NCBI GenBank assembly: GCA_938035125.1
Contig: CALHNS010000009.1
Coordinates: 62,001-126,000 of the forward strand
Direction of reading: 5' to 3'
Length of the DNA stretch: 64,000 nucleotides
DNA from: an uncultured Granulosicoccaceae bacterium
GTDB taxonomy: Bacteria; Pseudomonadota; Gammaproteobacteria; Granulosicoccales; Granulosicoccaceae
The first letter of the stretch is position 1. Each line of letters starts with the position of its first letter. The notes under the pieces were generated by a model, which was not told the origin of the DNA, ran no database searches, and saw nothing but the letters and a program-made list of their open reading frames with translations. The translations under genes and the position numbers were made by a program. Shown here piece after piece: positions 1 through 64,000 of this stretch.

Positions 1-43
1 CAAGAGTCATCACAAGCGGGAGAAAATTGATCTAGTGGTCTAA
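1..43 (+). CDS. hpf: C-terminal tail of probable ribosome hibernation factor HPF (partial)
   Basis: Frame 2 of the left edge encodes a short basic tail, KSHHKREKIDLVV, before a TAA stop at 41-43. HPF-type proteins that bind the 30S decoding site usually end in a lysine-rich helix of this sort (HK-K-K-like), and hpf sits directly upstream of ptsN in the classic rpoN-hpf-ptsN-rapZ-ptsO order of gammaproteobacteria. Only 13 codons are visible, so the call rests mostly on the neighbourhood. The rest of the gene lies outside the window. Confidence 0.4.
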   Translation, partial: KSHHKREKIDLVV

Positions 44-382
44 AACCCTTGCTTTAACAGCAAGTCATTTGTGAAATTCAACCTTGGCGGTGTGGCCTAG
101 CAGCTCCAGCTGGGCCATATCGCATCAACCTCCTTTTCGAACAAACTCGCCTTTATCTACCCTCGCACTATCTGCGTAAAGCCCCACTCCAGCAGGCTTT
201 GCCCCTACTCAATGCAGCTCGCTCAGCACCGACAGACACTCTAAAATCCAGTAATTTTAGGAATTTGCAACGCTGTGGCACAAAAATTTCTATGTCTAAA
301 TGATTCATTTTGTGTCTTGAGCCACCTGAGTTCTACTTTCCAGTAGGCGAAAGAAGGCGCACAATAACCCCATCATCACAAC
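44..382. other. Intergenic region before ptsN
   Basis: About 340 bases without a convincing gene. Two small inverted repeats are visible: CTTGCT/AGCAAG at 48-64 with a 5-base loop, directly after the upstream stop codon, and GGCC-tag-CAGCT/AGCTGGGCC at 94-116 with a 3-base bulge. The first could be a weak terminator of the upstream gene, but no strong T-run follows. No clear sigma-70 or sigma-54 promoter was found, although one is expected for ptsN. An open frame from 310 to 558 looks like a shadow of ptsN. Confidence 0.4.
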
Positions 383-964
383 TTGCTGGCTCGCGCGTGT
401 TCCGTCCGGACGGCCCTTACAGTATTGACTACAAGCCAAACACAATCAGCAGAAGATTCATCAAAAGCGTCCACGTCGAATTCAGATCGAAGCGCACTGG
501 ATCTACCTGCCCTATTGACCTTGAACCGCGTCGAGTGCGATTGCGATCTTGGCAGTAAAAAGCGCACGCTGGAAAAAGTGGCTGAACTCATGATGGACGC
601 ATTCGACGACGAAGAGCTCTCCGACATGCACGTGCTGGATGCGTTAATCAATCGAGAGCGCTTGGGAAGCACCGGCGTAGGTGATGGGGTGGCATTACCT
701 CATGCACGAATGCCCTCTTTAGTTGAGCCAGCAGCCGTTTTAATTTCATTAGAGAACGGTGTAGATTTTGATGCACAAGATGAGCAAAAAGTGGATTTAA
801 TCGTGGGGCTTTTGGTTCCTGAAGACTGCAGTGATACTCATTTGCAAATTCTTCGTGGGCTTGCCATGCGATTTAGTAACCCTAATTACCGGAATGCACT
901 TAGAAATGCTTCCACACAAAAAGAACTTTTCCAAGAAGCCATTCGACCGCTAAACGCGGCATAG
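383..964 (+). CDS. ptsN: PTS IIA-like nitrogen regulatory protein PtsN (EIIA-Ntr)
   Basis: Phospho-accepting EIIA of the nitrogen PTS, a cytoplasmic regulatory protein that usually controls potassium and nitrogen responses by its phosphorylation state rather than sugar uptake. The phosphorylated histidine lies in GVALPHAR (about residue 107 of the longest reading), preceded by the family motif LINRERLGSTGVGDG. The longest frame (193 aa) begins with TTG and is some 30 residues longer than usual; there is no ATG before the conserved core at about 497. The true start is therefore probably a non-ATG codon between 383 and about 515. It is followed by rapZ, ptsO and ptsI, the expected partners. The call is firm; the start is not. 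Confidence 0.93.
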   Translation: MLARACSVRTALTVLTTSQTQSAEDSSKASTSNSDRSALDLPALLTLNRVECDCDLGSKKRTLEKVAELMMDAFDDEELSDMHVLDALINRERLGSTGVGDGVALPHARMPSLVEPAAVLISLENGVDFDAQDEQKVDLIVGLLVPEDCSDTHLQILRGLAMRFSNPNYRNALRNASTQKELFQEAIRPLNAA

Positions 965-1005
965 CAAAGAATGCAGCCAATCACTGGCATGCAAAGGGTG
1001 ACCCC

Positions 1006-1872
1006 ATGACACAACTACTCATAGTCACAGGCATGTCCGGATCGGGTAAGTCTGTGGCTTTGCACACCCTTGAAGACGATGGATATCACTGCATTGATAA
1101 CTTACCTTCTGATTTACTGACAGATGTTATTGATCGTTTAGTCGCAACCAACAGCCGAAAATACGACAAACTGGCCATTGGTGTAGATATGCGTAGTGAG
1201 CAAGCTAACGCCAGCGGCTTATTGAACCTACTGAAGTCCTTGCGTGCGCGTGACGATGTACACACCCGTGTTTTGTTCTTAGACACAGACCGTCGCACCT
1301 TAAGCCAACGCTTCAGTGAAACTCGCCGCCGCCACCCGTTAAGCACTGATGATTCACCTCTGGCTACAGCCATAGATACCGAAGCGCGCTTATTGGAGGA
1401 GGTGAAAGCCTCGGCTGACAAAGTGATCGACACCACGTCTTTAAACCTACACGAACTGCGCGGTATTGTTCGCCATCATGAACACGCCACCGCAGAAAGT
1501 AAATTATTGGTGGTGATTCAGTCGTTCGGGTTTAAACACGGCATGCCGATCAGTAGCGACTTTATGTTTGATGTGCGTTGCCTTCCTAACCCGTACTGGC
1601 AACCAGAAATTCGTCACTTAAGCGGCAAAGACCCTGAGATTATTGAATATCTTGAGGCCCAACCAACGGTTAACGATATGTACAAACACATCAATGCTTT
1701 TTTAACCCACTGGATTCCTCATTTTAATGCCGAGAATCGAGCCTATCTCACCGTATCCATTGGCTGCACAGGGGGTCGCCATCGCTCGGTGTACCTTACT
1801 GAACGACTGGCAAAAAACATCGGCAAATCAAACGAACACGTCTCTGTTCGTCATCGCAACCTCACTAGTTAA
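1006..1872 (+). CDS. rapZ: RNase adapter protein RapZ (YvcJ family nucleotide-binding protein)
   Basis: RapZ is a nucleotide-binding protein that in Enterobacteria delivers the sRNA GlmZ to RNase E and so tunes glucosamine-6-phosphate synthase; in other groups its role is less clear. A P-loop GMSGSGKS is at residues 9-16, the IDNLP motif follows at about 31-35, and the C-terminal domain carries the conserved GCTGGRHRSVYL near residue 253. The length of 288 aa is normal. It lies 41 bases after ptsN and 11 bases before ptsO, in the order expected for the PTS-Ntr operon. Confidence 0.96.
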   Translation: MTQLLIVTGMSGSGKSVALHTLEDDGYHCIDNLPSDLLTDVIDRLVATNSRKYDKLAIGVDMRSEQANASGLLNLLKSLRARDDVHTRVLFLDTDRRTLSQRFSETRRRHPLSTDDSPLATAIDTEARLLEEVKASADKVIDTTSLNLHELRGIVRHHEHATAESKLLVVIQSFGFKHGMPISSDFMFDVRCLPNPYWQPEIRHLSGKDPEIIEYLEAQPTVNDMYKHINAFLTHWIPHFNAENRAYLTVSIGCTGGRHRSVYLTERLAKNIGKSNEHVSVRHRNLTS

Positions 1873-1883
1873 TAAAAAACCTC

Positions 1884-2156
1884 ATGATGTTGAGTCGTGA
1901 TATCGAAATCATTAACAAATTGGGGCTGCACGCACGAGCAGCGTCTAAACTGGTAAAGCTAGCTTCAGAATTTACCTGTGAGCTGAACATTGAAAAAGAT
2001 GATCAAAGCGTAAGCTGTAAGAGCATCATGGGCGTTATGATGTTAGCCGCAAGCTGCGGATCTAAGGTGACGCTGCACGCCGATGGTGACGATGCAGAAT
2101 CTGCTTTAAATGCACTGTGCGAATTAATTGATCGTCGATTCGACGAAGACGAATGA
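1884..2156 (+). CDS. ptsO: Phosphocarrier HPr-like protein (NPr)
   Basis: Small phosphocarrier (90 aa) that passes phosphate from EI to PtsN. The phosphorylation site is in GLHARAA with His16, and the regulatory-serine region reads SCKSIMGVMML at about 46-56, as in HPr/NPr proteins. Two adjacent ATG codons (1884 and 1887) can serve as start. No sugar-specific IIBC components are nearby, so this is read as NPr of the nitrogen PTS rather than a sugar-transport HPr; the distinction is by context. Confidence 0.93.
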   Translation: MMLSRDIEIINKLGLHARAASKLVKLASEFTCELNIEKDDQSVSCKSIMGVMMLAASCGSKVTLHADGDDAESALNALCELIDRRFDEDE

Positions 2157-2172
2157 AGAGACACCCTAAAGA

Positions 2173-3975
2173 ATGAGCTTAATGTTCTCCGGAATTGGCG
2201 TATCACGAGGTCTGGCCATTGGCGAGATTCACGTGCTTCGTCGTGATGGATTGGATGTTGAAGCCCGAACCTTAGAAAAAAAAGAACTTGCTGAAGAAGT
2301 TCGTAGGCTCAAAAAAGCGCTTAAAACGGCAAGAACGCAATTACGCGCAACCAAAGATTCTATTCCCAAAGACGCCCCATCGGACGTTAGCGCGTTTATC
2401 GATTCGCATTTACTCATGCTTGATGATAAAGCGTTATCGCAAACACCCATCGATATTATAAAAGCTGAACAACTCAATGCAGAAGCAGCTTTAAAACAAC
2501 AACAACAAGCTCTGGTGTCGGTCTTTGAAGCAATGGACGACACCTACATTGCCACCCGCGTTGATGATGTTAATCAAGTTATCGCTTTAATTTTACAAGC
2601 ACTTTCAGGTGGCGCAGATCCTTTCACCGACCCTGAAGCTTGGAAAGGCCGAATTGTGGTGGCTGACGATTTAACCCCTGCCGATACGATCATTATGCAA
2701 AATCATGGAGTGGCAGGTTTTGTAACCGAGCAAGGAGGTCAGCTATCGCACACAGCGATTTTGGCGAGAAGTCTTGGCATACCCGCTGTTGTTGGTTTGC
2801 ACAGTGTTCGAAAATATTTAAGAAACGGCGAAACCGTTACCTTGAATGGGAATTCAGGTTTACTGGTTGCAGAACCCACTGACGAACATTTAGTTGATAT
2901 AAAGTTACGCCAAAAAGAGGCGCGAAAGGCTGCCAGAGAACTCTCTAGCCTTATAGATAAAGACAGCGTAACCTTAGATGGCACCCCGCTACAACTGTGG
3001 GCCAACATCGAAATGGACGACGATGTCAAAGCATTAAAACGCGTGAACGCAGCCGGTGTCGGTTTATACCGCACCGAATTTTTATACATGAACCGAACCA
3101 GTGCGCCTAGTGAGCAGGATCACTACAAAGAATACACAAAAATTCTTCGAACGTTAAAAGGTGCACCACTCACCATTCGCACGGTCGATTTAGGCGCTGA
3201 TAAATTAACCGATTCACAATCAAATGCTGGGCCCCTGGCACACAACCCAGCAATGGGTTTGCGAGGAATTCGTTTAGCCCTGGCTGACTTATCTTTATTT
3301 GTGCCGCAGCTTCGAGCCATATTGCGCACCTCAGCCAAAGGGCCTGTGCGGCTACTGATTCCGATGTTAACTAACCTTGCCGAACTTGCCCAAGTAAAAG
3401 CACTGATTGAAGAGGTGAAAGTTGCCTTAGATGAAGAAGGCTTAGCTTATGATCCTGACATTCCAATTGGCGGCATGATTGAAATTCCCGCCGCAGCCAT
3501 TGCAGTACGAGCCTTTGCGAACGAATTGGATTTTTTATCTATCGGTACCAACGATTTAATTCAGTACACCTTGGCTATAGATCGTATCGATGATCAAGTG
3601 CATTATCTATACGACCCTATACATCCTGCGATGTTGCAACTTATCGAGATGATAATAAAGGCGGGCAAAGAAGCTAATATTCCTGTCACCTTGTGCGGAG
3701 AAATGGCCGGTGACCCCACTTATGTGCGCGTCTTATTAGGCCTTGGATTAACCGAATTTAGTATGCCGCCAAAATTATTGTTAGCGGTTAAGCAAGAGCT
3801 CATTCAATCGAAAATAAGTCGGCTTAGGCCCTTAGCGCAGCGACTCATACAAGCCGCTGATGCAGATGCACAACAACATCTGCTGGGTTTGATGAACAAG
3901 CCAGCTGAAAAAACCGCTGGCAAAGCAAGTCGCAAAGCCAAGAATAAGCCGCGTCAACGAAAGAACAAATTTTGA
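2173..3975 (+). CDS. ptsI: Phosphoenolpyruvate-protein phosphotransferase (enzyme I)
   Basis: Enzyme I takes phosphate from phosphoenolpyruvate and hands it to HPr/NPr. The phospho-histidine is in GGQLSHTAILAR (His193) and the PEP-site cysteine in TLCGEMAGDP (Cys508). The protein starts directly with the EI N-terminal domain and lacks the GAF domain of the nitrogen-type PtsP, yet it sits in a PTS-Ntr operon, so one GAF-less EI probably feeds the whole system. The last about 25 residues form a Lys/Arg-rich tail (residues 576-600) beyond the usual EI end. Its TGA overlaps the TTG start of mgtE. Confidence 0.95.
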   Translation: MSLMFSGIGVSRGLAIGEIHVLRRDGLDVEARTLEKKELAEEVRRLKKALKTARTQLRATKDSIPKDAPSDVSAFIDSHLLMLDDKALSQTPIDIIKAEQLNAEAALKQQQQALVSVFEAMDDTYIATRVDDVNQVIALILQALSGGADPFTDPEAWKGRIVVADDLTPADTIIMQNHGVAGFVTEQGGQLSHTAILARSLGIPAVVGLHSVRKYLRNGETVTLNGNSGLLVAEPTDEHLVDIKLRQKEARKAARELSSLIDKDSVTLDGTPLQLWANIEMDDDVKALKRVNAAGVGLYRTEFLYMNRTSAPSEQDHYKEYTKILRTLKGAPLTIRTVDLGADKLTDSQSNAGPLAHNPAMGLRGIRLALADLSLFVPQLRAILRTSAKGPVRLLIPMLTNLAELAQVKALIEEVKVALDEEGLAYDPDIPIGGMIEIPAAAIAVRAFANELDFLSIGTNDLIQYTLAIDRIDDQVHYLYDPIHPAMLQLIEMIIKAGKEANIPVTLCGEMAGDPTYVRVLLGLGLTEFSMPPKLLLAVKQELIQSKISRLRPLAQRLIQAADADAQQHLLGLMNKPAEKTAGKASRKAKNKPRQRKNKF

Positions 3976-5321
3976 CGTCCGCAGAGTCAACAGACGAACA
4001 ACCCTTCACGGCACTTGCAGAATCGATTTCAACAGGATCGTTGAACTCAGCCCGTGCCGTCATGCAGGCGATGCATCCTGCTGAAATTGCCGATGCACTG
4101 GAATCCTTACCGCCCAATAAACGTTTGGTGTTGTGGGACTTAGTTGACCCTGAGATCGATGGCGACGTGCTGCTTGAAGTGCACGATGAAGTCCGTGATC
4201 AATTGGTTCAAGATATGGACATCAATGAACTCAGAGCAGCAACGGAGCATCTGGACATTGATGACATGGCCGACTTCATTCAAGGCCTATCTGAAAAATT
4301 AACTCACGATGTGCTCGTTGGCATGGACCGCCAAGACAGAGAGCGTTTAGAGCAGCTTTTAGAATACCCCGAAGACTGCGCCGGTGGCTTAATGAATCTT
4401 GACACCATTACGGTTCGAGACGATGTTAGCTTAGAGGTGGTACTGCGTTATCTGCGCAGCCGAGGCGATATGCCGCGACATACCGATAGGCTTTGGGTGG
4501 TAGATCGGTTCGGTCATTATCGCGGCGAGCTGCCTATGCGCCGATTGGTTACCAACCCCCTCGACACCTTAGTTAATGATGTTGCCAGGTTCGACCGTGA
4601 CCCAATCCCTGTTATGGCCTCAGCAACAGAAGTTGCACGGCAGTTCGAAGATTATGATTTGGTGTCAGCCCCAGTGGTAGATGAAAACAACTACCTGCTG
4701 GGCCGCGTCACGATCGATGATGTGGTGGATGTGATTCGCGATGAAGCCGAACAATCGGTGATGAGTATGGCTGGCTTAAATCAAGAGGCCGACACCTTCG
4801 CCCCCATTGTTCGAAGTGCCAGGCGGCGAGCAATTTGGCTGGGCGTTAACCTGCTCACAGCGCTACTCGCATCTTGGGTTATCGCACAATTTGAAACGAC
4901 TCTAGATCGCGTGGTAACCCTTGCTGTACTGATGAGTGTGGCACCTAGTATGGGCGGCATTGCAGGCAGCCAAACCTTAACCCTTGTGATTCGAGCTCAA
5001 GCCTTAGGTCAGATAAACAGACGTAATCAACGCGAATTGCTCATACGAGAACTTGGGGTGGGCTTACTGAACGGATTAGCGTGGGCTGCAATCGTCTGTG
5101 TGCTGATTACGTGGTGGTTCAATGATCTCAATATTGGTCTGATTCTGGGCGCTGCCTTAATGATCAACCTGCTCATGGCAGCTTTGGCTGGCATGATGCT
5201 GCCCATCGTAATGAAACGATTCGGCATTGACCCTGCGCTGGCTGGTGGCGTAGCGCTCACCACTGTCACCGATGTCGTGGGCCTTTTGGCATTCCTGGGC
5301 TTGGCAACGGCTTTGCTATAA
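3972..5321 (+). CDS. mgtE: Magnesium transporter MgtE
   Basis: Inner-membrane Mg2+ channel/transporter. The order is an N-terminal helical superfamily domain (about 15-120, with PAEIADALESLP), a CBS pair (about 130-255, including PVVDENNYLLGRVTIDDVVD) and five membrane helices from about 285 to the end with the conserved PSMGGIAGSQTLTLVIR stretch. 449 aa is typical. The start is TTG at 3972, overlapping the ptsI stop as TTGA; this start is required because the MgtE_N domain begins immediately. The overlap implies translational coupling to the PTS-Ntr operon, which fits the general link of PTS-Ntr with cation homeostasis (inference). Confidence 0.94.
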   Translation: MTSAESTDEQPFTALAESISTGSLNSARAVMQAMHPAEIADALESLPPNKRLVLWDLVDPEIDGDVLLEVHDEVRDQLVQDMDINELRAATEHLDIDDMADFIQGLSEKLTHDVLVGMDRQDRERLEQLLEYPEDCAGGLMNLDTITVRDDVSLEVVLRYLRSRGDMPRHTDRLWVVDRFGHYRGELPMRRLVTNPLDTLVNDVARFDRDPIPVMASATEVARQFEDYDLVSAPVVDENNYLLGRVTIDDVVDVIRDEAEQSVMSMAGLNQEADTFAPIVRSARRRAIWLGVNLLTALLASWVIAQFETTLDRVVTLAVLMSVAPSMGGIAGSQTLTLVIRAQALGQINRRNQRELLIRELGVGLLNGLAWAAIVCVLITWWFNDLNIGLILGAALMINLLMAALAGMMLPIVMKRFGIDPALAGGVALTTVTDVVGLLAFLGLATALL

Positions 5322-5576
5322 CGCTGCCTGCCCCGCCAGCCTGAGCGCAACTGGCTGAGCGGATGCGCCCCTGCGAGCTGCCTTGCTAGTGGTTTAACAA
5401 GCCGCTCGACATATTCGATTAGCGGCAAAACTTTTCCAGTGAATTGGCTAATTTTCGATCAGTCTTTTCTCATTCCGGACCGGATACGGCCTAAGTACGT
5501 GAATTGCTGCACAGTATTCGATGGATAATAGAGGTTGAGTTACGACCATTCATCACATATCAAATTTGCACCAAAT

Positions 5577-5681
5577 TTATCCACAGACCTCCCCATTCTT
5601 CGATGCTCATCAAACCCCTTGCTTTGGGGGTTTCAGTAACTTATTCACAGTTGCACCCAAGTTATCCACAACTTATCCCAT
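5577..5681 (+). promoter_or_regulatory. Cluster of three DnaA boxes
   Basis: Three 9-mers match the DnaA box consensus TTWTNCACA exactly: TTATCCACA at 5577-5585, TTATTCACA at 5641-5649 and TTATCCACA at 5662-5670. A degenerate fourth, TTATCCCAT, is at 5673-5681. All lie on the same strand. DnaA is known to bind upstream of nrdAB in Escherichia coli and to link nucleotide supply to replication; here the cluster precedes a class II reductase. The origin of replication is an alternative reading, but no dnaA, gidA or rnpA is present nearby. Confidence 0.7.
5612..5633 (+). terminator. Hairpin within the nrdJ upstream region
   Basis: AAACCCC (5612-5618) pairs with GGGGTTT (5627-5633) around an 8-base loop. 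Only three T follow before CAG, so it is a weak terminator candidate at best. It lies between the first and second DnaA boxes. Confidence 0.3.
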
Positions 5682-5708
5682 TATCGACCGTGGCGAAATC
5701 AGTATAAA
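5681..5708 (+). promoter_or_regulatory. Candidate nrdJ promoter overlapped by NrdR box
   Basis: A possible -35 TTATCG (5681-5686) and a good -10 TATAAA (5703-5708) are separated by 16 bases. The palindromic NrdR box starts two bases after the -10, so a bound repressor would cover the transcription start. A second possibility further down is TTGCGC (5767-5772), 17 bases, TACACT (5790-5795). Confidence 0.4.
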
Positions 5709-5709
5709 A

Positions 5710-5756
5710 ACACTACATGTAGTGCTTAGGATTCGATCAGTTACGAGATGTGGTGG
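5710..5756 (+). promoter_or_regulatory. NrdR box pair
   Basis: Box 1 (5710-5725) reads ACACTACATGTAGTGC and contains a perfect 14-base palindrome (5711-5724); it closely fits the NrdR consensus acaCwAtATaTwGtgt. Box 2 (5741-5756) reads TTACGAGATGTGGTGG and keeps the core C, A, AT, T and Gtg positions. The centres are 31 bases apart, the phased spacing typical of NrdR box pairs. NrdR is the dATP/ATP-sensing repressor of ribonucleotide reductase genes. Confidence 0.75.
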
Positions 5757-5898
5757 TTTTAGGCCATTGCGCGTAGCATTTTACGGCAGTACACTTGCGC
5801 GCCGGATCACAGTTTTAGCGTAGGAACAGGGCAAAGCAGTAACCGCACGGAAAAGCAACGGTTAGTAATCTCTTTGGCCAAACTGAAATTGAGCATCT

Positions 5899-5987
5899 AC
5901 ACTACATATTGTGGTTTGAAGAGACATCAACCACACTATGAGGTGCTGACCCATTGATCTGGGGCAAAACAACACTACATTTATACA
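5899..5987 (+). promoter_or_regulatory. Additional NrdR-like boxes
   Basis: ACACTACATATTGTGG at 5899-5914 fits the NrdR consensus at nearly all positions. ACACTACATTTATACA at 5972-5987 keeps a good left half but lacks the right-half G. A weak partner is visible around 5931-5946 (CCACACTATGAGGTGC), 32 bases centre to centre from the first. The site could be a second operator near the start of nrdJa. Confidence 0.5.
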
Positions 5988-6054
5988 TACCGAATCCAAG
6001 TGCTGCCTACCTCCTTGTGCGCGCATGGCTTCGAACCGGGGACTCTATCCAAAC

Positions 6055-8229
6055 ATGAAGACAATGGATGTACTTAATCAACCCGCGCGACCCCCACAAA
6101 CCAAGCCTTCTGCTTTGGCAAAAATTGCCTTGCAAGAGACCTCTCTAGACATCTGGGACAAAAAATACCGTCTAAAAACCAAAGACGGTGAGCCGGTGGA
6201 CGGATCCATCGATGAAACGCTAGATCGGGTGGCCAAAGCACTCGCTGATGTAGAAAAAGCCGATAAACGTGAGTACTGGTACGAACGTTTTGTATGGGCA
6301 TTGAAGCAAGGCGCTATACCGGCAGGGCGAATCACCTCAAACGCAGGCGCTCGCGAGCACAAACCGGCAACCTCCACCATTAATTGCACCGTCTCAGGCA
6401 CTATCAGCGACTCAATGGACGACATCTTAGGCAAGGTGCATGAAGCTGGCCTCACCTTAAAAGCCGGTTGCGGTATCGGCTACGATTTCTCCACCCTACG
6501 CCCTCGCGGTGCCTATGTTTCTGGTGCAGGCGCTTACACCTCTGGCCCGCTGTCGTTTATGGATATCTTCGACAAAATGTGCTTCACCGTATCCTCTGCT
6601 GGTGGCCGTCGTGGAGCGCAAATGGGCACTTTCGATGTGCGCCATCCCGATGTATTGGAATTTATCAAAGCCAAGCGAGAAGACGGACGACTTCGCCAAT
6701 TCAATCTTTCATTGCTTATTACCGAAGATTTCATTCAAGCAGTGAAAGCGGATGAGCCTTGGCAGTTAGCGTTCCCCATTCGCCAAAAAGAACTGGATAA
6801 CGGGGAGATCCAAACTGACAACCCTGATGAAGTGGTGTGGCGCGATTGGCCAACACAAAACGAAGTCGTGGTAAACGACGAAGGTCTTGTGGCTTGCCGT
6901 ATTTATAAGACGTTACCAGCACGCAGATTGTGGGATCTAATCATGGCCTCCACATACGATTTTGCAGAACCTGGGTTCATCTTAATTGACAAGGTGAACG
7001 AGATGAACAACAACTGGTTTGATGAATCGATTCGCGCCACAAACCCTTGCGGTGAACAGCCCCTACCGCCTTATGGCGCGTGCTTACTGGGTTCAATTAA
7101 TTTAACGCGTTTCGTTTTAGACCCTTTCACCGACAAAGCTCGCTTTGATTGGGACAATTTTCGCGAAACCGTACAAGTTTTCACTCGCATGTTAGATAAC
7201 GTGGTGGAAATTAACGGTCTACCGCTAGAGCGCCAACAACAAGAAATTATGCGTAAGCGCCGACATGGCATGGGTTACTTAGGTTTGGGTTCAACGCTTG
7301 CGTTAATGAAAATGCAATACGGCAGTGAGGACTCACTAGAATTTACTGAAACCGTGACCCGCGAATTGGCCATGGCAGGATGGCGCACCGCTTTAGATCT
7401 TGCTCGTGAGAAAGGGCCAGCTCCCATCATGAATGAGGTGTTCGAAGTGACTGGCGAGATGTTACGAAAGCGCCCTGAAATGCGTAAAGATGGGTTTAAA
7501 GTGGGCGATAAAATTGCTGGCCGCGTATTGCATGCACGCTACAGTCGTTACATGCAACGTGTGGCTGAAGTTGACCCAGAATTGGTTGATGCCTTAGCAG
7601 AAAGTGGTGCACGTTTTACTCACCACACATCCATCGCCCCCACAGGCACCATTTCTTTATCGCTTGCGAATAACGCAAGTAATGGCATTGAGCCAAGTTT
7701 TGCGCACCACTATTCACGCAATGTGATTCGTGAAGGTCGAAAAACAAAAGAAAAAGTAGATGTGCATTCGTTTGAATTACTGGCTTACCGCGAACTGGTG
7801 AATGAGAACGCCATGCCGTATGCAGAAGAGCCTGCGAACCAATTACCAGATTACTTTGTGGCAGCGGACGCTATCTCGCCTGCACAACATGTGTCTGTTC
7901 AGGCTGCGGCTCAGAAATGGATTGATTCATCCATTTCTAAAACAGCCAATGTGCCCACCGATTATGCCTTTGATGATTTCAAAGACATATACATGATGGC
8001 TTACGAGCAAGGCCTAAAGGGCTGCACCACATTCCGATTCAATCCAGAAAATTTTCAAGGCGTTTTGGTGCAAGAAAAAGATTTGGAGAACACCGAATAC
8101 CAGTTCACCTTAGACGATGGCTCGATTGTTAAGGTCAAAGGGAATGAAGAAATTGAGTACGACGGTGAAACCCATACTGCGGCCAACTTATACGATGCAT
8201 TGAAGGAAGGTTATTACGGCAAGTTTTGA
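6055..8229 (+). CDS. nrdJ: Adenosylcobalamin-dependent ribonucleotide reductase, large part (NrdJa)
   Basis: Class II ribonucleotide reductase that converts ribonucleotides to deoxyribonucleotides using a B12-derived thiyl radical. Visible motifs are the substrate-site Cys in INCTVSGTI, the KAGCGIGYDFSTLRPRGA stretch, SSAGGRRGAQMGTFDVRHPD, the catalytic loop NPCGEQPLPPYGACLLGS (N, C and E of the active site; about residue 330) and TSIAPTGTISL. The C-terminal TSCPD/cysteine part is encoded separately by nrdJb, so the enzyme is split as in Pseudomonas. The frame is open from an ATG at 6025, but neither that ATG nor those at 6055 and 6064 has a strong ribosome site; 6055 or 6064 gives the usual N-terminus. 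It is preceded by NrdR and DnaA boxes. Confidence 0.93.
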   Translation: MKTMDVLNQPARPPQTKPSALAKIALQETSLDIWDKKYRLKTKDGEPVDGSIDETLDRVAKALADVEKADKREYWYERFVWALKQGAIPAGRITSNAGAREHKPATSTINCTVSGTISDSMDDILGKVHEAGLTLKAGCGIGYDFSTLRPRGAYVSGAGAYTSGPLSFMDIFDKMCFTVSSAGGRRGAQMGTFDVRHPDVLEFIKAKREDGRLRQFNLSLLITEDFIQAVKADEPWQLAFPIRQKELDNGEIQTDNPDEVVWRDWPTQNEVVVNDEGLVACRIYKTLPARRLWDLIMASTYDFAEPGFILIDKVNEMNNNWFDESIRATNPCGEQPLPPYGACLLGSINLTRFVLDPFTDKARFDWDNFRETVQVFTRMLDNVVEINGLPLERQQQEIMRKRRHGMGYLGLGSTLALMKMQYGSEDSLEFTETVTRELAMAGWRTALDLAREKGPAPIMNEVFEVTGEMLRKRPEMRKDGFKVGDKIAGRVLHARYSRYMQRVAEVDPELVDALAESGARFTHHTSIAPTGTISLSLANNASNGIEPSFAHHYSRNVIREGRKTKEKVDVHSFELLAYRELVNENAMPYAEEPANQLPDYFVAADAISPAQHVSVQAAAQKWIDSSISKTANVPTDYAFDDFKDIYMMAYEQGLKGCTTFRFNPENFQGVLVQEKDLENTEYQFTLDDGSIVKVKGNEEIEYDGETHTAANLYDALKEGYYGKF

Positions 8230-8287
8230 TTCAAAGCGCATTGCAGGCTTAATCCAAAACCAACGCCATTTAAAAAGTGTAAAACCT

Positions 8288-8974
8288 ATGAAAATCAATA
8301 AGAAAATTGTTGGCTACGCGGTCAACACTCCCGATGTCCAAGCCGATGCACCCGTTGCAGCGAAAGCTGATGTCATCCAAATGCACGAGACGCTCAAGCG
8401 TCCTGAGATGTTGGTGGGTTCAACTTACAAGCTCAAGGTGCCGGAGCATGTGTCTCCGCATGCGATGTACATCACCATCAACGACATCATTTTGAACGAA
8501 GGCACCGAGCACGAACTGCGTCGCCCGTTCGAGGTGTTTATCAATTCAAAAAACCTTGATCACCATCAATGGATTGTGGCATTAACTCGAATCATGTCAG
8601 CGGTATTTCGAAAAGGTGGCGACGTCACATTTTTAGTTGAAGAACTCCGATCGGTTTTTGATCCGCGTGGCGGCTATTGGAATAAAGGCTCTTATATGCC
8701 GTCAATCATCGCAGAAATTGGCGAAATCATTGAGCGTCATCTGACGATCATCGGTATGATTCAAAAAACGGAATTAGATGAGCATCAGAAGAAGCTAATT
8801 GAAGAGAAGAAGGCCGAATTGCAGGCCGAGGCTGAGTCTTCAACGGGTGGCGCTGATGGCGAACAAGCTTGGATGGCAAACGCTACAATGTGCGTAAAAT
8901 GTAACCAGAAATCGGTAGTGGTGCGTGACGGTTGTCAAACCTGCATGAATTGCGGCGATTCTAAATGCGGTTAG
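8288..8974 (+). CDS. nrdJb: Class II ribonucleotide reductase C-terminal part (NrdJb, TSCPD domain)
   Basis: A 228-aa protein corresponding to the C-terminal end of one-chain NrdJ enzymes. It has a TSCPD-type domain (about 35-150, with MYITINDI, EVFINSKN and GGYWNKGSYMPSIIAEIG), a charged helical linker (about 160-190) and a cysteine-rich tail with CVKC, CQTC, NCG and a final KCG. The tail cysteines are expected to re-reduce the active site of NrdJa after each turnover. It lies 58 bases after nrdJa on the same strand; both parts should form one enzyme. Confidence 0.88.
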   Translation: MKINKKIVGYAVNTPDVQADAPVAAKADVIQMHETLKRPEMLVGSTYKLKVPEHVSPHAMYITINDIILNEGTEHELRRPFEVFINSKNLDHHQWIVALTRIMSAVFRKGGDVTFLVEELRSVFDPRGGYWNKGSYMPSIIAEIGEIIERHLTIIGMIQKTELDEHQKKLIEEKKAELQAEAESSTGGADGEQAWMANATMCVKCNQKSVVVRDGCQTCMNCGDSKCG

Positions 8975-9007
8975 ACGCCGTTCACAGTTTAATCTAGAGG
9001 TAGCAGC

Positions 9008-9232
9008 ATGAAATGTCACGGATGCAAAAGCCCGATGATTCTCGATAAGGCGGAGACCGCCGGGCGAGTCACCACCGAATGGCACAGTTGCCCGATATGC
9101 AACAAAGTAAAAATGCACAGTGAATTGTCTGACATTAGAGCACCCGATTCGCGCTGGAACGAACTAGAAGAGGCGGTTTCAGAACACAGTTCAATGGCCT
9201 ACTCACAACAGCAGGACACCACCCACGCATGA
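9008..9232 (+). CDS. Small zinc-ribbon protein of unknown function
   Basis: A 74-aa protein with two CxxC pairs (Cys3/Cys6 and Cys28/Cys31) spaced like a zinc ribbon or rubredoxin-like metal knuckle, followed by an acidic helical tail. I do not recognise a named family. It starts 33 bases after nrdJb, with AGAGGTAG as a good ribosome site, and its stop overlaps the next start (ATGA). The position suggests a role with the ribonucleotide reductase, for example as a redox or metal partner of the cysteine tail; this is inference only. Confidence 0.75.
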   Translation: MKCHGCKSPMILDKAETAGRVTTEWHSCPICNKVKMHSELSDIRAPDSRWNELEEAVSEHSSMAYSQQQDTTHA

Positions 9233-9525
9233 GCGAACTCAAGCTTTCACACGAGTTAGTCAATGAGCTTACCGCCATCGTTAAAAAACACGATGACAAG
9301 GCCGATGACCCAGGCGTTACTTCGCAGTATCTTTGTGCTGTCGTTGGTTTTCTTTTAGGCCAACAAGATATGCCAACAGAACGTAAAAAAAGTTTGGTTG
9401 ATGAACTGGGTGCTTTCATGCAACACGTTGTGGACGATGTCAGTCGTCAGCATCAAGCACCTGCGGCATCAACCCCTCCTCCACCCCCACAAGATGCGTT
9501 TGGCATCTGGAAACCAAAATCATGA
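9229..9525 (+). CDS. Uncharacterised 98-aa protein
   Basis: A small, probably helical cytoplasmic protein with no signal peptide or membrane helix. Residues 1-70 are mixed charged/hydrophobic (LSHELVNELTAIVKKHDD and later FLLGQQDMPTERKKSLVDEL), followed by a Pro-rich stretch STPPPPPQD and a short end. It overlaps its upstream neighbour by 4 bases and the downstream parvulin by 4 bases, so all three are likely translated together. No function can be assigned. Confidence 0.75.
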   Translation: MSELKLSHELVNELTAIVKKHDDKADDPGVTSQYLCAVVGFLLGQQDMPTERKKSLVDELGAFMQHVVDDVSRQHQAPAASTPPPPPQDAFGIWKPKS

Positions 9526-9800
9526 GTCAAGCTACTGCCCGCCACATTCTGGTCGATAGCGAAGAGAAATGTCAGTCACTGATCGACGAAATCAAAGGTG
9601 GCGCAGACTTCGCTGCGTTAGCCAAAGAACACTCAAGCTGCCCGTCAGGTAACAGTGGCGGTGAATTGGGTACGTTTGGCCGTGGCCAAATGGTGGCAGA
9701 ATTCGAAACCGCCTGTTTCGAAGGTGAAGTTAACGATGTTCAAGGCCCAATCAAAACTCAATTTGGCTATCACGCTGTGCAGGTTACTGAACGCACGTGA
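9522..9800 (+). CDS. ppiC: Parvulin-type peptidyl-prolyl isomerase (PpiC-like)
   Basis: A single-domain parvulin of 92 aa without signal peptide, hence cytoplasmic. Family motifs are ARHILVDSEE at the start, DFAALAKEHSSCPSGNSGGELGTFGRGQMVAEFE in the middle (positions about 29-62) and the closing GYHAVQVTER. It catalyses cis/trans isomerisation of prolyl bonds in folding proteins. Length and motifs match PpiC of enterobacteria. It overlaps both neighbours by 4 bases. Confidence 0.93.
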   Translation: MSQATARHILVDSEEKCQSLIDEIKGGADFAALAKEHSSCPSGNSGGELGTFGRGQMVAEFETACFEGEVNDVQGPIKTQFGYHAVQVTERT

Positions 9801-10951
9801 GTCATTCTATCTGGCCAAGCTCATCCATTAAGGATGCGCTTGGCATAGATATCCCTATTGTTCAAGCGCCCATGGCAGGTGCAGGCAGCGTAGCCTTAGC
9901 ACAGGCCATTTACGCTGCAGGCGGATTAGGCTCCTTGCCTTGCGCCACACTCAATCCAACCGAGATTGAGGCACACCTAAAAACGTTGAAAGCGACATCA
10001 AACGCACCCTTTAACGTTAATTTCTTTACCCATCATGAAAAAGACGATTCGCCCACAGCCCAGTCACATTGGCAGAACGCCTTAAGTGATGAATACAAAC
10101 AGTGGAACTTAGACCCCGCCGAATCGGCACCATCAGCAGTACGTTCACCTTTCAACGACACCACTTGCCAACTGATTGAACAATACCCACCCTCGGTGGT
10201 GAGTTTTCATTTTGGGTTGCCCAAAGCAGAATTGGTTAATCGAGTAAAAGCTGTGGGTTGCCAAGTGTGGAGCTCTGCCACAACAGTAGCCGAAGCCAAA
10301 TGGTTAGAAGAGCATGGCGTAGATGCCATCATTGCACAAGGTTTCGAGGCTGGAGGCCATCGTGGCTTGTTCTTAAACCCCATCGATGGCACCGAAGTCA
10401 TTGACGATGACATCCAACTCATCGCTCATCAAGTGGGTACCTTTTCCTTAGTGCCGCAAATCGTTGATACCGTATCGGTACCTGTTATTGCAGCAGGTGG
10501 CATCGGTGATGGGCGTTCGGTAGCGGCAGCGATTGCGTTAGGTGCATCCGCTGTGCAAATAGGCACAGCCTTTTTGTTGTCGCAAGAGGCAACGATTACA
10601 GCAATGCACCGCGATGCGTTACTCAACGGCAGCGCTGAGAATACCGTTTTAACCAATGTGTTTTCAGGTAAGCCTGCTCGAAGTGCTGTGAATCACGTTA
10701 TAAAAACCCAAGGCCCTATGAGCTGCGATGTGCCTGCGTTCCCTACAGCTGCAACCGCACTAGCTCCGTTAAAGGCTGCCGCAGAAAAAACAGCCAAAGC
10801 CGATTATTCTTCGTTGTGGTCAGGCCAATCGGCCGCACTCGCAGCACGCCTCATGGGGAAACACCATTCAGCATCAACGCCTCCTTCTGCATCTGATTTA
10901 TTGCATTGGATTGCTAGTGATACGCAGCAGGTCATCGCTGGCTTAAAATGA
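9797..10951 (+). CDS. Nitronate monooxygenase family flavoprotein
   Basis: A 384-aa TIM-barrel FMN enzyme of the nitronate monooxygenase/2-nitropropane dioxygenase family, which oxidises alkyl nitronates such as propionate 3-nitronate. Typical sequences are the N-terminal PIVQAPMAGAG, the active-site region QGFEAGGHRG (His as candidate base, about residue 189), the phosphate-binding IAAGGIGDGR and GASAVQIGTAFLL. The start is GTG at 9797, overlapping the ppiC stop as GTGA. Substrate in this organism is unknown; some members are enoyl reductases, but the AGGHRG motif favours the nitronate class. Confidence 0.87.
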   Translation: MSHSIWPSSSIKDALGIDIPIVQAPMAGAGSVALAQAIYAAGGLGSLPCATLNPTEIEAHLKTLKATSNAPFNVNFFTHHEKDDSPTAQSHWQNALSDEYKQWNLDPAESAPSAVRSPFNDTTCQLIEQYPPSVVSFHFGLPKAELVNRVKAVGCQVWSSATTVAEAKWLEEHGVDAIIAQGFEAGGHRGLFLNPIDGTEVIDDDIQLIAHQVGTFSLVPQIVDTVSVPVIAAGGIGDGRSVAAAIALGASAVQIGTAFLLSQEATITAMHRDALLNGSAENTVLTNVFSGKPARSAVNHVIKTQGPMSCDVPAFPTAATALAPLKAAAEKTAKADYSSLWSGQSAALAARLMGKHHSASTPPSASDLLHWIASDTQQVIAGLK

Positions 10952-10992
10952 ATCCGCGCTTGCAGATCTCACTTTGACGACAGGACTTAACC

Positions 10993-11808
10993 GTGTATTT
11001 CAAAACCGGACACGAACGAGCATTTGGCACCTTCCCTTTAAAAGATCAACAAATTGAAGATGCGCTTGAATCCGCACTTGATGTGGGTTATCGAGCCATC
11101 GACACAGCTCAAATGTACGCCAATGAAAAGAACATTGGTAACGTTCTATCTCAATGCGGCCTTGCACGCAGCGAGCTGTTTATCACCAGCAAAGTGCCAA
11201 CGTCTGAATTCAGTGAATCTGCTTTTATCCCATCGGTGGAGAAATCTTTATCAGAGCTAAAAATATCTACCCTAGATGTACTGTTGGTGCATTGGCCACC
11301 AGGGGATGACGATGTGCGCCCTAGCCTTGATTGGCTTCAACAAGCTAAACAACAAGGCCTTGCAAAGCATATTGGCATCAGTAACTACAACACCAAACAA
11401 ATGCGCATTGCCAAAGAACACTGCTCTGAAGAGCTTGTGGTGAACCAAGTGGAATTTCACCCGTTATTAAACCAACAAACGCTTCAAAAAACAGCCATTG
11501 AAACCGGCATTCCTTTAGCTTCCTATTGTTCAGTGGCCAGAGGCAAAGTGTTTGAGTACGCTTTATTCAATGATATTGCCCAAACGCATGAGGTAACCGC
11601 TGCGCAAGTGGTTCTTCGATGGATCATTCAACAAGGGGTGTCTATTAATCCGATGTCAACAAAGCGTGCAAACCAAGCCGCCAACTTTGATGTATTGAGT
11701 TTTGAACTCAGTGCAGACGAAATGCAACAAATTAGCGCCTTAACAAATACAGGGTATCGCATCGTGAATGATACCCTTGTGCCGTTCGCACCCACATGGG
11801 ATAAATAA
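10993..11808 (+). CDS. dkgB: Aldo/keto reductase (2,5-diketo-gluconate reductase B type)
   Basis: NADPH-dependent aldehyde/ketone reductase of 271 aa. The catalytic tetrad is complete: Asp37 and Tyr42 in DTAQMYANE, Lys67 in ITSKVP and His100 in LLVHWPP. The coenzyme region ends with NPMSTKRANQAANF near 220-230. Close to DkgB/YafB, which reduces diketogluconate and methylglyoxal. The start is GTG at 10993; it shares one base with the next gene's start (TAATG), implying coupling. The symbol is by resemblance. Confidence 0.85.
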   Translation: MYFKTGHERAFGTFPLKDQQIEDALESALDVGYRAIDTAQMYANEKNIGNVLSQCGLARSELFITSKVPTSEFSESAFIPSVEKSLSELKISTLDVLLVHWPPGDDDVRPSLDWLQQAKQQGLAKHIGISNYNTKQMRIAKEHCSEELVVNQVEFHPLLNQQTLQKTAIETGIPLASYCSVARGKVFEYALFNDIAQTHEVTAAQVVLRWIIQQGVSINPMSTKRANQAANFDVLSFELSADEMQQISALTNTGYRIVNDTLVPFAPTWDK

Positions 11809-12203
11809 TGAGTTGGTTTCTTATTTACGCAGCGGTTATAGCCACCATTTTAGTGTTTGATGCATTTTGGCTAGGGCTTATTGCTAAGAAATATTACGCA
11901 ACACAGCTTGGTTCGCTCATGCGCAAAAAGGTAAAGGCGGTTCCGGCATTGGCGTTTTATCTGTTGTTCGCCGTGGGTTTAGTGATTTTGGCCGTTCGCC
12001 CAGAGGATGGCTTAACCACCGTGGCCAACAGTGCCTTTTTGGGAGCCGTGGTTGGATTTATTGCCTACGGAACCTACAACATGACCAACTACGCCACGCT
12101 TCGCGATTGGCCAATAAAAATGACAGCCGTTGATTGGCCTATCGGCACCGGGTTATCCGCATTAGCGGCAACGATGGGTGCTTTTGTAAAGCACACGGTT
12201 TAA
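11808..12203 (+). CDS. DUF2177 family membrane protein
   Basis: A 131-aa inner-membrane protein with about four helices (residues 2-22, 47-66, 75-95 and 108-128). The sequence DAFWLGLIAKKYY near the start and YGTYNMTNYATLRDWP in the third loop are characteristic of DUF2177. The role is unknown. ATG overlaps the TAA of the aldo/keto reductase. Confidence 0.85.
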   Translation: MSWFLIYAAVIATILVFDAFWLGLIAKKYYATQLGSLMRKKVKAVPALAFYLLFAVGLVILAVRPEDGLTTVANSAFLGAVVGFIAYGTYNMTNYATLRDWPIKMTAVDWPIGTGLSALAATMGAFVKHTV

Positions 12204-12207
12204 TGTA

Positions 12208-12450
12208 ATGACCATCGAAACACTCACTGAATTCTTTAAGTGGTGCACCTTGATCAATGGATCATTGCTACTAACTTGGGGGATTGCGATCCTAATAATG
12301 CCTGACACGGTTTATAAACTGCAGACCAAATGGTTTCCATTCCCAAGGGAACAATACACCATTGTGATGTATTGCTTTTTAGGATTATTTAAGCTGCTGT
12401 TTATTGTGTTTAACTTAACCCCTTATTTGGCGCTGCTTATCATCGGATAG
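12208..12450 (+). CDS. Small membrane protein (DUF6868-like)
   Basis: An 80-aa protein with two hydrophobic helices (about 12-32 and 50-77) separated by a basic loop with KWFPFPREQY. The pattern matches the DUF6868 family of two-helix proteins as I remember it. It begins four bases after the preceding gene and ends the plus-strand run. Function unknown. Confidence 0.75.
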   Translation: MTIETLTEFFKWCTLINGSLLLTWGIAILIMPDTVYKLQTKWFPFPREQYTIVMYCFLGLFKLLFIVFNLTPYLALLIIG

Positions 12451-12493
12451 CTGGGATAGCTCAGATAACAACACATAGCAACGCATACCGACA

Positions 12494-13342
12494 CTAACTT
12501 TTAGCAACGTCGTCTGTATTTAAATTAAGGGCGGCGACGCCGCTGTTACCCAGCTCAACAGATGCAAACGGGCCACCATGATGGGTATTCCCAGCATCTT
12601 GCGGATCAAGCGGGCCTGCTTCTGTAAACATGGCATCAGCAAATTGCTCGGCGTTGTCTTTCGGTCGATAACCTAAATGTTGCGCTTTTGAGTTATCCAC
12701 CGGTGCTCGATCATTATTCGATACACCGTACACAACAGAAAAACCGGTGATGGGTGTGCGAATAGATTGCTGCACTAATTGAATTAAATCATCGTACGAC
12801 AACCAAGTGCCAACAGCTCGGGGATTAGTTACTTGCGCGCACGATAAGATGCGCATACACACCGATTCAATGCCTCGCTTATCCCAATACATGCTGGCTA
12901 AATCTTCTGCAAAACATTTCGCTAGGCCATAAAACGTATCGGGTTTATGCGGTGCATCAATACCAATAAAATCGGTTTTCTTATGCATTCCCACAGCGTG
13001 TATGGATGAGGCGTATACCACTCGGCGCAGTTTGTTTCGATAAGCTGCCTCCCAAATATTATAAGCACCAATAAAATTTGGGCCTAGTAAAGTTTCAAAA
13101 GGAGCTTCATCGCCAATAGCACCGAAGTGCACCACCATGTCAGCCTCTTTCAATAACTCAACCATGGCATCCAAATCAGCAAGGTCAGCTTTTACATAGG
13201 TTTCATTAGCATGCAGTGAGGCAGGGGCATCTAAAATATCGGAAGAAACCAATTCATCGCACATTTTAGACAATGGCTCTCGTAAATAAGAACCCAATCG
13301 CCCAACGGCACCTGTTAGTACTAATTTTTTCATTACATTCAA
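12494..13342 (-). CDS. NAD-dependent epimerase/dehydratase, uronate-dehydrogenase-like SDR
   Basis: An extended short-chain dehydrogenase of 282 aa. It has the nucleotide motif TGAVGRLG (10-17), the acidic D35 after beta-2 that favours NAD, Ser112/Ser113 and the YxxxK pair Tyr138/Lys142 in FYGLAKCF. The motifs and the VYASSIHAVG stretch resemble uronate dehydrogenase, which oxidises hexuronates to aldarolactones. It is the last gene of an operon with HyuAB, an FAD oxidase and an HpaI aldolase, 15 bases after the aldolase. ATG at 13342 or 13333 may be used. The substrate is not known. Confidence 0.82.
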   Translation of the reverse strand: MNVMKKLVLTGAVGRLGSYLREPLSKMCDELVSSDILDAPASLHANETYVKADLADLDAMVELLKEADMVVHFGAIGDEAPFETLLGPNFIGAYNIWEAAYRNKLRRVVYASSIHAVGMHKKTDFIGIDAPHKPDTFYGLAKCFAEDLASMYWDKRGIESVCMRILSCAQVTNPRAVGTWLSYDDLIQLVQQSIRTPITGFSVVYGVSNNDRAPVDNSKAQHLGYRPKDNAEQFADAMFTEAGPLDPQDAGNTHHGGPFASVELGNSGVAALNLNTDDVAKS

Positions 13343-13357
13343 CTCTTTATTCGTTGC

Positions 13358-14131
13358 TTACGCTAAGCCGTTTTTAACTTGTGCAAACAACTGATCAGAC
13401 GCCTTCGCCAGTAACGAAGAATCGGTGCCACACGCCACGAAAGTAAACCCTTCGTTCAGTAGCTCAGTGGCAAAAACAGGATCAAGCACCAAGGTGCCCA
13501 CGGGCATGCCTTTAGCCATTAATTTTTTTGCCGCAGGTTTTATTAATTCCCACACTTCAGGATCCATTGGCTTTCCGACTTTACCCATGTCGGCAGCGAT
13601 ATCACCTGGGCCAAAAAAGATGCCATGAATACCTTCAACATCGGCAATAGCTTCAGCTTGTTCCACTGCAGCCTGCGTTTCTAATTGCAAAAGAACCGTC
13701 GTTTCGTTTTCAATGTGGGAAACATAGTTACTAATACGCCCAAATTTAGTAGCGCGTGAACCCCCAGCCACACCACGAATACCATTGGGAGGGTAACGCG
13801 TTGCTGCCACCGCACGTTTGGCTTCTTCAACGTTTTGAATCATGGGAAATAGAAGCCCTGGGGCGCCTAAGTCTAGTAGTCGTTTAACAGCAACAGCATC
13901 ATTCCATTCAACACGCACAATGGCTGTGGTGCGAGTGGATGCATACACCTGCATTTGCCCCAACACACTAAAATAGTCGTTAGGGCTATGCTCCATGTCA
14001 ATCAGTACCCAGTCATAACCGGTTGGTGCGGTAACTTCTGCAACAAAATTATTGCAAAGCGTAATCCACAGACCAATCTGTTTTTCACTTTTTGCTAATG
14101 CTTTTGTAAATGCGTTGGGAGCCAATTGCAT
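13358..14131 (-). CDS. HpcH/HpaI family aldolase
   Basis: A class II, metal-dependent pyruvate aldolase of 257 aa that cleaves 4-hydroxy-2-oxo acids into pyruvate and an aldehyde. Motifs seen are the catalytic His in IDMEHSPND, Arg in IVRVEW, GAPGLLFPMIQNVEEA, the metal ligands Glu in LLQLETQAAVEQ and Asp in FFGPGDIAADMG. The frame can be extended to a TTG at 14152 inside the upstream gene, but the ATG at 14131, one base after its stop (TAACATG), is the likelier start. The operon mates suggest that the 2-oxo acid comes from the amine oxidase step. Confidence 0.9.
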   Translation of the reverse strand: MQLAPNAFTKALAKSEKQIGLWITLCNNFVAEVTAPTGYDWVLIDMEHSPNDYFSVLGQMQVYASTRTTAIVRVEWNDAVAVKRLLDLGAPGLLFPMIQNVEEAKRAVAATRYPPNGIRGVAGGSRATKFGRISNYVSHIENETTVLLQLETQAAVEQAEAIADVEGIHGIFFGPGDIAADMGKVGKPMDPEVWELIKPAAKKLMAKGMPVGTLVLDPVFATELLNEGFTFVACGTDSSLLAKASDQLFAQVKNGLA

Positions 14132-14132
14132 G

Positions 14133-15356
14133 TTAAATAATCGCTTTTTCAATGATTGGATTGTTATTTACAATTCGCTCATAGTTAAACGGTGACATAT
14201 CAAGCGTTCGGTATTCACCGTAAGTTAAATATTCAGCCGTGCCACGCCCCATAGCAGGCGATTGCTGCAACCCATGACCTGAAAAACCGTTTAAAAATAT
14301 AAAATTTTCAAGCTGTGTGTGAGGCCCCATGATGGCATTATGATCAAAGGTGTTCATCGCATAGTGACCACCCCATTCATTGGTCAGTTTGATCGATTCA
14401 AACTGCGGAATGCGAGTGGCAAGCACTGGCCAAACATGGTTTTCCCATAAAGATTGATCCATAGCAAAATCATCAAAGGGCACCGCTGGATCGATATCAG
14501 AATGGCCACCACATTGATAAGTGCCACCACCATTTTCACGACAGTGCACGCCAGATGGATCGATAGTTAACGGCAAATCTTGGTCTAATGGATGTTCTGC
14601 TTTAAATATCCATGAATAACGCTTACGAGGCTCAACAGGCACATCAATGCCTGCCATTTTCGCGGTCACAGCTGCGCGTGGGCCAGAAGCATTTAGAAAT
14701 TGCCCGCAAGAAATCACCTCCCCCGACTTCAATGTGATGCTTTCTGCACGCGTACCGTTCGCATTAGTGCTGATATCAACCACTTCATTCGATACATATT
14801 CAACACCACGCTCACGAGCTTGTCGGCGCCACCATTCAAAAACGGCTGCACCATCCCAATAGCCTTCGTCCACCAAATTGATAGAACCTAAAACAATATC
14901 GTCGACATTGTAGAACGGGTAATGTTTTTTGATTTCCTCTGGCGTCATCAGCTGTGTTGCTGCTCCTGCACCCAATTGAACCTCTTGACTCGCTCTTAAC
15001 ACATCAGCAAAGGGTTCATTGTCGGCTAAGTACATATAGCCAAAGGATCGGATGCCTAACTCGGGCACGCGTTCATCATTGCCCATATAGCTACGAATGT
15101 TTTTAACAAAGTCGGCAGCAAACTGCGATATGCGAACGTTTAATTCAGTACTGAATTGTTGGCGCATGCACGAATTCGTATGAGCCGTTGAACAAAATTC
15201 ATAGCTAGGATCTTTTTCCACCACCAGGACAGAGCCGTTAAAATCATCATTGTCGGTTAGGAACCAAGCGGTGGATGAACCCATAATGGCCCCACCAACA
15301 ATAACGATATCGTATGAGGATTGCTTGGGTGTAGCGTGCATGTCGCCTATGGCCAT
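14133..15356 (-). CDS. FAD-dependent amine oxidoreductase (DAO/sarcosine oxidase-like)
   Basis: A 407-aa FAD enzyme of the D-amino-acid oxidase superfamily. The FAD-binding motif IVIVGGAIMGSSTAW is at about 18-32, the second FAD loop reads SCMRQQFS, and the C-terminal FAD stretch is FLNGFSGHGLQQSPAMGRGTAEYL (about 358-381). Such enzymes oxidise N-methyl or D-amino acids to imines or 2-oxo acids. The ATG overlaps the stop of hyuAB as TAATG and the aldolase follows after one base, so the three are tightly coupled. The exact substrate cannot be read from the sequence. Confidence 0.88.
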   Translation of the reverse strand: MAIGDMHATPKQSSYDIVIVGGAIMGSSTAWFLTDNDDFNGSVLVVEKDPSYEFCSTAHTNSCMRQQFSTELNVRISQFAADFVKNIRSYMGNDERVPELGIRSFGYMYLADNEPFADVLRASQEVQLGAGAATQLMTPEEIKKHYPFYNVDDIVLGSINLVDEGYWDGAAVFEWWRRQARERGVEYVSNEVVDISTNANGTRAESITLKSGEVISCGQFLNASGPRAAVTAKMAGIDVPVEPRKRYSWIFKAEHPLDQDLPLTIDPSGVHCRENGGGTYQCGGHSDIDPAVPFDDFAMDQSLWENHVWPVLATRIPQFESIKLTNEWGGHYAMNTFDHNAIMGPHTQLENFIFLNGFSGHGLQQSPAMGRGTAEYLTYGEYRTLDMSPFNYERIVNNNPIIEKAII

Positions 15357-18300
15357 TAGCTGTCTCCAACTTTTGATTGTTCAATGATGTTAGCCGCTTC
15401 CGCAGCTGAAATATTGTAGTGTTCGCTAGCGTGCTCAGGGGTGATGTAGCCCTGAGCTATATCTTGCCGCACCGAAGCAGCATGTCGGTTCGATGGGTTT
15501 CCATACCCGCCACCACCAGGAAACGCCATTTCAACTCTAACCCCATGGGGTATAAATTGTTTGCCTTTACCTTGCATGGCTTCACCATCACTACGGGCAA
15601 CAACGGTTGTTCCACCAGCTTGCCCGCCGTGTCGCCCTAACGCCGGATGATCGACTCGATCAAACATCGCAGAGATATCAAATTCATGACCTTCTCTTGC
15701 ACCCACGTCCATAAACTGCCCAAGCCCACCACGAAATTCCCCCGCCCCTCCTGAATCAGGACGCAATTCTTTACGCCAAATAATGACCGGGCCCACTTGC
15801 TCGGTTGCTTCAACGGGCATGGTCATCACACCCGATGGAAAAGCGGTTGCACTCATGCCGTCAAGCGTAGGCCGTGCACCAGAACCTCCAGAATTGAACG
15901 TAAGCACCTCACGGCGCACAGCATCATTTGGTGCTGGCTCATCGGTTCTAGGACGAAGCGATACTTGAAAGTTACACAAACACCCTGCCCCTTCAGCCGG
16001 CGCAATACCTGGAAGTAATTTATCTAACGCGTTGTAAACGGTATCAGGCACCATATGGCCGATAACGTGACGTAAGGCTACCGGTGCAGGCGGGAGTGCA
16101 TTAACAATAGAATTTTCAGGCGCGGTAATTTTAAACGGCTCTAGTGATGCGGCATTATTTGGAATATCAGGTGCAATAGCACACTTCAACGCATAACAGG
16201 CATAGGCTTTGGTGTACACCAATGGCACATTGATGCCTTTTTTATCCAAACCACTGGTGCCTTCCCAATCACTGATGATGGCATCCTTCTCAATCGTTAA
16301 TTTAACTTTTAAATCAACAGGGTTTGAATAGCCATCAATACGCATAGCGCCTTCAGCAGAGCCTGGTTTTAGCGCATTAATTCGCTCAAGCGTTGCCTTT
16401 CTAGAGCTTGTTAAAATAAAATCAGAGATACTGTGTAAGCTTGGTAAACCAAATTCTTTCATCATCTCAATTAAGCGGCGGTGGCCTATTTCGTTACACG
16501 TGGCCAATGCGTAAATATCACCCACTAACTGATCAGGCTCACGTACATTACCGCGAATAATGTTGACAAGGGTTGAATCAACCGTTCCTTCTTCAACAAA
16601 TTTCATGATGGGTATGTACAAACCCTCTTCATGAATATCATTGGCATCAGCGCCAAACCCGCGGCCACCAATATCGGTTACGTGTGCGGTGCAAGCGAAG
16701 AAACCAATCAATTGATGGTTATAAAACGATGGTGTTACCACGGTGATGTCATGCTTATGCCCTGTACCCTCCCAAGGATCATTCGTAATGTACACATCAC
16801 CTTCAAGTAAATTATCAGCACCAATACGACGAATGAAATGCCCCACCGCATCGGCCATGGCATTCACATGCCCCGGTGTGCCAGTAACCGCTTGAGCCAG
16901 CATTTTGCCTTCGTCATTGTAGACACCAGCAGACAAATCCCCCGCCTCACGAACTGACGTTGAAAACGCTGTGCGAACTAATGCTTGCGCTTGCTCTTCA
17001 ACCACGGAAATTAATCGGTTCCACATCACTTGATGTGCGATTTGCCCTGCTTCTGTTGAGGTTACCGACTTAGCAGCACCCGTTTTCTCGCGAATCTCTA
17101 GCGTACCGTCGATGTGGTTAACCACATCGCGATTGTCGTGCACAACAATGGCGGTTTCTGACTCAACCACAACACATGGACCTTGCACGCAGTGACCAGC
17201 CTCTAAGGTATCGCGCTCTATTATGGTTGCGGTAACCGATTTCCCTAAACCCGGATCAAATAAGTTTCTAGACTGCGGGGCTGTGATATCGGTGATGGTA
17301 TTAGGCCCATCAACAGATGCTGCTCTTTGTACTTGCGTATACGCGTTTACCGACCATACCGTCACTTCAACTTCCATTCCTTCAACCGCTCGTCCGAATA
17401 AGTTTTCGTACTCATTTTTGAATAATTCAAAATAGGTTTCTGCATCAGGATGAGCGACTTGTTGCTCAGTTAAATCAACCGGTATTTCCCAACCTTGCCC
17501 GGAATAACGCATATACACTTTATGGTCAGCCAGGATTTTAGCGTTGGCATCGCATTGTCGAACAAAGCGGGTTGCTTCTTTTTCCATATCAGTGAATAGT
17601 TTTTTAACAGCGCTTGCATCAAAATTGGATAAGCGCATGTACACCGAACGGTTCTCTTCAAAACTAAACGGCGCACGTAAAAAACCAATCGCAGAACCCA
17701 CTCCTGCGCCTTTAGGCACTAAGCATCGAGTAACGCCAAGCTTGTCGCACAACCTTGCTGCATGCAAAGGCGCTGCACCACCAAATGCGATCATGGTGTA
17801 TTCACTTAAATCTTCACCATTTTCAACCGCGTGCACCCGCGCTGCATTCGCCATGTTTTCATCCACCACTTCGGCCAAGCCCCAAGCCGCCTCGGTTTCA
17901 TCCATACCTAATTTTGATCCTAGTTCAGCTTGTAAGCTTTCTTTGGATTTTTCAGGGTGAAGCTGAATGGAGCCGCCTGCAAAGTTATCAGGATCAAGTT
18001 TTCCAAGCACCAAATCGGCATCGGTTACCGCAGGGCGTTTTCCATCTCTTCCGTAACAAGCAGGGCCAGGTTCAGACCCTGCGCTCTCAGGCCCCACCCG
18101 AATCTGATTTAACGAATCAACGTGTGCCAGTGAACCACCACCGGCACCGATTTCTACCATGTCGATTACGGGTATGGAGATGGGCATACCAGAACCTTTC
18201 TTAAAACGATAGGTTCTTGCTACTTCAAACACTCGCGCGGTTTTTGGTGTTTCGTTTTTAATTAAACAAATCTTTGCGGTGGTGCCACCCATATCAAAAC

Positions 18301-19156
18301 TTAGCACCTTATCTAAGCCATGCTTGGCTGCAATATCGGCTGCGAAAATAGCCCCACCAGCAGGCCCCGATTCAACCAGCCTTACTGGAAATTCTGCCGC
18401 GTTTTCTAATGACATGATGCCGCCACCTGAGTGCATCATAAACACAGGGCAGTTTGCACCTTCTGACACTAAACGATCTTTCAGCCGCCCTAAATAAGAC
18501 TTCATTAACGGTTTGATGTAAGCATTGGCGATAGTGGTATTGAACCGCTCATACTCACGCATTTGTGGTGATACTTCAGACGATAATGACACCATCACAT
18601 TTGGAAGTTTTTTCGCTAGTACCTCAGCGATCATGCGCTCGTGCGTATCGTTAACGTAGGCGTGTAACAAACCAACGGCAATACTGTCGTAGTTGCCCAT
18701 AGCCAGCTCATCAGCCAATTGCTCAATATCCTTAACACTTAAGGGAATAAGCACGCCACCGGCTGCATCCATACGTTCTTTCAATACATATCGACGATTA
18801 CGCGGCAACAACGGTGGCGGTAATGTCAGATTTAAATCGTATTGCTCGAAGCGACTCTCGGTTCGCATTTCAATGACATCACGAAAACCTTGGGTGGTGA
18901 TAAACGCTGTTTTCGCCCCACGCTTCTCAATTAATGCATTCGTGGCAAGCGTGGTTCCATGAATGATTTGCCCAATTATGGAAGGCTGAACCCCTGCGTC
19001 TGCACACACTTTATGCAAGCCTTCGATGATGGCGTCTTCAGGCGCTGCGTAGGTGGTGAGAACCTTGGTGGAGAATTGCTGACCTGACAACTCCAAAACC
19101 ACATCGGTGAAGGTGCCACCGATATCTACGCCCATGCGAGCTTCAGTCATTGCCAT
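15356..19156 (-). CDS. Fused hydantoinase/oxoprolinase HyuA-HyuB protein
   Basis: A 1266-aa ATP-dependent lactam or cyclic-imide hydrolase with both halves in one chain. HyuA: N-terminal ATPase motif MGVDIGGTFTDVV (8-20), IIHGTTLATNALIE, HSGGGIMSLENA and SFDMGGTTAKICLI (second phosphate loop), to about residue 690. HyuB: from about 705 with the sequences REAGDLSAGVYNDEG, GTPGHVNAM, NDPWEGTGHKHD and the Gly-rich PGGGGYGNP near the end. Eukaryotic and some bacterial 5-oxoprolinases have this fused form and length; many bacterial hydantoinases are split. An AGGAG site lies 8 bases before the ATG at 19156. First gene of its operon, facing a LysR regulator. Confidence 0.93.
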   Translation of the reverse strand: MAMTEARMGVDIGGTFTDVVLELSGQQFSTKVLTTYAAPEDAIIEGLHKVCADAGVQPSIIGQIIHGTTLATNALIEKRGAKTAFITTQGFRDVIEMRTESRFEQYDLNLTLPPPLLPRNRRYVLKERMDAAGGVLIPLSVKDIEQLADELAMGNYDSIAVGLLHAYVNDTHERMIAEVLAKKLPNVMVSLSSEVSPQMREYERFNTTIANAYIKPLMKSYLGRLKDRLVSEGANCPVFMMHSGGGIMSLENAAEFPVRLVESGPAGGAIFAADIAAKHGLDKVLSFDMGGTTAKICLIKNETPKTARVFEVARTYRFKKGSGMPISIPVIDMVEIGAGGGSLAHVDSLNQIRVGPESAGSEPGPACYGRDGKRPAVTDADLVLGKLDPDNFAGGSIQLHPEKSKESLQAELGSKLGMDETEAAWGLAEVVDENMANAARVHAVENGEDLSEYTMIAFGGAAPLHAARLCDKLGVTRCLVPKGAGVGSAIGFLRAPFSFEENRSVYMRLSNFDASAVKKLFTDMEKEATRFVRQCDANAKILADHKVYMRYSGQGWEIPVDLTEQQVAHPDAETYFELFKNEYENLFGRAVEGMEVEVTVWSVNAYTQVQRAASVDGPNTITDITAPQSRNLFDPGLGKSVTATIIERDTLEAGHCVQGPCVVVESETAIVVHDNRDVVNHIDGTLEIREKTGAAKSVTSTEAGQIAHQVMWNRLISVVEEQAQALVRTAFSTSVREAGDLSAGVYNDEGKMLAQAVTGTPGHVNAMADAVGHFIRRIGADNLLEGDVYITNDPWEGTGHKHDITVVTPSFYNHQLIGFFACTAHVTDIGGRGFGADANDIHEEGLYIPIMKFVEEGTVDSTLVNIIRGNVREPDQLVGDIYALATCNEIGHRRLIEMMKEFGLPSLHSISDFILTSSRKATLERINALKPGSAEGAMRIDGYSNPVDLKVKLTIEKDAIISDWEGTSGLDKKGINVPLVYTKAYACYALKCAIAPDIPNNAASLEPFKITAPENSIVNALPPAPVALRHVIGHMVPDTVYNALDKLLPGIAPAEGAGCLCNFQVSLRPRTDEPAPNDAVRREVLTFNSGGSGARPTLDGMSATAFPSGVMTMPVEATEQVGPVIIWRKELRPDSGGAGEFRGGLGQFMDVGAREGHEFDISAMFDRVDHPALGRHGGQAGGTTVVARSDGEAMQGKGKQFIPHGVRVEMAFPGGGGYGNPSNRHAASVRQDIAQGYITPEHASEHYNISAAEAANIIEQSKVGDS

Positions 19157-19282
19157 GCCGGTTTCTCCTACCTGAATCGAGTAGGATACGGCACCCAGAT
19201 GATTATTTCTAATTATATTATTGTATCGCTTTGATAAATATATCTTATCCTAGCCTACTCGTGACTTTAGCGAAAACACACC
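19157..19282. promoter_or_regulatory. Divergent control region with LysR-type inverted repeats
   Basis: The 126-base gap between hyuAB and lysR is AT-rich and carries GATAA/TTATC (19233-19249, 7-base spacer), a LysR-box-like dyad. An 8-base inverted repeat CGAGTAGG/CCTACTCG (19178-19185 and 19254-19261) brackets the region. Divergent layout with autoregulation is usual for LysR proteins; the inducer is unknown. Confidence 0.5.
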
Positions 19283-20191
19283 ATGGCCAGCATCAACATT
19301 AAGCAACTTGAGGCATTTGTACAGGTGGCCGATTTAGCCAGTTTTCGTAAAGCCGCGGCTGTGCTAAAAACCACCCAACCCAATATATCCACCCGCATTG
19401 CGCGCCTAGAAGAACAACTGGGCCAAACGCTCATGGAAAGAGACGCAGGGTCGGTTCGGCTAACTCAAACTGGGGTGCTTTTGTTAGTTAAAGCACGTGC
19501 CGTGCTCAATGGCCTGGATGATTTCATTGCAACCGCCAATGCTTCCGGTCTATTTGAAGGCACCCTCAGATTGGGTGTTACCGAGATGATTGTTCATTCT
19601 TGGTTAAGTGAATACCTTGGCGCGCTCAGATCGCAATTCCCTAATATCAAAGTGGAGCTAACCGTCGATCTATCCACAAATTTAACCATAGGTTTATTCA
19701 ATCACACCATTGATTTGGCGCTGCAAAGTAGCCCCTTCAATCAGCAATCAACTGGCGAATTGGATTTAGGCCGTTACACCATGGTTTGGGTAGCCTCTCC
19801 GGCATTAGAGATCACTGAATCAGCACCCAACCAGTCATCATTGTGCCAATACCCAATTCTTACCCATGCTCGAGAAACCACACCCTACCAACAATTAGAA
19901 ACACACTTTGCTAGTGAACCGAAAACTTACCTAGTGCCATCAACAAGCTTAGGGGCATGCCTGCGAATGACTTTAGAAGGGTTAGGCGTTGCTTGTTTAC
20001 CGCATACGATGGTTGCAGAGGAATTAAAAAAAGGCACCTTGAACCAACTGCGTTATAGCTGGACACCAGACCATCTATCGTTTAAAGCACGATTTCACGC
20101 TGAAAAAGCTCCGTATCATTTACGAGAAGCTGCGCAGCTGGCACAGACAATCGCAAGCCGTTATACAACCGACTCAGTTAAAGCTAATTAA
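19283..20191 (+). CDS. LysR-family transcriptional regulator
   Basis: A 302-aa regulator with the LysR winged helix at residues 4-62 (QLEAFVQVADLASFRKAAAVLKTTQPNISTRIARLEEQLG) and a periplasmic-binding-protein-like effector domain from about 90. It is transcribed divergently from the hyuAB operon, so it probably activates that operon in response to a pathway substrate or intermediate. The ATG at 19283 is in CACCATGG without an obvious ribosome site. Confidence 0.93.
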   Translation: MASINIKQLEAFVQVADLASFRKAAAVLKTTQPNISTRIARLEEQLGQTLMERDAGSVRLTQTGVLLLVKARAVLNGLDDFIATANASGLFEGTLRLGVTEMIVHSWLSEYLGALRSQFPNIKVELTVDLSTNLTIGLFNHTIDLALQSSPFNQQSTGELDLGRYTMVWVASPALEITESAPNQSSLCQYPILTHARETTPYQQLETHFASEPKTYLVPSTSLGACLRMTLEGLGVACLPHTMVAEELKKGTLNQLRYSWTPDHLSFKARFHAEKAPYHLREAAQLAQTIASRYTTDSVKAN

Positions 20192-20220
20192 TACAAAAAA
20201 GTATTTTCTAAGGAAAGCTT

Positions 20221-20303
20221 ATGAAAACTTAGGTACCGATACTAATCACATCACGACGCAGTACAGCGTGCTGACAATTAACCAGTAGTACCTATTTTTT
20301 TAT
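20221..20303 (+). ncRNA. Possible small structured RNA or attenuator before the BON gene
   Basis: TAGGTAC (20230-20236) pairs with GTACCTA (20288-20294), and seven T follow immediately, giving a long-looped intrinsic-terminator shape. The loop of about 50 bases contains a smaller CAGC/GCTG dyad. A minimal frame ATG AAA ACT TAG at 20221 resembles the start of the BON gene (ATG AAA ACA TTA). It could be the lysR terminator, a leader attenuator or an sRNA. Evidence is structural only. Confidence 0.3.
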
Positions 20304-20334
20304 CAACCTTTTTTTACAACTTAGAGAAACTATT

Positions 20335-20607
20335 ATGAAAACATTAGTAAAAGCAACAGTAGCCGCCATCACTTTATCTGCACTGATGGCAGGCCCGGCA
20401 CTAGCGAATGTAACAAACGGCGATGTTGCCGAAGAAATCAGATCAGTGATTAGTTCTGGTAGCAACGTGACTGTTTTTGTTAACGATAATACCGCAACCT
20501 TAACGGGCTATTTTGTTGGTCATGATGAGAAAGCAGATGCCATTACAACCGCTAAGGCGAATCAAGACATTGATCGAGTAATAGACCTAACAACGATTAC
20601 CCGATAA
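20335..20607 (+). CDS. Secreted BON-domain protein
   Basis: A 90-aa protein with a signal peptide (residues 1-24, cleavage after ALA in GPALANVT) and a single BON domain: DVAEEIRSVISSGSNVTVFVNDNTATLTGYF, then VDRV-like IDRVIDLTTI at the end. BON domains in OsmY-type proteins bind phospholipids or peptidoglycan and often protect against osmotic stress. It ends before a strong terminator. Monocistronic by layout. Confidence 0.85.
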   Translation: MKTLVKATVAAITLSALMAGPALANVTNGDVAEEIRSVISSGSNVTVFVNDNTATLTGYFVGHDEKADAITTAKANQDIDRVIDLTTITR

Positions 20608-20629
20608 ATTTATTCAACTGCAACTGACT

Positions 20630-20665
20630 AGCCAGGCTGATTTTCCGAATCAGCCTGGCTTTTAC
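20630..20665 (+). terminator. Rho-independent terminator after the BON gene
   Basis: A perfect 13-bp stem (20630-20642 with 20648-20660, AGCCAGGCTGATT and its complement) closes a TTCCG loop and is followed by TTTTAC and five more T. It ends the plus-strand BON transcript and separates it from the convergent ABC transporter operon. Confidence 0.88.
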
Positions 20666-20740
20666 TTTTTATGGGGCTATAAAATTCTAAGGTTTTTATA
20701 ATTACCGCAACGCTCAACTTAATTGGTGTGTAAAACCTAG

Positions 20741-22816
20741 CTAAACCAAACCCAATTCTTTCTGTCGAGTGAGGCTCCAACCCTGCAATATTCGATCGGC
20801 CACTATAGCGATAAACGCCATTCCAAAGCCTGCCACCAAACCTTGACCTGCGTTTGAATTGCTTAAGGCGATATAAACCGATTGCCCCAAGCCTTTGCTG
20901 CCCACTAACGCGGTGATCACCAACATGGCTAAAGCAAACATCACACATTGATTCAAACCCAACATAATCTGTGGTAAAGCCAAAGGTAATTTCACGTTCC
21001 AAAGTAATTGTCGAGGCGTGCTACCCATCGCCACGGCAGCTTCAACCGTTGTTTCAGGAACATTTCGCAGCCCATGTTCGGTGTAACGAATGCACGGCAC
21101 AATGGCGTAAGCAATGATGGCTAGAAATGAGGTGAATTCGCCAATTTGAAAGAACATAAGAAAGGGAATTAAAATGACAAACAATGGCATGGATTGCAGG
21201 GTGTCATTAATGGGGCGTATAAAGGACGACACACGATCACTGCGGCTAGCCCATACCCCTAAAGCGCCACCCAACAGCAAACAAACCAGCACAGCAGCTA
21301 AACACATAGCCACGGACACCATCGCTTGATCCCAAATACCGGTGACCACCATAAATAACCAAGCAAATAAGGACATAAGCCCAACGCGCACTCCGGCTAC
21401 TTGCCAAGCTAAGGTGCTGACCACCAAAATGAATACCGCCCAAGGGATTCCTGTCATGCCAAACCACAAGATGGTTGCGATGATAATTACGCCAACGGCT
21501 ATACGCCAACTAAACCGCCAGGCACCCAACAACGACAACACACCCGCACCCAGAGCATAGGCGTGCATCATCCAAGGTTCTAATGCAAACCCCCATGAAA
21601 ACGGTGATATGGCTTTAACAAAACCGATGCGTATGGGTAATAAAAAATAAAACAATGCAGAATTTTTTATGCCTTTCATAAAGTCTGCGTATTCTTTAGT
21701 GACGTATTGCAACGCAGCGTTAATAGAGTCGGCTGGGTAGAAAACCCACCCCTCAGGCCAAACTGAAAACCACGTTATTTGTGGAGCAAACGCCACACAT
21801 AAAACCACCACACTTAGGGCAATCGCCCAAGGCGCCGATCGCACTAACACAGAAGCATGTTGACGGGCAACGGCTCGACTGCGATCTGAAAAACCCAAAC
21901 TGATTCGATCTAATACCATCGCAAACAGCGCAATAACCAAACCAGCAATTAAACTTTCACCAAAGCGTGCTTTGCGCATCTGGTTTAATACTTCCCACCC
22001 AATGTCAGCAGAGCTACCTATGATGGCAGCAATAATGACCATGCTAAGTGCTGCCATGGTGGCTTGATTCACCCCCACCATGATGGTGGACATGGCATTA
22101 GGCACTCGCACTTGCCAGAACAATTGCGCAGGCGTTGCCCCTGACATGCGGCCCGACTCTATGATGTCGGCAGGCACTTGCTGCAAACCCACAATCATAT
22201 TTCTCACCATCGGGGGGCAGGCATAAATGGCACTGGCAATAACCCCCACCACAGGGCCAAAACCAAACAGCAGCATGATGGGGATAAGATAGGCAAACGT
22301 GGGCACAGTTTGCATAAAGTCCAGCATCGGCTGAACAATACGATTCACTTTGGGCGAAGAATAGGTAATTACGGCTAAACCAAATCCTATAGCTAATGCT
22401 AGCGGAACCGATATCAACACCGTTCCCAGCGTGTTCATGCTGGGAGCCCAATAGCCAGTAACCACCATGTACATAAGTGCAAAAACTGTGAATAGGGATA
22501 ACTTCCAACCGGCAGCCACCCACGCAAAGGCTGTAAAAATAGCAACCGTTGCCGGCCAAGGTAACCATTGCAATAAACTTTGTAAGGCTTCCATTGGATA
22601 GGCGAACAATTCACCTATCGCTCTAAAGAAAGGTTTAGCAAAACCCACAAACACATCCGTTACCTGATTGGTGATATCAACAACCGGTAATGACCAACTT
22701 GCTGGAGGCGTGCGCAACCAAGACACTGAAGGTGCAAACCAAATCATTAAAGCGCAGACCGCTAATAGAGGCGGCCAAATCCAAAAGCTGTACCTTGATG
22801 CGGTATTACTGCTCAT
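20741..22816 (-). CDS. proW: Double-length glycine betaine/proline-type ABC permease
   Basis: A 691-aa inner-membrane protein made of two ProW-like permease domains in tandem. Each has the BPD_transp_1 loop: first copy near PADIIESGRMSGATPAQLFWQVRVPNAMSTIM, second near PETTVEAAVAMGSTPRQLLWNVKLPLALPQIM, with several membrane helices around each. Canonical ProW (about 350 aa) forms a homodimer; here one chain could supply both halves. The ATG overlaps the proV stop by 4 bases. Substrate is presumably a quaternary ammonium compound. Confidence 0.9.
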   Translation of the reverse strand: MSSNTASRYSFWIWPPLLAVCALMIWFAPSVSWLRTPPASWSLPVVDITNQVTDVFVGFAKPFFRAIGELFAYPMEALQSLLQWLPWPATVAIFTAFAWVAAGWKLSLFTVFALMYMVVTGYWAPSMNTLGTVLISVPLALAIGFGLAVITYSSPKVNRIVQPMLDFMQTVPTFAYLIPIMLLFGFGPVVGVIASAIYACPPMVRNMIVGLQQVPADIIESGRMSGATPAQLFWQVRVPNAMSTIMVGVNQATMAALSMVIIAAIIGSSADIGWEVLNQMRKARFGESLIAGLVIALFAMVLDRISLGFSDRSRAVARQHASVLVRSAPWAIALSVVVLCVAFAPQITWFSVWPEGWVFYPADSINAALQYVTKEYADFMKGIKNSALFYFLLPIRIGFVKAISPFSWGFALEPWMMHAYALGAGVLSLLGAWRFSWRIAVGVIIIATILWFGMTGIPWAVFILVVSTLAWQVAGVRVGLMSLFAWLFMVVTGIWDQAMVSVAMCLAAVLVCLLLGGALGVWASRSDRVSSFIRPINDTLQSMPLFVILIPFLMFFQIGEFTSFLAIIAYAIVPCIRYTEHGLRNVPETTVEAAVAMGSTPRQLLWNVKLPLALPQIMLGLNQCVMFALAMLVITALVGSKGLGQSVYIALSNSNAGQGLVAGFGMAFIAIVADRILQGWSLTRQKELGLV

Positions 22817-23916
22817 GCTGGTTGTTGTTGCTGAGCTAAAGCTTTGATAACCATGGCAGGGGTCACCACCCCTAAGTTTTCTCCCTTATGCTCAACGCTG
22901 ACACCGTGAGGGTGCGATTCAAACAGCGGCATCACACTATCGAGTGTGGTACCGCCGTTGATAGTTGGTGTACCTTCAGGCAATTGCTTAGACAAGTTTT
23001 CATTGGCCGCATCAATTGCAAGCTCGCCTACCGTGATCACTCGATCACGAGGGACGTCTTTGGTAAATTCAGCCACGTAGTCGTTCACAGGGTTTAATAC
23101 TAATTCTGTTGGTGTGCCTACTTGCACTAGCTGACCATCTTTCATGATAGCGATGCGATCGGCTAAGCGTAAAGCTTCTAAGAAGTCGTGGGTAATAAAC
23201 ACAATGGTTTTATTCAATAACGATTGCAGGCGTAGAAATTCATCCTGCATTTGCCTGCGAATAAGCGGATCAAGTGCGCTGAACGGTTCATCTAATAACC
23301 AAACATCAGGCTCCACAGCCAAACTTCTAGCAATGCCTACACGCTGCTGCTGCCCCCCAGAAAGCTCACGCGGAAAACTGTCTTCTCGCCCAGCCAAACC
23401 CACAAGCTTTATCACCTCTTTCGCTCTTGCTTGCCGATCTTGCGACGATCTGCCTTGTAACTTCAGCGGGAAACCGATGTTTTCCAAAACCGTAAGATGC
23501 GGCATCAATCCAAAATTTTGAAACACCATCCCCATTCGATGACGACGAATCTTTATTAGTTCTTTGTCATTGGCGCTAAGTAAATCCTCGCCATCCAATA
23601 ACACTTCACCGCTGGTGGGTTCCACCAATCGGGATAAGCAGCGAACCATAGTGGATTTACCCGACCCTGATAACCCCATGATGATAAAAATCTCACCGGC
23701 ACGCACATCAAAACTTACATCCGCTGCGGCCACGATTAATCCTTCATCAATCAGTGATTGCCGAAGTGGGTTTGCGTTGGTGTGATGTTTTGAAAGAGCC
23801 TGAAATTTAGCATCGGCATTGTCGCCGTATACTTTCCAAACCGATCGGCAAGAAATTTTCACATCCGAACCGGTGATAGCATCCTTGCTGTCACCCGTGG
23901 TGTTGGTCGTACTCAA
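22813..23916 (-). CDS. proV: Glycine betaine-type ABC transporter ATP-binding protein
   Basis: ATPase of a ProU/OpuA-type importer, 367 aa. Walker A GLSGSGKS, Q-loop FQNFGLMPHLT, signature LSGGQQQR, Walker B WLLDEPFSALD and the H-loop VFITHD are all present, followed by a CBS-like regulatory tail from about residue 275 that in OpuA senses ionic strength. The start is TTG at 23916 (no ATG precedes the conserved N-terminal VYG-like motif). It overlaps proW by 4 bases and follows proX after 38 bases. Confidence 0.93.
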   Translation of the reverse strand: MSTTNTTGDSKDAITGSDVKISCRSVWKVYGDNADAKFQALSKHHTNANPLRQSLIDEGLIVAAADVSFDVRAGEIFIIMGLSGSGKSTMVRCLSRLVEPTSGEVLLDGEDLLSANDKELIKIRRHRMGMVFQNFGLMPHLTVLENIGFPLKLQGRSSQDRQARAKEVIKLVGLAGREDSFPRELSGGQQQRVGIARSLAVEPDVWLLDEPFSALDPLIRRQMQDEFLRLQSLLNKTIVFITHDFLEALRLADRIAIMKDGQLVQVGTPTELVLNPVNDYVAEFTKDVPRDRVITVGELAIDAANENLSKQLPEGTPTINGGTTLDSVMPLFESHPHGVSVEHKGENLGVVTPAMVIKALAQQQQPA

Positions 23917-23954
23917 ATGAGTTTACTCACAGTACAAAACGCATACGCGCTTGT

Positions 23955-24929
23955 TTATTGCTTTGCAGCCTCTACCCAAGGCATCCAGGTTGTTTCATTT
24001 TCAGCAACCCAAGCTGCAACCACATCTTCTAACTTTTCACCGTCTTGATCAATCGCGTTCATCATCGGGATTTGATCGGCGTTAGTAAGTGTGTAGTTCT
24101 CTAGGAATTTTGCAGCTGCAGGCCACGTATCGCCCATGCCTTTCCAAGCCATCTTTTTGATATAACCACGTTGCCAATCACAATCATAGGTGGCATTAGG
24201 GTTCATACCCACAGAAGCATCTTCGTAGCAACCGTCTTCATAAGCAGGCAATTCAACCGGGGTTAAATCAACCACCGCGTGAACCCAGTGCGGAGACCAG
24301 AACATAACCAGTAGCGGTTCGCCACGCGTTTCAGCGCCTTGAATTTCTGCAACCAAAGCGCCTTCACTGCCAGCTGGTGCCGAGGTGTAATCTAAACCAA
24401 ACGCCTTTAAACGATCGACGTTAGTTGTACCCCAATCGGCAGGGTAATCAACCAATCGCCCTTGGGGAAACGTTTCTGCATTTGCAAACACTTCGGTGCA
24501 ATCTTTCAACGCCTCATAGGAAGGTAGGCCTGGGCATTTCTCTTTCGCTGCATCGTTGAAAAACCATGTTTCAGCAGGCTCTAAACCTAAGTCACCCACT
24601 TCAATGACGTTGCCACTGGCCAAGGCATTATCGTAATGCTCACCAATGTTAGAACTCCAAATTTCTAATGTGGCCGACACCGTGTTGTCTTCCAAAGCTT
24701 GCATTTGGGGATAGTAGCCAGCGGTTACGTATTCAACGTTGTAGCCCATTTGTTTTAAAATCTCACCGGCAACATGGGTTGAGATATGTTGGCCCGTCCA
24801 TTCGTTCATCGCCAATTTAATAGGCTCTTCACTTTCTGGCACCGCAGCTTGTGCGGACGCAAATGTGGATAGGCTAAATGCTAGGCCAAGCGCTAAGGAG
24901 CGCTTGGTGGATAAGGCGTTGCGAGTCAT
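23955..24929 (-). CDS. proX: Glycine betaine-type ABC substrate-binding protein
   Basis: A periplasmic binding protein of 324 aa from the ATG at 24929, which has a GGAGA ribosome site. A signal peptide with SLALGLAFSLSTFASAQA precedes the mature start near AVPESEE. The OpuAC-type fold shows NEWTGQHISTHVAGEILKQMG and aromatic-rich stretches such as MFWSPHWVH that form the cation-binding cage in ProX. First gene of the proXVW-like operon. Ligand may be glycine betaine, proline betaine or a relative; not decidable here. Confidence 0.9.
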   Translation of the reverse strand: MTRNALSTKRSLALGLAFSLSTFASAQAAVPESEEPIKLAMNEWTGQHISTHVAGEILKQMGYNVEYVTAGYYPQMQALEDNTVSATLEIWSSNIGEHYDNALASGNVIEVGDLGLEPAETWFFNDAAKEKCPGLPSYEALKDCTEVFANAETFPQGRLVDYPADWGTTNVDRLKAFGLDYTSAPAGSEGALVAEIQGAETRGEPLLVMFWSPHWVHAVVDLTPVELPAYEDGCYEDASVGMNPNATYDCDWQRGYIKKMAWKGMGDTWPAAAKFLENYTLTNADQIPMMNAIDQDGEKLEDVVAAWVAENETTWMPWVEAAKQ

Positions 24930-25059
24930 ATTTTTAGTCTCCAAGTGATCTGTTTTGTAGATATATCACCCTACCAACATACACGGAACACCACTTTTTT
25001 TAAAGGGTGAGCCCTAGGAGACAGGCCACCACGTAACCTTCGCGGCGGCCGTGCTTGAA

Positions 25060-25722
<663 letters not shown>

Positions 25723-25846
25723 CTATTTAAAAAGCGTGAAGAATGACCCGAAGAGTACCCAATATTCCAAAGACTTGCATGTGACTGCCGCCCGATTCCC
25801 CATAAAACGCTAAGCTTGGCACTTCACAGCTTGAGAATCTGGCGAA

Positions 25847-26452
25847 ATGCCTGCAATAACTCCCGACCCTTATTTAGAAAAATTGCGTCAAGACCTGCAT
25901 ATCGATACCCAGTTATTGGGTCATTCAATGCAATTTAGTACCACATGGGGTTTGTTTTCACCGCGCGGCATCGATGAAGGCACGCTGATGCTGCTTGAAC
26001 ATCTTAATGTGGCTTCGGACGAGGTAGCACTGGATTTTGGTTGCGGGTATGGCCCGTTAGGGCTTGCGATAGCCAAAGCGGCACCTCAAGGTTCCGTTCA
26101 GTTGATTGATAAAGATTTTGTGGCCATTGACTACGCCAATAAAAATGCAGCAGCCAATAAGGTAAACAATGCGAAGGCTTATTTAAGTAACGCTCTGATG
26201 GGCGTACCCACCGAACCCGCTTTTTCGTTGGTGGTATCCAATCTTCCTGCTAAAACGGGCAACGAGCTTTATACGCTCGCCTTTAACGATGCCAAGCAGC
26301 GCATGAAGCCAGGTGGGAAAATCGTTGTGGTAACGATAAACGGGTTACGAAGCTATATGAAGCGCTCGTTTACCGAAATTTTTGGCAACTACAAAAAACT
26401 GAAGCAGGGAAAAACTTACACTATTTCAGCCGCTGAATTTTCACCAGACTGA
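25847..26452 (+). CDS. RsmC-like SAM-dependent methyltransferase
   Basis: A 201-aa class I methyltransferase of the small (MTS) type, comparable to the C-terminal catalytic half of RsmC (16S rRNA guanine-1207). SAM motif I is DFGCGYGPLGLAIA (about 65-78), motif II ends LIDKDF, and the catalytic NPPxxxG position reads NLPAKTG, a substitution of the second residue. The N-terminal half of RsmC is absent. Its 3' end overlaps the convergent trhO gene by 37 bases. The RNA or protein target is unknown. Confidence 0.83.
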   Translation: MPAITPDPYLEKLRQDLHIDTQLLGHSMQFSTTWGLFSPRGIDEGTLMLLEHLNVASDEVALDFGCGYGPLGLAIAKAAPQGSVQLIDKDFVAIDYANKNAAANKVNNAKAYLSNALMGVPTEPAFSLVVSNLPAKTGNELYTLAFNDAKQRMKPGGKIVVVTINGLRSYMKRSFTEIFGNYKKLKQGKTYTISAAEFSPD

Positions 26453-27267
26453 CAGGAGCAATCCTCACCTTGTGCGCGCGCTGTGTTGCACTTTCGGCAT
26501 AACCACGCATGGGTTTCGGTTAATTCTGGGGTAATCACGTGCCGATCATCAAATACGAAACAATTACCATCCCAATGCTCTGCACCGTATTGTTCAAACC
26601 AATTTAGGATGCCGCCGTCTATTTGATACACCTCTTTTACACCCGCATCGGTTAAATAAGGGGCGGCTTTCTCGCAGCGAATACCGCCTGTACAAAATGT
26701 GACCACTGGCTTATCGGTCGGCAGCTTGCCAGAGGCAACGGCGTTTTTCGCAATACTGGGAAAATCTCGAAAATTAACCAAATCAATATCGATGGCGTTT
26801 GAAAACGTGCCCGATCTAATTTCGTAATCGTTTCGTGTATCCAACAACACAAAATCTCGCCCCTCATCCAACCAGGTTTTTAGCGTTTCAGGGGTGATGG
26901 ACGGCGCTTTCTGGCGGCCTTCAGAGCCTTGTGTTTTGCCACCGTCGAAGGTAATGATTTCAGGCCGAATTCGCACTTTCATCTTAGTAAAGGCTTGAAT
27001 TTCAGACCAACTTTCTTTCAACCACAAGCCCGCAAGACGCTCATCACTTTCAAAAAAAGCTTTTGCCTGAGCAATGGCTTCTTCTGATGCGGAGAGGGCC
27101 ACATTGATCCCTTCTTCAGCAATCAGTATGGTGCCCATGCAACCTGCCTCTTTTAATGCGGTCAACATATCCAGTTGCAGAGTATCTAAGTTTTCCAGCG
27201 CTACAAATCGGTAACCTGAAACATTCAGGAACGGTTTTTCTGGGCTGTCAGAATTTAGTGCTGGCAT
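26416..27267 (-). CDS. trhO: tRNA uridine(34) hydroxylase TrhO (rhodanese-related)
   Basis: Member of the YceA/TrhO family that makes 5-hydroxyuridine at the wobble position 34 of tRNA using oxygen. The N-terminal domain contains GTILIAEEGINVALS; the rhodanese domain (about 125-225) carries the active Cys in TFCTGGIRCEKA; a Cys-rich C-terminus (CRKCN, CSCQ) may bind metal. ATG at 27267 is preferred over a TTG at 27273. 283 aa is normal. Faces slt divergently and overlaps the methyltransferase 3' end. Confidence 0.93.
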   Translation of the reverse strand: MPALNSDSPEKPFLNVSGYRFVALENLDTLQLDMLTALKEAGCMGTILIAEEGINVALSASEEAIAQAKAFFESDERLAGLWLKESWSEIQAFTKMKVRIRPEIITFDGGKTQGSEGRQKAPSITPETLKTWLDEGRDFVLLDTRNDYEIRSGTFSNAIDIDLVNFRDFPSIAKNAVASGKLPTDKPVVTFCTGGIRCEKAAPYLTDAGVKEVYQIDGGILNWFEQYGAEHWDGNCFVFDDRHVITPELTETHAWLCRKCNTARAQGEDCSCQSGENSAAEIV

Positions 27268-27365
27268 TTCCAAGGCGTTGTACTAGTCTCTTTCGTATAA
27301 CTATAAGTGTATCTTTTTTTTACCAACATGCTCAGGCGAAGGCCTATGACCTTGAGGTGAAAAAA

Positions 27366-29396
27366 ATGGGATTGAGAAACCGATTGATGAGCATAACCAC
27401 TTTGCCTGCGGCAGGCCTTCGGCTGGCCGCGATTGCGCTTTTGGCCACTAGCGTGCACGCATCCGCGGCCGCCTCTGAAAATTCTCTTGAATCTAACCCC
27501 TTACTGACTGTAGACCCTGTAACGCTTGCAGCCAGAGAGCGTTTCATAAAAGCCCGAAGCGCATTAGCTGAAGCCGATGTTGAGGCTTTTGAGCAATACA
27601 AGGCCACGTTAAGCGACTACCCCCTGTATGGCTATCTGGAATATGAGGGGCTGTCTCATGAATTTCGCAACGAAAAGCCAACTAAACAATCCGTTGGTAA
27701 GCTCAATGCGTTTGAAACGAAATTTAAGGATAAAGCGCTAACCCGGAAACTCACCCGCACACTGCAATCGCGCTTAGCTGAAACCGAGCAATGGACATTA
27801 TTTCTAGCAGTTAGCCAATCCACGCTAGCTGCCAGCCTGAAATGCAGCCATTTACGGGCGAACTATGAATTGGGCAATATCAGCGGCTTCACCGATGAAG
27901 TTATTGAGTTTTGGATTCAACCCAAACAACACCACGAACGCTGCCAACCGGTACTAGATGCGATAGAAGCCGAACATACCCCCCCAGTGAAAGCGATTTG
28001 GGAGCGCATATTCTTAGCCTTTGAAGAAGATAAGCCGAAATACGCTAAAGACATGTTGGGGTATTTGGCAAGCTATGAACGCAAGCAAGTGAACAATTGG
28101 CTGGATGCTTTAGAAGAGCCTGAAGCTTTTTTAAACCATCCTGCTTTAAAAGACGATACGCAAATTAATCGGCGCCGCTTTGTCGATTTAATTCTGGCTT
28201 GGTCAAAAACTGACACGGTTGCTGCGATGGAACATTGGCAGGCCAACAACGAACGATTTACGTTTTACGCCGATCGACATTACGACACGCATCGTTTGCT
28301 CGCGTTTCGCGCAGCCTACAGGCGATTACCCGAAGCCTATGAGTTTTTAATGAGCGTGCCGGGGCGAGATGAAGATTTAGAACTTAAAGAATGGCGGATA
28401 CGCGCAGCCTTATTCGATCAAAATTGGCTGAACGTCATAAAAAACATTCGCAGGCTGCCAAAAGAAGAGCAACAGGAAGATCATTGGGCCTATTGGGAAG
28501 CTCGCGCTTTAGAAATCGCAGGTCACACCGACAAGGCCAATGAGATTTATCAAACATTGGCTGAATTGCAGTCGTATCACGGTTTTTTATCGGCCGATCG
28601 ATTAAACCAAAACTACTCCATACGCAATGAACCCATTCCCTACGTAGCGGCAGAGGTTGAGGCACTGGCCGCCCGCCCAGATGCCATTCGTGCGCGGGAG
28701 TATCACCATACCGGGGTAACTTGGGAGTCTCGCCGAGAATGGAATTCGATATTATCCGATGCGCCAGACAATCAAGTGGCTGCTGCGGTCCAGCTAGCTG
28801 GTCATTGGAATATGGTCGATCGAGCCATTGCAACCGCCGGTCGCGCCAAAGAATTCCGTCGGGCTATAGAGGTGCGCTTTCCCGTGGTGTTTGAAGATTT
28901 AGTGAAAACACACACCACCGAAAACGAGTTGGATCCTTCGTTAGTGTTGGGTTTAATGCGACGAGAAAGTGGTTTTATGGCGGATGCGAAATCTCCTGTA
29001 GGTGCATCAGGGCTTATGCAGCTGATGCCCGCAACGGCTGCTGATGTTGCAAGGCGCATGGGAGAGAAAAATTGGCGAGGTGACTTAAACGATCCTGAAA
29101 CCAATATCGAGATGGGAACTTTCTATTTCCGTTACGTGCTCGATCAGTTCGATGATCGCGAAATTTTGGCTGCAGCAGGCTATAACGCAGGCCCTCACCG
29201 AGTAAGATCTTGGTTACCGGATGCTGCCATGCCAGGTGATGTCTGGGTTGATGCGATCCCTTTTTCTGAAACTCGCCGATACGTGCGTGCTTTACTTGCC
29301 TATGCCGCCATTTACGACGTGCTATTGACGGGCAAACAAAAAAGAATCAGTGATCGCTTAGCCGATGTTCCAGCTGCAGAGAAAGAAGACGCATGA
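27366..29396 (+). CDS. slt: Soluble lytic murein transglycosylase
   Basis: Periplasmic enzyme that cleaves peptidoglycan glycan strands with formation of 1,6-anhydro-muramic acid. 676 aa from the ATG at 27366, chosen because GAGGTGA lies 7 bases upstream and a signal peptide follows (LRLAAIALLATSVHASAAA). A long alpha-superhelical region (about 60-480) precedes the SLT domain, with catalytic Glu in GLMRRESGFMADAKSPVGASGLMQLMP (about residues 524-550) and AAGYNAGPHRV. Architecture matches Slt70. It overlaps bolA by 4 bases. Confidence 0.93.
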   Translation: MGLRNRLMSITTLPAAGLRLAAIALLATSVHASAAASENSLESNPLLTVDPVTLAARERFIKARSALAEADVEAFEQYKATLSDYPLYGYLEYEGLSHEFRNEKPTKQSVGKLNAFETKFKDKALTRKLTRTLQSRLAETEQWTLFLAVSQSTLAASLKCSHLRANYELGNISGFTDEVIEFWIQPKQHHERCQPVLDAIEAEHTPPVKAIWERIFLAFEEDKPKYAKDMLGYLASYERKQVNNWLDALEEPEAFLNHPALKDDTQINRRRFVDLILAWSKTDTVAAMEHWQANNERFTFYADRHYDTHRLLAFRAAYRRLPEAYEFLMSVPGRDEDLELKEWRIRAALFDQNWLNVIKNIRRLPKEEQQEDHWAYWEARALEIAGHTDKANEIYQTLAELQSYHGFLSADRLNQNYSIRNEPIPYVAAEVEALAARPDAIRAREYHHTGVTWESRREWNSILSDAPDNQVAAAVQLAGHWNMVDRAIATAGRAKEFRRAIEVRFPVVFEDLVKTHTTENELDPSLVLGLMRRESGFMADAKSPVGASGLMQLMPATAADVARRMGEKNWRGDLNDPETNIEMGTFYFRYVLDQFDDREILAAAGYNAGPHRVRSWLPDAAMPGDVWVDAIPFSETRRYVRALLAYAAIYDVLLTGKQKRISDRLADVPAAEKEDA

Positions 29397-29707
29397 GCGG
29401 ACCAATACAACAACAAATTCATGACACCTTAGTAGCAGGCCTTGCGCCCAGCCATTTACAAGTAATCAATGAAAGCAACAACCACAACGTACCACCTGGC
29501 TCTGAATCTCATTTCAAGTTAGTGGTTGTGGCGGATTCATTTGACGGCATGCGATTGATTCAACGACATCGTGAAGTGAATGCGCTGTTAAAGCCTTACC
29601 TAGAAGGCTCTGTTCATGCCTTAAGTATGCACACTCATACGTGTGATGAATGGGTGGCTAAGGGGGAATTGGTTCCTGATTCACCGCCTTGCTTAGGTGG
29701 CTCTTAA
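29393..29707 (+). CDS. bolA: BolA family protein
   Basis: A 104-aa BolA/IbaG-type protein with the class II KH-like fold: HLQVINESNNHNVPPGSESHFKLVVVADSFDG, then HREVNALLKPYLEGSVHALSMHTHT. BolA works with monothiol glutaredoxins in iron-sulfur handling and affects cell shape. The ATGA overlap with slt couples it to a cell-wall enzyme, in keeping with BolA's morphogenetic role. A terminator follows about 95 bases on. Confidence 0.93.
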   Translation: MSGPIQQQIHDTLVAGLAPSHLQVINESNNHNVPPGSESHFKLVVVADSFDGMRLIQRHREVNALLKPYLEGSVHALSMHTHTCDEWVAKGELVPDSPPCLGGS

Positions 29708-29801
29708 ACATTGAGCTGCGCGGGTTGGTGTTCAATTAGCTTCATCAATCACTAAGTAAAAAATTACCCACTTTCTTGCATCAACTTTTCTTACTGCATT
29801 A

Positions 29802-29836
29802 AAAAAGCCCCGAAGCTTTCGCTCCGGGGCTTTTTC
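29802..29836. terminator. Bidirectional rho-independent terminator
   Basis: AAAAAGCCCCG pairs with CGGGGCTTTTT, with a small inner AGC/GCT stem and a TTTC loop. A-run and T-run flank both sides, so it can end both the plus-strand bolA transcript and the minus-strand porin transcript. Confidence 0.92.
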
Positions 29837-29861
29837 ACACTGATGTGTTTGCTAAGCAGTC

Positions 29862-30779
29862 TTAGAAAGATTTGCTTAACAGAAAACGCCAGTCAGAAGT
29901 ATCTTCACCATCTTCAGGAGCGTTGAAGTTAAGACGTACAGAAGCGTTTAAACCGCCGCCTAAGCCATAACCAACATCCAATCGAGTAGCGGTATCTTCT
30001 GCACCATCACCACCGTCTAACGTTTGGATCATGTGAGTAACCGAAACCGATGCACCGGCAATACCGTAGCCAACGTTGATACCCACAATGTTGGTGTTGT
30101 CGGCACCGTCATCAGTTTCCACATCAACAAAATGCACGGCAACTGATGCGCCAGCAAAACCAAAGGATGCACCAGCAGAGAAACTAACCAATTCGTCACG
30201 ATCCTGACCACCAACACCAACTGAGAAACCACCGATGTTGAAACGTGCGCCGATGCCGATTACATCGTCGTTACGTGCAGGAGACCAGTTCGCACCAATT
30301 GTTACAGGACCGAAACCACCAGTGTAAGAAACACCTGTGTCGATGCCATCAAAGCCGTCAAAGATATCGTTAGCAACCTGACCATACTCAGCTGCAACCG
30401 GAACTTCACCGACACGTAATTCACCAAAACCACCTTTAACGCCAAGATAGATGTTGTCACTGGTTACATCTGCACCAGAAAAGCCAGTGCTGTCGAAACG
30501 AACGCTACCGAAAGCACTCAAACCACTGTTCATAGTGTGAGTAGCAACGACACCGAATACACCGTCATCGAAACCCAAAACAGGATCGCTGGTGGTATTT
30601 TCGCTTTCCGAACCTTCTGGTAACTCCATCTCATCCTCATCAAGAGGAATGTCTCGGTCATCGGCACCAATTTGAATACCAATTGCTCCAGACAGGACGG
30701 TGTCCGCGGAAGCAATCTGTGGGGATGCTGCAGCAATACCTGCGATTGCTACCGCTACTGCTGTTCTTCTGAATTGCAT
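29862..30779 (-). CDS. Outer-membrane porin
   Basis: A 305-aa beta-barrel porin. A signal peptide (1-25, ending QIASADT) is followed by VLSGAIGIQIG, an acidic segment (about 40-65, LDEDEMELPEGSE) and regular Gly-rich alternating strands (GGFGELRVGEVPVA, GFSVGVGGQD, YGIAGASVSVTHM), closing with the C-terminal Phe required by the BAM machinery (LLSKSF). Shorter than classical 16-strand porins (about 340-380 aa). General diffusion is inferred. Confidence 0.88.
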   Translation of the reverse strand: MQFRRTAVAVAIAGIAAASPQIASADTVLSGAIGIQIGADDRDIPLDEDEMELPEGSESENTTSDPVLGFDDGVFGVVATHTMNSGLSAFGSVRFDSTGFSGADVTSDNIYLGVKGGFGELRVGEVPVAAEYGQVANDIFDGFDGIDTGVSYTGGFGPVTIGANWSPARNDDVIGIGARFNIGGFSVGVGGQDRDELVSFSAGASFGFAGASVAVHFVDVETDDGADNTNIVGINVGYGIAGASVSVTHMIQTLDGGDGAEDTATRLDVGYGLGGGLNASVRLNFNAPEDGEDTSDWRFLLSKSF

Positions 30780-31186
30780 AGTTCTCTCCGATTCAGATAT
30801 TTGCTGTTGTATTTAGAATGTGTCTAACAAAAGATATGTGTTGACCAAGACAACTTTATCCACTGTGTGTGAAAAATGCAACAACAAATGACATTTTCGC
30901 TATTCACAGGCAGACGTGTCTTTTAGTCAACATGCATTAGTGTAGAACACTTTGGCGGATCGGCTAGTTTTTAACCAAAAATCTCAAACTTTTTTATGCC
31001 AGTGGTTTTTCTGCCACACGCTAATGCATCTGTGGTTTTTCAGGCCAAGTGAAATACCATTCCAGCACCCTTAAAACTAAACGCTAACTCAGGGGAAACG
31101 CCTAAGTTGTAAGCCCAAGAAAAAGGCCCGACTTGCGGGCCTTTCAGCTCGCATACCGAGCTTTTTCATAGGGATGAAAACAAAAA
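30780..31186. other. Intergenic region between porin and minE
   Basis: About 400 bases without a recognised gene. The porin promoter should lie here on the minus strand; a candidate is TTGACT (complement of 30925-30930) with TGAATA (30901-30906) at 18 bases. A near-match DnaA box (TTATCCACT, 30857-30865) is isolated. The min operon terminator is listed separately. Confidence 0.4.
31122..31144 (-). terminator. Rho-independent terminator of the min operon
   Basis: AAAGGCCCG and CGGGCCTTT form a 9-bp stem around a 5-base loop; on the minus strand the stem runs into a TTTTTCTT tract, so it ends the minCDE transcript 42 bases past the minE stop. Confidence 0.85.
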
Positions 31187-31504
31187 CTAGGCGCTAGATT
31201 CTGTTTTCTTTCTTCGCGCTGCCGCACTGGATGACGGATTGGGCGATCCTGAATCTTCAGGCAAAGTTATATTCAGTTCCAGTATGTCGAATTCATCTTG
31301 AGAATCGAGCTGCACAGAAACTTGATCATCCCCAACGGACACATACTTTTTAATCACGTTCAATAAATCGCGTTTCAGCATCGGTAAGTAGTCCGGTGCG
31401 TTGCGATTGGTTCGTTCGTGCGCGATTAATACTTGGAGTCGATCTTTTGCAACCTTGGCTGAAAGGTCATCGCCTCGACTGCGAAAAAATTTGAAAAATC
31501 CCAT
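31187..31504 (-). CDS. minE: Cell division topological specificity factor MinE
   Basis: MinE stimulates the MinD ATPase and drives pole-to-pole oscillation so that MinC inhibits FtsZ away from mid-cell. 105 aa; the anti-MinCD region is at about 9-38 with AKDRLQVLIAHERTNR, and the dimerisation domain follows to about 85. A Ser/Ala-rich basic tail (NPSSSAAARRKKTESSA) adds some 15 residues to the usual length. Six bases after minD. Confidence 0.95.
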   Translation of the reverse strand: MGFFKFFRSRGDDLSAKVAKDRLQVLIAHERTNRNAPDYLPMLKRDLLNVIKKYVSVGDDQVSVQLDSQDEFDILELNITLPEDSGSPNPSSSAAARRKKTESSA

Positions 31505-31510
31505 GTTCTT

Positions 31511-32320
31511 CTACCCAAACAGTCGCTTGAAGAATCCTTTCTTACTTTGTTCCATAAATCGATGCGGTTTATTTTCACCCATCAATCTATCGATCGCATC
31601 GCCATAGGCTTGACCCGCTTCACTTTCGTCATCGAGGATGACGGGCTTACCAGCGTTTGATGATTCCAATACGGTTTGCGATTCTGGAATGATCCCCAGC
31701 AGCGGTATAGCCAGTAGATCAACAATGTCATCAACACTGAGCATCTGCCCTTCTTTAACACGACCGGGGTTATATCGCGTGATCAGCAAGTGCTCTTTAA
31801 CCGGCGATTCGTTCATTTTTGCCCGCTTAGATTCACTTTGCAAAATGCCTAAGATTCGGTCCGAATCTCTAACAGAGGACACTTCAGGGTTGGTAGTGAT
31901 GATGGCTTCATCGGCAAAATACAGCGCCATTTTGGCACCTTTTTCGATGCCCGCAGGGGAATCGCAGATGATGTAGTCAAAATCACTCTTTTTTAACTTA
32001 TGAATAACCCGCGCGATGCCCTCGATGGTTAAGGCATCTTTATCGCGAGTTTGAGAAGCTGGGAGAATGTATAGATTGTCAATGCGCTTATCTTTAATGA
32101 GCGTTTGGTGCAGGCTACTTTCCTGATTCACCAAGTTCACCAGGTCGTAAACCACGCGACGCTCGCAACCCATGATCAGATCTAGGTTTCTAAGGCCCAC
32201 ATCAAAATCGATCACCACGGTTTTGAAGCCTCGTTGCGCAAGGCCCGTAGCGATAGAGGCACTGGTGGTCGTTTTTCCTACGCCGCCTTTGCCCGACGTC
32301 ACAACGATTGTTTTGGTCAA
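31511..32320 (-). CDS. minD: Septum site-determining ATPase MinD
   Basis: Membrane-associated ATPase that carries MinC to the cell membrane. Deviant Walker A VTSGKGGVGKTT, DFDVGLRNLDLIMG, the signature DSPAGIEKGA and the C-terminal amphipathic membrane helix KKGFFKRLFG are present. The start is probably the TTG at 32320: it gives the N-terminus expected from other MinD proteins (TKTIVVTSGKGG) and has GGGAG 8 bases upstream; the frame also extends to a TTG at 32335. Confidence 0.96.
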   Translation of the reverse strand: MTKTIVVTSGKGGVGKTTTSASIATGLAQRGFKTVVIDFDVGLRNLDLIMGCERRVVYDLVNLVNQESSLHQTLIKDKRIDNLYILPASQTRDKDALTIEGIARVIHKLKKSDFDYIICDSPAGIEKGAKMALYFADEAIITTNPEVSSVRDSDRILGILQSESKRAKMNESPVKEHLLITRYNPGRVKEGQMLSVDDIVDLLAIPLLGIIPESQTVLESSNAGKPVILDDESEAGQAYGDAIDRLMGENKPHRFMEQSKKGFFKRLFG

Positions 32321-32356
32321 GCTCTCAACTCCCAAAAAAAATGTCTTACCAACTTT

Positions 32357-33301
32357 TTAAAGCGGCTCTATGTTGAGCCTTTCATCATCAAGCCAGATTT
32401 GCGCAGGTTTGCCACGTAAATCTTCCGGTATTGATTCCAGTACTCGGTAATTCCCAGCCACTGAAACCAATTCAGCTTCTAGCGACTGACAAAAAATTCT
32501 TGCTTCTGTATTGCCCGACACCCCACACAATGCCCGGCCCCTAAGTGGCCCGTATACATGAATGTGGTTATCCGCAATTACCTCTGCCCCCGGCCCAACC
32601 TGACCCATTATAATGAGATCGGTATCGCGAGCATACACTTGTTGCCCTGAACGTACTGGCCGCCTTAAGAGCTGCGGCTGTTTAACAATATACTGTACTT
32701 CTTGCGCAGATAATGGCTCAAGCTCTGCATCTAGCTCAACGTCGGGGCTATCAACGGCACCTGCCGCAGCCTCAACATTATCATCAGAGTTATCGTCAGA
32801 ATCCTCTTTGGCGCTTTCACCACCGGCATTCTCGTTACTGCTGCCACTATTTGTCAATGAGGCATCTGTATTACTGCGGTTGGCAGCATCGCTACTCTCA
32901 TCGTTCTGCTTCGCCGAATCGTTCTCAGCAGACGTTTTGGAACGCCTTGCTACGCCTTCAATCAACGGCAAGGTCAATTGTTGAGCAACTTCGCCACTTT
33001 TATCCACCACACTGGCAACAATTGGCACCAAATGATGCGCTTTGATACGCTCTAATATGGCAGCCGTATCCAGTGAGTTATCGGCAGCATCAAGATCGGT
33101 AAAGTCAACAACCACCGGAGTATCTTTAAAGAAACCGGGCGCTTGCAGAACCTTATCCGCTATGCGCTGGTCAATTGTGTCGATATCACCTGTATAAAGT
33201 TTGAGCGACATAAAGGTGTACATTCCACCTTTGAGTTCGACGTCCAGTTTTCGCGGCAAAGCTAAAGTCCTCTTTATAAACCGTAACTCACTTTGCAGCA
33301 T
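32357..33301 (-). CDS. minC: Septum site-determining protein MinC with long acidic linker
   Basis: FtsZ-ring inhibitor, partner of MinD. The N-terminal FtsZ-binding domain covers about 18-118 ([16 protein letters not shown] to [12 protein letters not shown]) and the C-terminal MinD-binding beta-helix about 215-314 ([39 protein letters not shown]). Between them lies an approximately 85-residue stretch rich in Ser, Asp, Asn, Glu and Ala, much longer than the usual 10-20 residue linker. An ATG at 33301 with AGGA just upstream is used. Confidence 0.94.
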
Positions 33302-33393
33302 TTCCTAAGTGAGCTTCCTACGGTTTGCATATTCTAAAGCATTAACGCGATGACATGAACTTGACGGTTAGTTATTTGCGTAGACTTTTGTAA

Positions 33394-34488
33394 ATGCAGA
33401 TGTTTCGAAAAATCATACATATCGACATGGATGCTTTTTACGCATCCGTTGAGCAACGCGACAACCCCGAACTTCGTGGTTTAGCTGTTGTTGTGGGTGG
33501 GAAACCGCAAGGGCGCGGGGTGGTTGCCGCTTGCAGTTATGAGGCCCGAAAATTCGGTGTTCATTCCGCTATGCCCAGTGCCACAGCCTATCGGCTTTGC
33601 CCTGACGCAATATTCATCCGGCCTCGATTTGAAGCCTATCAAGCGGTATCTGAAGAGGTGCAGCAAATTTTCCGCGAATACACGGACCAGATTGAGCCCT
33701 TGTCGCTAGACGAAGCCTACTTGGATGTAACTGGCAGCGACTTATTCGAAGGCTCTGCGCTAAGAATTGCCCAAGACATTCGCCGAGTGATTTTGCAACG
33801 CACAAAATTAGTGGCATCGGCAGGTGTGTCTTACAACAAGTTTTTAGCAAAAATTGCCTCAGACATTGATAAGCCCAATGGCTGCCGCTGCATATTGCCG
33901 AACGAAGGTGAAGCGTTTGTACAAACTTTACCCGTCAAACGCTTCCACGGTGTTGGCCAAGCCACCGAAAATCGAATGCATTCTCTTGGCATTGAAACAG
34001 GACAAGACTTACGCAAATGGTCACTGATTGAGCTGCAAAAAGAATTCGGTAAATCGGCTGATTATTACTTCAACATTGCTCGTGGTATTGATCATCGGCC
34101 AGTACGAGTAGAACGCACTCGTAAATCTATGGGCAGTGAACGAACCTTCGGTGAAAACTTAATCCATCGAGACGAGATGCTGGTTGTATTGCAAGATTTA
34201 TCCAATCGTTTAATAACGAAATTAGATGAACGGCACTTAAGTTCTCACACCTTGAACGTAAAACTTCGCTACGCTGATTTCACCACACTAACCCGTGCTC
34301 ATAAACTAACTCACGGCGTATTCAACCAACATTCTGCTCTGCGTACCTTACCGTTCTTGCTCGATCGATGTTTGGCACAACGACCTGTAAAAGGCCCACC
34401 ACAGGTACGACTATTAGGTGTGTCATTCAGCGGGCTATGCCCGTCAGATGATGAGCGTCCAGAGCAATTGGATATGCCGTTTATATAA
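33394..34488 (+). CDS. dinB: DNA polymerase IV
   Basis: Y-family translesion polymerase of 364 aa. Catalytic residues lie in IIHIDMDAFYASVE (Asp) and LSLDEAYLDVT (Asp-Glu); the YxxR-like VAACSYEARKFGVHSAMP motif and the helix-hairpin-helix VKRFHGVGQATENRMHSLGI are also present, then the little finger. The C-terminal LDMPF resembles a beta-clamp binding motif. ATG at 33394 or 33400. No LexA box (CTGT-N8-ACAG) was seen in the 92 bases upstream. Confidence 0.96.
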   Translation: MQMFRKIIHIDMDAFYASVEQRDNPELRGLAVVVGGKPQGRGVVAACSYEARKFGVHSAMPSATAYRLCPDAIFIRPRFEAYQAVSEEVQQIFREYTDQIEPLSLDEAYLDVTGSDLFEGSALRIAQDIRRVILQRTKLVASAGVSYNKFLAKIASDIDKPNGCRCILPNEGEAFVQTLPVKRFHGVGQATENRMHSLGIETGQDLRKWSLIELQKEFGKSADYYFNIARGIDHRPVRVERTRKSMGSERTFGENLIHRDEMLVVLQDLSNRLITKLDERHLSSHTLNVKLRYADFTTLTRAHKLTHGVFNQHSALRTLPFLLDRCLAQRPVKGPPQVRLLGVSFSGLCPSDDERPEQLDMPFI

Positions 34489-34499
34489 ACTTTCAGCAA

Positions 34500-36278
34500 T
34501 TAAGCCGATAGCATGACGTCTGGGAAGGTGGTGGCTTCCATTGGCATACACAAATAATAACCTTGCGCACGGTCGCAACCTAATTCGGCAATTTTATCAA
34601 ATTGCTCTTTAGTTTCGATACCTTCAGCCACCACGTGCGCACCGATACTGTCAGCAATGTTAACGATGGCTCGAATGATCTCTTGGCTGTTGCGATTGGT
34701 GGTGACATCCATAACGAACGCTCGATCAATTTTTACTTCGCTGATGGGGAAATCACGTAATTCCAGTAATGATGAATAACCCACACCAAAATCATCGATG
34801 GCCAACTTCATACCCATACTGGTTAACTTATTCAACATGGTACGAAGCTGTGTTGAATCGTTAAACAATGCCGTCTCAGTTATCTCTAAACACAAACGTG
34901 ATGGGTCGAAACCTGTTTCATCTAATAAACGCTCGATGTCAGAAATCATGGTGGTTGAATCGAACTGTTTGCGTGATAAGTTCACTGACAAGGTAGCAGG
35001 CGACATACCAAACTGTGCCAAACGTTGATAATCATCGATGGCTTGTCGCAATACCCAAGTGCCTAAGCGGGTGATGATGCCAGTTTGCTCAGCCACTTCA
35101 ATGAATTCACCTGGCGATACACTGCCCAGCTCTCCACTGTTCCAACGCAGCAGCGCTTCCATGCCGCAGGTCATTCGAGTTTGCACATCGATTTGCGGCT
35201 GGTACTGTAAAGATAATTCTTTCTTTCGAACCGCTTGCAGTAAGCCCATTTCCAATTGATGACGGCGCTTAGCAGCCTTTTGATGATCACTGCTGTACAC
35301 CATATAACTGTTATGGCCGCGCCGCTTTGCATGCGAACACGCGCTGTCTGCGCACTTAAGCAATGAGGTTACCGTGTTGCCGTGTTCAGGTGCATAGGCA
35401 ATGCCCACACAGGCACGAACAGGTAAATTAAGCGTACCCACATTCACACCACAACGTAACGTGGCAAGAAACGTCGATACTCGGCGCTCAATGGCTGCGC
35501 GGTCGTTGTCAAATTCTATAAGGGCTGCAAATTCATCACCTGCGGTGCGAGCGATCAACGAATCGCTAGGCATACAGTGTTGCAACTGAATTGCTGTTTG
35601 TTTCAGTAACTCATCACCCACTGGATTACCGTAAGAATCGTTAATCTGACGAAACCCGCGTAAATCCACAATCACCAACGCCAATTGATCACGCGTTCGA
35701 CTGCAACGCTTAGCAATACAGCTGAGTAAGTGCGCTCGATTGGGCAATGCGGTTAACGGATCGTTCATGTGCGCCACACCATGGCGCTGTGCACCGTGCA
35801 CCGTAATGGCGACACCACCGTCTTCAGTGGCTTTTTCTTTCACCATTAAAGAGTCGCGACCGTAACTTGGAAGCTCAAAGGCGATAGTGGAATCAGGATC
35901 TTCAATAGCTTCACGGGCGCGGTTTCGCGCTTTCTCAACCGCCAAATTATCTGGCGAGAGCTGAGCGTAGAGATCACTGCTGGTGCTCTCCGCCATGGCA
36001 GATGCACCAACATCAAGCGGAAGCATTTTTAAAAGCTTACGGTTAATCGCGGTTAGTTGTCCTTTGGGGTTATACAAAGCAACCGCATCGGGCAGAGAAT
36101 CAAGCGTGCGTTGCAACGCACCTTGTTCGCGCACTGCTCCTACGTGCCTGCGCCAACTCCACACTGCGCCAATGAACATCGCACCAAGCAACAACCCGCC
36201 TGGCAACCAAGGATTACTCCAAACACTGGCAACCGCGTCACTGCTTGGATTCAATAATGAAAACGACTGATTGGTCAT
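34500..36278 (-). CDS. Membrane-bound GGDEF-EAL cyclic-di-GMP protein
   Basis: A 592-aa protein from the ATG at 36278 (a longer frame to 36374 lacks support). A membrane helix (about 22-42) is followed by a PAS-like domain (about 50-150), a GGDEF domain with the signature altered to AGDEF (RTAGDEFAAL, about 235), and an EAL domain with EALLRW, NLSRKQF, EITETAL and the DDFGVGYSSL and KIDRAFV loops. The EAL residues look intact, so phosphodiesterase activity is likely; AGDEF may or may not make cyclic-di-GMP. Confidence 0.9.
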   Translation of the reverse strand: MTNQSFSLLNPSSDAVASVWSNPWLPGGLLLGAMFIGAVWSWRRHVGAVREQGALQRTLDSLPDAVALYNPKGQLTAINRKLLKMLPLDVGASAMAESTSSDLYAQLSPDNLAVEKARNRAREAIEDPDSTIAFELPSYGRDSLMVKEKATEDGGVAITVHGAQRHGVAHMNDPLTALPNRAHLLSCIAKRCSRTRDQLALVIVDLRGFRQINDSYGNPVGDELLKQTAIQLQHCMPSDSLIARTAGDEFAALIEFDNDRAAIERRVSTFLATLRCGVNVGTLNLPVRACVGIAYAPEHGNTVTSLLKCADSACSHAKRRGHNSYMVYSSDHQKAAKRRHQLEMGLLQAVRKKELSLQYQPQIDVQTRMTCGMEALLRWNSGELGSVSPGEFIEVAEQTGIITRLGTWVLRQAIDDYQRLAQFGMSPATLSVNLSRKQFDSTTMISDIERLLDETGFDPSRLCLEITETALFNDSTQLRTMLNKLTSMGMKLAIDDFGVGYSSLLELRDFPISEVKIDRAFVMDVTTNRNSQEIIRAIVNIADSIGAHVVAEGIETKEQFDKIAELGCDRAQGYYLCMPMEATTFPDVMLSA

Positions 36279-36477
36279 GAAATCGGCATCGCCGTGACTA
36301 ATAGAGACGGTGCCAACTTTTCGAACTGCGAGTTTGCACCTGTATTGAAAGTAGCAGGAAAACAACAAAATCAAAGCAGTTTTTATCTTTTAGACGTACG
36401 GTATTTATCGCATTGGTTAGGTTGAAAAATAACTCGACATCAACTACCGCCGGGTTATTACGCAATACATGACGAAT

Positions 36478-37290
36478 TTAAAACGCAGCGAGCATCGCCT
36501 GCAAACAGGCTTCAGGTTGCTCACCTAACATCATATGCCCACAGTTAGGCAGCTCAATCGTTCGACTGTTTGCAATGAGCGCAGCCAGTGCTCGCCCACC
36601 TTTTGGCATCGTCATTCGATCATCAACACCGAGGATGAGCGTAACCGAGCTAGCACCCGCGGCCGACGCTGCTTGCTCACCTTCTGCGTAGTTATTACAG
36701 GCCGCTAGATCATTATGCAAAACCCCAGGGGCGGCACTTTCCAACAGCGCTTCACCCACATTCATCACGCTGATGCCTGCGATGGGGTTGTGACCTAACC
36801 GAGACGATTCACTGTGACCAAACAAGGTAATCATATCGATAGCGGCATGATCATTGGCTTTGGCTGCATTTAATAGTGGCGGGCCCACCACCATCGGGTA
36901 TGCCGTACCCATCAAAGCAACCGCTGAGTATCGTATGGGTTCATCACCAACAGCTTGCAAGGCAACCAATGACCCCATGCTGTGACCTGCCATACGCACA
37001 TCTTCAAGCGATAATTCTGAATGTTGTTCTGCACAGTGTTCAAGCAGTGCGTTTAACCACTTCGCCATGGCTTCAATTGAGGTTTTAACGCTGCCCGAAG
37101 AATTACCGTGTCCAGGCAGATCGGGTGTTATCACGTTATAGCCACGGCGCGCAAAATAGCGTGTGAATAACGTCCAAACCGTTCGGTTCAAACCCGCACC
37201 ATGCACTAGCACCATAGTGGGCTGACCGCTTTTCCATTCCACACCACCAGTACTGATGAAAACCGATTCATTGTTAAAAGATACGATCAT
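36478..37290 (-). CDS. Alpha/beta hydrolase
   Basis: A 270-aa alpha/beta-fold hydrolase. The oxyanion loop region is LVHGAGLNRTVW, the nucleophile elbow is AGHSMGSLVA (Ser about 106), the acid is Asp in LILGVDDRMTMP and the histidine is in LPNCGHMMLGE. No signal peptide. The ATG overlaps the metY stop by 4 bases, but it is too short and different to be the acyltransferase MetX. Substrate unknown. Confidence 0.88.
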   Translation of the reverse strand: MIVSFNNESVFISTGGVEWKSGQPTMVLVHGAGLNRTVWTLFTRYFARRGYNVITPDLPGHGNSSGSVKTSIEAMAKWLNALLEHCAEQHSELSLEDVRMAGHSMGSLVALQAVGDEPIRYSAVALMGTAYPMVVGPPLLNAAKANDHAAIDMITLFGHSESSRLGHNPIAGISVMNVGEALLESAAPGVLHNDLAACNNYAEGEQAASAAGASSVTLILGVDDRMTMPKGGRALAALIANSRTIELPNCGHMMLGEQPEACLQAMLAAF

Positions 37291-38597
37291 GAGGCCACCT
37301 TCATAGCACGCGCCGCACTTTTTAAAGCAGAAGATAAATCGGCAATAAGATCATCAGCTTGCTCTAAGCCAACCGACAACCTAATTAATCCAGGCGCTAT
37401 GCCCGATTCAAGTAAAGCGGCCTCATCCATCCGTGAGTGAGTGGTACTTGCAGGATGTATGACTAACGATTTTGCATCACCCACATTGGCCAAATGCGAA
37501 AACAATCGTAGGGCATCAATGAACGCAGCCCCTGCCGCTCGTCCACCTTTTATTTCAAAACTAAAAACTGCACCGGTTCCATTTGGCAGCAAAGTTTTGG
37601 CTAATTCGTGATCGGGGTGAGACGGTACCGCAGCATGGTGAACGATGTCCACTTGGTCGTGATTCGAAAGAAATTCAACTAAGGTGTGGGTGTTACTGAC
37701 GTGACGTTCCATGCGCAAACTCAACGTCTCTAAGCCTTGCAATAAATAAAAAGCATTAGCAGGAGACATAGCGGCACCAAAATCTCTTAAGCCTTCTTTA
37801 CGTGCTCGCATCACGAACGCAGCGGGGCCGAATTCGTCTACGAAATCCATACCATGAAAGCCTGCGTAAGGCTCTGTGAATTGAGGATAGAGACCCGATG
37901 CTTCCCAATCAAAGCGCCCACCGTCTACTAAACAACCACCCACAGCAACACCATGACCGCCCATAAACTTAGTAAGAGAATGCACGACTAAGTCAGCCCC
38001 TTGGCTCAAAGGCTTTTGCAATTGCGGTGTTGATAAGGTGGCATCGAGAAACAAAGGCAGATTGGCCTTATGCGCCACATCGGATACGCGAGGTATATCC
38101 AACACTTCACATCGCGGGTTGCCAACGGTTTCTGCAAATACCACCCGTGTTTCTGGCCGAATGGCGCTTGCGAATTCTGCCGGTTTTCTCGGGTCGACAA
38201 AAGTAGTTTCGATTCCAAAGCGCGGCAAGGTATAACTTAGTAAATTATGGGTGCCGCCGTATAAACTGCGTGAGGCAACGATGTGATCGCCTGCATTACA
38301 TAGGGTGGTTAATCCTAAATGAATCGCCGCCATTCCACTGGCTGTGCACACCGCACCCACACCACCCTCTAAGGCTGCCACACGCTCTTCAAGCACAGCA
38401 ACGGTTGGATTAGAAATTCTTGAATACACATGACCTGCACGCGCTACATCAAATAAGCTGGATGCTTGATCGGCATCATCGAATACAAACGATGTGCTTT
38501 GATAAATCGGTGTGGCTCTGGCACCGGTTTGCGCATCTGGTTGCTGTCCGGCATGCAGTGCTAAGGTATCGAACCCGAAATGTTTAGGTCCTGCCAT
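37287..38597 (-). CDS. metY: O-acetylhomoserine sulfhydrylase family PLP enzyme
   Basis: A Cys/Met-metabolism PLP enzyme of 436 aa that condenses O-acetylhomoserine with sulfide (or methanethiol) to give homocysteine (or methionine). The PLP lysine is in VVHSLTKFMGGHG (about residue 208), with FGFDTLALHAGQQPD at the start and ERVAALEGGVGAVCTASGMAA. The length and N-terminus favour MetY over the shorter MetB/MetC/MetZ. Coupled with the alpha/beta hydrolase. Confidence 0.9.
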   Translation of the reverse strand: MAGPKHFGFDTLALHAGQQPDAQTGARATPIYQSTSFVFDDADQASSLFDVARAGHVYSRISNPTVAVLEERVAALEGGVGAVCTASGMAAIHLGLTTLCNAGDHIVASRSLYGGTHNLLSYTLPRFGIETTFVDPRKPAEFASAIRPETRVVFAETVGNPRCEVLDIPRVSDVAHKANLPLFLDATLSTPQLQKPLSQGADLVVHSLTKFMGGHGVAVGGCLVDGGRFDWEASGLYPQFTEPYAGFHGMDFVDEFGPAAFVMRARKEGLRDFGAAMSPANAFYLLQGLETLSLRMERHVSNTHTLVEFLSNHDQVDIVHHAAVPSHPDHELAKTLLPNGTGAVFSFEIKGGRAAGAAFIDALRLFSHLANVGDAKSLVIHPASTTHSRMDEAALLESGIAPGLIRLSVGLEQADDLIADLSSALKSAARAMKVAS

Positions 38598-38629
38598 GGT
38601 GTGTCCTCTCTATGTGTTATGCACCTAAC

Positions 38630-40423
38630 TTAGGTGATACCAAATTCATCTTGTCGTGCCTGCTTTACTACATCGTAGTGCGCAGCCAATAAATCACTTT
38701 TTAATAATACGCCCTGAATGACTGGAGCATCGCTGGTCATGTCATCCACAACGGGTAAATAATCGAGCTCTTGATCGGCCATCAAATTCAGTGCATTCAC
38801 AATATTGGTTGCTTGGCCCACTGCGACTTCTTTAGGTGCCATGCATGTCAATAGCTGCGCATCATTTTGAATTTTTTCATCAAGGTTATCTGTGGATGCG
38901 TGCTCATCTTCTGTTATTACATCCTGAGCATGCCAATGCGCAAGCAGCGCAGCCAAACTAACACTGCCCGCAAAACGACCTTCATCATCAACAAGAACAG
39001 CGATACGTTTGCGTTCCCGCCCCAATTGTGCCTGTAACGCCAACGGTTCGTCCGTCACTTTCGCAATGGAATACCGATCCGTGACCAATGTGGCAACTTG
39101 ATGAGTCATTAACAACGATATATCTCGCCCGGTGGTTATATTGACCGAACGATTGGCCAATTGCCAACGAAAAAACGACCCCCACGGACCCGATTGCATC
39201 ACAGTACTCGATACGGCAGCAGCGACCATAACGGCCACGGTAATGTCGTAGTCACCCGTCATTTCAAAAACAATTAAAACCGTTGAAATAGGTGCACCTA
39301 ACATCGCTGAGGCCACAGCGGCCGTTCCCACCAAAGCGTAAACCCCTTGCTGGGATCCGGTGTTCGGTAAAAATGAGGCCGCATCCAAACCCAGCCACTG
39401 CAACAGTGTCCAACAGCCTGCTCCTAGTAAGGCACCAAGGAAAACCGCTGGCGCAAACACACCACCGGCACAGCCGCTGCCAATAGCTATACCCACTAAT
39501 AATAATTTTGCCACCAATAAGGGCAGCACTAAATTAGCCGAGATATCACCACGTAACGCAAGATCGGTTGCTTCAAAACCAATGCTGAGCACCATCGGAA
39601 GCTCTAATGCCACCACACCAAATACGATGCCTGCAAACATGGGCCGCAACCAATACGGCACAACCACTCGTTCCCAGCCCAATTTAGTGCTGTGTGCCAC
39701 ACCGATAACGAGATACACAATGCCAGCACCAAGCACACCCACTAACGCAAATAATGGCAACTCCCAAAAGGCGGCTAATTCATAGTTGGGTAACTCAAAA
39801 TAAACCTCTTTACCCAATACCAGATGCCGAACCACCACCGCCGCCACACAAGCAACCACAATGGGTGCGAACACTCGCAAGGTGTAATAACCCACGATAA
39901 CTTCTAACGCAAAAATGACTGCGGCAACGGGTGCGTTAAAAGACATAGTAACCGCCGCAGCCGCACCACAACCTAATAAAGCAAGCGATTGACTGCGATC
40001 AAGATGCAATCTCTCGGCAAGCCATGCCGACATGGACGCACCGATGTGCACTGCAGGACCTTCACGCCCTAATGGAGCACCCGAGCCAAGCGATACTGCA
40101 GCGGCTAAGGCTGCAAAAATATCAATACGGGTGGGCATACGTGCGCTGTTCAACGCGCAGGCTTCCATCACATCGGCGATACCGTGATAACGCTTACCTG
40201 GCACTTGAGTAAATAACAGCCCAACAAGCAAACCACCAATTGCGGGTACTAAGATGATTCGCCACGCTGGTTGCGCCGCCACAATTTCTGCATAACGTGT
40301 TTCAGAGGCCTCGCCAAACCCGATCAGTTGTACCCACAAGATAAGTTGTATGAGCGCTAAAATTAGAAGACCCACCACAGCGCCTACAACCGCTGCCAAG
40401 GCGAAAAACGCAAAGCGATTCAA
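38630..40423 (-). CDS. clcA: ClC-type chloride channel/antiporter with CBS domains
   Basis: A 597-aa membrane protein with the ClC selectivity motifs GSGAPLGREGPAVHIG (gating Glu, about 112-127), GSGCAGGVFAPAVFLGA and the inner-helix tyrosine region. Two C-terminal CBS domains (about 445-510 and 530-590) are predicted; these are rare in Escherichia coli ClcA but common in other ClC proteins. The start overlaps the ubiH stop by 4 bases, so it is translated with a ubiquinone gene. Confidence 0.93.
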   Translation of the reverse strand: MNRFAFFALAAVVGAVVGLLILALIQLILWVQLIGFGEASETRYAEIVAAQPAWRIILVPAIGGLLVGLLFTQVPGKRYHGIADVMEACALNSARMPTRIDIFAALAAAVSLGSGAPLGREGPAVHIGASMSAWLAERLHLDRSQSLALLGCGAAAAVTMSFNAPVAAVIFALEVIVGYYTLRVFAPIVVACVAAVVVRHLVLGKEVYFELPNYELAAFWELPLFALVGVLGAGIVYLVIGVAHSTKLGWERVVVPYWLRPMFAGIVFGVVALELPMVLSIGFEATDLALRGDISANLVLPLLVAKLLLVGIAIGSGCAGGVFAPAVFLGALLGAGCWTLLQWLGLDAASFLPNTGSQQGVYALVGTAAVASAMLGAPISTVLIVFEMTGDYDITVAVMVAAAVSSTVMQSGPWGSFFRWQLANRSVNITTGRDISLLMTHQVATLVTDRYSIAKVTDEPLALQAQLGRERKRIAVLVDDEGRFAGSVSLAALLAHWHAQDVITEDEHASTDNLDEKIQNDAQLLTCMAPKEVAVGQATNIVNALNLMADQELDYLPVVDDMTSDAPVIQGVLLKSDLLAAHYDVVKQARQDEFGIT

Positions 40424-41604
40424 CCGGTGTATCCCATCATACGACCAGCAAAGTGCTTACGCATTGGACCGATCGAATCAAGACCCATTAACGCCAAACC
40501 TCGCAAGTGCGCAGGCATACTGGCTTCACCTAAAAATCCTTGGGCAAGCGTGTCAGTAAGAAATACCACCTCTTTTTGATCGCGCGCACGCGTTGCAACA
40601 AATTCTGACAAGAGCGAGTTACTGCCAGGATCTATTGCAGCATCATCGGTTTTTGCACCCATCAAATCCAGCAATGCCGTTAAATCTCGAAGCACTAGAT
40701 TAAAGCCTTGGCCAGCCACTGGGTGTAACAACCTGGCTGCGTTGCCTAAAAGCACTGTGCGCGTACCCACTTGGTTAATGGCTTCACGTCGAATAAGCGG
40801 TACGACAACTTTGGGCCCAATCGATTGGAAGCGCCCTAACTTAAAACCAAACAGAGCTTGAAGTTGATCAACAACCAAGGAATCATCAGCACCAGTCCAA
40901 TGCTGTGCATCCGATTTAGGCAAACACCAAACTACACTCATCATGTTGTTTGGGCGCGGTAAAAAAGCTAAAGGACCTTGGGCTGTAAAGCGCTCAAAAG
41001 CCATAGACTCATGCGGTTTTGCCAACTGCAGTGTGGTCATTAAGGCGCTTTGCTTATAGTCATAATGCGTATCCCCAACACCAACCAAATCTCGCACCCT
41101 GGAATTCACGCCATCAGCGGCAATCAGCAATGAGGAATCAATTCGTTGTCCAGAGGCAAGTGTCACCGCCACGGTGCCATCGTTATCATCACGAACACTA
41201 TCAACCGTTTCACCACGTAGCCATCGAATTTTTTCGTGATTGCCTACGACTGTAGATAGGGCAGCGGCCCATTGTCTGTTTTCTATGACATACCCTAAAG
41301 CTTTCACACCTACGTCGTTTGCTTGCAAACGAACACTGCCCAAGTAACCTTTTTGACTGATATGCACTTGCTGAATACTTTGCGCATTCGCTTCAATGGC
41401 TGGCCATATACCCCAGCGGCTTAATAAACCCACACTTGCACTACTGATGGCCGTGCATCGCTGATCAAGCGGGTCGGTAGGTAGCGCATCAATGGATTTG
41501 TGTTGATCAACTAAGGTTACCTGCCATCCAGCTTGAGCGCAGGCTATAGCAATGGGCAATCCTGCAAGGCCTGCCCCAATTACCGTAAGGTCGGTGCGGG
41601 TCAT
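40420..41604 (-). CDS. ubiH: 2-octaprenyl-6-methoxyphenol hydroxylase UbiH
   Basis: FAD monooxygenase of ubiquinone biosynthesis. It shows the FAD motif GAGLAGLPIAIACAQAG, the middle motif AADGVNSRVRDLVG and the C-terminal VLLGNAARLLHPVAGQGFNLVLRD. The GNAA-LHPVAGQGFNL pattern is specific for UbiH rather than UbiF or UbiI. 394 aa from the ATG at 41604; a GTG at 41619 would overlap pepP. Order pepP-ubiH is conserved in gammaproteobacteria. Confidence 0.93.
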   Translation of the reverse strand: MTRTDLTVIGAGLAGLPIAIACAQAGWQVTLVDQHKSIDALPTDPLDQRCTAISSASVGLLSRWGIWPAIEANAQSIQQVHISQKGYLGSVRLQANDVGVKALGYVIENRQWAAALSTVVGNHEKIRWLRGETVDSVRDDNDGTVAVTLASGQRIDSSLLIAADGVNSRVRDLVGVGDTHYDYKQSALMTTLQLAKPHESMAFERFTAQGPLAFLPRPNNMMSVVWCLPKSDAQHWTGADDSLVVDQLQALFGFKLGRFQSIGPKVVVPLIRREAINQVGTRTVLLGNAARLLHPVAGQGFNLVLRDLTALLDLMGAKTDDAAIDPGSNSLLSEFVATRARDQKEVVFLTDTLAQGFLGEASMPAHLRGLALMGLDSIGPMRKHFAGRMMGYTG

Positions 41605-41611
41605 AACCGCT

Positions 41612-42925
41612 TTACGCACCCGCCATCAAGGCTTCAATTTCATCACAGGTTTTAGGTACATCCCCTGTAATGACTTCACAACCGGTTGCGGTAATGAGCA
41701 CATCGTCTTCGATGCGAATGCCAATGTTGCGATAGTGCTTAGGCACACCTCGTACATTGCCAATGTACAAACCCGGCTCAATGGTTAAGCACATACCCGA
41801 TTCTAATAAACGCCATTCACCATCGATTTTGTAGTCACCTACATCATGCACATCAAGCCCCAACCAATGCCCTGTTTTGTGCATGTAAAAAGGCTTATAC
41901 GCCTCCTTCTTTATTAATGATGCCAAGCTGCCCTTCAAAATACCGACGTTTTTTAAACCCTTCGTTAACACTTTTACGGCAGCATCGTGAGGATCTTGCC
42001 AGTGGTTACCGGGCTTACAAGCATCGATGCCAGCAAGATTTGCTTCCAGCACAATGTTATACAATTCTTTTTGCGCCTCACTGAATTGACCGTTAACAGG
42101 AAAGGTGCGTGAGATATCCCCTGCATACCCTTGCACTTCAGCCCCAGAATCAATCAGTACCAAGTCGCCATCGTTCAATTTTTGATTATTTTCTGTGTAA
42201 TGCAAAATGCATCCATTCTCTCCACCACCTACTATCGGCTCGAAGGCATGTTCACCACCTTCCCGTTTATAGGCATGAATTAACGCCGCTTCGAGTTCAT
42301 ATTCCATCATGCCCGGCGCGCACGTTTTCATGGCCGCCACATGTCCTTTAGCACTGAGTTTTGCAGCGTTTTTTAGATGTTTTTGTTCTGCGCGAGATTT
42401 CAACACCCGCATGTCGTGCAAGTGATAATCTAATGAGATAAACGCATCAGGATCATCTGAGCTGCGGCGCGCCATACGAGATTTTTTTAACCAACCTAAT
42501 AGTTGCGCATCAAACGTTTGGTTTTTACCTAAGGTGTGATAAACGTGCTGCCTGCCTTCCAGTAGCCCTGGCAAAATTTCATCCACATCGTCTATTGGGA
42601 AAGAATCATCGGCACCCAATGCAGCTGGCGCTCGGTCAACGCCTAAACGGCGACCGTGCCACGTTTCTTTTTCAACATCACGATCGCGGCAGAACATTAA
42701 ATACTCACCCGCTTTACGACCGGGTATAAGAACTAACAACGCCTCGGGTTCTTCAAAGCCTGATAAATAGAGAAAATTACTGTCTGGGCGATACGGATAA
42801 TCGGTATCTCTACTTCGTACTGCCACAGGTGCAGCAGGAATAAGCGCGATCGCATTGTCGTCCATGCTTCGCATGAGCACACGACGCCTGCGCCTGAATT
42901 CATTGATTTCGGTTTTATTCAGCAT
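41612..42925 (-). CDS. pepP: Xaa-Pro aminopeptidase
   Basis: Metallopeptidase of 437 aa that removes an N-terminal residue preceding proline. The dinuclear metal ligands are in DSGAEVQGYAGDISRTFP (two Asp), HKTGHWLGLDVHD (His), TIEPGLYI (Glu) and GIRIEDDVLI (Glu). The creatinase/pita-bread fold and the N-terminal domain with RPDSNFLYLSGFEEPEA are typical. First of the pepP-ubiH-clcA run; ygfB ends 5 bases downstream of its start side on the same strand. Confidence 0.95.
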   Translation of the reverse strand: MLNKTEINEFRRRRRVLMRSMDDNAIALIPAAPVAVRSRDTDYPYRPDSNFLYLSGFEEPEALLVLIPGRKAGEYLMFCRDRDVEKETWHGRRLGVDRAPAALGADDSFPIDDVDEILPGLLEGRQHVYHTLGKNQTFDAQLLGWLKKSRMARRSSDDPDAFISLDYHLHDMRVLKSRAEQKHLKNAAKLSAKGHVAAMKTCAPGMMEYELEAALIHAYKREGGEHAFEPIVGGGENGCILHYTENNQKLNDGDLVLIDSGAEVQGYAGDISRTFPVNGQFSEAQKELYNIVLEANLAGIDACKPGNHWQDPHDAAVKVLTKGLKNVGILKGSLASLIKKEAYKPFYMHKTGHWLGLDVHDVGDYKIDGEWRLLESGMCLTIEPGLYIGNVRGVPKHYRNIGIRIEDDVLITATGCEVITGDVPKTCDEIEALMAGA

Positions 42926-42930
42926 GGTTA

Positions 42931-43497
42931 TTAGTGCACTTGTTTTGTATTGCCACCCGCTACCGGTTGCAACTCCTCGTGAATCAGCAATACCCCAACG
43001 CGAAGAAACTCAAACAATTCCTGCCACGCCTCATCGTCCGAATCATCCAATTCGTCTAGATCTAAATTTTGGATGGATTGAAAATCAGCAATAACTTCAC
43101 GAGTATCACTAGGCAAAGACGCCGTGTCTCGACCACCTGATGACAAACCCAGCCCGTAATTAAATCCTGAACAAAAATCGATCAAACTAATGGATCGCTC
43201 AGACAAATTTGTCGAATCTGCCGGCACTTCAGGTGAGAACCCCAAATCAGAATCGTTCAAAGATGCAACAGTTTCATCGAACCAAGCATCCAGTTCGCGA
43301 ATTTCGGCCGCGCTTTGCTGCACAGATTCGGCTTTCATATCAGCCGCATCGAGCAATTCGGTAAGCCAACGGCTCTTGGCAAGACCGGTGGCTTGGCCGC
43401 ACAACAGCCCCACAGCAATACCGTGAGCTTCGGAAACCGATACAGGCACGGATAATCTGGACAGCACGTCCGATCGTTGATTATAGTTTTTTGTCAC
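42931..43497 (-). CDS. ygfB: YgfB/UPF0149 family protein
   Basis: A helical protein of the YecA/YgfB (UPF0149) family. Family features are the early SVSEAHGIAVGLLCGQ, the middle FSPEVPADS... segment and the end DEAWQELFEFLRVGVLLIHEEL. In Pseudomonas YgfB represses an amidase gene; here its role is only by family. The frame runs on to 43608, but a GTG at 43497 gives the expected N-terminus. It is the first gene of the ygfB-pepP-ubiH-clcA run. Confidence 0.87.
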   Translation of the reverse strand: MTKNYNQRSDVLSRLSVPVSVSEAHGIAVGLLCGQATGLAKSRWLTELLDAADMKAESVQQSAAEIRELDAWFDETVASLNDSDLGFSPEVPADSTNLSERSISLIDFCSGFNYGLGLSSGGRDTASLPSDTREVIADFQSIQNLDLDELDDSDDEAWQELFEFLRVGVLLIHEELQPVAGGNTKQVH

Positions 43498-43572
43498 AAC
43501 CGGTGCGTTTACCTTGCCAGTACCACGGTGCAGAAGTATACAATGGGGGCAGAGCCACCGCAGACGCACGCT

Positions 43573-43794
43573 ATGAGCCCTTCCGACATAAACGAAGAAA
43601 TCGAGCATCTAGAAGACCAACTGAACGAATTGGCCTCTTTGTGCCAACGCCTTCAATTGGAAAACCGATCACTGCGAGAGCAGCAAGTTAGTTTGGTTGA
43701 AGAAAGGTCTCGCCTTGTTGAAAAAAATGAGCTGGCGCGAACCAAGGTTGAACAAATGATTATTCGCTTGAAGTCATTAGAGGCAACATCGTGA
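43573..43794 (+). CDS. TIGR02449 family coiled-coil protein (ZapB-like)
   Basis: A 73-aa almost entirely coiled-coil protein (residues 10-68; heptads through LEDQLNELASLCQRLQLENRSL). It starts at the ATG at 43573 in GCTATG and its stop overlaps zapA as GTGA. Short coiled coils encoded before zapA are common in gammaproteobacteria and resemble the divisome protein ZapB. The frame can be extended upstream, but the start chosen gives the typical length. Confidence 0.82.
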   Translation: MSPSDINEEIEHLEDQLNELASLCQRLQLENRSLREQQVSLVEERSRLVEKNELARTKVEQMIIRLKSLEATS

Positions 43795-44132
43795 GCAAAC
43801 GCACACTATCGTCCATTTCCCGCTCGGCTGAAAGCCGCCCAGTAAAACTGCGTATTTTAGATAAAGAAGTTCAACTAGCCTGCAAAGTGGGCGAAGAAGA
43901 TGAGCTGTCTAAGGCCGCTGAATATATCGATCGAGCCATGGCCGATCTAAAGGCCCGCAACAGCACCTCCAGCATTGAAAAAATCGCGATAGTAGCGGCC
44001 ATTAATACGGCTGCGGAACTGATGAAATCGCGCTCGAAAAAATCAGGTGATAACTCTGAAGTCACCGATCGCTTGGTAGCTATGAATTCAAAGCTAGAAG
44101 ATTTACTTAAAGAAAATACAGAACCAGCCTAA
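43791..44132 (+). CDS. zapA: Cell division protein ZapA
   Basis: FtsZ-ring bundling protein of 113 aa. Conserved stretches are VKLRILDKEVQLACKVGEEDELSKAAEYID and the coiled-coil IEKIAIVAAINTAAELM. The start is GTG at 43791, overlapping the upstream gene by 4 bases. 6S RNA follows, as in other gammaproteobacteria. Confidence 0.95.
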   Translation: MSKRTLSSISRSAESRPVKLRILDKEVQLACKVGEEDELSKAAEYIDRAMADLKARNSTSSIEKIAIVAAINTAAELMKSRSKKSGDNSEVTDRLVAMNSKLEDLLKENTEPA

Positions 44133-44197
44133 TCGTTCTGGTGAACGTTTTAAATACGTCACCCTTCCAATAGCATTCGCGTGCTACGCTCATAAAC

Positions 44198-44385
44198 GTA
44201 TCATCTGCGGTGTTTGTTATCTTGCTGGGTATATCCCTTGAGCCTATTTTCGCACCCCGGGAACGGCTCGGTCACTGTTGTTGTGCACGTCCGCTACGGC
44301 GGAAAGCCTGATACGGTTCCGGCTGATCCCACTTGAGCCACTTGGTTCAAGGTAGCACACTTGAGACGGCACTCGTGGTTGATAC
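44198..44385 (+). ncRNA. ssrS: 6S RNA
   Basis: Region between zapA and fau, the conserved site of ssrS in gammaproteobacteria. The ends pair (GTATCA at 44198 with TGATAC at 44380), giving about 188 nt, close to the usual 184. Inside are the conserved CCCTTGAGCC near 44239, ACGGCTCGGTC near 44273, GTCCGC near 44288 and the late CTTGAGCC-ACTTGGTTCAAGG dyad. 6S RNA mimics an open promoter and holds sigma-70 RNA polymerase in stationary phase. The exact ends were set by pairing. Confidence 0.85.
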
Positions 44386-44395
44386 ACTCACTACT

Positions 44396-44980
44396 ATGGA
44401 AGCGAACCACTCAAACCACGAACGCGAAACTTTGCGAAAACAAATGCGCGCGGCAAGACGTGCGTTAAGCGTTGAACAGTTAGCTGATGCAGCTGCAGCC
44501 TTGCAGCCAAAAGTACTAGACACCCTGCATACATTTGAAAACCAATCGCCTTTAAAACGAGTCGCTGGCTATCTTGCGTTTCAAGGTGAAATTGATGTAA
44601 GCCCCATCATGGACAGCCTAAGAGGTAAGGGTATTGAAACCTATGTGCCCATGTTGGATGGGGAAACCTTACAGTTCGCACGTTGGTCAGAACATACGCC
44701 TTATAATAAAAATCGATTCGGCATCATTGAACCCGATGTGCCCAGAGAACACTGGGTATCTGCTGATAAGCTGGATGCCATTTTGGTGCCTTTAGTTGCG
44801 TTCGATTCGCAGGGAAATCGGATGGGCATGGGCGGTGGGTTTTACGATAAAACGTTTTCTGCACGGCGAGAAAAGAATGGCCCACCCTGGTTAATTGGTG
44901 TTGCACATGAACTGCAACGAACTAACAATGTATTTGAAGATTGGTGGGATGTAAGACCCGATATTATTGTTAGCTCGTAG
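44396..44980 (+). CDS. fau: 5-formyltetrahydrofolate cyclo-ligase
   Basis: Converts 5-formyl-THF to 5,10-methenyl-THF with ATP. The ligase motifs AGYLAFQGEIDVSPIM, PMLDGETLQFARW and the ATP loop RMGMGGGFYDKTF are visible. The ATG at 44396 (194 aa) is chosen; a frame back to 44333 would run inside the 6S RNA and gives no family homology. Position after ssrS is the conserved ssrS-fau order. Confidence 0.94.
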   Translation: MEANHSNHERETLRKQMRAARRALSVEQLADAAAALQPKVLDTLHTFENQSPLKRVAGYLAFQGEIDVSPIMDSLRGKGIETYVPMLDGETLQFARWSEHTPYNKNRFGIIEPDVPREHWVSADKLDAILVPLVAFDSQGNRMGMGGGFYDKTFSARREKNGPPWLIGVAHELQRTNNVFEDWWDVRPDIIVSS

Positions 44981-44991
44981 CGCTTTAGATG

Positions 44992-45669
44992 CTATTCAAA
45001 ATATTCAGCGTTCAGCGCTAAAATTTGATTAATCTGGGTATCCAGCCTGCTTAAATGAAGCCGCGTTGCAGCCAGTACATCATTTAATTGCTTTGCTTGA
45101 AGTGCTTTTGCAATAGCTACATGATCTTCATATAGAGTGACCACTTCATCTTCACGACCTAACGACAAATAACACAAACGATCTAATTCCCTTTTACTTT
45201 CGCTTATGTTTTCAGCCGCTTGTGGATGACCACTTAAGGTGCAGATGGATTCATGAAAATCAGAATCGAGTGCATGGAAAACATCGATTTTTCCCGCATC
45301 GATTGCCTCTCGCTGCTCATCCAAATGCCGTTGCAATGTGTTCGCTTTACTATCGTCCCAAACAGCGCAGGCTCGATAAAGCACTTCGCACTCAATTGCT
45401 AAACGCACAAAGCGAGAATGATTAATACGTTCGATAGAAAAACCGCGCACCTCCGTGGCCCGTTGAGGCCGAATAAGCAGTAAATCCATCCCCTCTAACC
45501 GACTAAACGCTTCACGTATTGGCTGTCTCGATACACCAAATCGTTTCGCAACTTCTGCCTCAGACAACTTTGTACCTGGCAAAAGCTTTAGCGAGACCAG
45601 CTCGTCGTACAACTGATCGAACACATCGTCTGTGGTGGTTCGCCGAACGTCGTTGGCTCTGAGTTCCAA
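44992..45669 (-). CDS. GntR-family transcriptional regulator (FCD type)
   Basis: A 225-aa regulator with the GntR winged helix (about 12-75, including LSEAEVAKRFGVSRQPIREAFSRLEG) and an all-helical FCD effector domain (about 85-215), in which Asp/His ligands (DSDFHESI, DHVAIAKA, TRLHLSRL) probably bind a metal. The start is TTG at 45669. It faces the dctPQM TRAP operon divergently and likely represses it until a sugar or organic acid is bound. Confidence 0.9.
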   Translation of the reverse strand: MELRANDVRRTTTDDVFDQLYDELVSLKLLPGTKLSEAEVAKRFGVSRQPIREAFSRLEGMDLLLIRPQRATEVRGFSIERINHSRFVRLAIECEVLYRACAVWDDSKANTLQRHLDEQREAIDAGKIDVFHALDSDFHESICTLSGHPQAAENISESKRELDRLCYLSLGREDEVVTLYEDHVAIAKALQAKQLNDVLAATRLHLSRLDTQINQILALNAEYFE

Positions 45670-45866
45670 AATCTAATTCTCTACATATTTCGCAAATTGA
45701 AGTCTTGCCGCTCTCTTTCTAAGAGACCCTATTCTATTGGTCGCAGCTTATCGACCCCATAAGAATAAAGCCTTTACGGTACTTGAACGTGTAGAACATT
45801 ATTTCAGCACGAGAAATTCACATGTTTCGCCCGGCCACTCACCCGCTACCCGATCAAAAAATCTTC

Positions 45867-45895
45867 TTGACATTACTACCATACTAGTATTTTAT
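45867..45895 (+). promoter_or_regulatory. Candidate dctPQM promoter with palindromic operator
   Basis: A perfect TTGACA -35 (45867-45872) and TTTTAT -10 (45890-45895) are 17 bases apart. The spacer contains the 10-base palindrome ATACTAGTAT (45881-45890), in the position where a GntR dimer would block RNA polymerase. dctP starts at 45949. Confidence 0.6.
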
Positions 45896-45948
45896 TGGCT
45901 TCTGCATTATTTTTTTAGCAGTATTTAAAAACACCACTGGAGATCACA

Positions 45949-46929
45949 ATGATTAAGAAATTTTCCGCAACGCTTCTTGGCTCAGTCACAGGTTGCTTAT
46001 TGCTTGCTGGCACAGCCGTCGCTGAAGACTGGAGAGCGTGGAACATCCACAACGAAGGCCATCCGAACACAGCGGCAATGGATCGCTTTTCAGAGCTGGT
46101 AACTGAAGCCACAGGCGGTGAAGTGAACGTGCAAGTTTTCCACGGTGGCGTGCTGGGTTCACAGCCCGACGCACTGGAGCAGGTTCGATTGGGTGCCATT
46201 GAAATTGGAAACTTCAACCTAGGTCCTATCGGCCCTATTGTAAAAGAAGCTAACTTAGTTTCTTTGCCGTTCATCTTCAAAAGCGTTCCGCACATGTTTC
46301 GCGTACTAGAAGGTGAAGCTGGCGACGTTATCGCCAAAGCAATGGCCGATGCTGACATCCTGCCACTAGCCTGGGTTGATGCCGGTGCGCGATCGTTCTA
46401 CAGCCAAAAGCCTATTAACTCACCTGAAGATGTAGAAGGGTTAAAAATCCGTGTAATGAATAATGACTTATACACGTCAATGATTTCAGCCATGGGCGGC
46501 AACCCTTCTCCGATGGCGTTTGCTGAAGTTCAGCAAGCCTTAAAAACCGGTGTTGTAGACGGTGCTGAAAACAACTTCCCATCATTCAAGAACGTTGGTC
46601 ATTTTGAAGTAACAACGCATTATTCACTAAGCGAGCACCTCATCATTCCTGAGTGTATCTGTGTGAATACATCGAAATTTAATGCGCTTTCGGAAGAGCT
46701 TCAAGCAGCCGTTCGTGGAGCAGCTGAAGAAGCAGCTGTTTATCAACGTGAGTTGTGGGCTGTTCAATCTGAACAAGCACGAAAAGACGTTGAAGCCGCA
46801 GGCATCACTGTTAACGAAATTGCTGACAAAGGGCCTTTCCAAGCAGCGATGGTTAAGGTGTATGACGACTATCTAGGTGCAAACCCAGATATGGCAGCGC
46901 TCGTGAAAATGGCTCAAGAAACTGAATAA
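45949..46929 (+). CDS. dctP: TRAP transporter substrate-binding protein DctP
   Basis: Periplasmic binding protein of 326 aa. A signal peptide (1-26, TAVAEDW) is followed by the DctP fold: GGEVNVQVFHGGVLGSQPDALEQVRLGAIEI, the carboxylate-anchoring Arg in LKIRVMNN and GVVDGAENNFPSF. The ligand is an organic or sugar acid, as for nearly all DctP proteins; the family subgroup with this sequence often binds uronates, but this is a guess. A strong hairpin follows its stop. Confidence 0.93.
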   Translation: MIKKFSATLLGSVTGCLLLAGTAVAEDWRAWNIHNEGHPNTAAMDRFSELVTEATGGEVNVQVFHGGVLGSQPDALEQVRLGAIEIGNFNLGPIGPIVKEANLVSLPFIFKSVPHMFRVLEGEAGDVIAKAMADADILPLAWVDAGARSFYSQKPINSPEDVEGLKIRVMNNDLYTSMISAMGGNPSPMAFAEVQQALKTGVVDGAENNFPSFKNVGHFEVTTHYSLSEHLIIPECICVNTSKFNALSEELQAAVRGAAEEAAVYQRELWAVQSEQARKDVEAAGITVNEIADKGPFQAAMVKVYDDYLGANPDMAALVKMAQETE

Positions 46930-46951
46930 ATTTCTTGTTGTAAGATAAATT

Positions 46952-46980
46952 CGAAGCCCCCAAAAATCTTGGGGGCTTCG
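46952..46980 (+). terminator. Strong hairpin between dctP and dctQ
   Basis: A perfect 12-bp stem (CGAAGCCCCCAA with its complement) around a 5-base loop, right after dctP; only CACGTTT follows, with no T-run. More likely a 3' stability or attenuation element that raises dctP mRNA above dctQM than a full terminator. Confidence 0.7.
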
Positions 46981-47023
46981 CACGTTTCATTTTCTTTGTA
47001 TTCAGTAAACAAGCGAACCCACG

Positions 47024-47554
47024 ATGCAAGAGACCACTGAACCCTCAGGGTTCTTACGGCACATGAACGGACTGTTTGACGTTTTATCCCGTATCTGTTT
47101 AATCATCTCTGGCACCGCACTGGTTGCCATGACAGTAATGTTTGCATGGCTTGTGTTTGGTCGTTACGTATTAAACGACACGCCAACTTGGGTTGAACAA
47201 GTCTCTCATCTATTAATTATGGTCATCGCTTTTCTTGGCGCCGCGGTTGGCGTGCGACAAGACACACATCTCTCGGTCGTATTGTTTCGCACCAAAGTAC
47301 CAACGCCTGTTCGCACGGTGTTTGTTGTGGTTACCGATTTGCTCATGGCAGTATTTGGCTGCCTGATGTTTTGGTATGGCCTTGAACTAACTCTTTTCAA
47401 AATGAACAGCCAAATCCCGTTAATTCGAGTTCCTGAAGGGCTGCGATCTATGCCACTAACGATTTGCGGTGCACTGGTCTTTCTATTTTCTGTCGGTCAC
47501 CTCATTCACGTTTTGTGTGGTAAAGACACACGCAAAGACACCATCGGGGAATAA
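47024..47554 (+). CDS. dctQ: TRAP transporter small permease DctQ
   Basis: A 176-aa inner-membrane protein with four helices (about 30-50, 62-80, 98-118 and 145-165) and the DctQ signature FGRYVLNDTPTWVEQVSHLL. It forms a complex with DctM. Starts 94 bases after dctP and 6 bases before dctM. Confidence 0.92.
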   Translation: MQETTEPSGFLRHMNGLFDVLSRICLIISGTALVAMTVMFAWLVFGRYVLNDTPTWVEQVSHLLIMVIAFLGAAVGVRQDTHLSVVLFRTKVPTPVRTVFVVVTDLLMAVFGCLMFWYGLELTLFKMNSQIPLIRVPEGLRSMPLTICGALVFLFSVGHLIHVLCGKDTRKDTIGE

Positions 47555-47560
47555 CAGACA

Positions 47561-48841
47561 ATGGGACTGGCTTTACTGCTTGGCGTATTTGCGTTGTGCG
47601 TCGTTATTGGATTACCCGTTGCTTTCGCCTTAGGTATTGCAGCGCTTGCAGCGTTTTGGCACGAAGGCTTGCCGCTGCTAATTGTTTTTCAGCGAATCGT
47701 TGCTGGCATCAATGTGTATTCACTGATGGCCATTCCGTTTTTTATCTTCGCCGGGGAATTGATGTTTCATGGCGGCATCGCAATTCGCTTAGTACGTTTT
47801 GCACAAAATGCGGTTGGTGCTGTGCGCGGCGGGTTAGGAATCGTTAATGTATTTTCATCCATGCTGTTTGGCGGAATTTCTGGGTCGGCCATTGCTGATA
47901 TCTCAGCCTTAGGCTCCATACTCGTTCCGGTAATGAAAGACAAAGGATACGATGCCGACTACGCCGTTAACGTAACCGTTACCTCCTCCATTGCTGGAAT
48001 CATTATTCCGCCCAGCCACAATATGATCATTTTTGCTCTGGCAACCGGCGGTGCGGTATCCATTTCAAAACTCTTCTTGGCAGGGGTTGTACCCGGTATT
48101 TTGATGTGTATGTGCTTAGCGGTTGCCGCGTACGTCATTGCCGTTAAAAGAGGCTACGGATCAGAGAAATTTCCTGGCTGGACTGTATTCCTTTTAAGTT
48201 TTGTTAGCGCCATTCCAGGGTTATTAACAGCTGTGATCATTGTAGGCGGCGTGTTATCCGGCGTATTCACAGCAACCGAATCGGGTGCCTTCGGCGCGCT
48301 TTACGCTTTTCTTGTAACCACATTGGTTTACCGCAGCATCACTTGGTCAAATTTCAAAACGGCTGTAGTGCAATCGGTACGCACAACATCCATGGTCATG
48401 ATTCTCATAGCGTGTGCAGGCGCTTTTGCCTACATGCTTACTTTCTTTCGTGTGCCCAATCTAACCATCGAATTTTTAACCGGGCTAACCGATAACCCGA
48501 TCTTTATTTTGTTAATGATTAACGTGGTATTGCTACTGCTTGGCATGATCATGGATATGGCTGCACTCATATTGATTTGTACGCCTATCTTTTTACCCAT
48601 CATGAATACGCTAGGCATTGACCCTTTGCAATTCGGCATGATTTTATTAGTGAATTTAGGCTTAGGGCTTTGTACCCCACCAGTAGGTTCTTGCTTGTTT
48701 GTGGGTTGCGCGGTGGGTAAGCTGCCTATGGAATCTGCAATACGCACCATATGGCCTTTTTATCTAGCGATTTTTGTGGCACTGATGCTAATCACTTTTG
48801 TGCCAGCTATATCACTCACACTGCCTGGCCTACTGGAGTAG
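47561..48841 (+). CDS. dctM: TRAP transporter large permease DctM
   Basis: The 426-aa transport subunit with about 12 membrane helices. Typical are MAIPFFIFAGELMFHGGIA, MLFGGISGSAIADISALGSILVP, VTSSIAGIIIPPSHNMIIFA and the end VNLGLGLCTPPVGSCLFVGCAVGK. It moves the acid with Na+ down its gradient, fed by DctP. Ends the operon, with convergent ilvA downstream. Confidence 0.95.
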   Translation: MGLALLLGVFALCVVIGLPVAFALGIAALAAFWHEGLPLLIVFQRIVAGINVYSLMAIPFFIFAGELMFHGGIAIRLVRFAQNAVGAVRGGLGIVNVFSSMLFGGISGSAIADISALGSILVPVMKDKGYDADYAVNVTVTSSIAGIIIPPSHNMIIFALATGGAVSISKLFLAGVVPGILMCMCLAVAAYVIAVKRGYGSEKFPGWTVFLLSFVSAIPGLLTAVIIVGGVLSGVFTATESGAFGALYAFLVTTLVYRSITWSNFKTAVVQSVRTTSMVMILIACAGAFAYMLTFFRVPNLTIEFLTGLTDNPIFILLMINVVLLLLGMIMDMAALILICTPIFLPIMNTLGIDPLQFGMILLVNLGLGLCTPPVGSCLFVGCAVGKLPMESAIRTIWPFYLAIFVALMLITFVPAISLTLPGLLE

Positions 48842-48866
48842 CCAAAGGCTTTTAATAACGCGCTTA

Positions 48867-50387
48867 TTAACGTAAAAACCACTCCAAAGCTTCGTTGTCC
48901 GATTCGTGTTCTGCAGGAAAACCCATGCTATTAATGAAGGTTGCAAGTTCTGCTTCTTCGTTTTTGGGTACTTGAATTCCAATGAGCACTCTGCCGTAGG
49001 CCGCTCCGTGGCTTCGATAGTGAAACATTGAGATGTTCCATTGCTGGCCCAACCCGGTTAGAAAATTCAGTAATGCCCCTGGGCGCTCTGGGAAACGTAA
49101 TCGGTGCACTTGCTCATCGTCTAATGATGCATGGCCTCCAATCATATGGCGAATGTGTAATTTCGCTGTATCGTTGTGCGTCATATCCAGCACCTCGAAA
49201 CCTGCTTGAATTAAGTTCTGTGCAATCTCTTTGCGCTCATTGGATCCTTGCTCAACTTCAACGCCTGCAAACACTACAGCCGATTGTTTATCAGAATATC
49301 GATAGTTAAATTCTGTGATACTTCTACGGCCCAATACTTGGCAAAATTTTAAAAAACTTCCCGGCTCCTCTGGGATTCGAACACCAAACAAAGCCTCACG
49401 GCTGTCACCAATTTCTGCACGTTCTGCAATGTGGCGAAGCCTATCAAAGTTGATATTGGCACCGGTATTCACCGCCACTAAGGTTTGATTTTTAGCCTGA
49501 GTGTTTTCCACATATTTTTTTAATCCCGCCACACCTAAGGCGCCTGCAGGTTCTGTTAATGTGCGCGTTTCGTTAAAAATATCTTTTATCGCGGTGGACA
49601 TCTCATCTACCGTTATCTCAATTACACCATCAAGCAGCTCGCGACAGATGCGAAAGGTTTCCTCGCCAGCCTGCTTTACCGCCACACCGTCGGCAAACAA
49701 TCCCACAGTATCTAGAACCACACGCTCATCAGCCTCTAAGGCTTTTTTCATGCTGGCAGCATCTACTGGCTCAACACCGTAAATTTTGATTTCAGGGCGT
49801 AAATATTTAAGGTAGAGCGCGATACCGGACGCAATGCCACCGCCCCCCACTGGCACAAACACCGCATCGATAGGATCAGGATGTTGGCGATTTATCTCTA
49901 CACCCACCGTGGCTTGGCCTGCGATGGTATCGGGATGATCGAAGGGGTGAATAAAAGAAAAACCGGTTATCTGTTCTAACTCTAGGGCGTGCGCAAGCGC
50001 GGTATCAAAATCGTCACCGTGCAAAACTGTCTTTGCGCCTAAACGGCGAACCGCATCCACTTTGATGGACGGTGTGGGTGTTGGCATAACAATCGTGGCA
50101 GCAATGCCCAACGCTTGCGCCGTAAGCGCTACACCCTGTGCATGATTTCCAGCAGATGCTGCGATAACCCCCTTTACCGATTGCTCTTGCAGCAAATGAT
50201 GAATTCGGTTGTAAGCTCCCCGGCATTTGAACGAGAAAATGGGCTGCTCGTCTTCTCGCTTGAGCAACACCGTATTCCCCAACCGTTCGCTCAGTTTCGG
50301 CGCTCTATCTAGCGCGGTTTCCTCGCTCACTTCATAAACTCGTGCGGCAAGAATTTTTGGTATGTAATCTTGGTGTAGAGTGTTCAT
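48867..50387 (-). CDS. ilvA: Threonine ammonia-lyase, biosynthetic
   Basis: PLP enzyme that converts threonine to 2-oxobutanoate in isoleucine synthesis. The PLP lysine is in FSFKCRGAYNRI (about 54), with SAGNHAQG and the phosphate loop VGGGGIASGIA. Two C-terminal ACT regulatory domains (about 325-410 and 418-500; GVRIPEEPGSFLKFCQVLG and RLRFPERPGALLNFLTGLG) mark the isoleucine-inhibited form. 506 aa. Confidence 0.96.
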   Translation of the reverse strand: MNTLHQDYIPKILAARVYEVSEETALDRAPKLSERLGNTVLLKREDEQPIFSFKCRGAYNRIHHLLQEQSVKGVIAASAGNHAQGVALTAQALGIAATIVMPTPTPSIKVDAVRRLGAKTVLHGDDFDTALAHALELEQITGFSFIHPFDHPDTIAGQATVGVEINRQHPDPIDAVFVPVGGGGIASGIALYLKYLRPEIKIYGVEPVDAASMKKALEADERVVLDTVGLFADGVAVKQAGEETFRICRELLDGVIEITVDEMSTAIKDIFNETRTLTEPAGALGVAGLKKYVENTQAKNQTLVAVNTGANINFDRLRHIAERAEIGDSREALFGVRIPEEPGSFLKFCQVLGRRSITEFNYRYSDKQSAVVFAGVEVEQGSNERKEIAQNLIQAGFEVLDMTHNDTAKLHIRHMIGGHASLDDEQVHRLRFPERPGALLNFLTGLGQQWNISMFHYRSHGAAYGRVLIGIQVPKNEEAELATFINSMGFPAEHESDNEALEWFLR

Positions 50388-50440
50388 ACTGGCGCTTCAG
50401 TGGCGCACCCATTTAACTGACAACGTACTGTAACACCACA

Positions 50441-51100
50441 ATGAACACCGCAAAAGTCGCAGCCGCAAAGGCGGCACTGAATCACGTTATTGATGGCTCA
50501 ATTCTTGGCGTGGGCTCTGGCAGCACGGCTGATTGTTTCGTTGATGCACTAGGAGCATCAGGCATCAAACTGCAAGGGGCTGTGGCAAGTTCTGTAGCCA
50601 CGGAAATGCGCTTGAAATCGGTTGGTATTGAGGTGCTAGATTTAAACAGCACAGGCCCACTCGATTTGTACATTGATGGAGCGGATGAAGCCAATGCTCA
50701 ATTAGAACTAATAAAGGGTGGTGGCGGATCACTTACTCGCGAAAAGATTGTTGCAGGTGCCAGCAATCAATTCATATGCATAGCCGACAACACAAAACGT
50801 GTAGAAACATTGGGCACGTTTCCACTACCTATTGAAGTCATTCCAATGGCCAGAAGTTTTGTCGCCAGAGAGCTTGTGAAATTAGGTTGTGATCCTGAAT
50901 ACCGAGAAGGTGCAATTAACGACAACAACAACGTAATTCTTGATTGTCATGGGTTTGAAATTAACGAACCTAAAGCGCTAGAGCAGACCATAAACGCCAT
51001 TCCTGGGGTGGTGACGGTGGGTATCTTTGCCTTACGCAGTGCCGATTTATTAATCATTGGCCACGATGATGGCAGTGTTGATGTGGACAACGCCGGATAA
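50441..51100 (+). CDS. rpiA: Ribose-5-phosphate isomerase A
   Basis: Pentose phosphate enzyme of 219 aa that interconverts ribose-5-phosphate and ribulose-5-phosphate. Motifs are [11 protein letters not shown] (phosphate loop, about 22-32), [11 protein letters not shown] and [14 protein letters not shown] (catalytic Glu). Divergent from ilvA, 53 bases away, as in many gammaproteobacteria. Confidence 0.97.
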
Positions 51101-51119
51101 GAGGGTTGTGATTTAGGGA

Positions 51120-51159
51120 CTGAGGTCTGAGGTTAAAAGCTGAGGTCCGAGGTTAAAAT
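51120..51159 (+). repeat. Two tandem 20-base repeats
   Basis: CTGAGGTCTGAGGTTAAAAG at 51120-51139 is repeated with two changes at 51140-51159. Each unit itself contains two GAGGT. The second copy touches the stop codon of the convergent histidine kinase gene. It lies in the 58-base gap after rpiA. Confidence 0.85.
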
Positions 51160-53834
51160 TAGCCTTGCACTTCCTGATCCAGTGGCAACCGAAAAATAAA
51201 CTCAGCCCCTTTCCCGCCGCTGTGTGCGGTAACGCTGCCACCATGCTGGCGAGCAACTCTGGCTACCAACGCCAGGCCTAATCCGATGCCTCGAAATCGA
51301 TCGGCCACACTGGGGTCACGTTTGAATCGTGTAAACAGTGAATCGATAATGGCAGGATCAATTCCCACACCATCATCTCGCACCTTGACAATAACTTCTC
51401 TGCCCGCAACCAGACCTTCCGCATCACCAGCCTGTTCAGTAACGACAACGTCTAACCAAACATCTCCTCCTTCATTGGAATATTTTATGGCGTTATTGAG
51501 TAAATTTCCTATCGCTCGATCGAGTAGCCCCGCATCGCCAAACAACCATAGTTCATCATCACAAACAGAAACATGCAGATCGATATTTCGTGATTTGGCT
51601 TGTGGAATGTAGCGACTTGTAACGTTATCAATGACATTATCCAGCAGAACCTCTTTAAACGATTCCACGCTAACCGTATCCGCACGCGACATGTGCAGTA
51701 GATTTTCCATCATCGACAATGAAGATTGAATGTTTTTGCGCGCGCTGTTTAAATCTTCAGCCGTAAGATCATCAACATTTTCTTCATCCAATAAATAGAG
51801 ACTGGACACTAACGGTGAACGTAGGTCGTGCGATAAATAATCCATCATCTCCGCTCGCGCTCTTTCTGCGGTTCGTATTTCACTCACATCAATGACGGTT
51901 GCGCATATCAAACGCTCAGACAATGATCGCCCCACAGCACTTAGCCCAACCAGTAGTTCTTTTTCATCATGGTGAACCGTAAATTGCCAAGGCTTTCCGC
52001 GCTGCATTAGGTTTTCAAAATGCTCACTGATATTCTCATCGGATAAGTCCACCCCCGATTTTTCAATGAACTCCCGCATGAGCGGACGCTTTCCAACGTT
52101 GGGTAACAATTGCACTAGCAATTCATTTAAACGAATGGGCTCACCCACCACATTCCAAACCACAAACCCTGCAGGGCTGCCTTCTAAAATACTGTCAGAG
52201 AATGACTTAACGGCTCTAAGCCAATCCATTTGCTCACCTAATTTAAGCGCGTTGTCTTGCAACTGCTCAATGGAGCCATGCCAAATAGATGGTTTAACTC
52301 GCCGTCGCACTCGATCCAATCGATCGATATAGCGCGTGATTTCACCAGCAATTAATGGATCTTTTACGCTAACCAGCACTTCTAAGCGATCATCAGTGGG
52401 AAATTTACGACCGTATATATCACCATTGCGCACCCATGCATCGGTTAAACCAGATTGCTTACTGGGTGGGGCTTCACCCCCAACGTGGCTTTGTGATTTA
52501 TTGGTAAAACGCCACCCTTGAATTGGTAAATGCATGGTAGCGTTTATAAAAAATCGAGTTAAGTCCTCGTTTGCATAACGCTCACGCGGTGGTTGTTGTA
52601 AGTCAATTTTATTACTTTGTGTGGCGAGAAACTGATTTACAAAGCGTAATCGGTTGCCACTCCAAGCCAGATAACTGACCAGTATGGGAACCGAAGCCAC
52701 CAAAGGCGGGAACCAAAGATTAAAGCCTTGGTACAACACAAAGCTTAATGCAATCGGTGTGCACGCAACACCAATCGCTGCCGCCAATGACCATTCTGGC
52801 CCTGCGCGAGAATAGGTCCACATTAATAACGGCAACATTCCCAACGCCACCACCAAATTCCAACGACTATCAATGCGAGTTACGATGCTGCCATCTCGCA
52901 ACGCAGCGAATAAATTGGCGTGAATTTCAACACCCGGTATGGGTTGATCTAAAGCCGATACTGGTGTTGGCACTACATCTTCCAGCCCGGCGGAAGTCAT
53001 ACCAACAAACACCACTTTATCTTTAAACATATCAGCAGGCACATTCCCGCTTAACACCTGCCCCGCCGATACCGTAGTAAAAGCATTCCGCGGCCCGTAG
53101 AACGGGATCATGACTTCAAAATCTTGCAACCATAAATCTTGATCAAGCTCTAATTCCGAGCGAACACCCGGTAGTTGTTCAAGATCAAATTGCTCAGATT
53201 CTTCAGCAAAGGCCTGATGAGCTGCTAACGATAGCGTAGGCCAATGAGGAACATTAAAACCTGCCATCAAGAACACACGCCGAACGATCCCGTCATCGTC
53301 TATCGGCATCTGAATTTGCCCTAGATTTTGCACATGACGTAACAACTGAGGTACGGGCAACCTTTCCACATCACCGGAACGACCTGAGCCAATCACCCGG
53401 CTTTCAGTCAGCACGGGCAATACCGTTTTGGGAAGATTTTTTATCGCATCACCCAAACGAACATCGTCTTCGCGGTTTGGCGACTGTTCGGTATAGAGAA
53501 GATCGATCACGAAGCCTTTAGCTTCAGTCTTTCCTAAGTTCTCGAATAACTGGGCTTGTAAGGCTCTTGACCATGGCCAGCGGCCATGATCCTGCAAGCT
53601 TTGAGGATCGATACCGACGATCACTAAATCTTTAGGCGTGTCGCGCTGATTAACGCGTACCCAAGCATCGTGCAAAAGCCTATCAAGCTTTAACGTGCTT
53701 TCACTCCACAATAATAGCGCTGTTAATAAAAATAGCGCTAATAGGAAGGCACCCAGCGACAGCAGCGTAACGCCGTGTCGCCGCCTCGTGGTTCGATCAA
53801 CCAGGGGTTGTGTGCTCTTCCAGTCGGTAGCCAT
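51159..53834 (-). CDS. CHASE2-domain sensor histidine kinase
   Basis: An 891-aa membrane sensor kinase. One membrane helix (about 22-44) leads into an extracytoplasmic CHASE2 domain (about 50-320; DLVIVGIDPQSLQDHGRWPWSR, FKDKVVFVGMTSAGLEDVV), then three helices (about 325-395), a PAS-like region (about 530-640), HisKA with His in DYLSHDLRSPLV (about 670) and HATPase with N-box LLNNAIKYS, DDGVGIDP and RGIGLGLALV. Its start overlaps the 3' end of its response regulator by 38 bases. Stimulus unknown. Confidence 0.93.
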   Translation of the reverse strand: MATDWKSTQPLVDRTTRRRHGVTLLSLGAFLLALFLLTALLLWSESTLKLDRLLHDAWVRVNQRDTPKDLVIVGIDPQSLQDHGRWPWSRALQAQLFENLGKTEAKGFVIDLLYTEQSPNREDDVRLGDAIKNLPKTVLPVLTESRVIGSGRSGDVERLPVPQLLRHVQNLGQIQMPIDDDGIVRRVFLMAGFNVPHWPTLSLAAHQAFAEESEQFDLEQLPGVRSELELDQDLWLQDFEVMIPFYGPRNAFTTVSAGQVLSGNVPADMFKDKVVFVGMTSAGLEDVVPTPVSALDQPIPGVEIHANLFAALRDGSIVTRIDSRWNLVVALGMLPLLMWTYSRAGPEWSLAAAIGVACTPIALSFVLYQGFNLWFPPLVASVPILVSYLAWSGNRLRFVNQFLATQSNKIDLQQPPRERYANEDLTRFFINATMHLPIQGWRFTNKSQSHVGGEAPPSKQSGLTDAWVRNGDIYGRKFPTDDRLEVLVSVKDPLIAGEITRYIDRLDRVRRRVKPSIWHGSIEQLQDNALKLGEQMDWLRAVKSFSDSILEGSPAGFVVWNVVGEPIRLNELLVQLLPNVGKRPLMREFIEKSGVDLSDENISEHFENLMQRGKPWQFTVHHDEKELLVGLSAVGRSLSERLICATVIDVSEIRTAERARAEMMDYLSHDLRSPLVSSLYLLDEENVDDLTAEDLNSARKNIQSSLSMMENLLHMSRADTVSVESFKEVLLDNVIDNVTSRYIPQAKSRNIDLHVSVCDDELWLFGDAGLLDRAIGNLLNNAIKYSNEGGDVWLDVVVTEQAGDAEGLVAGREVIVKVRDDGVGIDPAIIDSLFTRFKRDPSVADRFRGIGLGLALVARVARQHGGSVTAHSGGKGAEFIFRLPLDQEVQG

Positions 53835-54504
53835 GCTGGTAAATGGAGGTCAGCTTCCAACGCTCAGTGGCTAATAGATTTAGCTTTTTGCGCAAGCGGC
53901 TGGCATGGGTATCAACGGTTCTTGTATTAAGTTCCGCCGAGGTTCCCCAAACTGAGGTGAGCAGATGCTGACGCGACAATACTCGCCCCCGATTTCTAAA
54001 CAAGAACAACGCGAGTTCGTATTCTTTTTCGGTAAGCTTAATGGGTTCATCATTTAAGCGCACTTCGCGATTTGCCGTGTTGAACACATAAGGAGGGCAA
54101 TCTAGCACTTCTGATTCTGGTTGCGCGCGTCGAGCCAGCGCATACAGACGAGCTAATAGTTCATGCTGACGAACAGGCTTCGATAAGTAATCATCCGCAC
54201 CGGCTTGAAGCGCTGTAACGATGTCCTCTTCAGCAACACGCGATGTAACAAAAATGATTGGGATATCGCTAGTGAGTGTTTTTCGCACCCAGTTAAGCAC
54301 TTCCAAACCTGAGCTGCCCGTAGTGAGCATCCAATCTAAGATAATGACGTCGTAGCTGGATTTACGAAAAGCTCGTTGAAATTCTTCTGCGGAAGAATAC
54401 ACTCCGCATAAATAACCACGATCTTCAATCCATCCACTGACTTTAGCCGATTGCTCTGGATCATCTTCAAGCAATGCAATTCGCAGCGCGGGTCGATCTG
54501 ACAT
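53797..54504 (-). CDS. OmpR-type response regulator
   Basis: A 235-aa DNA-binding response regulator from the ATG at 54504 (a longer frame to 54585 is not needed). The receiver has the acid pocket LLEDD (13-15), phospho-Asp57 in VIILDWML, the Thr/Lys switch FVTSRV and YLSKPVRQ; the winged helix (about 135-230) contains LTEKEYELALFLFRNRGRVLSRQHLL. Cognate of the overlapping CHASE2 kinase; target genes unknown. Confidence 0.93.
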   Translation of the reverse strand: MSDRPALRIALLEDDPEQSAKVSGWIEDRGYLCGVYSSAEEFQRAFRKSSYDVIILDWMLTTGSSGLEVLNWVRKTLTSDIPIIFVTSRVAEEDIVTALQAGADDYLSKPVRQHELLARLYALARRAQPESEVLDCPPYVFNTANREVRLNDEPIKLTEKEYELALFLFRNRGRVLSRQHLLTSVWGTSAELNTRTVDTHASRLRKKLNLLATERWKLTSIYQHGYRLEEHTTPG

Positions 54505-54671
54505 GAACCACTCCTGAACTAACTTATTTTTACCGTTCGAGAGCGTACTATCCCCGATTTGGTGCTTAGTCTCTAATAATACCAATTCGTAAGCATTTGA
54601 TACAGGACTGATTGCCTACACAGGGCTCAAAAACTAAGATAAGTCTTTGATATCGGTGGGAATAAGCCTTT

Positions 54672-55313
54672 TTACGTAGTTTCTGATGTTATCGGGTTCA
54701 CGTAATGGCGCCCTCCCTCGACTGATTGGATGCGCTCTACGAGCATTTCGAAATCAGCAGGACTGTCTGCCAAATTAATGTCGGCAGCATTAACGATCAA
54801 CAAAGGCGAATCATCGTATTGGTGAAAAAAACGCTCGTAAATTTCGATAAGACGCTGCAAGTATCGACTGTCGATACGTTGTTCGTGTTTAATACCGCGG
54901 CGCTCGATTCGCTGCACAAGGCGTTCTAACGGCGCTTGCAGATACACCACTAAGTCAGGCTTAGGAAAATGCTGTGTTGCTCGGTCAAACAGTGTGTTGT
55001 ACATCTGCCATTCGGTTTCATCCAGTGTTAATTCAGCGAACAAACGATCCTTATCGAGAACATAATCGGCCACCAATGGGCGCTCATTATCTATAGCAGG
55101 CAATGCACTCATGGCCTCAATTCGCGACACAAGAAAATGCATTTGAGTATGAAAGGCCACTCGTTCTGGGTTTTGGTAAAACGATTTTAGATAAGGGTTT
55201 GTGGCTTCTGCATCGGGTAAAAATCGCCCACCCACAGCGACGCTTAATTTTTTTGCCAGCGTGGTTTTACCTACACCGATAGGCCCTTCAACAGCGATGT
55301 ATTTATATTTCAT
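54672..55313 (-). CDS. Deoxynucleoside kinase
   Basis: A 213-aa kinase of the deoxyadenosine/deoxycytidine/deoxyguanosine kinase family that salvages deoxynucleosides. The P-loop EGPIGVGKTT is at 9-18, the catalytic DRL-type region reads VLDKDRLFAELTLDE, and the Arg-rich lid is RIERRGIKHEQRID. The gene lies directly before folK on the minus strand, a common gammaproteobacterial order. The precise base preference is not readable. Confidence 0.92.
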   Translation of the reverse strand: MKYKYIAVEGPIGVGKTTLAKKLSVAVGGRFLPDAEATNPYLKSFYQNPERVAFHTQMHFLVSRIEAMSALPAIDNERPLVADYVLDKDRLFAELTLDETEWQMYNTLFDRATQHFPKPDLVVYLQAPLERLVQRIERRGIKHEQRIDSRYLQRLIEIYERFFHQYDDSPLLIVNAADINLADSPADFEMLVERIQSVEGGRHYVNPITSETT

Positions 55314-55337
55314 TGGCCAATTCTCTAATGCTTACGA

Positions 55338-55850
55338 TTAAGCAGGTCGTATACCCAGCTTGTTCGCCGCTGCTAGTAATTCTGCCACAGCTCCTGCACC
55401 CTGAATGCTCAGAGCAGGGTTTAGATCAAACAATGGCTGTAATACAAATGATCGGGAACGAATTTCTGCATGAGGCACAGTTAATCGCTCATCCGCGATA
55501 ACAGAATCACCAAATAAAAGTATGTCTAAGTCTAGCGTTCTTGCCTGCCATCGAAGTGATGCAATGGATGCTGCATCGGTTGGTCTTAGGCGTCCGCGCT
55601 CAATTTCAATGGATTGCAATTCATCGAGTAATGAGTGGGCGCTTAATTGGGTATCAAATTCACACACTGAATTCAAATAGTCGGGCTGATCTGGCGGACC
55701 CATAGGGTCAGTGAGGTAGCGCGGAGATTCCACCAAATTTTTAATGGCATGAATTGCACGCAAGCTGGTGATGGCTGCATCCAAATGCTCGTGACAATTT
55801 CCTAAGTTACTGCCCAGCGCCACATACGTTTTGGTGAAACTTGTGGTCAA
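55338..55850 (-). CDS. folK: 2-amino-4-hydroxy-6-hydroxymethyldihydropteridine pyrophosphokinase
   Basis: Folate pathway enzyme of 170 aa that pyrophosphorylates hydroxymethyl-dihydropterin. Motifs: YVALGSNLGNCHEHLDAA, SPRYLTDPMGPPDQPDYLNSV and the metal/pterin pair RTLDLDILLFGD, then PHAEIRSRSFVLQPL. It overlaps the pcnB stop by 4 bases. Confidence 0.96.
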   Translation of the reverse strand: MTTSFTKTYVALGSNLGNCHEHLDAAITSLRAIHAIKNLVESPRYLTDPMGPPDQPDYLNSVCEFDTQLSAHSLLDELQSIEIERGRLRPTDAASIASLRWQARTLDLDILLFGDSVIADERLTVPHAEIRSRSFVLQPLFDLNPALSIQGAGAVAELLAAANKLGIRPA

Positions 55851-57946
55851 GCTTCATTGCCACCGCTAGCACCATCGTTTGGCGGACGACGATTGCGTGA
55901 ACGACGCCGACGCTGACCGTTCATACCTTGACCACCGCCTTTATTAGCACTGGTTTTTTTTCGGCGCACGCCCTGCGATTGGCCTTCGCTGTTGGCGTTA
56001 TGGTTCGCATTGTTGCCTTGATTATTTGACTGATGATTACCTTGCCCATCAGGTCGACGGCGAGCACTGCGTTTTTTACGCCGCTGTTGACTGTTGGCTT
56101 GACCGCTGGGTTGACCTTGGCCACGACTATTGCGTTGACGGTTTTGCCCGTTGTTGCCGCCACCAGCAGGGCGCCGCCTGCCACCGCGTTGCCTGTTCTG
56201 ATTCGAACTACCAAATAACTCAGAAGCATCACGATTGGAATTATCTTCAGGTTGGATATCATCGTAAATGCTGGTGCTCTCTTCTACCTCTTCTGGCAGA
56301 GCACGATTACCGCGATTATCTTCATCCCAATTTTCGTGCTTGGCCTGCCGTTGCGGACGAGCGGGCCGCTGGCTTTGTCGATTGCCCACATCATCGCTGT
56401 TATTGTGCGAGCGATTGGAATGTTGGCGGCTGTTGCCGCGACTATCGTCAGCATCACCGCGCGGGTTGTTTCGCTGATTACGATTTGGATTCGGCTTGTT
56501 GTTACTTTTAGGTTCGCTAGAATCATCCACAGTGTTCTCGTTAGATTCTGCGTTCGTATTAGCGTTTTGCTGACGAGGCCCACGTTGACGAGGTTTGCGA
56601 TTTCTATTACGAGAATTTTTTCGATCGTTACTAGGAGGCACCGGCACCACTATGTTGGTTAATTGCTCGGGAGATTCCCCCCAGAAGCCTTCTACCACCG
56701 GTTTATTGGCAAGCAGCTCTTCGCGAACTTCATTATGCGAACGCTGAATCTCAGTCCACCATTCCGCTAAGGGTTGCAATCGATCATCGATCGTTGAGCG
56801 CAACAATAAGAAATCGTATGAAGCGCGAAAACGTCGGTTTTGTATGAGTTCATCGACGTCGGCTACATCGCCATATTCTAATAACAATTGCATCGACCAC
56901 ACCTCACGCATAGGCTCTGAAAAACGGCGTGGAATAGCAATGATGCGAACTTGTTCGGCGGTTACAGAGTCGGCTGCCATACCAATGGCCTCTGCCACAC
57001 TCATGCCATCAGCAACGTGCATGCGAGCGCGTTGCTCAACATCAGGCCACAGCATAAAGCTCAATAAATAATAAGGTGTAATAGGCTTATTGGCAGCCAC
57101 TCGCGCATCGGTATTCTTAAGCGCTGTGCTAAGAAGCTCTTCTAAACCGACGGTATCGTTTTCAAGTCGCGGATCGAGTAAGGGAAATAAATAGGGCAAC
57201 AATCCATGTTCACGAATCGCGTTAAAACTTCTTTCTGCGTAGCCGCCTTGAAACAGTTTTAGCATTTCTTCGAACATGCGAGCTGCAGGCACTTCGCTGA
57301 GCTTATGCCGCGTTTTTTCCATGGCAATAAGCGTATCGATATGAATATCGAACCCCAGTTTTGCACTTAAACGCGCCGCGCGTAGTACCCGAACGGGATC
57401 TTCTTCACAGCGGGTTTGGGGATCTCCGATTAAGCGAAACAATCCGTCTCGCATGTCGTTCAAGCCGCCGCAATAATCGGTAATGGAATCGTTAGCAATG
57501 TTGTAATACAGAGCGTTAACGGAGAAATCACGCCGAATGGCATCTTCTTCCACCGTGCCAAATACATTATCGCGAACGATTTGACCACCATCACCCACTT
57601 CACCACCATCGCCTTTATCGTGCCCAGCACGGAAAGTGGCGACCTCAATAACATCACGCCCGAACAGCACGTGCACCAAACGAAATCTGCGCCCAATAAT
57701 GCGAGAATTTTTAAACAATTCACGCACTTCTTCAGGGCTTGCATCGGTGGCCACATCGAAATCTTTGGGCCTTTGCCCCACTAATGCATCACGAACACCG
57801 CCACCAACTAAATACGCATCGAAGCCACCATCAATCAACCGATTCAATACCTTCAAGGCATTGTTGCTGATCATGTCCTGACTCATGTCGTGGTCGTCAG
57901 TTCCTAGCACTTCCACTACGGGTTCGGAATTCACGGGTATTACCAT
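55847..57946 (-). CDS. pcnB: Poly(A) polymerase I with long disordered tail
   Basis: Adds poly(A) tails to RNA and marks it for decay. The nucleotidyltransferase core starts near residue 25 with LVGGGVRDALVG and the catalytic DFDVATDASPEEVRELFKNSRIIGRRF; RNA-binding head and neck follow to about residue 440. From about 445 to 699 the protein is an Asn/Arg/Gln/Gly/Ser-rich low-complexity tail (RNRNRKPRQRG, GGRRRPAGGGNNGQ, RRKKRSARRRPD), longer than the short basic tail of the 465-residue Escherichia coli enzyme. Overlaps folK by 4 bases. Confidence 0.94.
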   Translation of the reverse strand: MVIPVNSEPVVEVLGTDDHDMSQDMISNNALKVLNRLIDGGFDAYLVGGGVRDALVGQRPKDFDVATDASPEEVRELFKNSRIIGRRFRLVHVLFGRDVIEVATFRAGHDKGDGGEVGDGGQIVRDNVFGTVEEDAIRRDFSVNALYYNIANDSITDYCGGLNDMRDGLFRLIGDPQTRCEEDPVRVLRAARLSAKLGFDIHIDTLIAMEKTRHKLSEVPAARMFEEMLKLFQGGYAERSFNAIREHGLLPYLFPLLDPRLENDTVGLEELLSTALKNTDARVAANKPITPYYLLSFMLWPDVEQRARMHVADGMSVAEAIGMAADSVTAEQVRIIAIPRRFSEPMREVWSMQLLLEYGDVADVDELIQNRRFRASYDFLLLRSTIDDRLQPLAEWWTEIQRSHNEVREELLANKPVVEGFWGESPEQLTNIVVPVPPSNDRKNSRNRNRKPRQRGPRQQNANTNAESNENTVDDSSEPKSNNKPNPNRNQRNNPRGDADDSRGNSRQHSNRSHNNSDDVGNRQSQRPARPQRQAKHENWDEDNRGNRALPEEVEESTSIYDDIQPEDNSNRDASELFGSSNQNRQRGGRRRPAGGGNNGQNRQRNSRGQGQPSGQANSQQRRKKRSARRRPDGQGNHQSNNQGNNANHNANSEGQSQGVRRKKTSANKGGGQGMNGQRRRRSRNRRPPNDGASGGNEA

Positions 57947-57949
57947 GAG

Positions 57950-58387
57950 TTATTCATCGCTGGTCTTTGCATTATTACTTTGTTCCTTAAAGGATTGTAT
58001 TTGGCGACGCTGCTTCTTGGTTGGCCGACCTTCTCCTGCCAATCCCAATCGGGCTTGTCTGTCTGCTCGCGCTTCAAGTCGTTGCAATTCTCGCTTGGTT
58101 TGACTCTCTTCACTTTCCAAATACAGCCGTTGCGCTTCGCTTGCTGAACGGCGTTTATCGGACAAGGCAGTTACCTCAATCCGAAATTTGTACGGCGGTT
58201 TCTCAATGGTGAGTGTGTCGCCAATTTGAATTTGTCGTGACGGCTTTACCGATTGGCCATCTACCTGAACACGATTCTTATTAATGGCCCCAGTGGCCAT
58301 GCTGCGTGTTTTAAAAAAACGAGCGGCCCACAGCCACTTATCGATTCTTACTTTATCGGCCAGTTCCACGGAGTTTTCGTGGCTCAC
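57950..58387 (-). CDS. hslR: Heat shock protein 15 (S4-domain ribosome recycling factor)
   Basis: A small RNA-binding S4-domain protein (about 145 aa) that rescues 50S subunits carrying a stalled nascent chain. The S4 motif is VRIDKWLWAARFFKTRSMATGAINKNRVQVDG near the start; the C-terminus is basic and Gln/Arg-rich. The GTG at 58387 is preferred because GTGGGG lies just upstream; a GTG at 58399 is possible. 3 bases before the pcnB start side. Confidence 0.9.
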   Translation of the reverse strand: MSHENSVELADKVRIDKWLWAARFFKTRSMATGAINKNRVQVDGQSVKPSRQIQIGDTLTIEKPPYKFRIEVTALSDKRRSASEAQRLYLESEESQTKRELQRLEARADRQARLGLAGEGRPTKKQRRQIQSFKEQSNNAKTSDE

Positions 58388-58484
58388 GTTTGGCCCCACG
58401 CTGGTAACTCACAGTATACTGCCTCTGACGCGTAACGCACGTTGTTCGCGCGAATTCTCAGCGAATTTGAGGAAAAATCTGCCC

Positions 58485-58763
58485 ATGCAGTGCTATGTGT
58501 ACCGCAGTTCAAAAAAAGACGGTTTGTATGTTTATTTAGCCGATGAAGACGGCTTAAGCCAGCTCCCCGAACCGGTGCTACGCCAATTGGGTGAGCCCGA
58601 ACTTGCCATGTCGGTTGACTTAGCAACGCGTACTTCGCTGGGGCATGAAAACATTGACGAAGTGCGTAAAAACCTCGAAGAACGAGGTTTCCACGTGCAG
58701 ATGCCGAAAAATATTGAGCACTTGGTGCTGCAGGCTGCAAGAGACAGCCAACAAAAACCTTGA
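58485..58763 (+). CDS. ycgL: YcgL domain-containing protein
   Basis: A 92-aa protein beginning MQCYVYRSSKKDGLYVYLAD and containing LPEPVLRQLGEPELAM and VRKNLEERGFHVQMP, all typical of the YcgL family of unknown function. The ATG at 58485 is chosen; the frame extends upstream over the hslR start region without resemblance. Family members often lie beside rnd or similar genes; here it faces hslR divergently. Confidence 0.9.
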   Translation: MQCYVYRSSKKDGLYVYLADEDGLSQLPEPVLRQLGEPELAMSVDLATRTSLGHENIDEVRKNLEERGFHVQMPKNIEHLVLQAARDSQQKP

Positions 58764-58793
58764 AAAACACCGAGTGCTCATCAGTGTTGCCTG

Positions 58794-59135
58794 TTACTTA
58801 ACGTATTGCAACTTGCTGTCATTGGATGAAAACCAAGCGGCTAAATCGGCGATTTCCTTATCGGTTAAGCCCGCAGCAAACCCAGACATAATGGCATTCT
58901 GGCGATCACCTGACTGGTATTGCTTCAAGGCTTGAACCAAGTAATCTTCATATTGGCCAGCAAGAATGGGGTTAGTTGGAATAACCGAATTACCATCGGC
59001 TGCATGACAACCCACGCAACCTTTTTCTGTGGTTAATTTTTCGCCATTTTTAGCATCACCCGCCATAGCCACAAATGAGCTTGCGACAGCCATCAGACTA
59101 AAAAGCGCGACAACGGTGTGTTTCACAGTGTTCAA
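58794..59135 (-). CDS. Cytochrome c (c4/c553-like, single heme)
   Basis: A periplasmic c-type cytochrome of 113 aa. A signal peptide (VVALFSLMAVASSFVAMA) is followed by one heme site CVGCH and an axial Met near IMSGFAAGL. The start is TTG at 59135 with AAGGGG 7 bases upstream; it begins two bases after the upstream cytochrome gene. Probable electron carrier to a terminal oxidase or reductase. Confidence 0.9.
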   Translation of the reverse strand: MNTVKHTVVALFSLMAVASSFVAMAGDAKNGEKLTTEKGCVGCHAADGNSVIPTNPILAGQYEDYLVQALKQYQSGDRQNAIMSGFAAGLTDKEIADLAAWFSSNDSKLQYVK

Positions 59136-59136
59136 G

Positions 59137-59475
59137 TTATTTCCCCTTACCGGCAAAGTATGCCGAAATGTCGGCGATATCTTGATCAGACAAATTGCCT
59201 GCGTTCGCTTGCATAGTAGGGTGTGATCGCGCCTTACTGCGATAAGCTTGCAAAGCAGCCACTAAGTAAGCTTCATGCTGCCCAGCCACGCGCGGTACTT
59301 TATAGGTTGGGTAGGTGTTCACGTAGTGTTCCACCCCGTGACATCCCAAACAGGTATGAGCTTTTTTCTCACCCGCGGCGGCGTCACCGGCAGCGTAGGC
59401 TGAGGGGCTTAAGGCAAGCAGCAGCGCTGCTGTGCCCGCGGCGCTACAGAGTAGGCGTTGCTTAAGTAATTTCAT
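59137..59475 (-). CDS. Cytochrome c (c553-like, single heme)
   Basis: Second single-heme cytochrome, 112 aa from ATG at 59475. A signal peptide (AAGTAALLLALSPSAYA) precedes the mature part with heme motif CLGCH and axial Met in HPTMQANAGNL. It resembles its neighbour (GQHEAYLVAALQAYRSKAR versus GQYEDYLVQALKQYQSGDR), so the pair could be a duplication or the two halves of a c4-type cytochrome. Read together with the gene that starts two bases later. Confidence 0.9.
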   Translation of the reverse strand: MKLLKQRLLCSAAGTAALLLALSPSAYAAGDAAAGEKKAHTCLGCHGVEHYVNTYPTYKVPRVAGQHEAYLVAALQAYRSKARSHPTMQANAGNLSDQDIADISAYFAGKGK

Positions 59476-59583
59476 GAGTCGGTTCAAAACCTTCCAGATA
59501 ACAAGTATTCGTTGTAGCGGCAATGGCTGAAGTTTAGCAGGTAGATTACACAACCCAAGCGTCAATTGCGAAGGACTAATAAA

Positions 59584-61509
59584 TCAGTCTTGCATTGCCA
59601 TAAACATTTCATTCATACGTTTAACAAAGCCAGCGCCATCGGCCAATTGCCCACCTTCAGCCAACATGGCTTGATCGAGTAGCAAACGAGACCAATTGGC
59701 AAATTTATCTTCATCTTGCTCTCGGTCGAGTAAGCCAAGAATGGGGTGCGTTGGATTTACCTCTAACACAGGCTTAGTCTCAGGCATTTCATGGCCAGCC
59801 TGCTTAAGCAGTTGCTGCATATGCAGCGCCATATCATGCTCGCCCATCACCACACAAGCAGGCGATGAGGTTAATCGCGTGGACGCGCGCACATCACTGG
59901 TGTCTTCTTCCAGCACAGCTTTAATACGCTTAATAAGAGGCTCAGCTTCAGCCGCTTGCTTTTCTTTCTCAGCCTTTTTCTCACTGTCATCAGAGGCCAT
60001 TCCTACACCGTCTAAATCCAGATCGCCTTTAGCGATGGATACAAATGACTTTCCGTCGTATTCGTTGAAGTAATTCATCATCCACTCATCGACACGATCG
60101 TGCATTAACAACACTTCGATGCCTTTATCGCGGAATATCTCCAAGTGCGGGCTATTACTTGCCGCCGAGTAGCTGTCGGCGGTGATGTAGTAAATTTTGT
60201 CTTGACCTGTTTGCATTCGGGCCAAGTAATCATCTAAGCCAGTGAGCTCACCTTCTGATGATGTGTGCGTGGTATCAAACCGATACAGCTTGGCCACTTC
60301 CTCTTTATTACCAGGATCTTCACCTGGCGCCTCTTTTAAGCAGTTACCAAACTGCGTCCAGAAATCTTTGTATTCTTCCGGCTTCTTCTCCGCCAAGTCG
60401 TTAAGCATACCCAACACTTTCTTGGTGGAACCTCGGCGAATGCTGGCAATAATTTTGTTGTCTTGAAGAATTTCGCGCGATACGTTCAGCGGCAAATCGT
60501 TACTATCAACAAGCCCACGCACAAAACGCAAATAACGCGGCATTAATTTTTCAGCCTCGTCCATGATGAATACGCGTTGCACAAACAATTTGATGCCATT
60601 TTTTGGCGTCATTGATTCGTACAAATCAAACGGTGCACGCTTAGGTAAATACAATAACGAGGTGTATTCGTAATTACCTTCAACCCGATTATGGCTCCAC
60701 GCTATCGGGTCTTCATAGTCGTTACACACTTGTTTGTAGAACGACTGGTAGTCCTCATCGCTGATATCACTTTTCGAACGAGTCCATAGCGCAGAAGCGG
60801 CATTAACTTGTTGCAACTGAGGCTCTTTGGGTGCCTCAGGCTCTTCCCCTTCTTCAGGTTCTGGAGGTGGTGGCAGCTGCTCAAGCATCATGATAGGGAA
60901 CGTTACGTGATCAGAATACTTTTTAACTATGGAATGCAGTTGCCAGTGATCAACATAGTTTTTATGTTCATCTTTAACGTGCAAAGTAACGGTGGTGCCG
61001 CGCTTTTCTTGGCTAACAGAATCTAGCGAATAACCACCAGTGCCATCAGATGACCACAACACCGCCTCATCGGCATTCGCACCAGCGCGACGGGTTTGTA
61101 AATCCACTTTATCGGCGATAACGAAGGCAGAGTAGAAGCCCACACCAAATTGACCAATTAAGGCCGAATCGGTTTTTTGATCGCCCGTTAGGGATTCTAA
61201 GAATTGCTTGGTACCTGATTTGGCGATGGTGCCGATGTTCTGCACCACCTCTTCCCGGCTCATGCCAATACCGTTATCCGATACGGTTATGGTGCCGGCT
61301 TCAGTATCGAAGCCGACCTGGATGGACAGGTCGGAATCGGATTCTAAGAGGCTTGCATCGGATACCGCTTCGAATCGAAGCTTATCGCAGGCATCTGAGC
61401 TATTAGAAATAAGCTCACGAAGAAAAATTTCTGGGTTGCTATACAGCGAATGAATCATTAACTGCAGAAGTTGGCTGACTTCTGCTTCAAACTTCATCTC
61501 TTCAGACAT
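59584..61509 (-). CDS. htpG: Chaperone HtpG (Hsp90)
   Basis: Cytoplasmic Hsp90 of about 641 aa. GHKL ATPase motifs are ELISNSSDACDKL, VSDNGIGMSREE and IGQFGVGFYSAF; the middle domain includes LPLNVSREILQ, and the C-terminal dimerisation part ends FVKRMNEMFMAMQD. A Pro/Glu-rich charged insertion (PPPPEPEEGEEPEAPKEP, about 218-235) sits in the loop before the middle domain. ATG at 61509 or 61518. Confidence 0.96.
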   Translation of the reverse strand: MSEEMKFEAEVSQLLQLMIHSLYSNPEIFLRELISNSSDACDKLRFEAVSDASLLESDSDLSIQVGFDTEAGTITVSDNGIGMSREEVVQNIGTIAKSGTKQFLESLTGDQKTDSALIGQFGVGFYSAFVIADKVDLQTRRAGANADEAVLWSSDGTGGYSLDSVSQEKRGTTVTLHVKDEHKNYVDHWQLHSIVKKYSDHVTFPIMMLEQLPPPPEPEEGEEPEAPKEPQLQQVNAASALWTRSKSDISDEDYQSFYKQVCNDYEDPIAWSHNRVEGNYEYTSLLYLPKRAPFDLYESMTPKNGIKLFVQRVFIMDEAEKLMPRYLRFVRGLVDSNDLPLNVSREILQDNKIIASIRRGSTKKVLGMLNDLAEKKPEEYKDFWTQFGNCLKEAPGEDPGNKEEVAKLYRFDTTHTSSEGELTGLDDYLARMQTGQDKIYYITADSYSAASNSPHLEIFRDKGIEVLLMHDRVDEWMMNYFNEYDGKSFVSIAKGDLDLDGVGMASDDSEKKAEKEKQAAEAEPLIKRIKAVLEEDTSDVRASTRLTSSPACVVMGEHDMALHMQQLLKQAGHEMPETKPVLEVNPTHPILGLLDREQDEDKFANWSRLLLDQAMLAEGGQLADGAGFVKRMNEMFMAMQD

Positions 61510-61607
61510 GGTTTCCATCTAACGTTAATTAAACAATCTTGCTCAGTTTAAGTCTGGCACAGTTATGTCTGGCGGCAACACCTGGGCGAGTGCCTATCGA
61601 AAAGCAA

Positions 61608-61952
61608 TTAAAGCTTTTCTTTGATTCGCGCTGCACGTCCGGTTAGGCCACGAAGGTAATACAGCTTGGCACGACGCACATCGCCGCGGCGCTTCACTTC
61701 AATGCTGTCTACTAACGGGCTATAGGTTTGAAAAACACGCTCAACGCCTTCACCGTGTGAAATCTTGCGAACTGTGAACGCAGAATGAAGACCACGGTTT
61801 CGCTTGGCGATTACCACACCTTCAAAAGCCTGCAAACGCTCGCGTGTGCCTTCCTTTACTTTTACCTGAACAACGACGGTGTCGCCCGGGCCAAACTTGG
61901 GTATTTCCTTACCCATTTGCTCGGCATTAATTTCGTCGATGATGTTGCTCAT
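61608..61952 (-). CDS. rplS: 50S ribosomal protein L19
   Basis: Ribosomal protein L19, 114 aa from ATG at 61952 ([13 protein letters not shown] matches other L19 starts; the frame extends to 61979). Typical [39 protein letters not shown]. Last gene of rpsP-rimM-trmD-rplS. Confidence 0.97.
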
Positions 61953-61990
61953 GTCTGTACCTGTACTTACGTTGGTCATGATTCGATAGT

Positions 61991-62719
61991 TTACGAATCT
62001 ATGGTGTTCAAAAATATTTTGTCCGCATCGGTTAAAGCCGATTCATCAATCAGCTCTGGCCGCCGCAAACGCGTTCTCTTTAAAGCTTGTTGCCGACGCC
62101 ATAAAGCGATGGCTTTATGGTCACCAGACGTTAAAACAGGCGGCACCGCCATCCCGTTAAAATCTGTTGGCCGCGTGTAATGCGGGCAATCAAGCCATCC
62201 GGTTTCAGCGAACGAATCCTGCTCCGCTGATTCTGGGTGGCCCAACACACCGGGCACCATGCGCGATACCGAATCGATAACAGCTGCCGCTGCTATCTCA
62301 CCGCCACTGAGCACAAAATCACCCAGCGATAATTCTTCATCAACGCACGACTCAATAATTCGTTCGTCAATGCCTTCGTATCTTCCGCACAGCATAATGA
62401 CTGATTGCAGAAGACAGTAACGCTTCGCCGTTGCTTGGTTAAACACCGCGCCTTGGGGTGTTAAATACACCACCTTGGCCGCAGGCATTCGAGCCTTCAA
62501 CGCGTTTACCGCATCGATGGTTGGCTGAGGTGTCATCACCATGCCAGGCCCACCGCCGAACGGTCGATCGTCCACCGTTCGATGCTTGTCGGTTGCATGC
62601 TGCCTAGGCGACTCAGTATCTAAAGATATTGTGCCATCCGATAGGGCCCTTCCGACAACGCCTGTTGCCACAAAAGCTTCCAAGCTTTCGGGGAACAATG
62701 TGACCACACCAAATTGCAT
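61991..62719 (-). CDS. trmD: tRNA (guanine-N1-)-methyltransferase TrmD
   Basis: Methylates G37 of tRNAs, preventing +1 frameshifts. The trefoil-knot SPOUT motifs are [26 protein letters not shown] and the catalytic region [14 protein letters not shown]. From the ATG at 62719 the protein has 242 aa. That ATG shares a base with the rimM stop (TAATG), so translation is coupled. Confidence 0.97.
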
Positions 62720-63264
62720 TAAAAGTCTGGGTCCCAATCAACCACAATCTTCTTAGCCTGTACGTCCACATCAACCACAACATCTGGGCGCACCCAAGGC
62801 ACCAAAATATTGGGCCCGTTGGGATATTTCTCACCCTCACCAAGCGGCCGTTCATCACGGATTTCCAACACGTCGTTGGCACCCGTCTCAAACAACCGAG
62901 TAGCTTTTCCAAACCGCTGGCCGTCGGTATTGAACACCTCACAACCGACTAGATCCGTCCAGTAGTACTCGCCTGCATCCGTTGCTGGCAAACTATCTCT
63001 AGGTATGGCGATTTCAGTTCCACGGAGCTGCTCCGCTTCATCTCGATCGTCTAACCCTTCCAACAATGCCAACACATTTTTTGGGGTGTGCTGGGACTGA
63101 ACTACCTTAACTTCCTCCCAACCGCTGCGCTTCTTCATCCACCATCGAGGGTAGGTGAGAATGTTTTCACGCGGTTGAGTGTCGGAATGGATCTTAATCC
63201 AGCCCCGGACGCCATGAACCCCAATGACGCGTCCGAGCAACACCCATTGGGTGTCGTCCGACAA
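62719..63264 (-). CDS. rimM: Ribosome maturation factor RimM
   Basis: 16S rRNA processing factor that binds S19 in the 30S head. The N-terminal domain has LLGRVIGVHGVRGWIKIHS, and the C-terminal PRC barrel includes YYWTDLVGCEV and ends VVDWDPDF as in other RimM proteins. The start is TTG at 63264, 23 bases after rpsP. 181 aa. Confidence 0.95.
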   Translation of the reverse strand: MSDDTQWVLLGRVIGVHGVRGWIKIHSDTQPRENILTYPRWWMKKRSGWEEVKVVQSQHTPKNVLALLEGLDDRDEAEQLRGTEIAIPRDSLPATDAGEYYWTDLVGCEVFNTDGQRFGKATRLFETGANDVLEIRDERPLGEGEKYPNGPNILVPWVRPDVVVDVDVQAKKIVVDWDPDF

Positions 63265-63287
63265 GAGAATTTGCCGCCCGCTCGATC

Positions 63288-63551
63288 TTACGCCGCAGCG
63301 CTAGCTTGAGCTTTGCGGTAAGTTTTTACGATGTGCTTTACTCGATCGCTCATTTGAGCGCCATTGCCTATCCAGTAGTCAACGCGAGATAAATCGATGT
63401 TTGTGCCAATCGCTTCACCGCGAGCCATTGGGTTGTAGTAACCCAGGCGCTCAAGGTAGCGACCGTCACGACGGTTGCGGCTGTCAGTTGCAACCACGTG
63501 ATAGAACGGAGCTTTTTTAGCGCCGCCACGAGACAGACGAATGGTAACCAT
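63288..63551 (-). CDS. rpsP: 30S ribosomal protein S16
   Basis: Ribosomal protein S16, 87 aa from ATG at 63551: [42 protein letters not shown] longer frame to 63590 would precede the conserved start and is not expected. First gene of the operon; the usual ffh-rpsP order is kept. Confidence 0.97.
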
Positions 63552-63617
63552 AGTGCAGTAGTCCACAAAAAACGGATAATCGGCCAACATCCAAAAGATG
63601 TGTGCTCGAAGGTAACT

Positions 63618-63645
63618 CCCAATTGTATCGGATTGGGTAAAAAAA
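63618..63645 (-). promoter_or_regulatory. Candidate rpsP operon promoter
   Basis: On the minus strand a good -10 TACAAT (complement of 63622-63627) is preceded, about 17 bases upstream, by a poor -35 TGTCCT. A CCCAAT/ATTGGG dyad (63618-63637) overlaps the -10. It lies between ffh and rpsP. Confidence 0.35.
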
Positions 63646-63680
63646 GGACACCCAAAAAGGGCTTGTGCCGCTACATCACG

Positions 63681-64000
63681 CTACATCATTCCAGGGGGTA
63701 ACTTACCCTGCATGCCGCGCATCATCTTCGCCATGCCGCCGCCTTTCATTTTTTTCATCATTTTGGACATTTGCAGATGCTGTTTCAGCAATTTATTCAC
63801 ATCTTGCACCTGACAACCGCTGCCCGCGGCGATTCGCTTGCGCCGAGAACCCTTGATGATGGCAGGATGCTTACGCTCCTGCGGCGTCATGGAATTGATG
63901 AGCGCGATCATACGAACAAATTCTTTATCGTTCGCTTTCTGTTTTACCGAGTCCGGCAAATCGGCCGCGCCTGGCAATTTGTCGATAAGGGCTGCCATGC
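63681..64000 (-). CDS. ffh: Signal recognition particle protein Ffh, C-terminal part (partial)
   Basis: The RNA-binding M domain of Ffh, truncated at the window edge. Visible are the SRP RNA-binding helix-turn-helix NSMTPQERKHPAIIKGSRRKRIAAGSG and VQDVNKLLKQHLQMSKMMKKM, ending with a Met-rich tail GMAKMMRGMQGKLPPGMM that forms part of the signal-peptide groove. The GTPase part lies beyond base 64000. The TAG stop is inside a 10-base tandem repeat (63669-63688). Confidence 0.96.
   Translation of the reverse strand, partial: MAALIDKLPGAADLPDSVKQKANDKEFVRMIALINSMTPQERKHPAIIKGSRRKRIAAGSGCQVQDVNKLLKQHLQMSKMMKKMKGGGMAKMMRGMQGKLPPGMM

Follow-up and report, generated by a model that had tools for sequence, protein, structure and literature searches.

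The nrdAB operon of Escherichia coli is described, in the accessible portions of the published work, as being acted on by both the initiator DnaA and the regulator NrdR, and a DnaA ChIP-seq site lies upstream of the E. coli class III gene nrdD. NrdR represses the class II gene nrdJ in Streptomyces coelicolor, according to the available text. For Pseudomonas aeruginosa, the excerpted report describes repression of nrdJ by NrdR in aerobic reporters and, anaerobically, a lower level of nrdJa in an nrdR mutant. Our search of the literature on NrdR, DnaA, and nrdJ, which had most subscription papers outside its reach, turned up no paper that places DnaA sites at nrdJ; in the available text of one paper that contains both terms, nrdJ and the DnaA box stand in separate sections. 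A literature search of the same reach found no paper on Granulosicoccus that deals with ribonucleotide reductase. An earlier reading of the locus, made from the sequence alone (the sequence-only reading), had held that no case was described of both regulators on a class II nrdJ. NrdR by itself had already been reported on nrdJ in P. aeruginosa and S. coelicolor. Since NrdR on nrdJ and DnaA at nrdAB and nrdD were known, what appears to be new is confined to DnaA sites at a gene of class II.

The nrdJ operon and its upstream sites

The DNA analyzed is a 64,000-nucleotide stretch, hereafter the window, from an uncultured member of the Granulosicoccaceae. It encodes on the forward strand a class II (adenosylcobalamin) ribonucleotide reductase, NrdJa (positions 6055 to 8229; TIGR02504, 576 bits against a cut-off of 400), whose start was picked from alignment with relatives, and NrdJb, a separate C-terminal part with a TSCPD domain and a Cys-rich end (8288 to 8974, forward strand). 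The B12-dependent reductase that the sequence-only reading had placed downstream of the boxes is thus present, split in two. The upstream neighbor is the magnesium transporter gene mgtE (3972 to 5321, forward strand), and the DnaA and NrdR boxes occupy the 733-bp gap between mgtE and nrdJa. The host assembly (3.54 Mb, 92.5% complete, with the window on contig C9) contains one match to PF02867, at nrdJ. It has no match to PF00268 (NrdB), which is matched in 6 of 48 genomes of the family, and none to PF13597 (NrdD), a class III search that covered this genome alone. A second reductase may possibly have been missed in an assembly of this completeness; for class I, such an enzyme would depart from the pattern of the family. 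As the sole reductase detected, nrdJ probably encodes the housekeeping enzyme. For the same reason, one part of the earlier reading misleads: it had tied an oxygen-independent enzyme to replication and dATP sensing, and the sites do stand at a class II nrdJ, but the emphasis on oxygen is misplaced for a gene that is the sole reductase found. As a separate observation, the nrdJ match is split near residue 333 within one long frame (∼1100 to 1500 codons) in relatives G020 (C1:6713234-6716524) and G017 and in several genomes of the class, as expected for intein insertion.

Three exact DnaA 9-mers, all on the forward strand, lie within 94 bp, as the sequence-only reading had stated: a distal TTATCCACA (5577 to 5585), a TTATTCACA (5641 to 5649) placed 21 bp ahead of the main box, and the main box itself, again TTATCCACA (5662 to 5670), with a weak half box, TTATCC (5673 to 5678), beyond a 2-bp gap. 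Among relatives with upstream sequence, the two nearest (L011 and L012) carry an exact copy of the distal box 85 bp upstream of their main box, and L011 has TTACCCACA at the position matching the 5641 box. Between the DnaA boxes, downstream of mgtE, lies a GC-rich hairpin (5612 to 5633, forward strand; folding z −1.98, with 10 of 200 shuffles folding equally well). It is a possible mgtE terminator that lacks a T run, and it drew no terminator call in a promoter/terminator scan of positions 5200 to 6200.

The genome holds 62 copies of TTATCCACA and 58 of TTATTCACA, and among these 120 sites the nrdJ group is the only triple within 100 bp, with the A and G forms of the box left out of the count. 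Such a triple is expected 0.0005 times per genome and arose in 0.06% of 20,000 random placements, so that the genome-wide motif scan called for in the earlier reading finds a density at nrdJ beyond chance. The sole other group of three such boxes within 200 bp is on contig C11, between dnaN-like and dnaA-like open reading frames (ORFs). Three exact boxes are peculiar to the window; the other family loci carry at most two upstream of nrdJ. From their sequence and distribution, the DnaA-type sites at nrdJ look functional.

For NrdR, mismatches were counted against ACACWATATATWGTGT, which we take to be the box consensus. Two pairs of boxes, all on the forward strand, were placed. The distal pair begins with ACACTACATGTAGTGC (5710 to 5725; 3 mismatches), and its partner follows at a 31-bp phase (5741 to 5756; 7 mismatches). 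The proximal pair begins with ACACTACATATTGTGG (5899 to 5914; 2 mismatches), and its partner, placed by alignment, follows 32 bp on (5931 to 5946; 6 mismatches). Each window pair therefore consists of one good box and one degenerate box (2 to 3 and 6 to 7 mismatches) at 31 to 32 bp, and at the positions of both degenerate partners better NrdR boxes stand in relatives. Of the four NrdR boxes claimed by the sequence-only reading, those at 5710 and 5899 are confirmed. The partner at 5741 is sound in its phasing, which is kept in relatives, and poor as a box. The one at 5972 is doubtful: with 6 mismatches, and overlapping the −10 of a promoter-like pair found in the window and four relatives, it is probably a promoter element rather than an NrdR box, as judged from the sequence. 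A core pattern, ACWAVATRTWGTG, written after the boxes of the window and its relatives had been viewed, has exact matches in the genome only at 5710 to 5725 (both strands) and 5899 to 5914; with one mismatch allowed it shows no genome-wide enrichment (61 matches versus 128 for the reversed control). The genome encodes NrdR (TIGR00244, 201 bits against a cut-off of 125).

A putative promoter, P1 (5767 to 5795, forward strand), was placed by hand against relatives as TTGCGC (5767), a 17-nt spacer, and TACACT (5790). The template in relatives is TTGACC, a spacer of 17 or 18 nt, and TACACT, TAGACT, or TACAAT; the window copy has a poor −35 (3 of 6 positions) and was missed by two promoter scans. 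Downstream of the proximal NrdR pair lies a second putative promoter, P2 (5954 to 5981, forward strand), read as TTGATC, 16 nt, and TACATT (5976 to 5981), its −10 being the element that overlaps the supposed 5972 box; a promoter-like pair in this place is seen in the window and in L013, L018, L021, and L022. The second promoter could equally be the pair TTGGCC (5874), 18 nt, and TACACT (5898), spanning 5874 to 5903 on the forward strand, its −10 running into the 5899 NrdR box. The scan of 5200 to 6200 gave one promoter-like site, on the reverse strand, against 1.1 expected, and no terminator. Positions 4800 to 9500 contained no cobalamin riboswitch and no Rfam match of any family up to an E value of 1.

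Conservation of the arrangement in relatives

nrdJ was found in 45 of the 48 family genomes. The upstream regions of 43 were scanned, and one with only 92 bp was dropped, leaving 42 loci including the window. Conservation of the boxes in relatives, a check that the earlier reading had proposed, extends to part of the family: TTATCCACA occurs within 900 bp upstream of nrdJ in 21 of the 42 loci, in every case on the forward strand (21 versus 0). Six further loci, all in the window's genus, carry TTGTCCACA, and 13 of the 42 carry neither TTATNCACA nor TTGTCCACA on the forward strand. Among 1679 permuted words scanned in the same 42 loci, the best, ACTTATCCA, which itself shares an overlap with the DnaA motif, reached 11 loci, versus 21 for TTATCCACA. 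Three loci of another genus of the family, g4 (L032, L034, and L035), have no exact DnaA box at nrdJ and show an unusual NrdR layout.

The upstream sequences are too diverged for their full alignment to be interpreted over its whole length; anchoring on the NrdR box worked. The usual order in the genus is a DnaA box, an NrdR pair at 31 bp, P1, and a second NrdR pair at 31 to 32 bp. With up to 4 mismatches allowed in each box, 19 of the 23 genus loci have an NrdR pair at 31 to 32 bp and 8 of the 23 have two; in the family, the count of loci with a pair is 26 of 42. By this measure no pair stands in the window, L011, L027, or L028. P1 was detected by scan in 19 of the 23 genus loci (all except the window, L011, L012, and L027), which together with the hand-placed window promoter gives 20 loci with a placed P1. 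In 17 of these, TTATCCACA or TTGTCCACA starts 100 to 112 bp before the P1 −35, and the remaining three have changed words at a comparable place: CTGTCCACA at 113 bp in L024, GTATCCACA at 126 bp in L028, and CTATCCACA at 90 bp in L031. The 8-bp spread of this distance refers to boxes chosen within 60 to 160 bp of the −35; lifting that limit adds the sole other exact copies in the 20 loci, at 190 bp (the window's 5577 box) and 719 bp (L017). Against this near-fixed interval, the distance from the box to the start codon ranges from 326 to 543 bp (standard deviation, 56 bp). The position of the box thus appears to be set by the promoter, which speaks for promoter control rather than titration. In the 20 related loci, a helical-phase test of the box-to-promoter distance gave a mean vector length of 0.60 at 10.5 bp, which is no more than suggestive. 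In L013, L018, L021, and L022, the more upstream of the two distal NrdR boxes seems to have been lost, and the distance from DnaA box to promoter is kept (100 to 102 bp).

E. coli DnaA is reported, in the portion of the source available, to prefer paired boxes with a gap of 2 or 3 bp over single ones. We scored 9-mer mismatch at 74 offsets around the DnaA box. Across 27 family loci, mismatch was lowest at +11 (2.81), then at −11 (3.48) and +22 (4.11), the mean over offsets being 5.73. In other families, 16 regions upstream of nrdJ supplied 17 TTATCCACA sites, and at these the lowest two of the 74 were −11 (3.71) and +11 (3.82). Eight other TTATCCACA sites in the window genome, the first 8 listed and chosen with no regard to intergenic status, lacked flanking boxes (6.0 and 6.5 mismatches at −11 and +11). 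We read the 11-bp flanking boxes as an independent sign, at the sequence level, that the sites at nrdJ are tailored to DnaA. The window itself has a weak +11 neighbor of the main box (TTATCCCAT), and its nearest exact box is the one 21 bp upstream.

Other close pairings of boxes were seen away from nrdJ. The window genome (G000) has a head-to-head TTATCCACA/TGTGGATAA with 5 bp between (C14:80599-80621; L168, 1100 to 1122), preceded by CTATCCACA 12 bp ahead, just upstream of an ORF that we take by eye to be priA. The same 14-bp offset between paired boxes recurs in G030 (C10:52599/52613) and, at several places, in G020 (e.g., 613570/613584, 4980221/4980235, 4997474/4997488, and 6560677/6560691).

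Beyond the family, 107 nrdJ loci of other gammaproteobacterial families were drawn from 276 genomes. An NrdR-like box (at most 3 mismatches) is present at 83 of them, whereas five shuffling rounds gave 0 to 4 of 107. An exact TTATCCACA on either strand lies no more than 100 bp from the best NrdR-like box at 10 of the 83 loci; permuted words averaged 0.13 and reached 9 at most, and the stretch 600 to 900 bp upstream gave 2 of 79. The ten loci span seven families (f2, f13, f32, f88, f96, f109, and f112). In two loci of family f140 the box stands 37 bp ahead of a more distal NrdR pair, an arrangement that part of the window's family shares. Counted across all 900 bp, TTATCCACA occurs in 16 of the 107 loci (8 on each strand); one of 1679 permuted words reaches 20, and the mean is 0.47. 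By these sequence matches, the pairing of a DnaA box with an NrdR box at nrdJ is recurrent, yet it is a minority arrangement outside the family. A link between the boxes and absence of a class I reductase was considered and did not emerge: among loci without class I, an exact TTATNCACA is on the forward strand in 7 of 80 and on the reverse in 7 of 80, and where class I is present the counts are 2 of 29 and 3 of 29. The same question within the family gave TTGTCCACA at nrdJ in three genomes with class I (G020, G044, and G045) and three without (G022, G034, and G043).

Proposed control of nrdJ and competing explanations

We consider it likely, from the sequence comparisons above, that positions 5577 to 5981 form the control region of a housekeeping class II operon, nrdJa-nrdJb, in which a DnaA array and dATP-loaded NrdR together set the level of reductase. 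Several things seen in the sequence underlie this reading: the sites themselves are there; the DnaA boxes outnumber what chance would give, are conserved in part of the family, and hold a fixed position with respect to P1; relatives show the double-box form; and genes for DnaA and NrdR are present. What we infer from these is protein binding, activation by DnaA, repression of P1 by NrdR, and the existence of a second promoter. DnaA would bind cooperatively at the array, whose main member starts ∼105 bp upstream of the P1 −35, and would tune P1 so that the reductase level follows the amount and nucleotide state of DnaA. NrdR loaded with dATP would bind the phased pair between the DnaA array and P1, as well as the second phased pair downstream, and would shut transcription when deoxynucleotides are plentiful. 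Counting against this reading, the main DnaA box lies ∼130 to 140 bp before the inferred start site, a long way for it to make simple contact with RNA polymerase. Also on that side are the 13 family loci with neither word, the small share of loci outside the family (10 of 83) with an exact box near the NrdR box, and, in the window, the poor −35 of P1, the degenerate second NrdR boxes, and the weak box at +11. In the clade of the window, L011, and L012, P1 is unseen by scan and the exact DnaA boxes number two or three; our guess is that this would suit an activator-dependent promoter.

By analogy with E. coli nrdAB, DnaA could also repress nrdJ when ATP bound. The variant in which DnaA mainly represses, with an ATP-DnaA array spreading from the strong box toward P1, is one that we hold as a tentative possibility. 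The weaker boxes at 11-bp steps downstream (+11 and +22) fit a growing array, and a review, in its accessible part, states that high ATP-DnaA represses nrdAB in E. coli; even so, the +22 box still ends ∼70 bp before the −35.

Other explanations sever the DnaA boxes from nrdJ altogether. They might form a titration or nucleotide-exchange site (datA- or DARS-like) that lies beside nrdJ by chance and does not regulate it. The uniqueness of the triple in the genome suits such a site, as does the fact that titration sites need no promoter, but we regard this as unlikely given that the box-to-−35 distance is kept across the genus and that the box recurs beside the nrdJ NrdR boxes of other families more often than in the more distant upstream stretch. 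Somewhat less probable still is that NrdR alone regulates nrdJ and that the DnaA boxes are chance matches or relics. NrdR-like boxes are common at nrdJ outside the family and DnaA boxes few, and half of the family loci (21 of 42) lack an exact TTATCCACA; set against this are the rarity expected of the triple and the conservation of strand, place, and 11-bp phasing. That the region is a replication origin, an alternative raised by the earlier reading should a dnaA gene map here, we give almost no credence. It has several DnaA boxes in an intergenic stretch, as an origin would, but the dnaA-like ORF is on contig C11, where ORFs that we take, by eye from their translations, to be recF, dnaN, dnaA, rnpA, and yidC are grouped with five TTATCCACA boxes. 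Furthermore, in the one-contig relative G020, boxes at 1.7 to 1.9 kb lie ∼1.07 Mb from nrdJ around the circle, taking these as the dnaA mark and the contig as circular.

Across the Gammaproteobacteria, we offer as a speculation, somewhat doubtful at present, that DnaA control follows the job and not the gene family: nrdJ serving as sole reductase would have gained an nrdAB-like DnaA double box together with NrdR boxes, so that initiator and dATP sensor would act as one logic unit on whichever reductase feeds replication, and in the window's clade the −35 would have decayed while DnaA boxes multiplied. Such decay coupled to a gain of boxes would make nrdJ dependent on DnaA there. If joint control of nrdJ by DnaA and NrdR is correct, the link between DnaA and reductase, drawn for class Ia and lately for class III in E. 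coli, would be carried over to a B12-dependent reductase, the sole one detected in its host, and replication capacity in these bacteria would be tied to cobalamin supply. The locus gives a precise promoter anatomy, from DnaA array through NrdR pair and promoter to a second NrdR pair.

Comparison with described reductase promoters

Each comparison here is with the accessible text of the report concerned. The Listeria monocytogenes nrdAB promoter has four NrdR boxes in two pairs, one distal and one proximal, the boxes being separated by 15 to 16 bp; it differs from the present locus in serving a class I enzyme, and its paper never mentions DnaA. The nrdRJ operon of S. coelicolor belongs to another phylum and has nrdR linked to nrdJ, and in the text at hand DnaA sites on its nrdJ were not seen described. 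In P. aeruginosa, nrdJab likewise encodes a class II reductase in split form; it has two NrdR boxes and is aerobically repressed by NrdR in reporters. In contrast to the window genome, P. aeruginosa has classes Ia and III as well, and the nrdJab/NrdR paper makes no mention of DnaA. E. coli nrdDG, with a DnaA ChIP-seq site and two NrdR boxes, resembles the window locus as an oxygen-independent reductase; it is a class III enzyme and one of three reductases in its host. With nrdJ as the probable housekeeping gene, its arrangement parallels that of E. coli nrdAB, where a DnaA double box (listed in the ChIP-seq table) and NrdR boxes stand on the main aerobic reductase. The two differ in enzyme class (Ia versus II), in the spacing of the DnaA pair (3 bp in E. 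coli versus the 2 bp favored here), and in the two NrdR pairs of the window and its relatives, unlike E. coli nrdAB.
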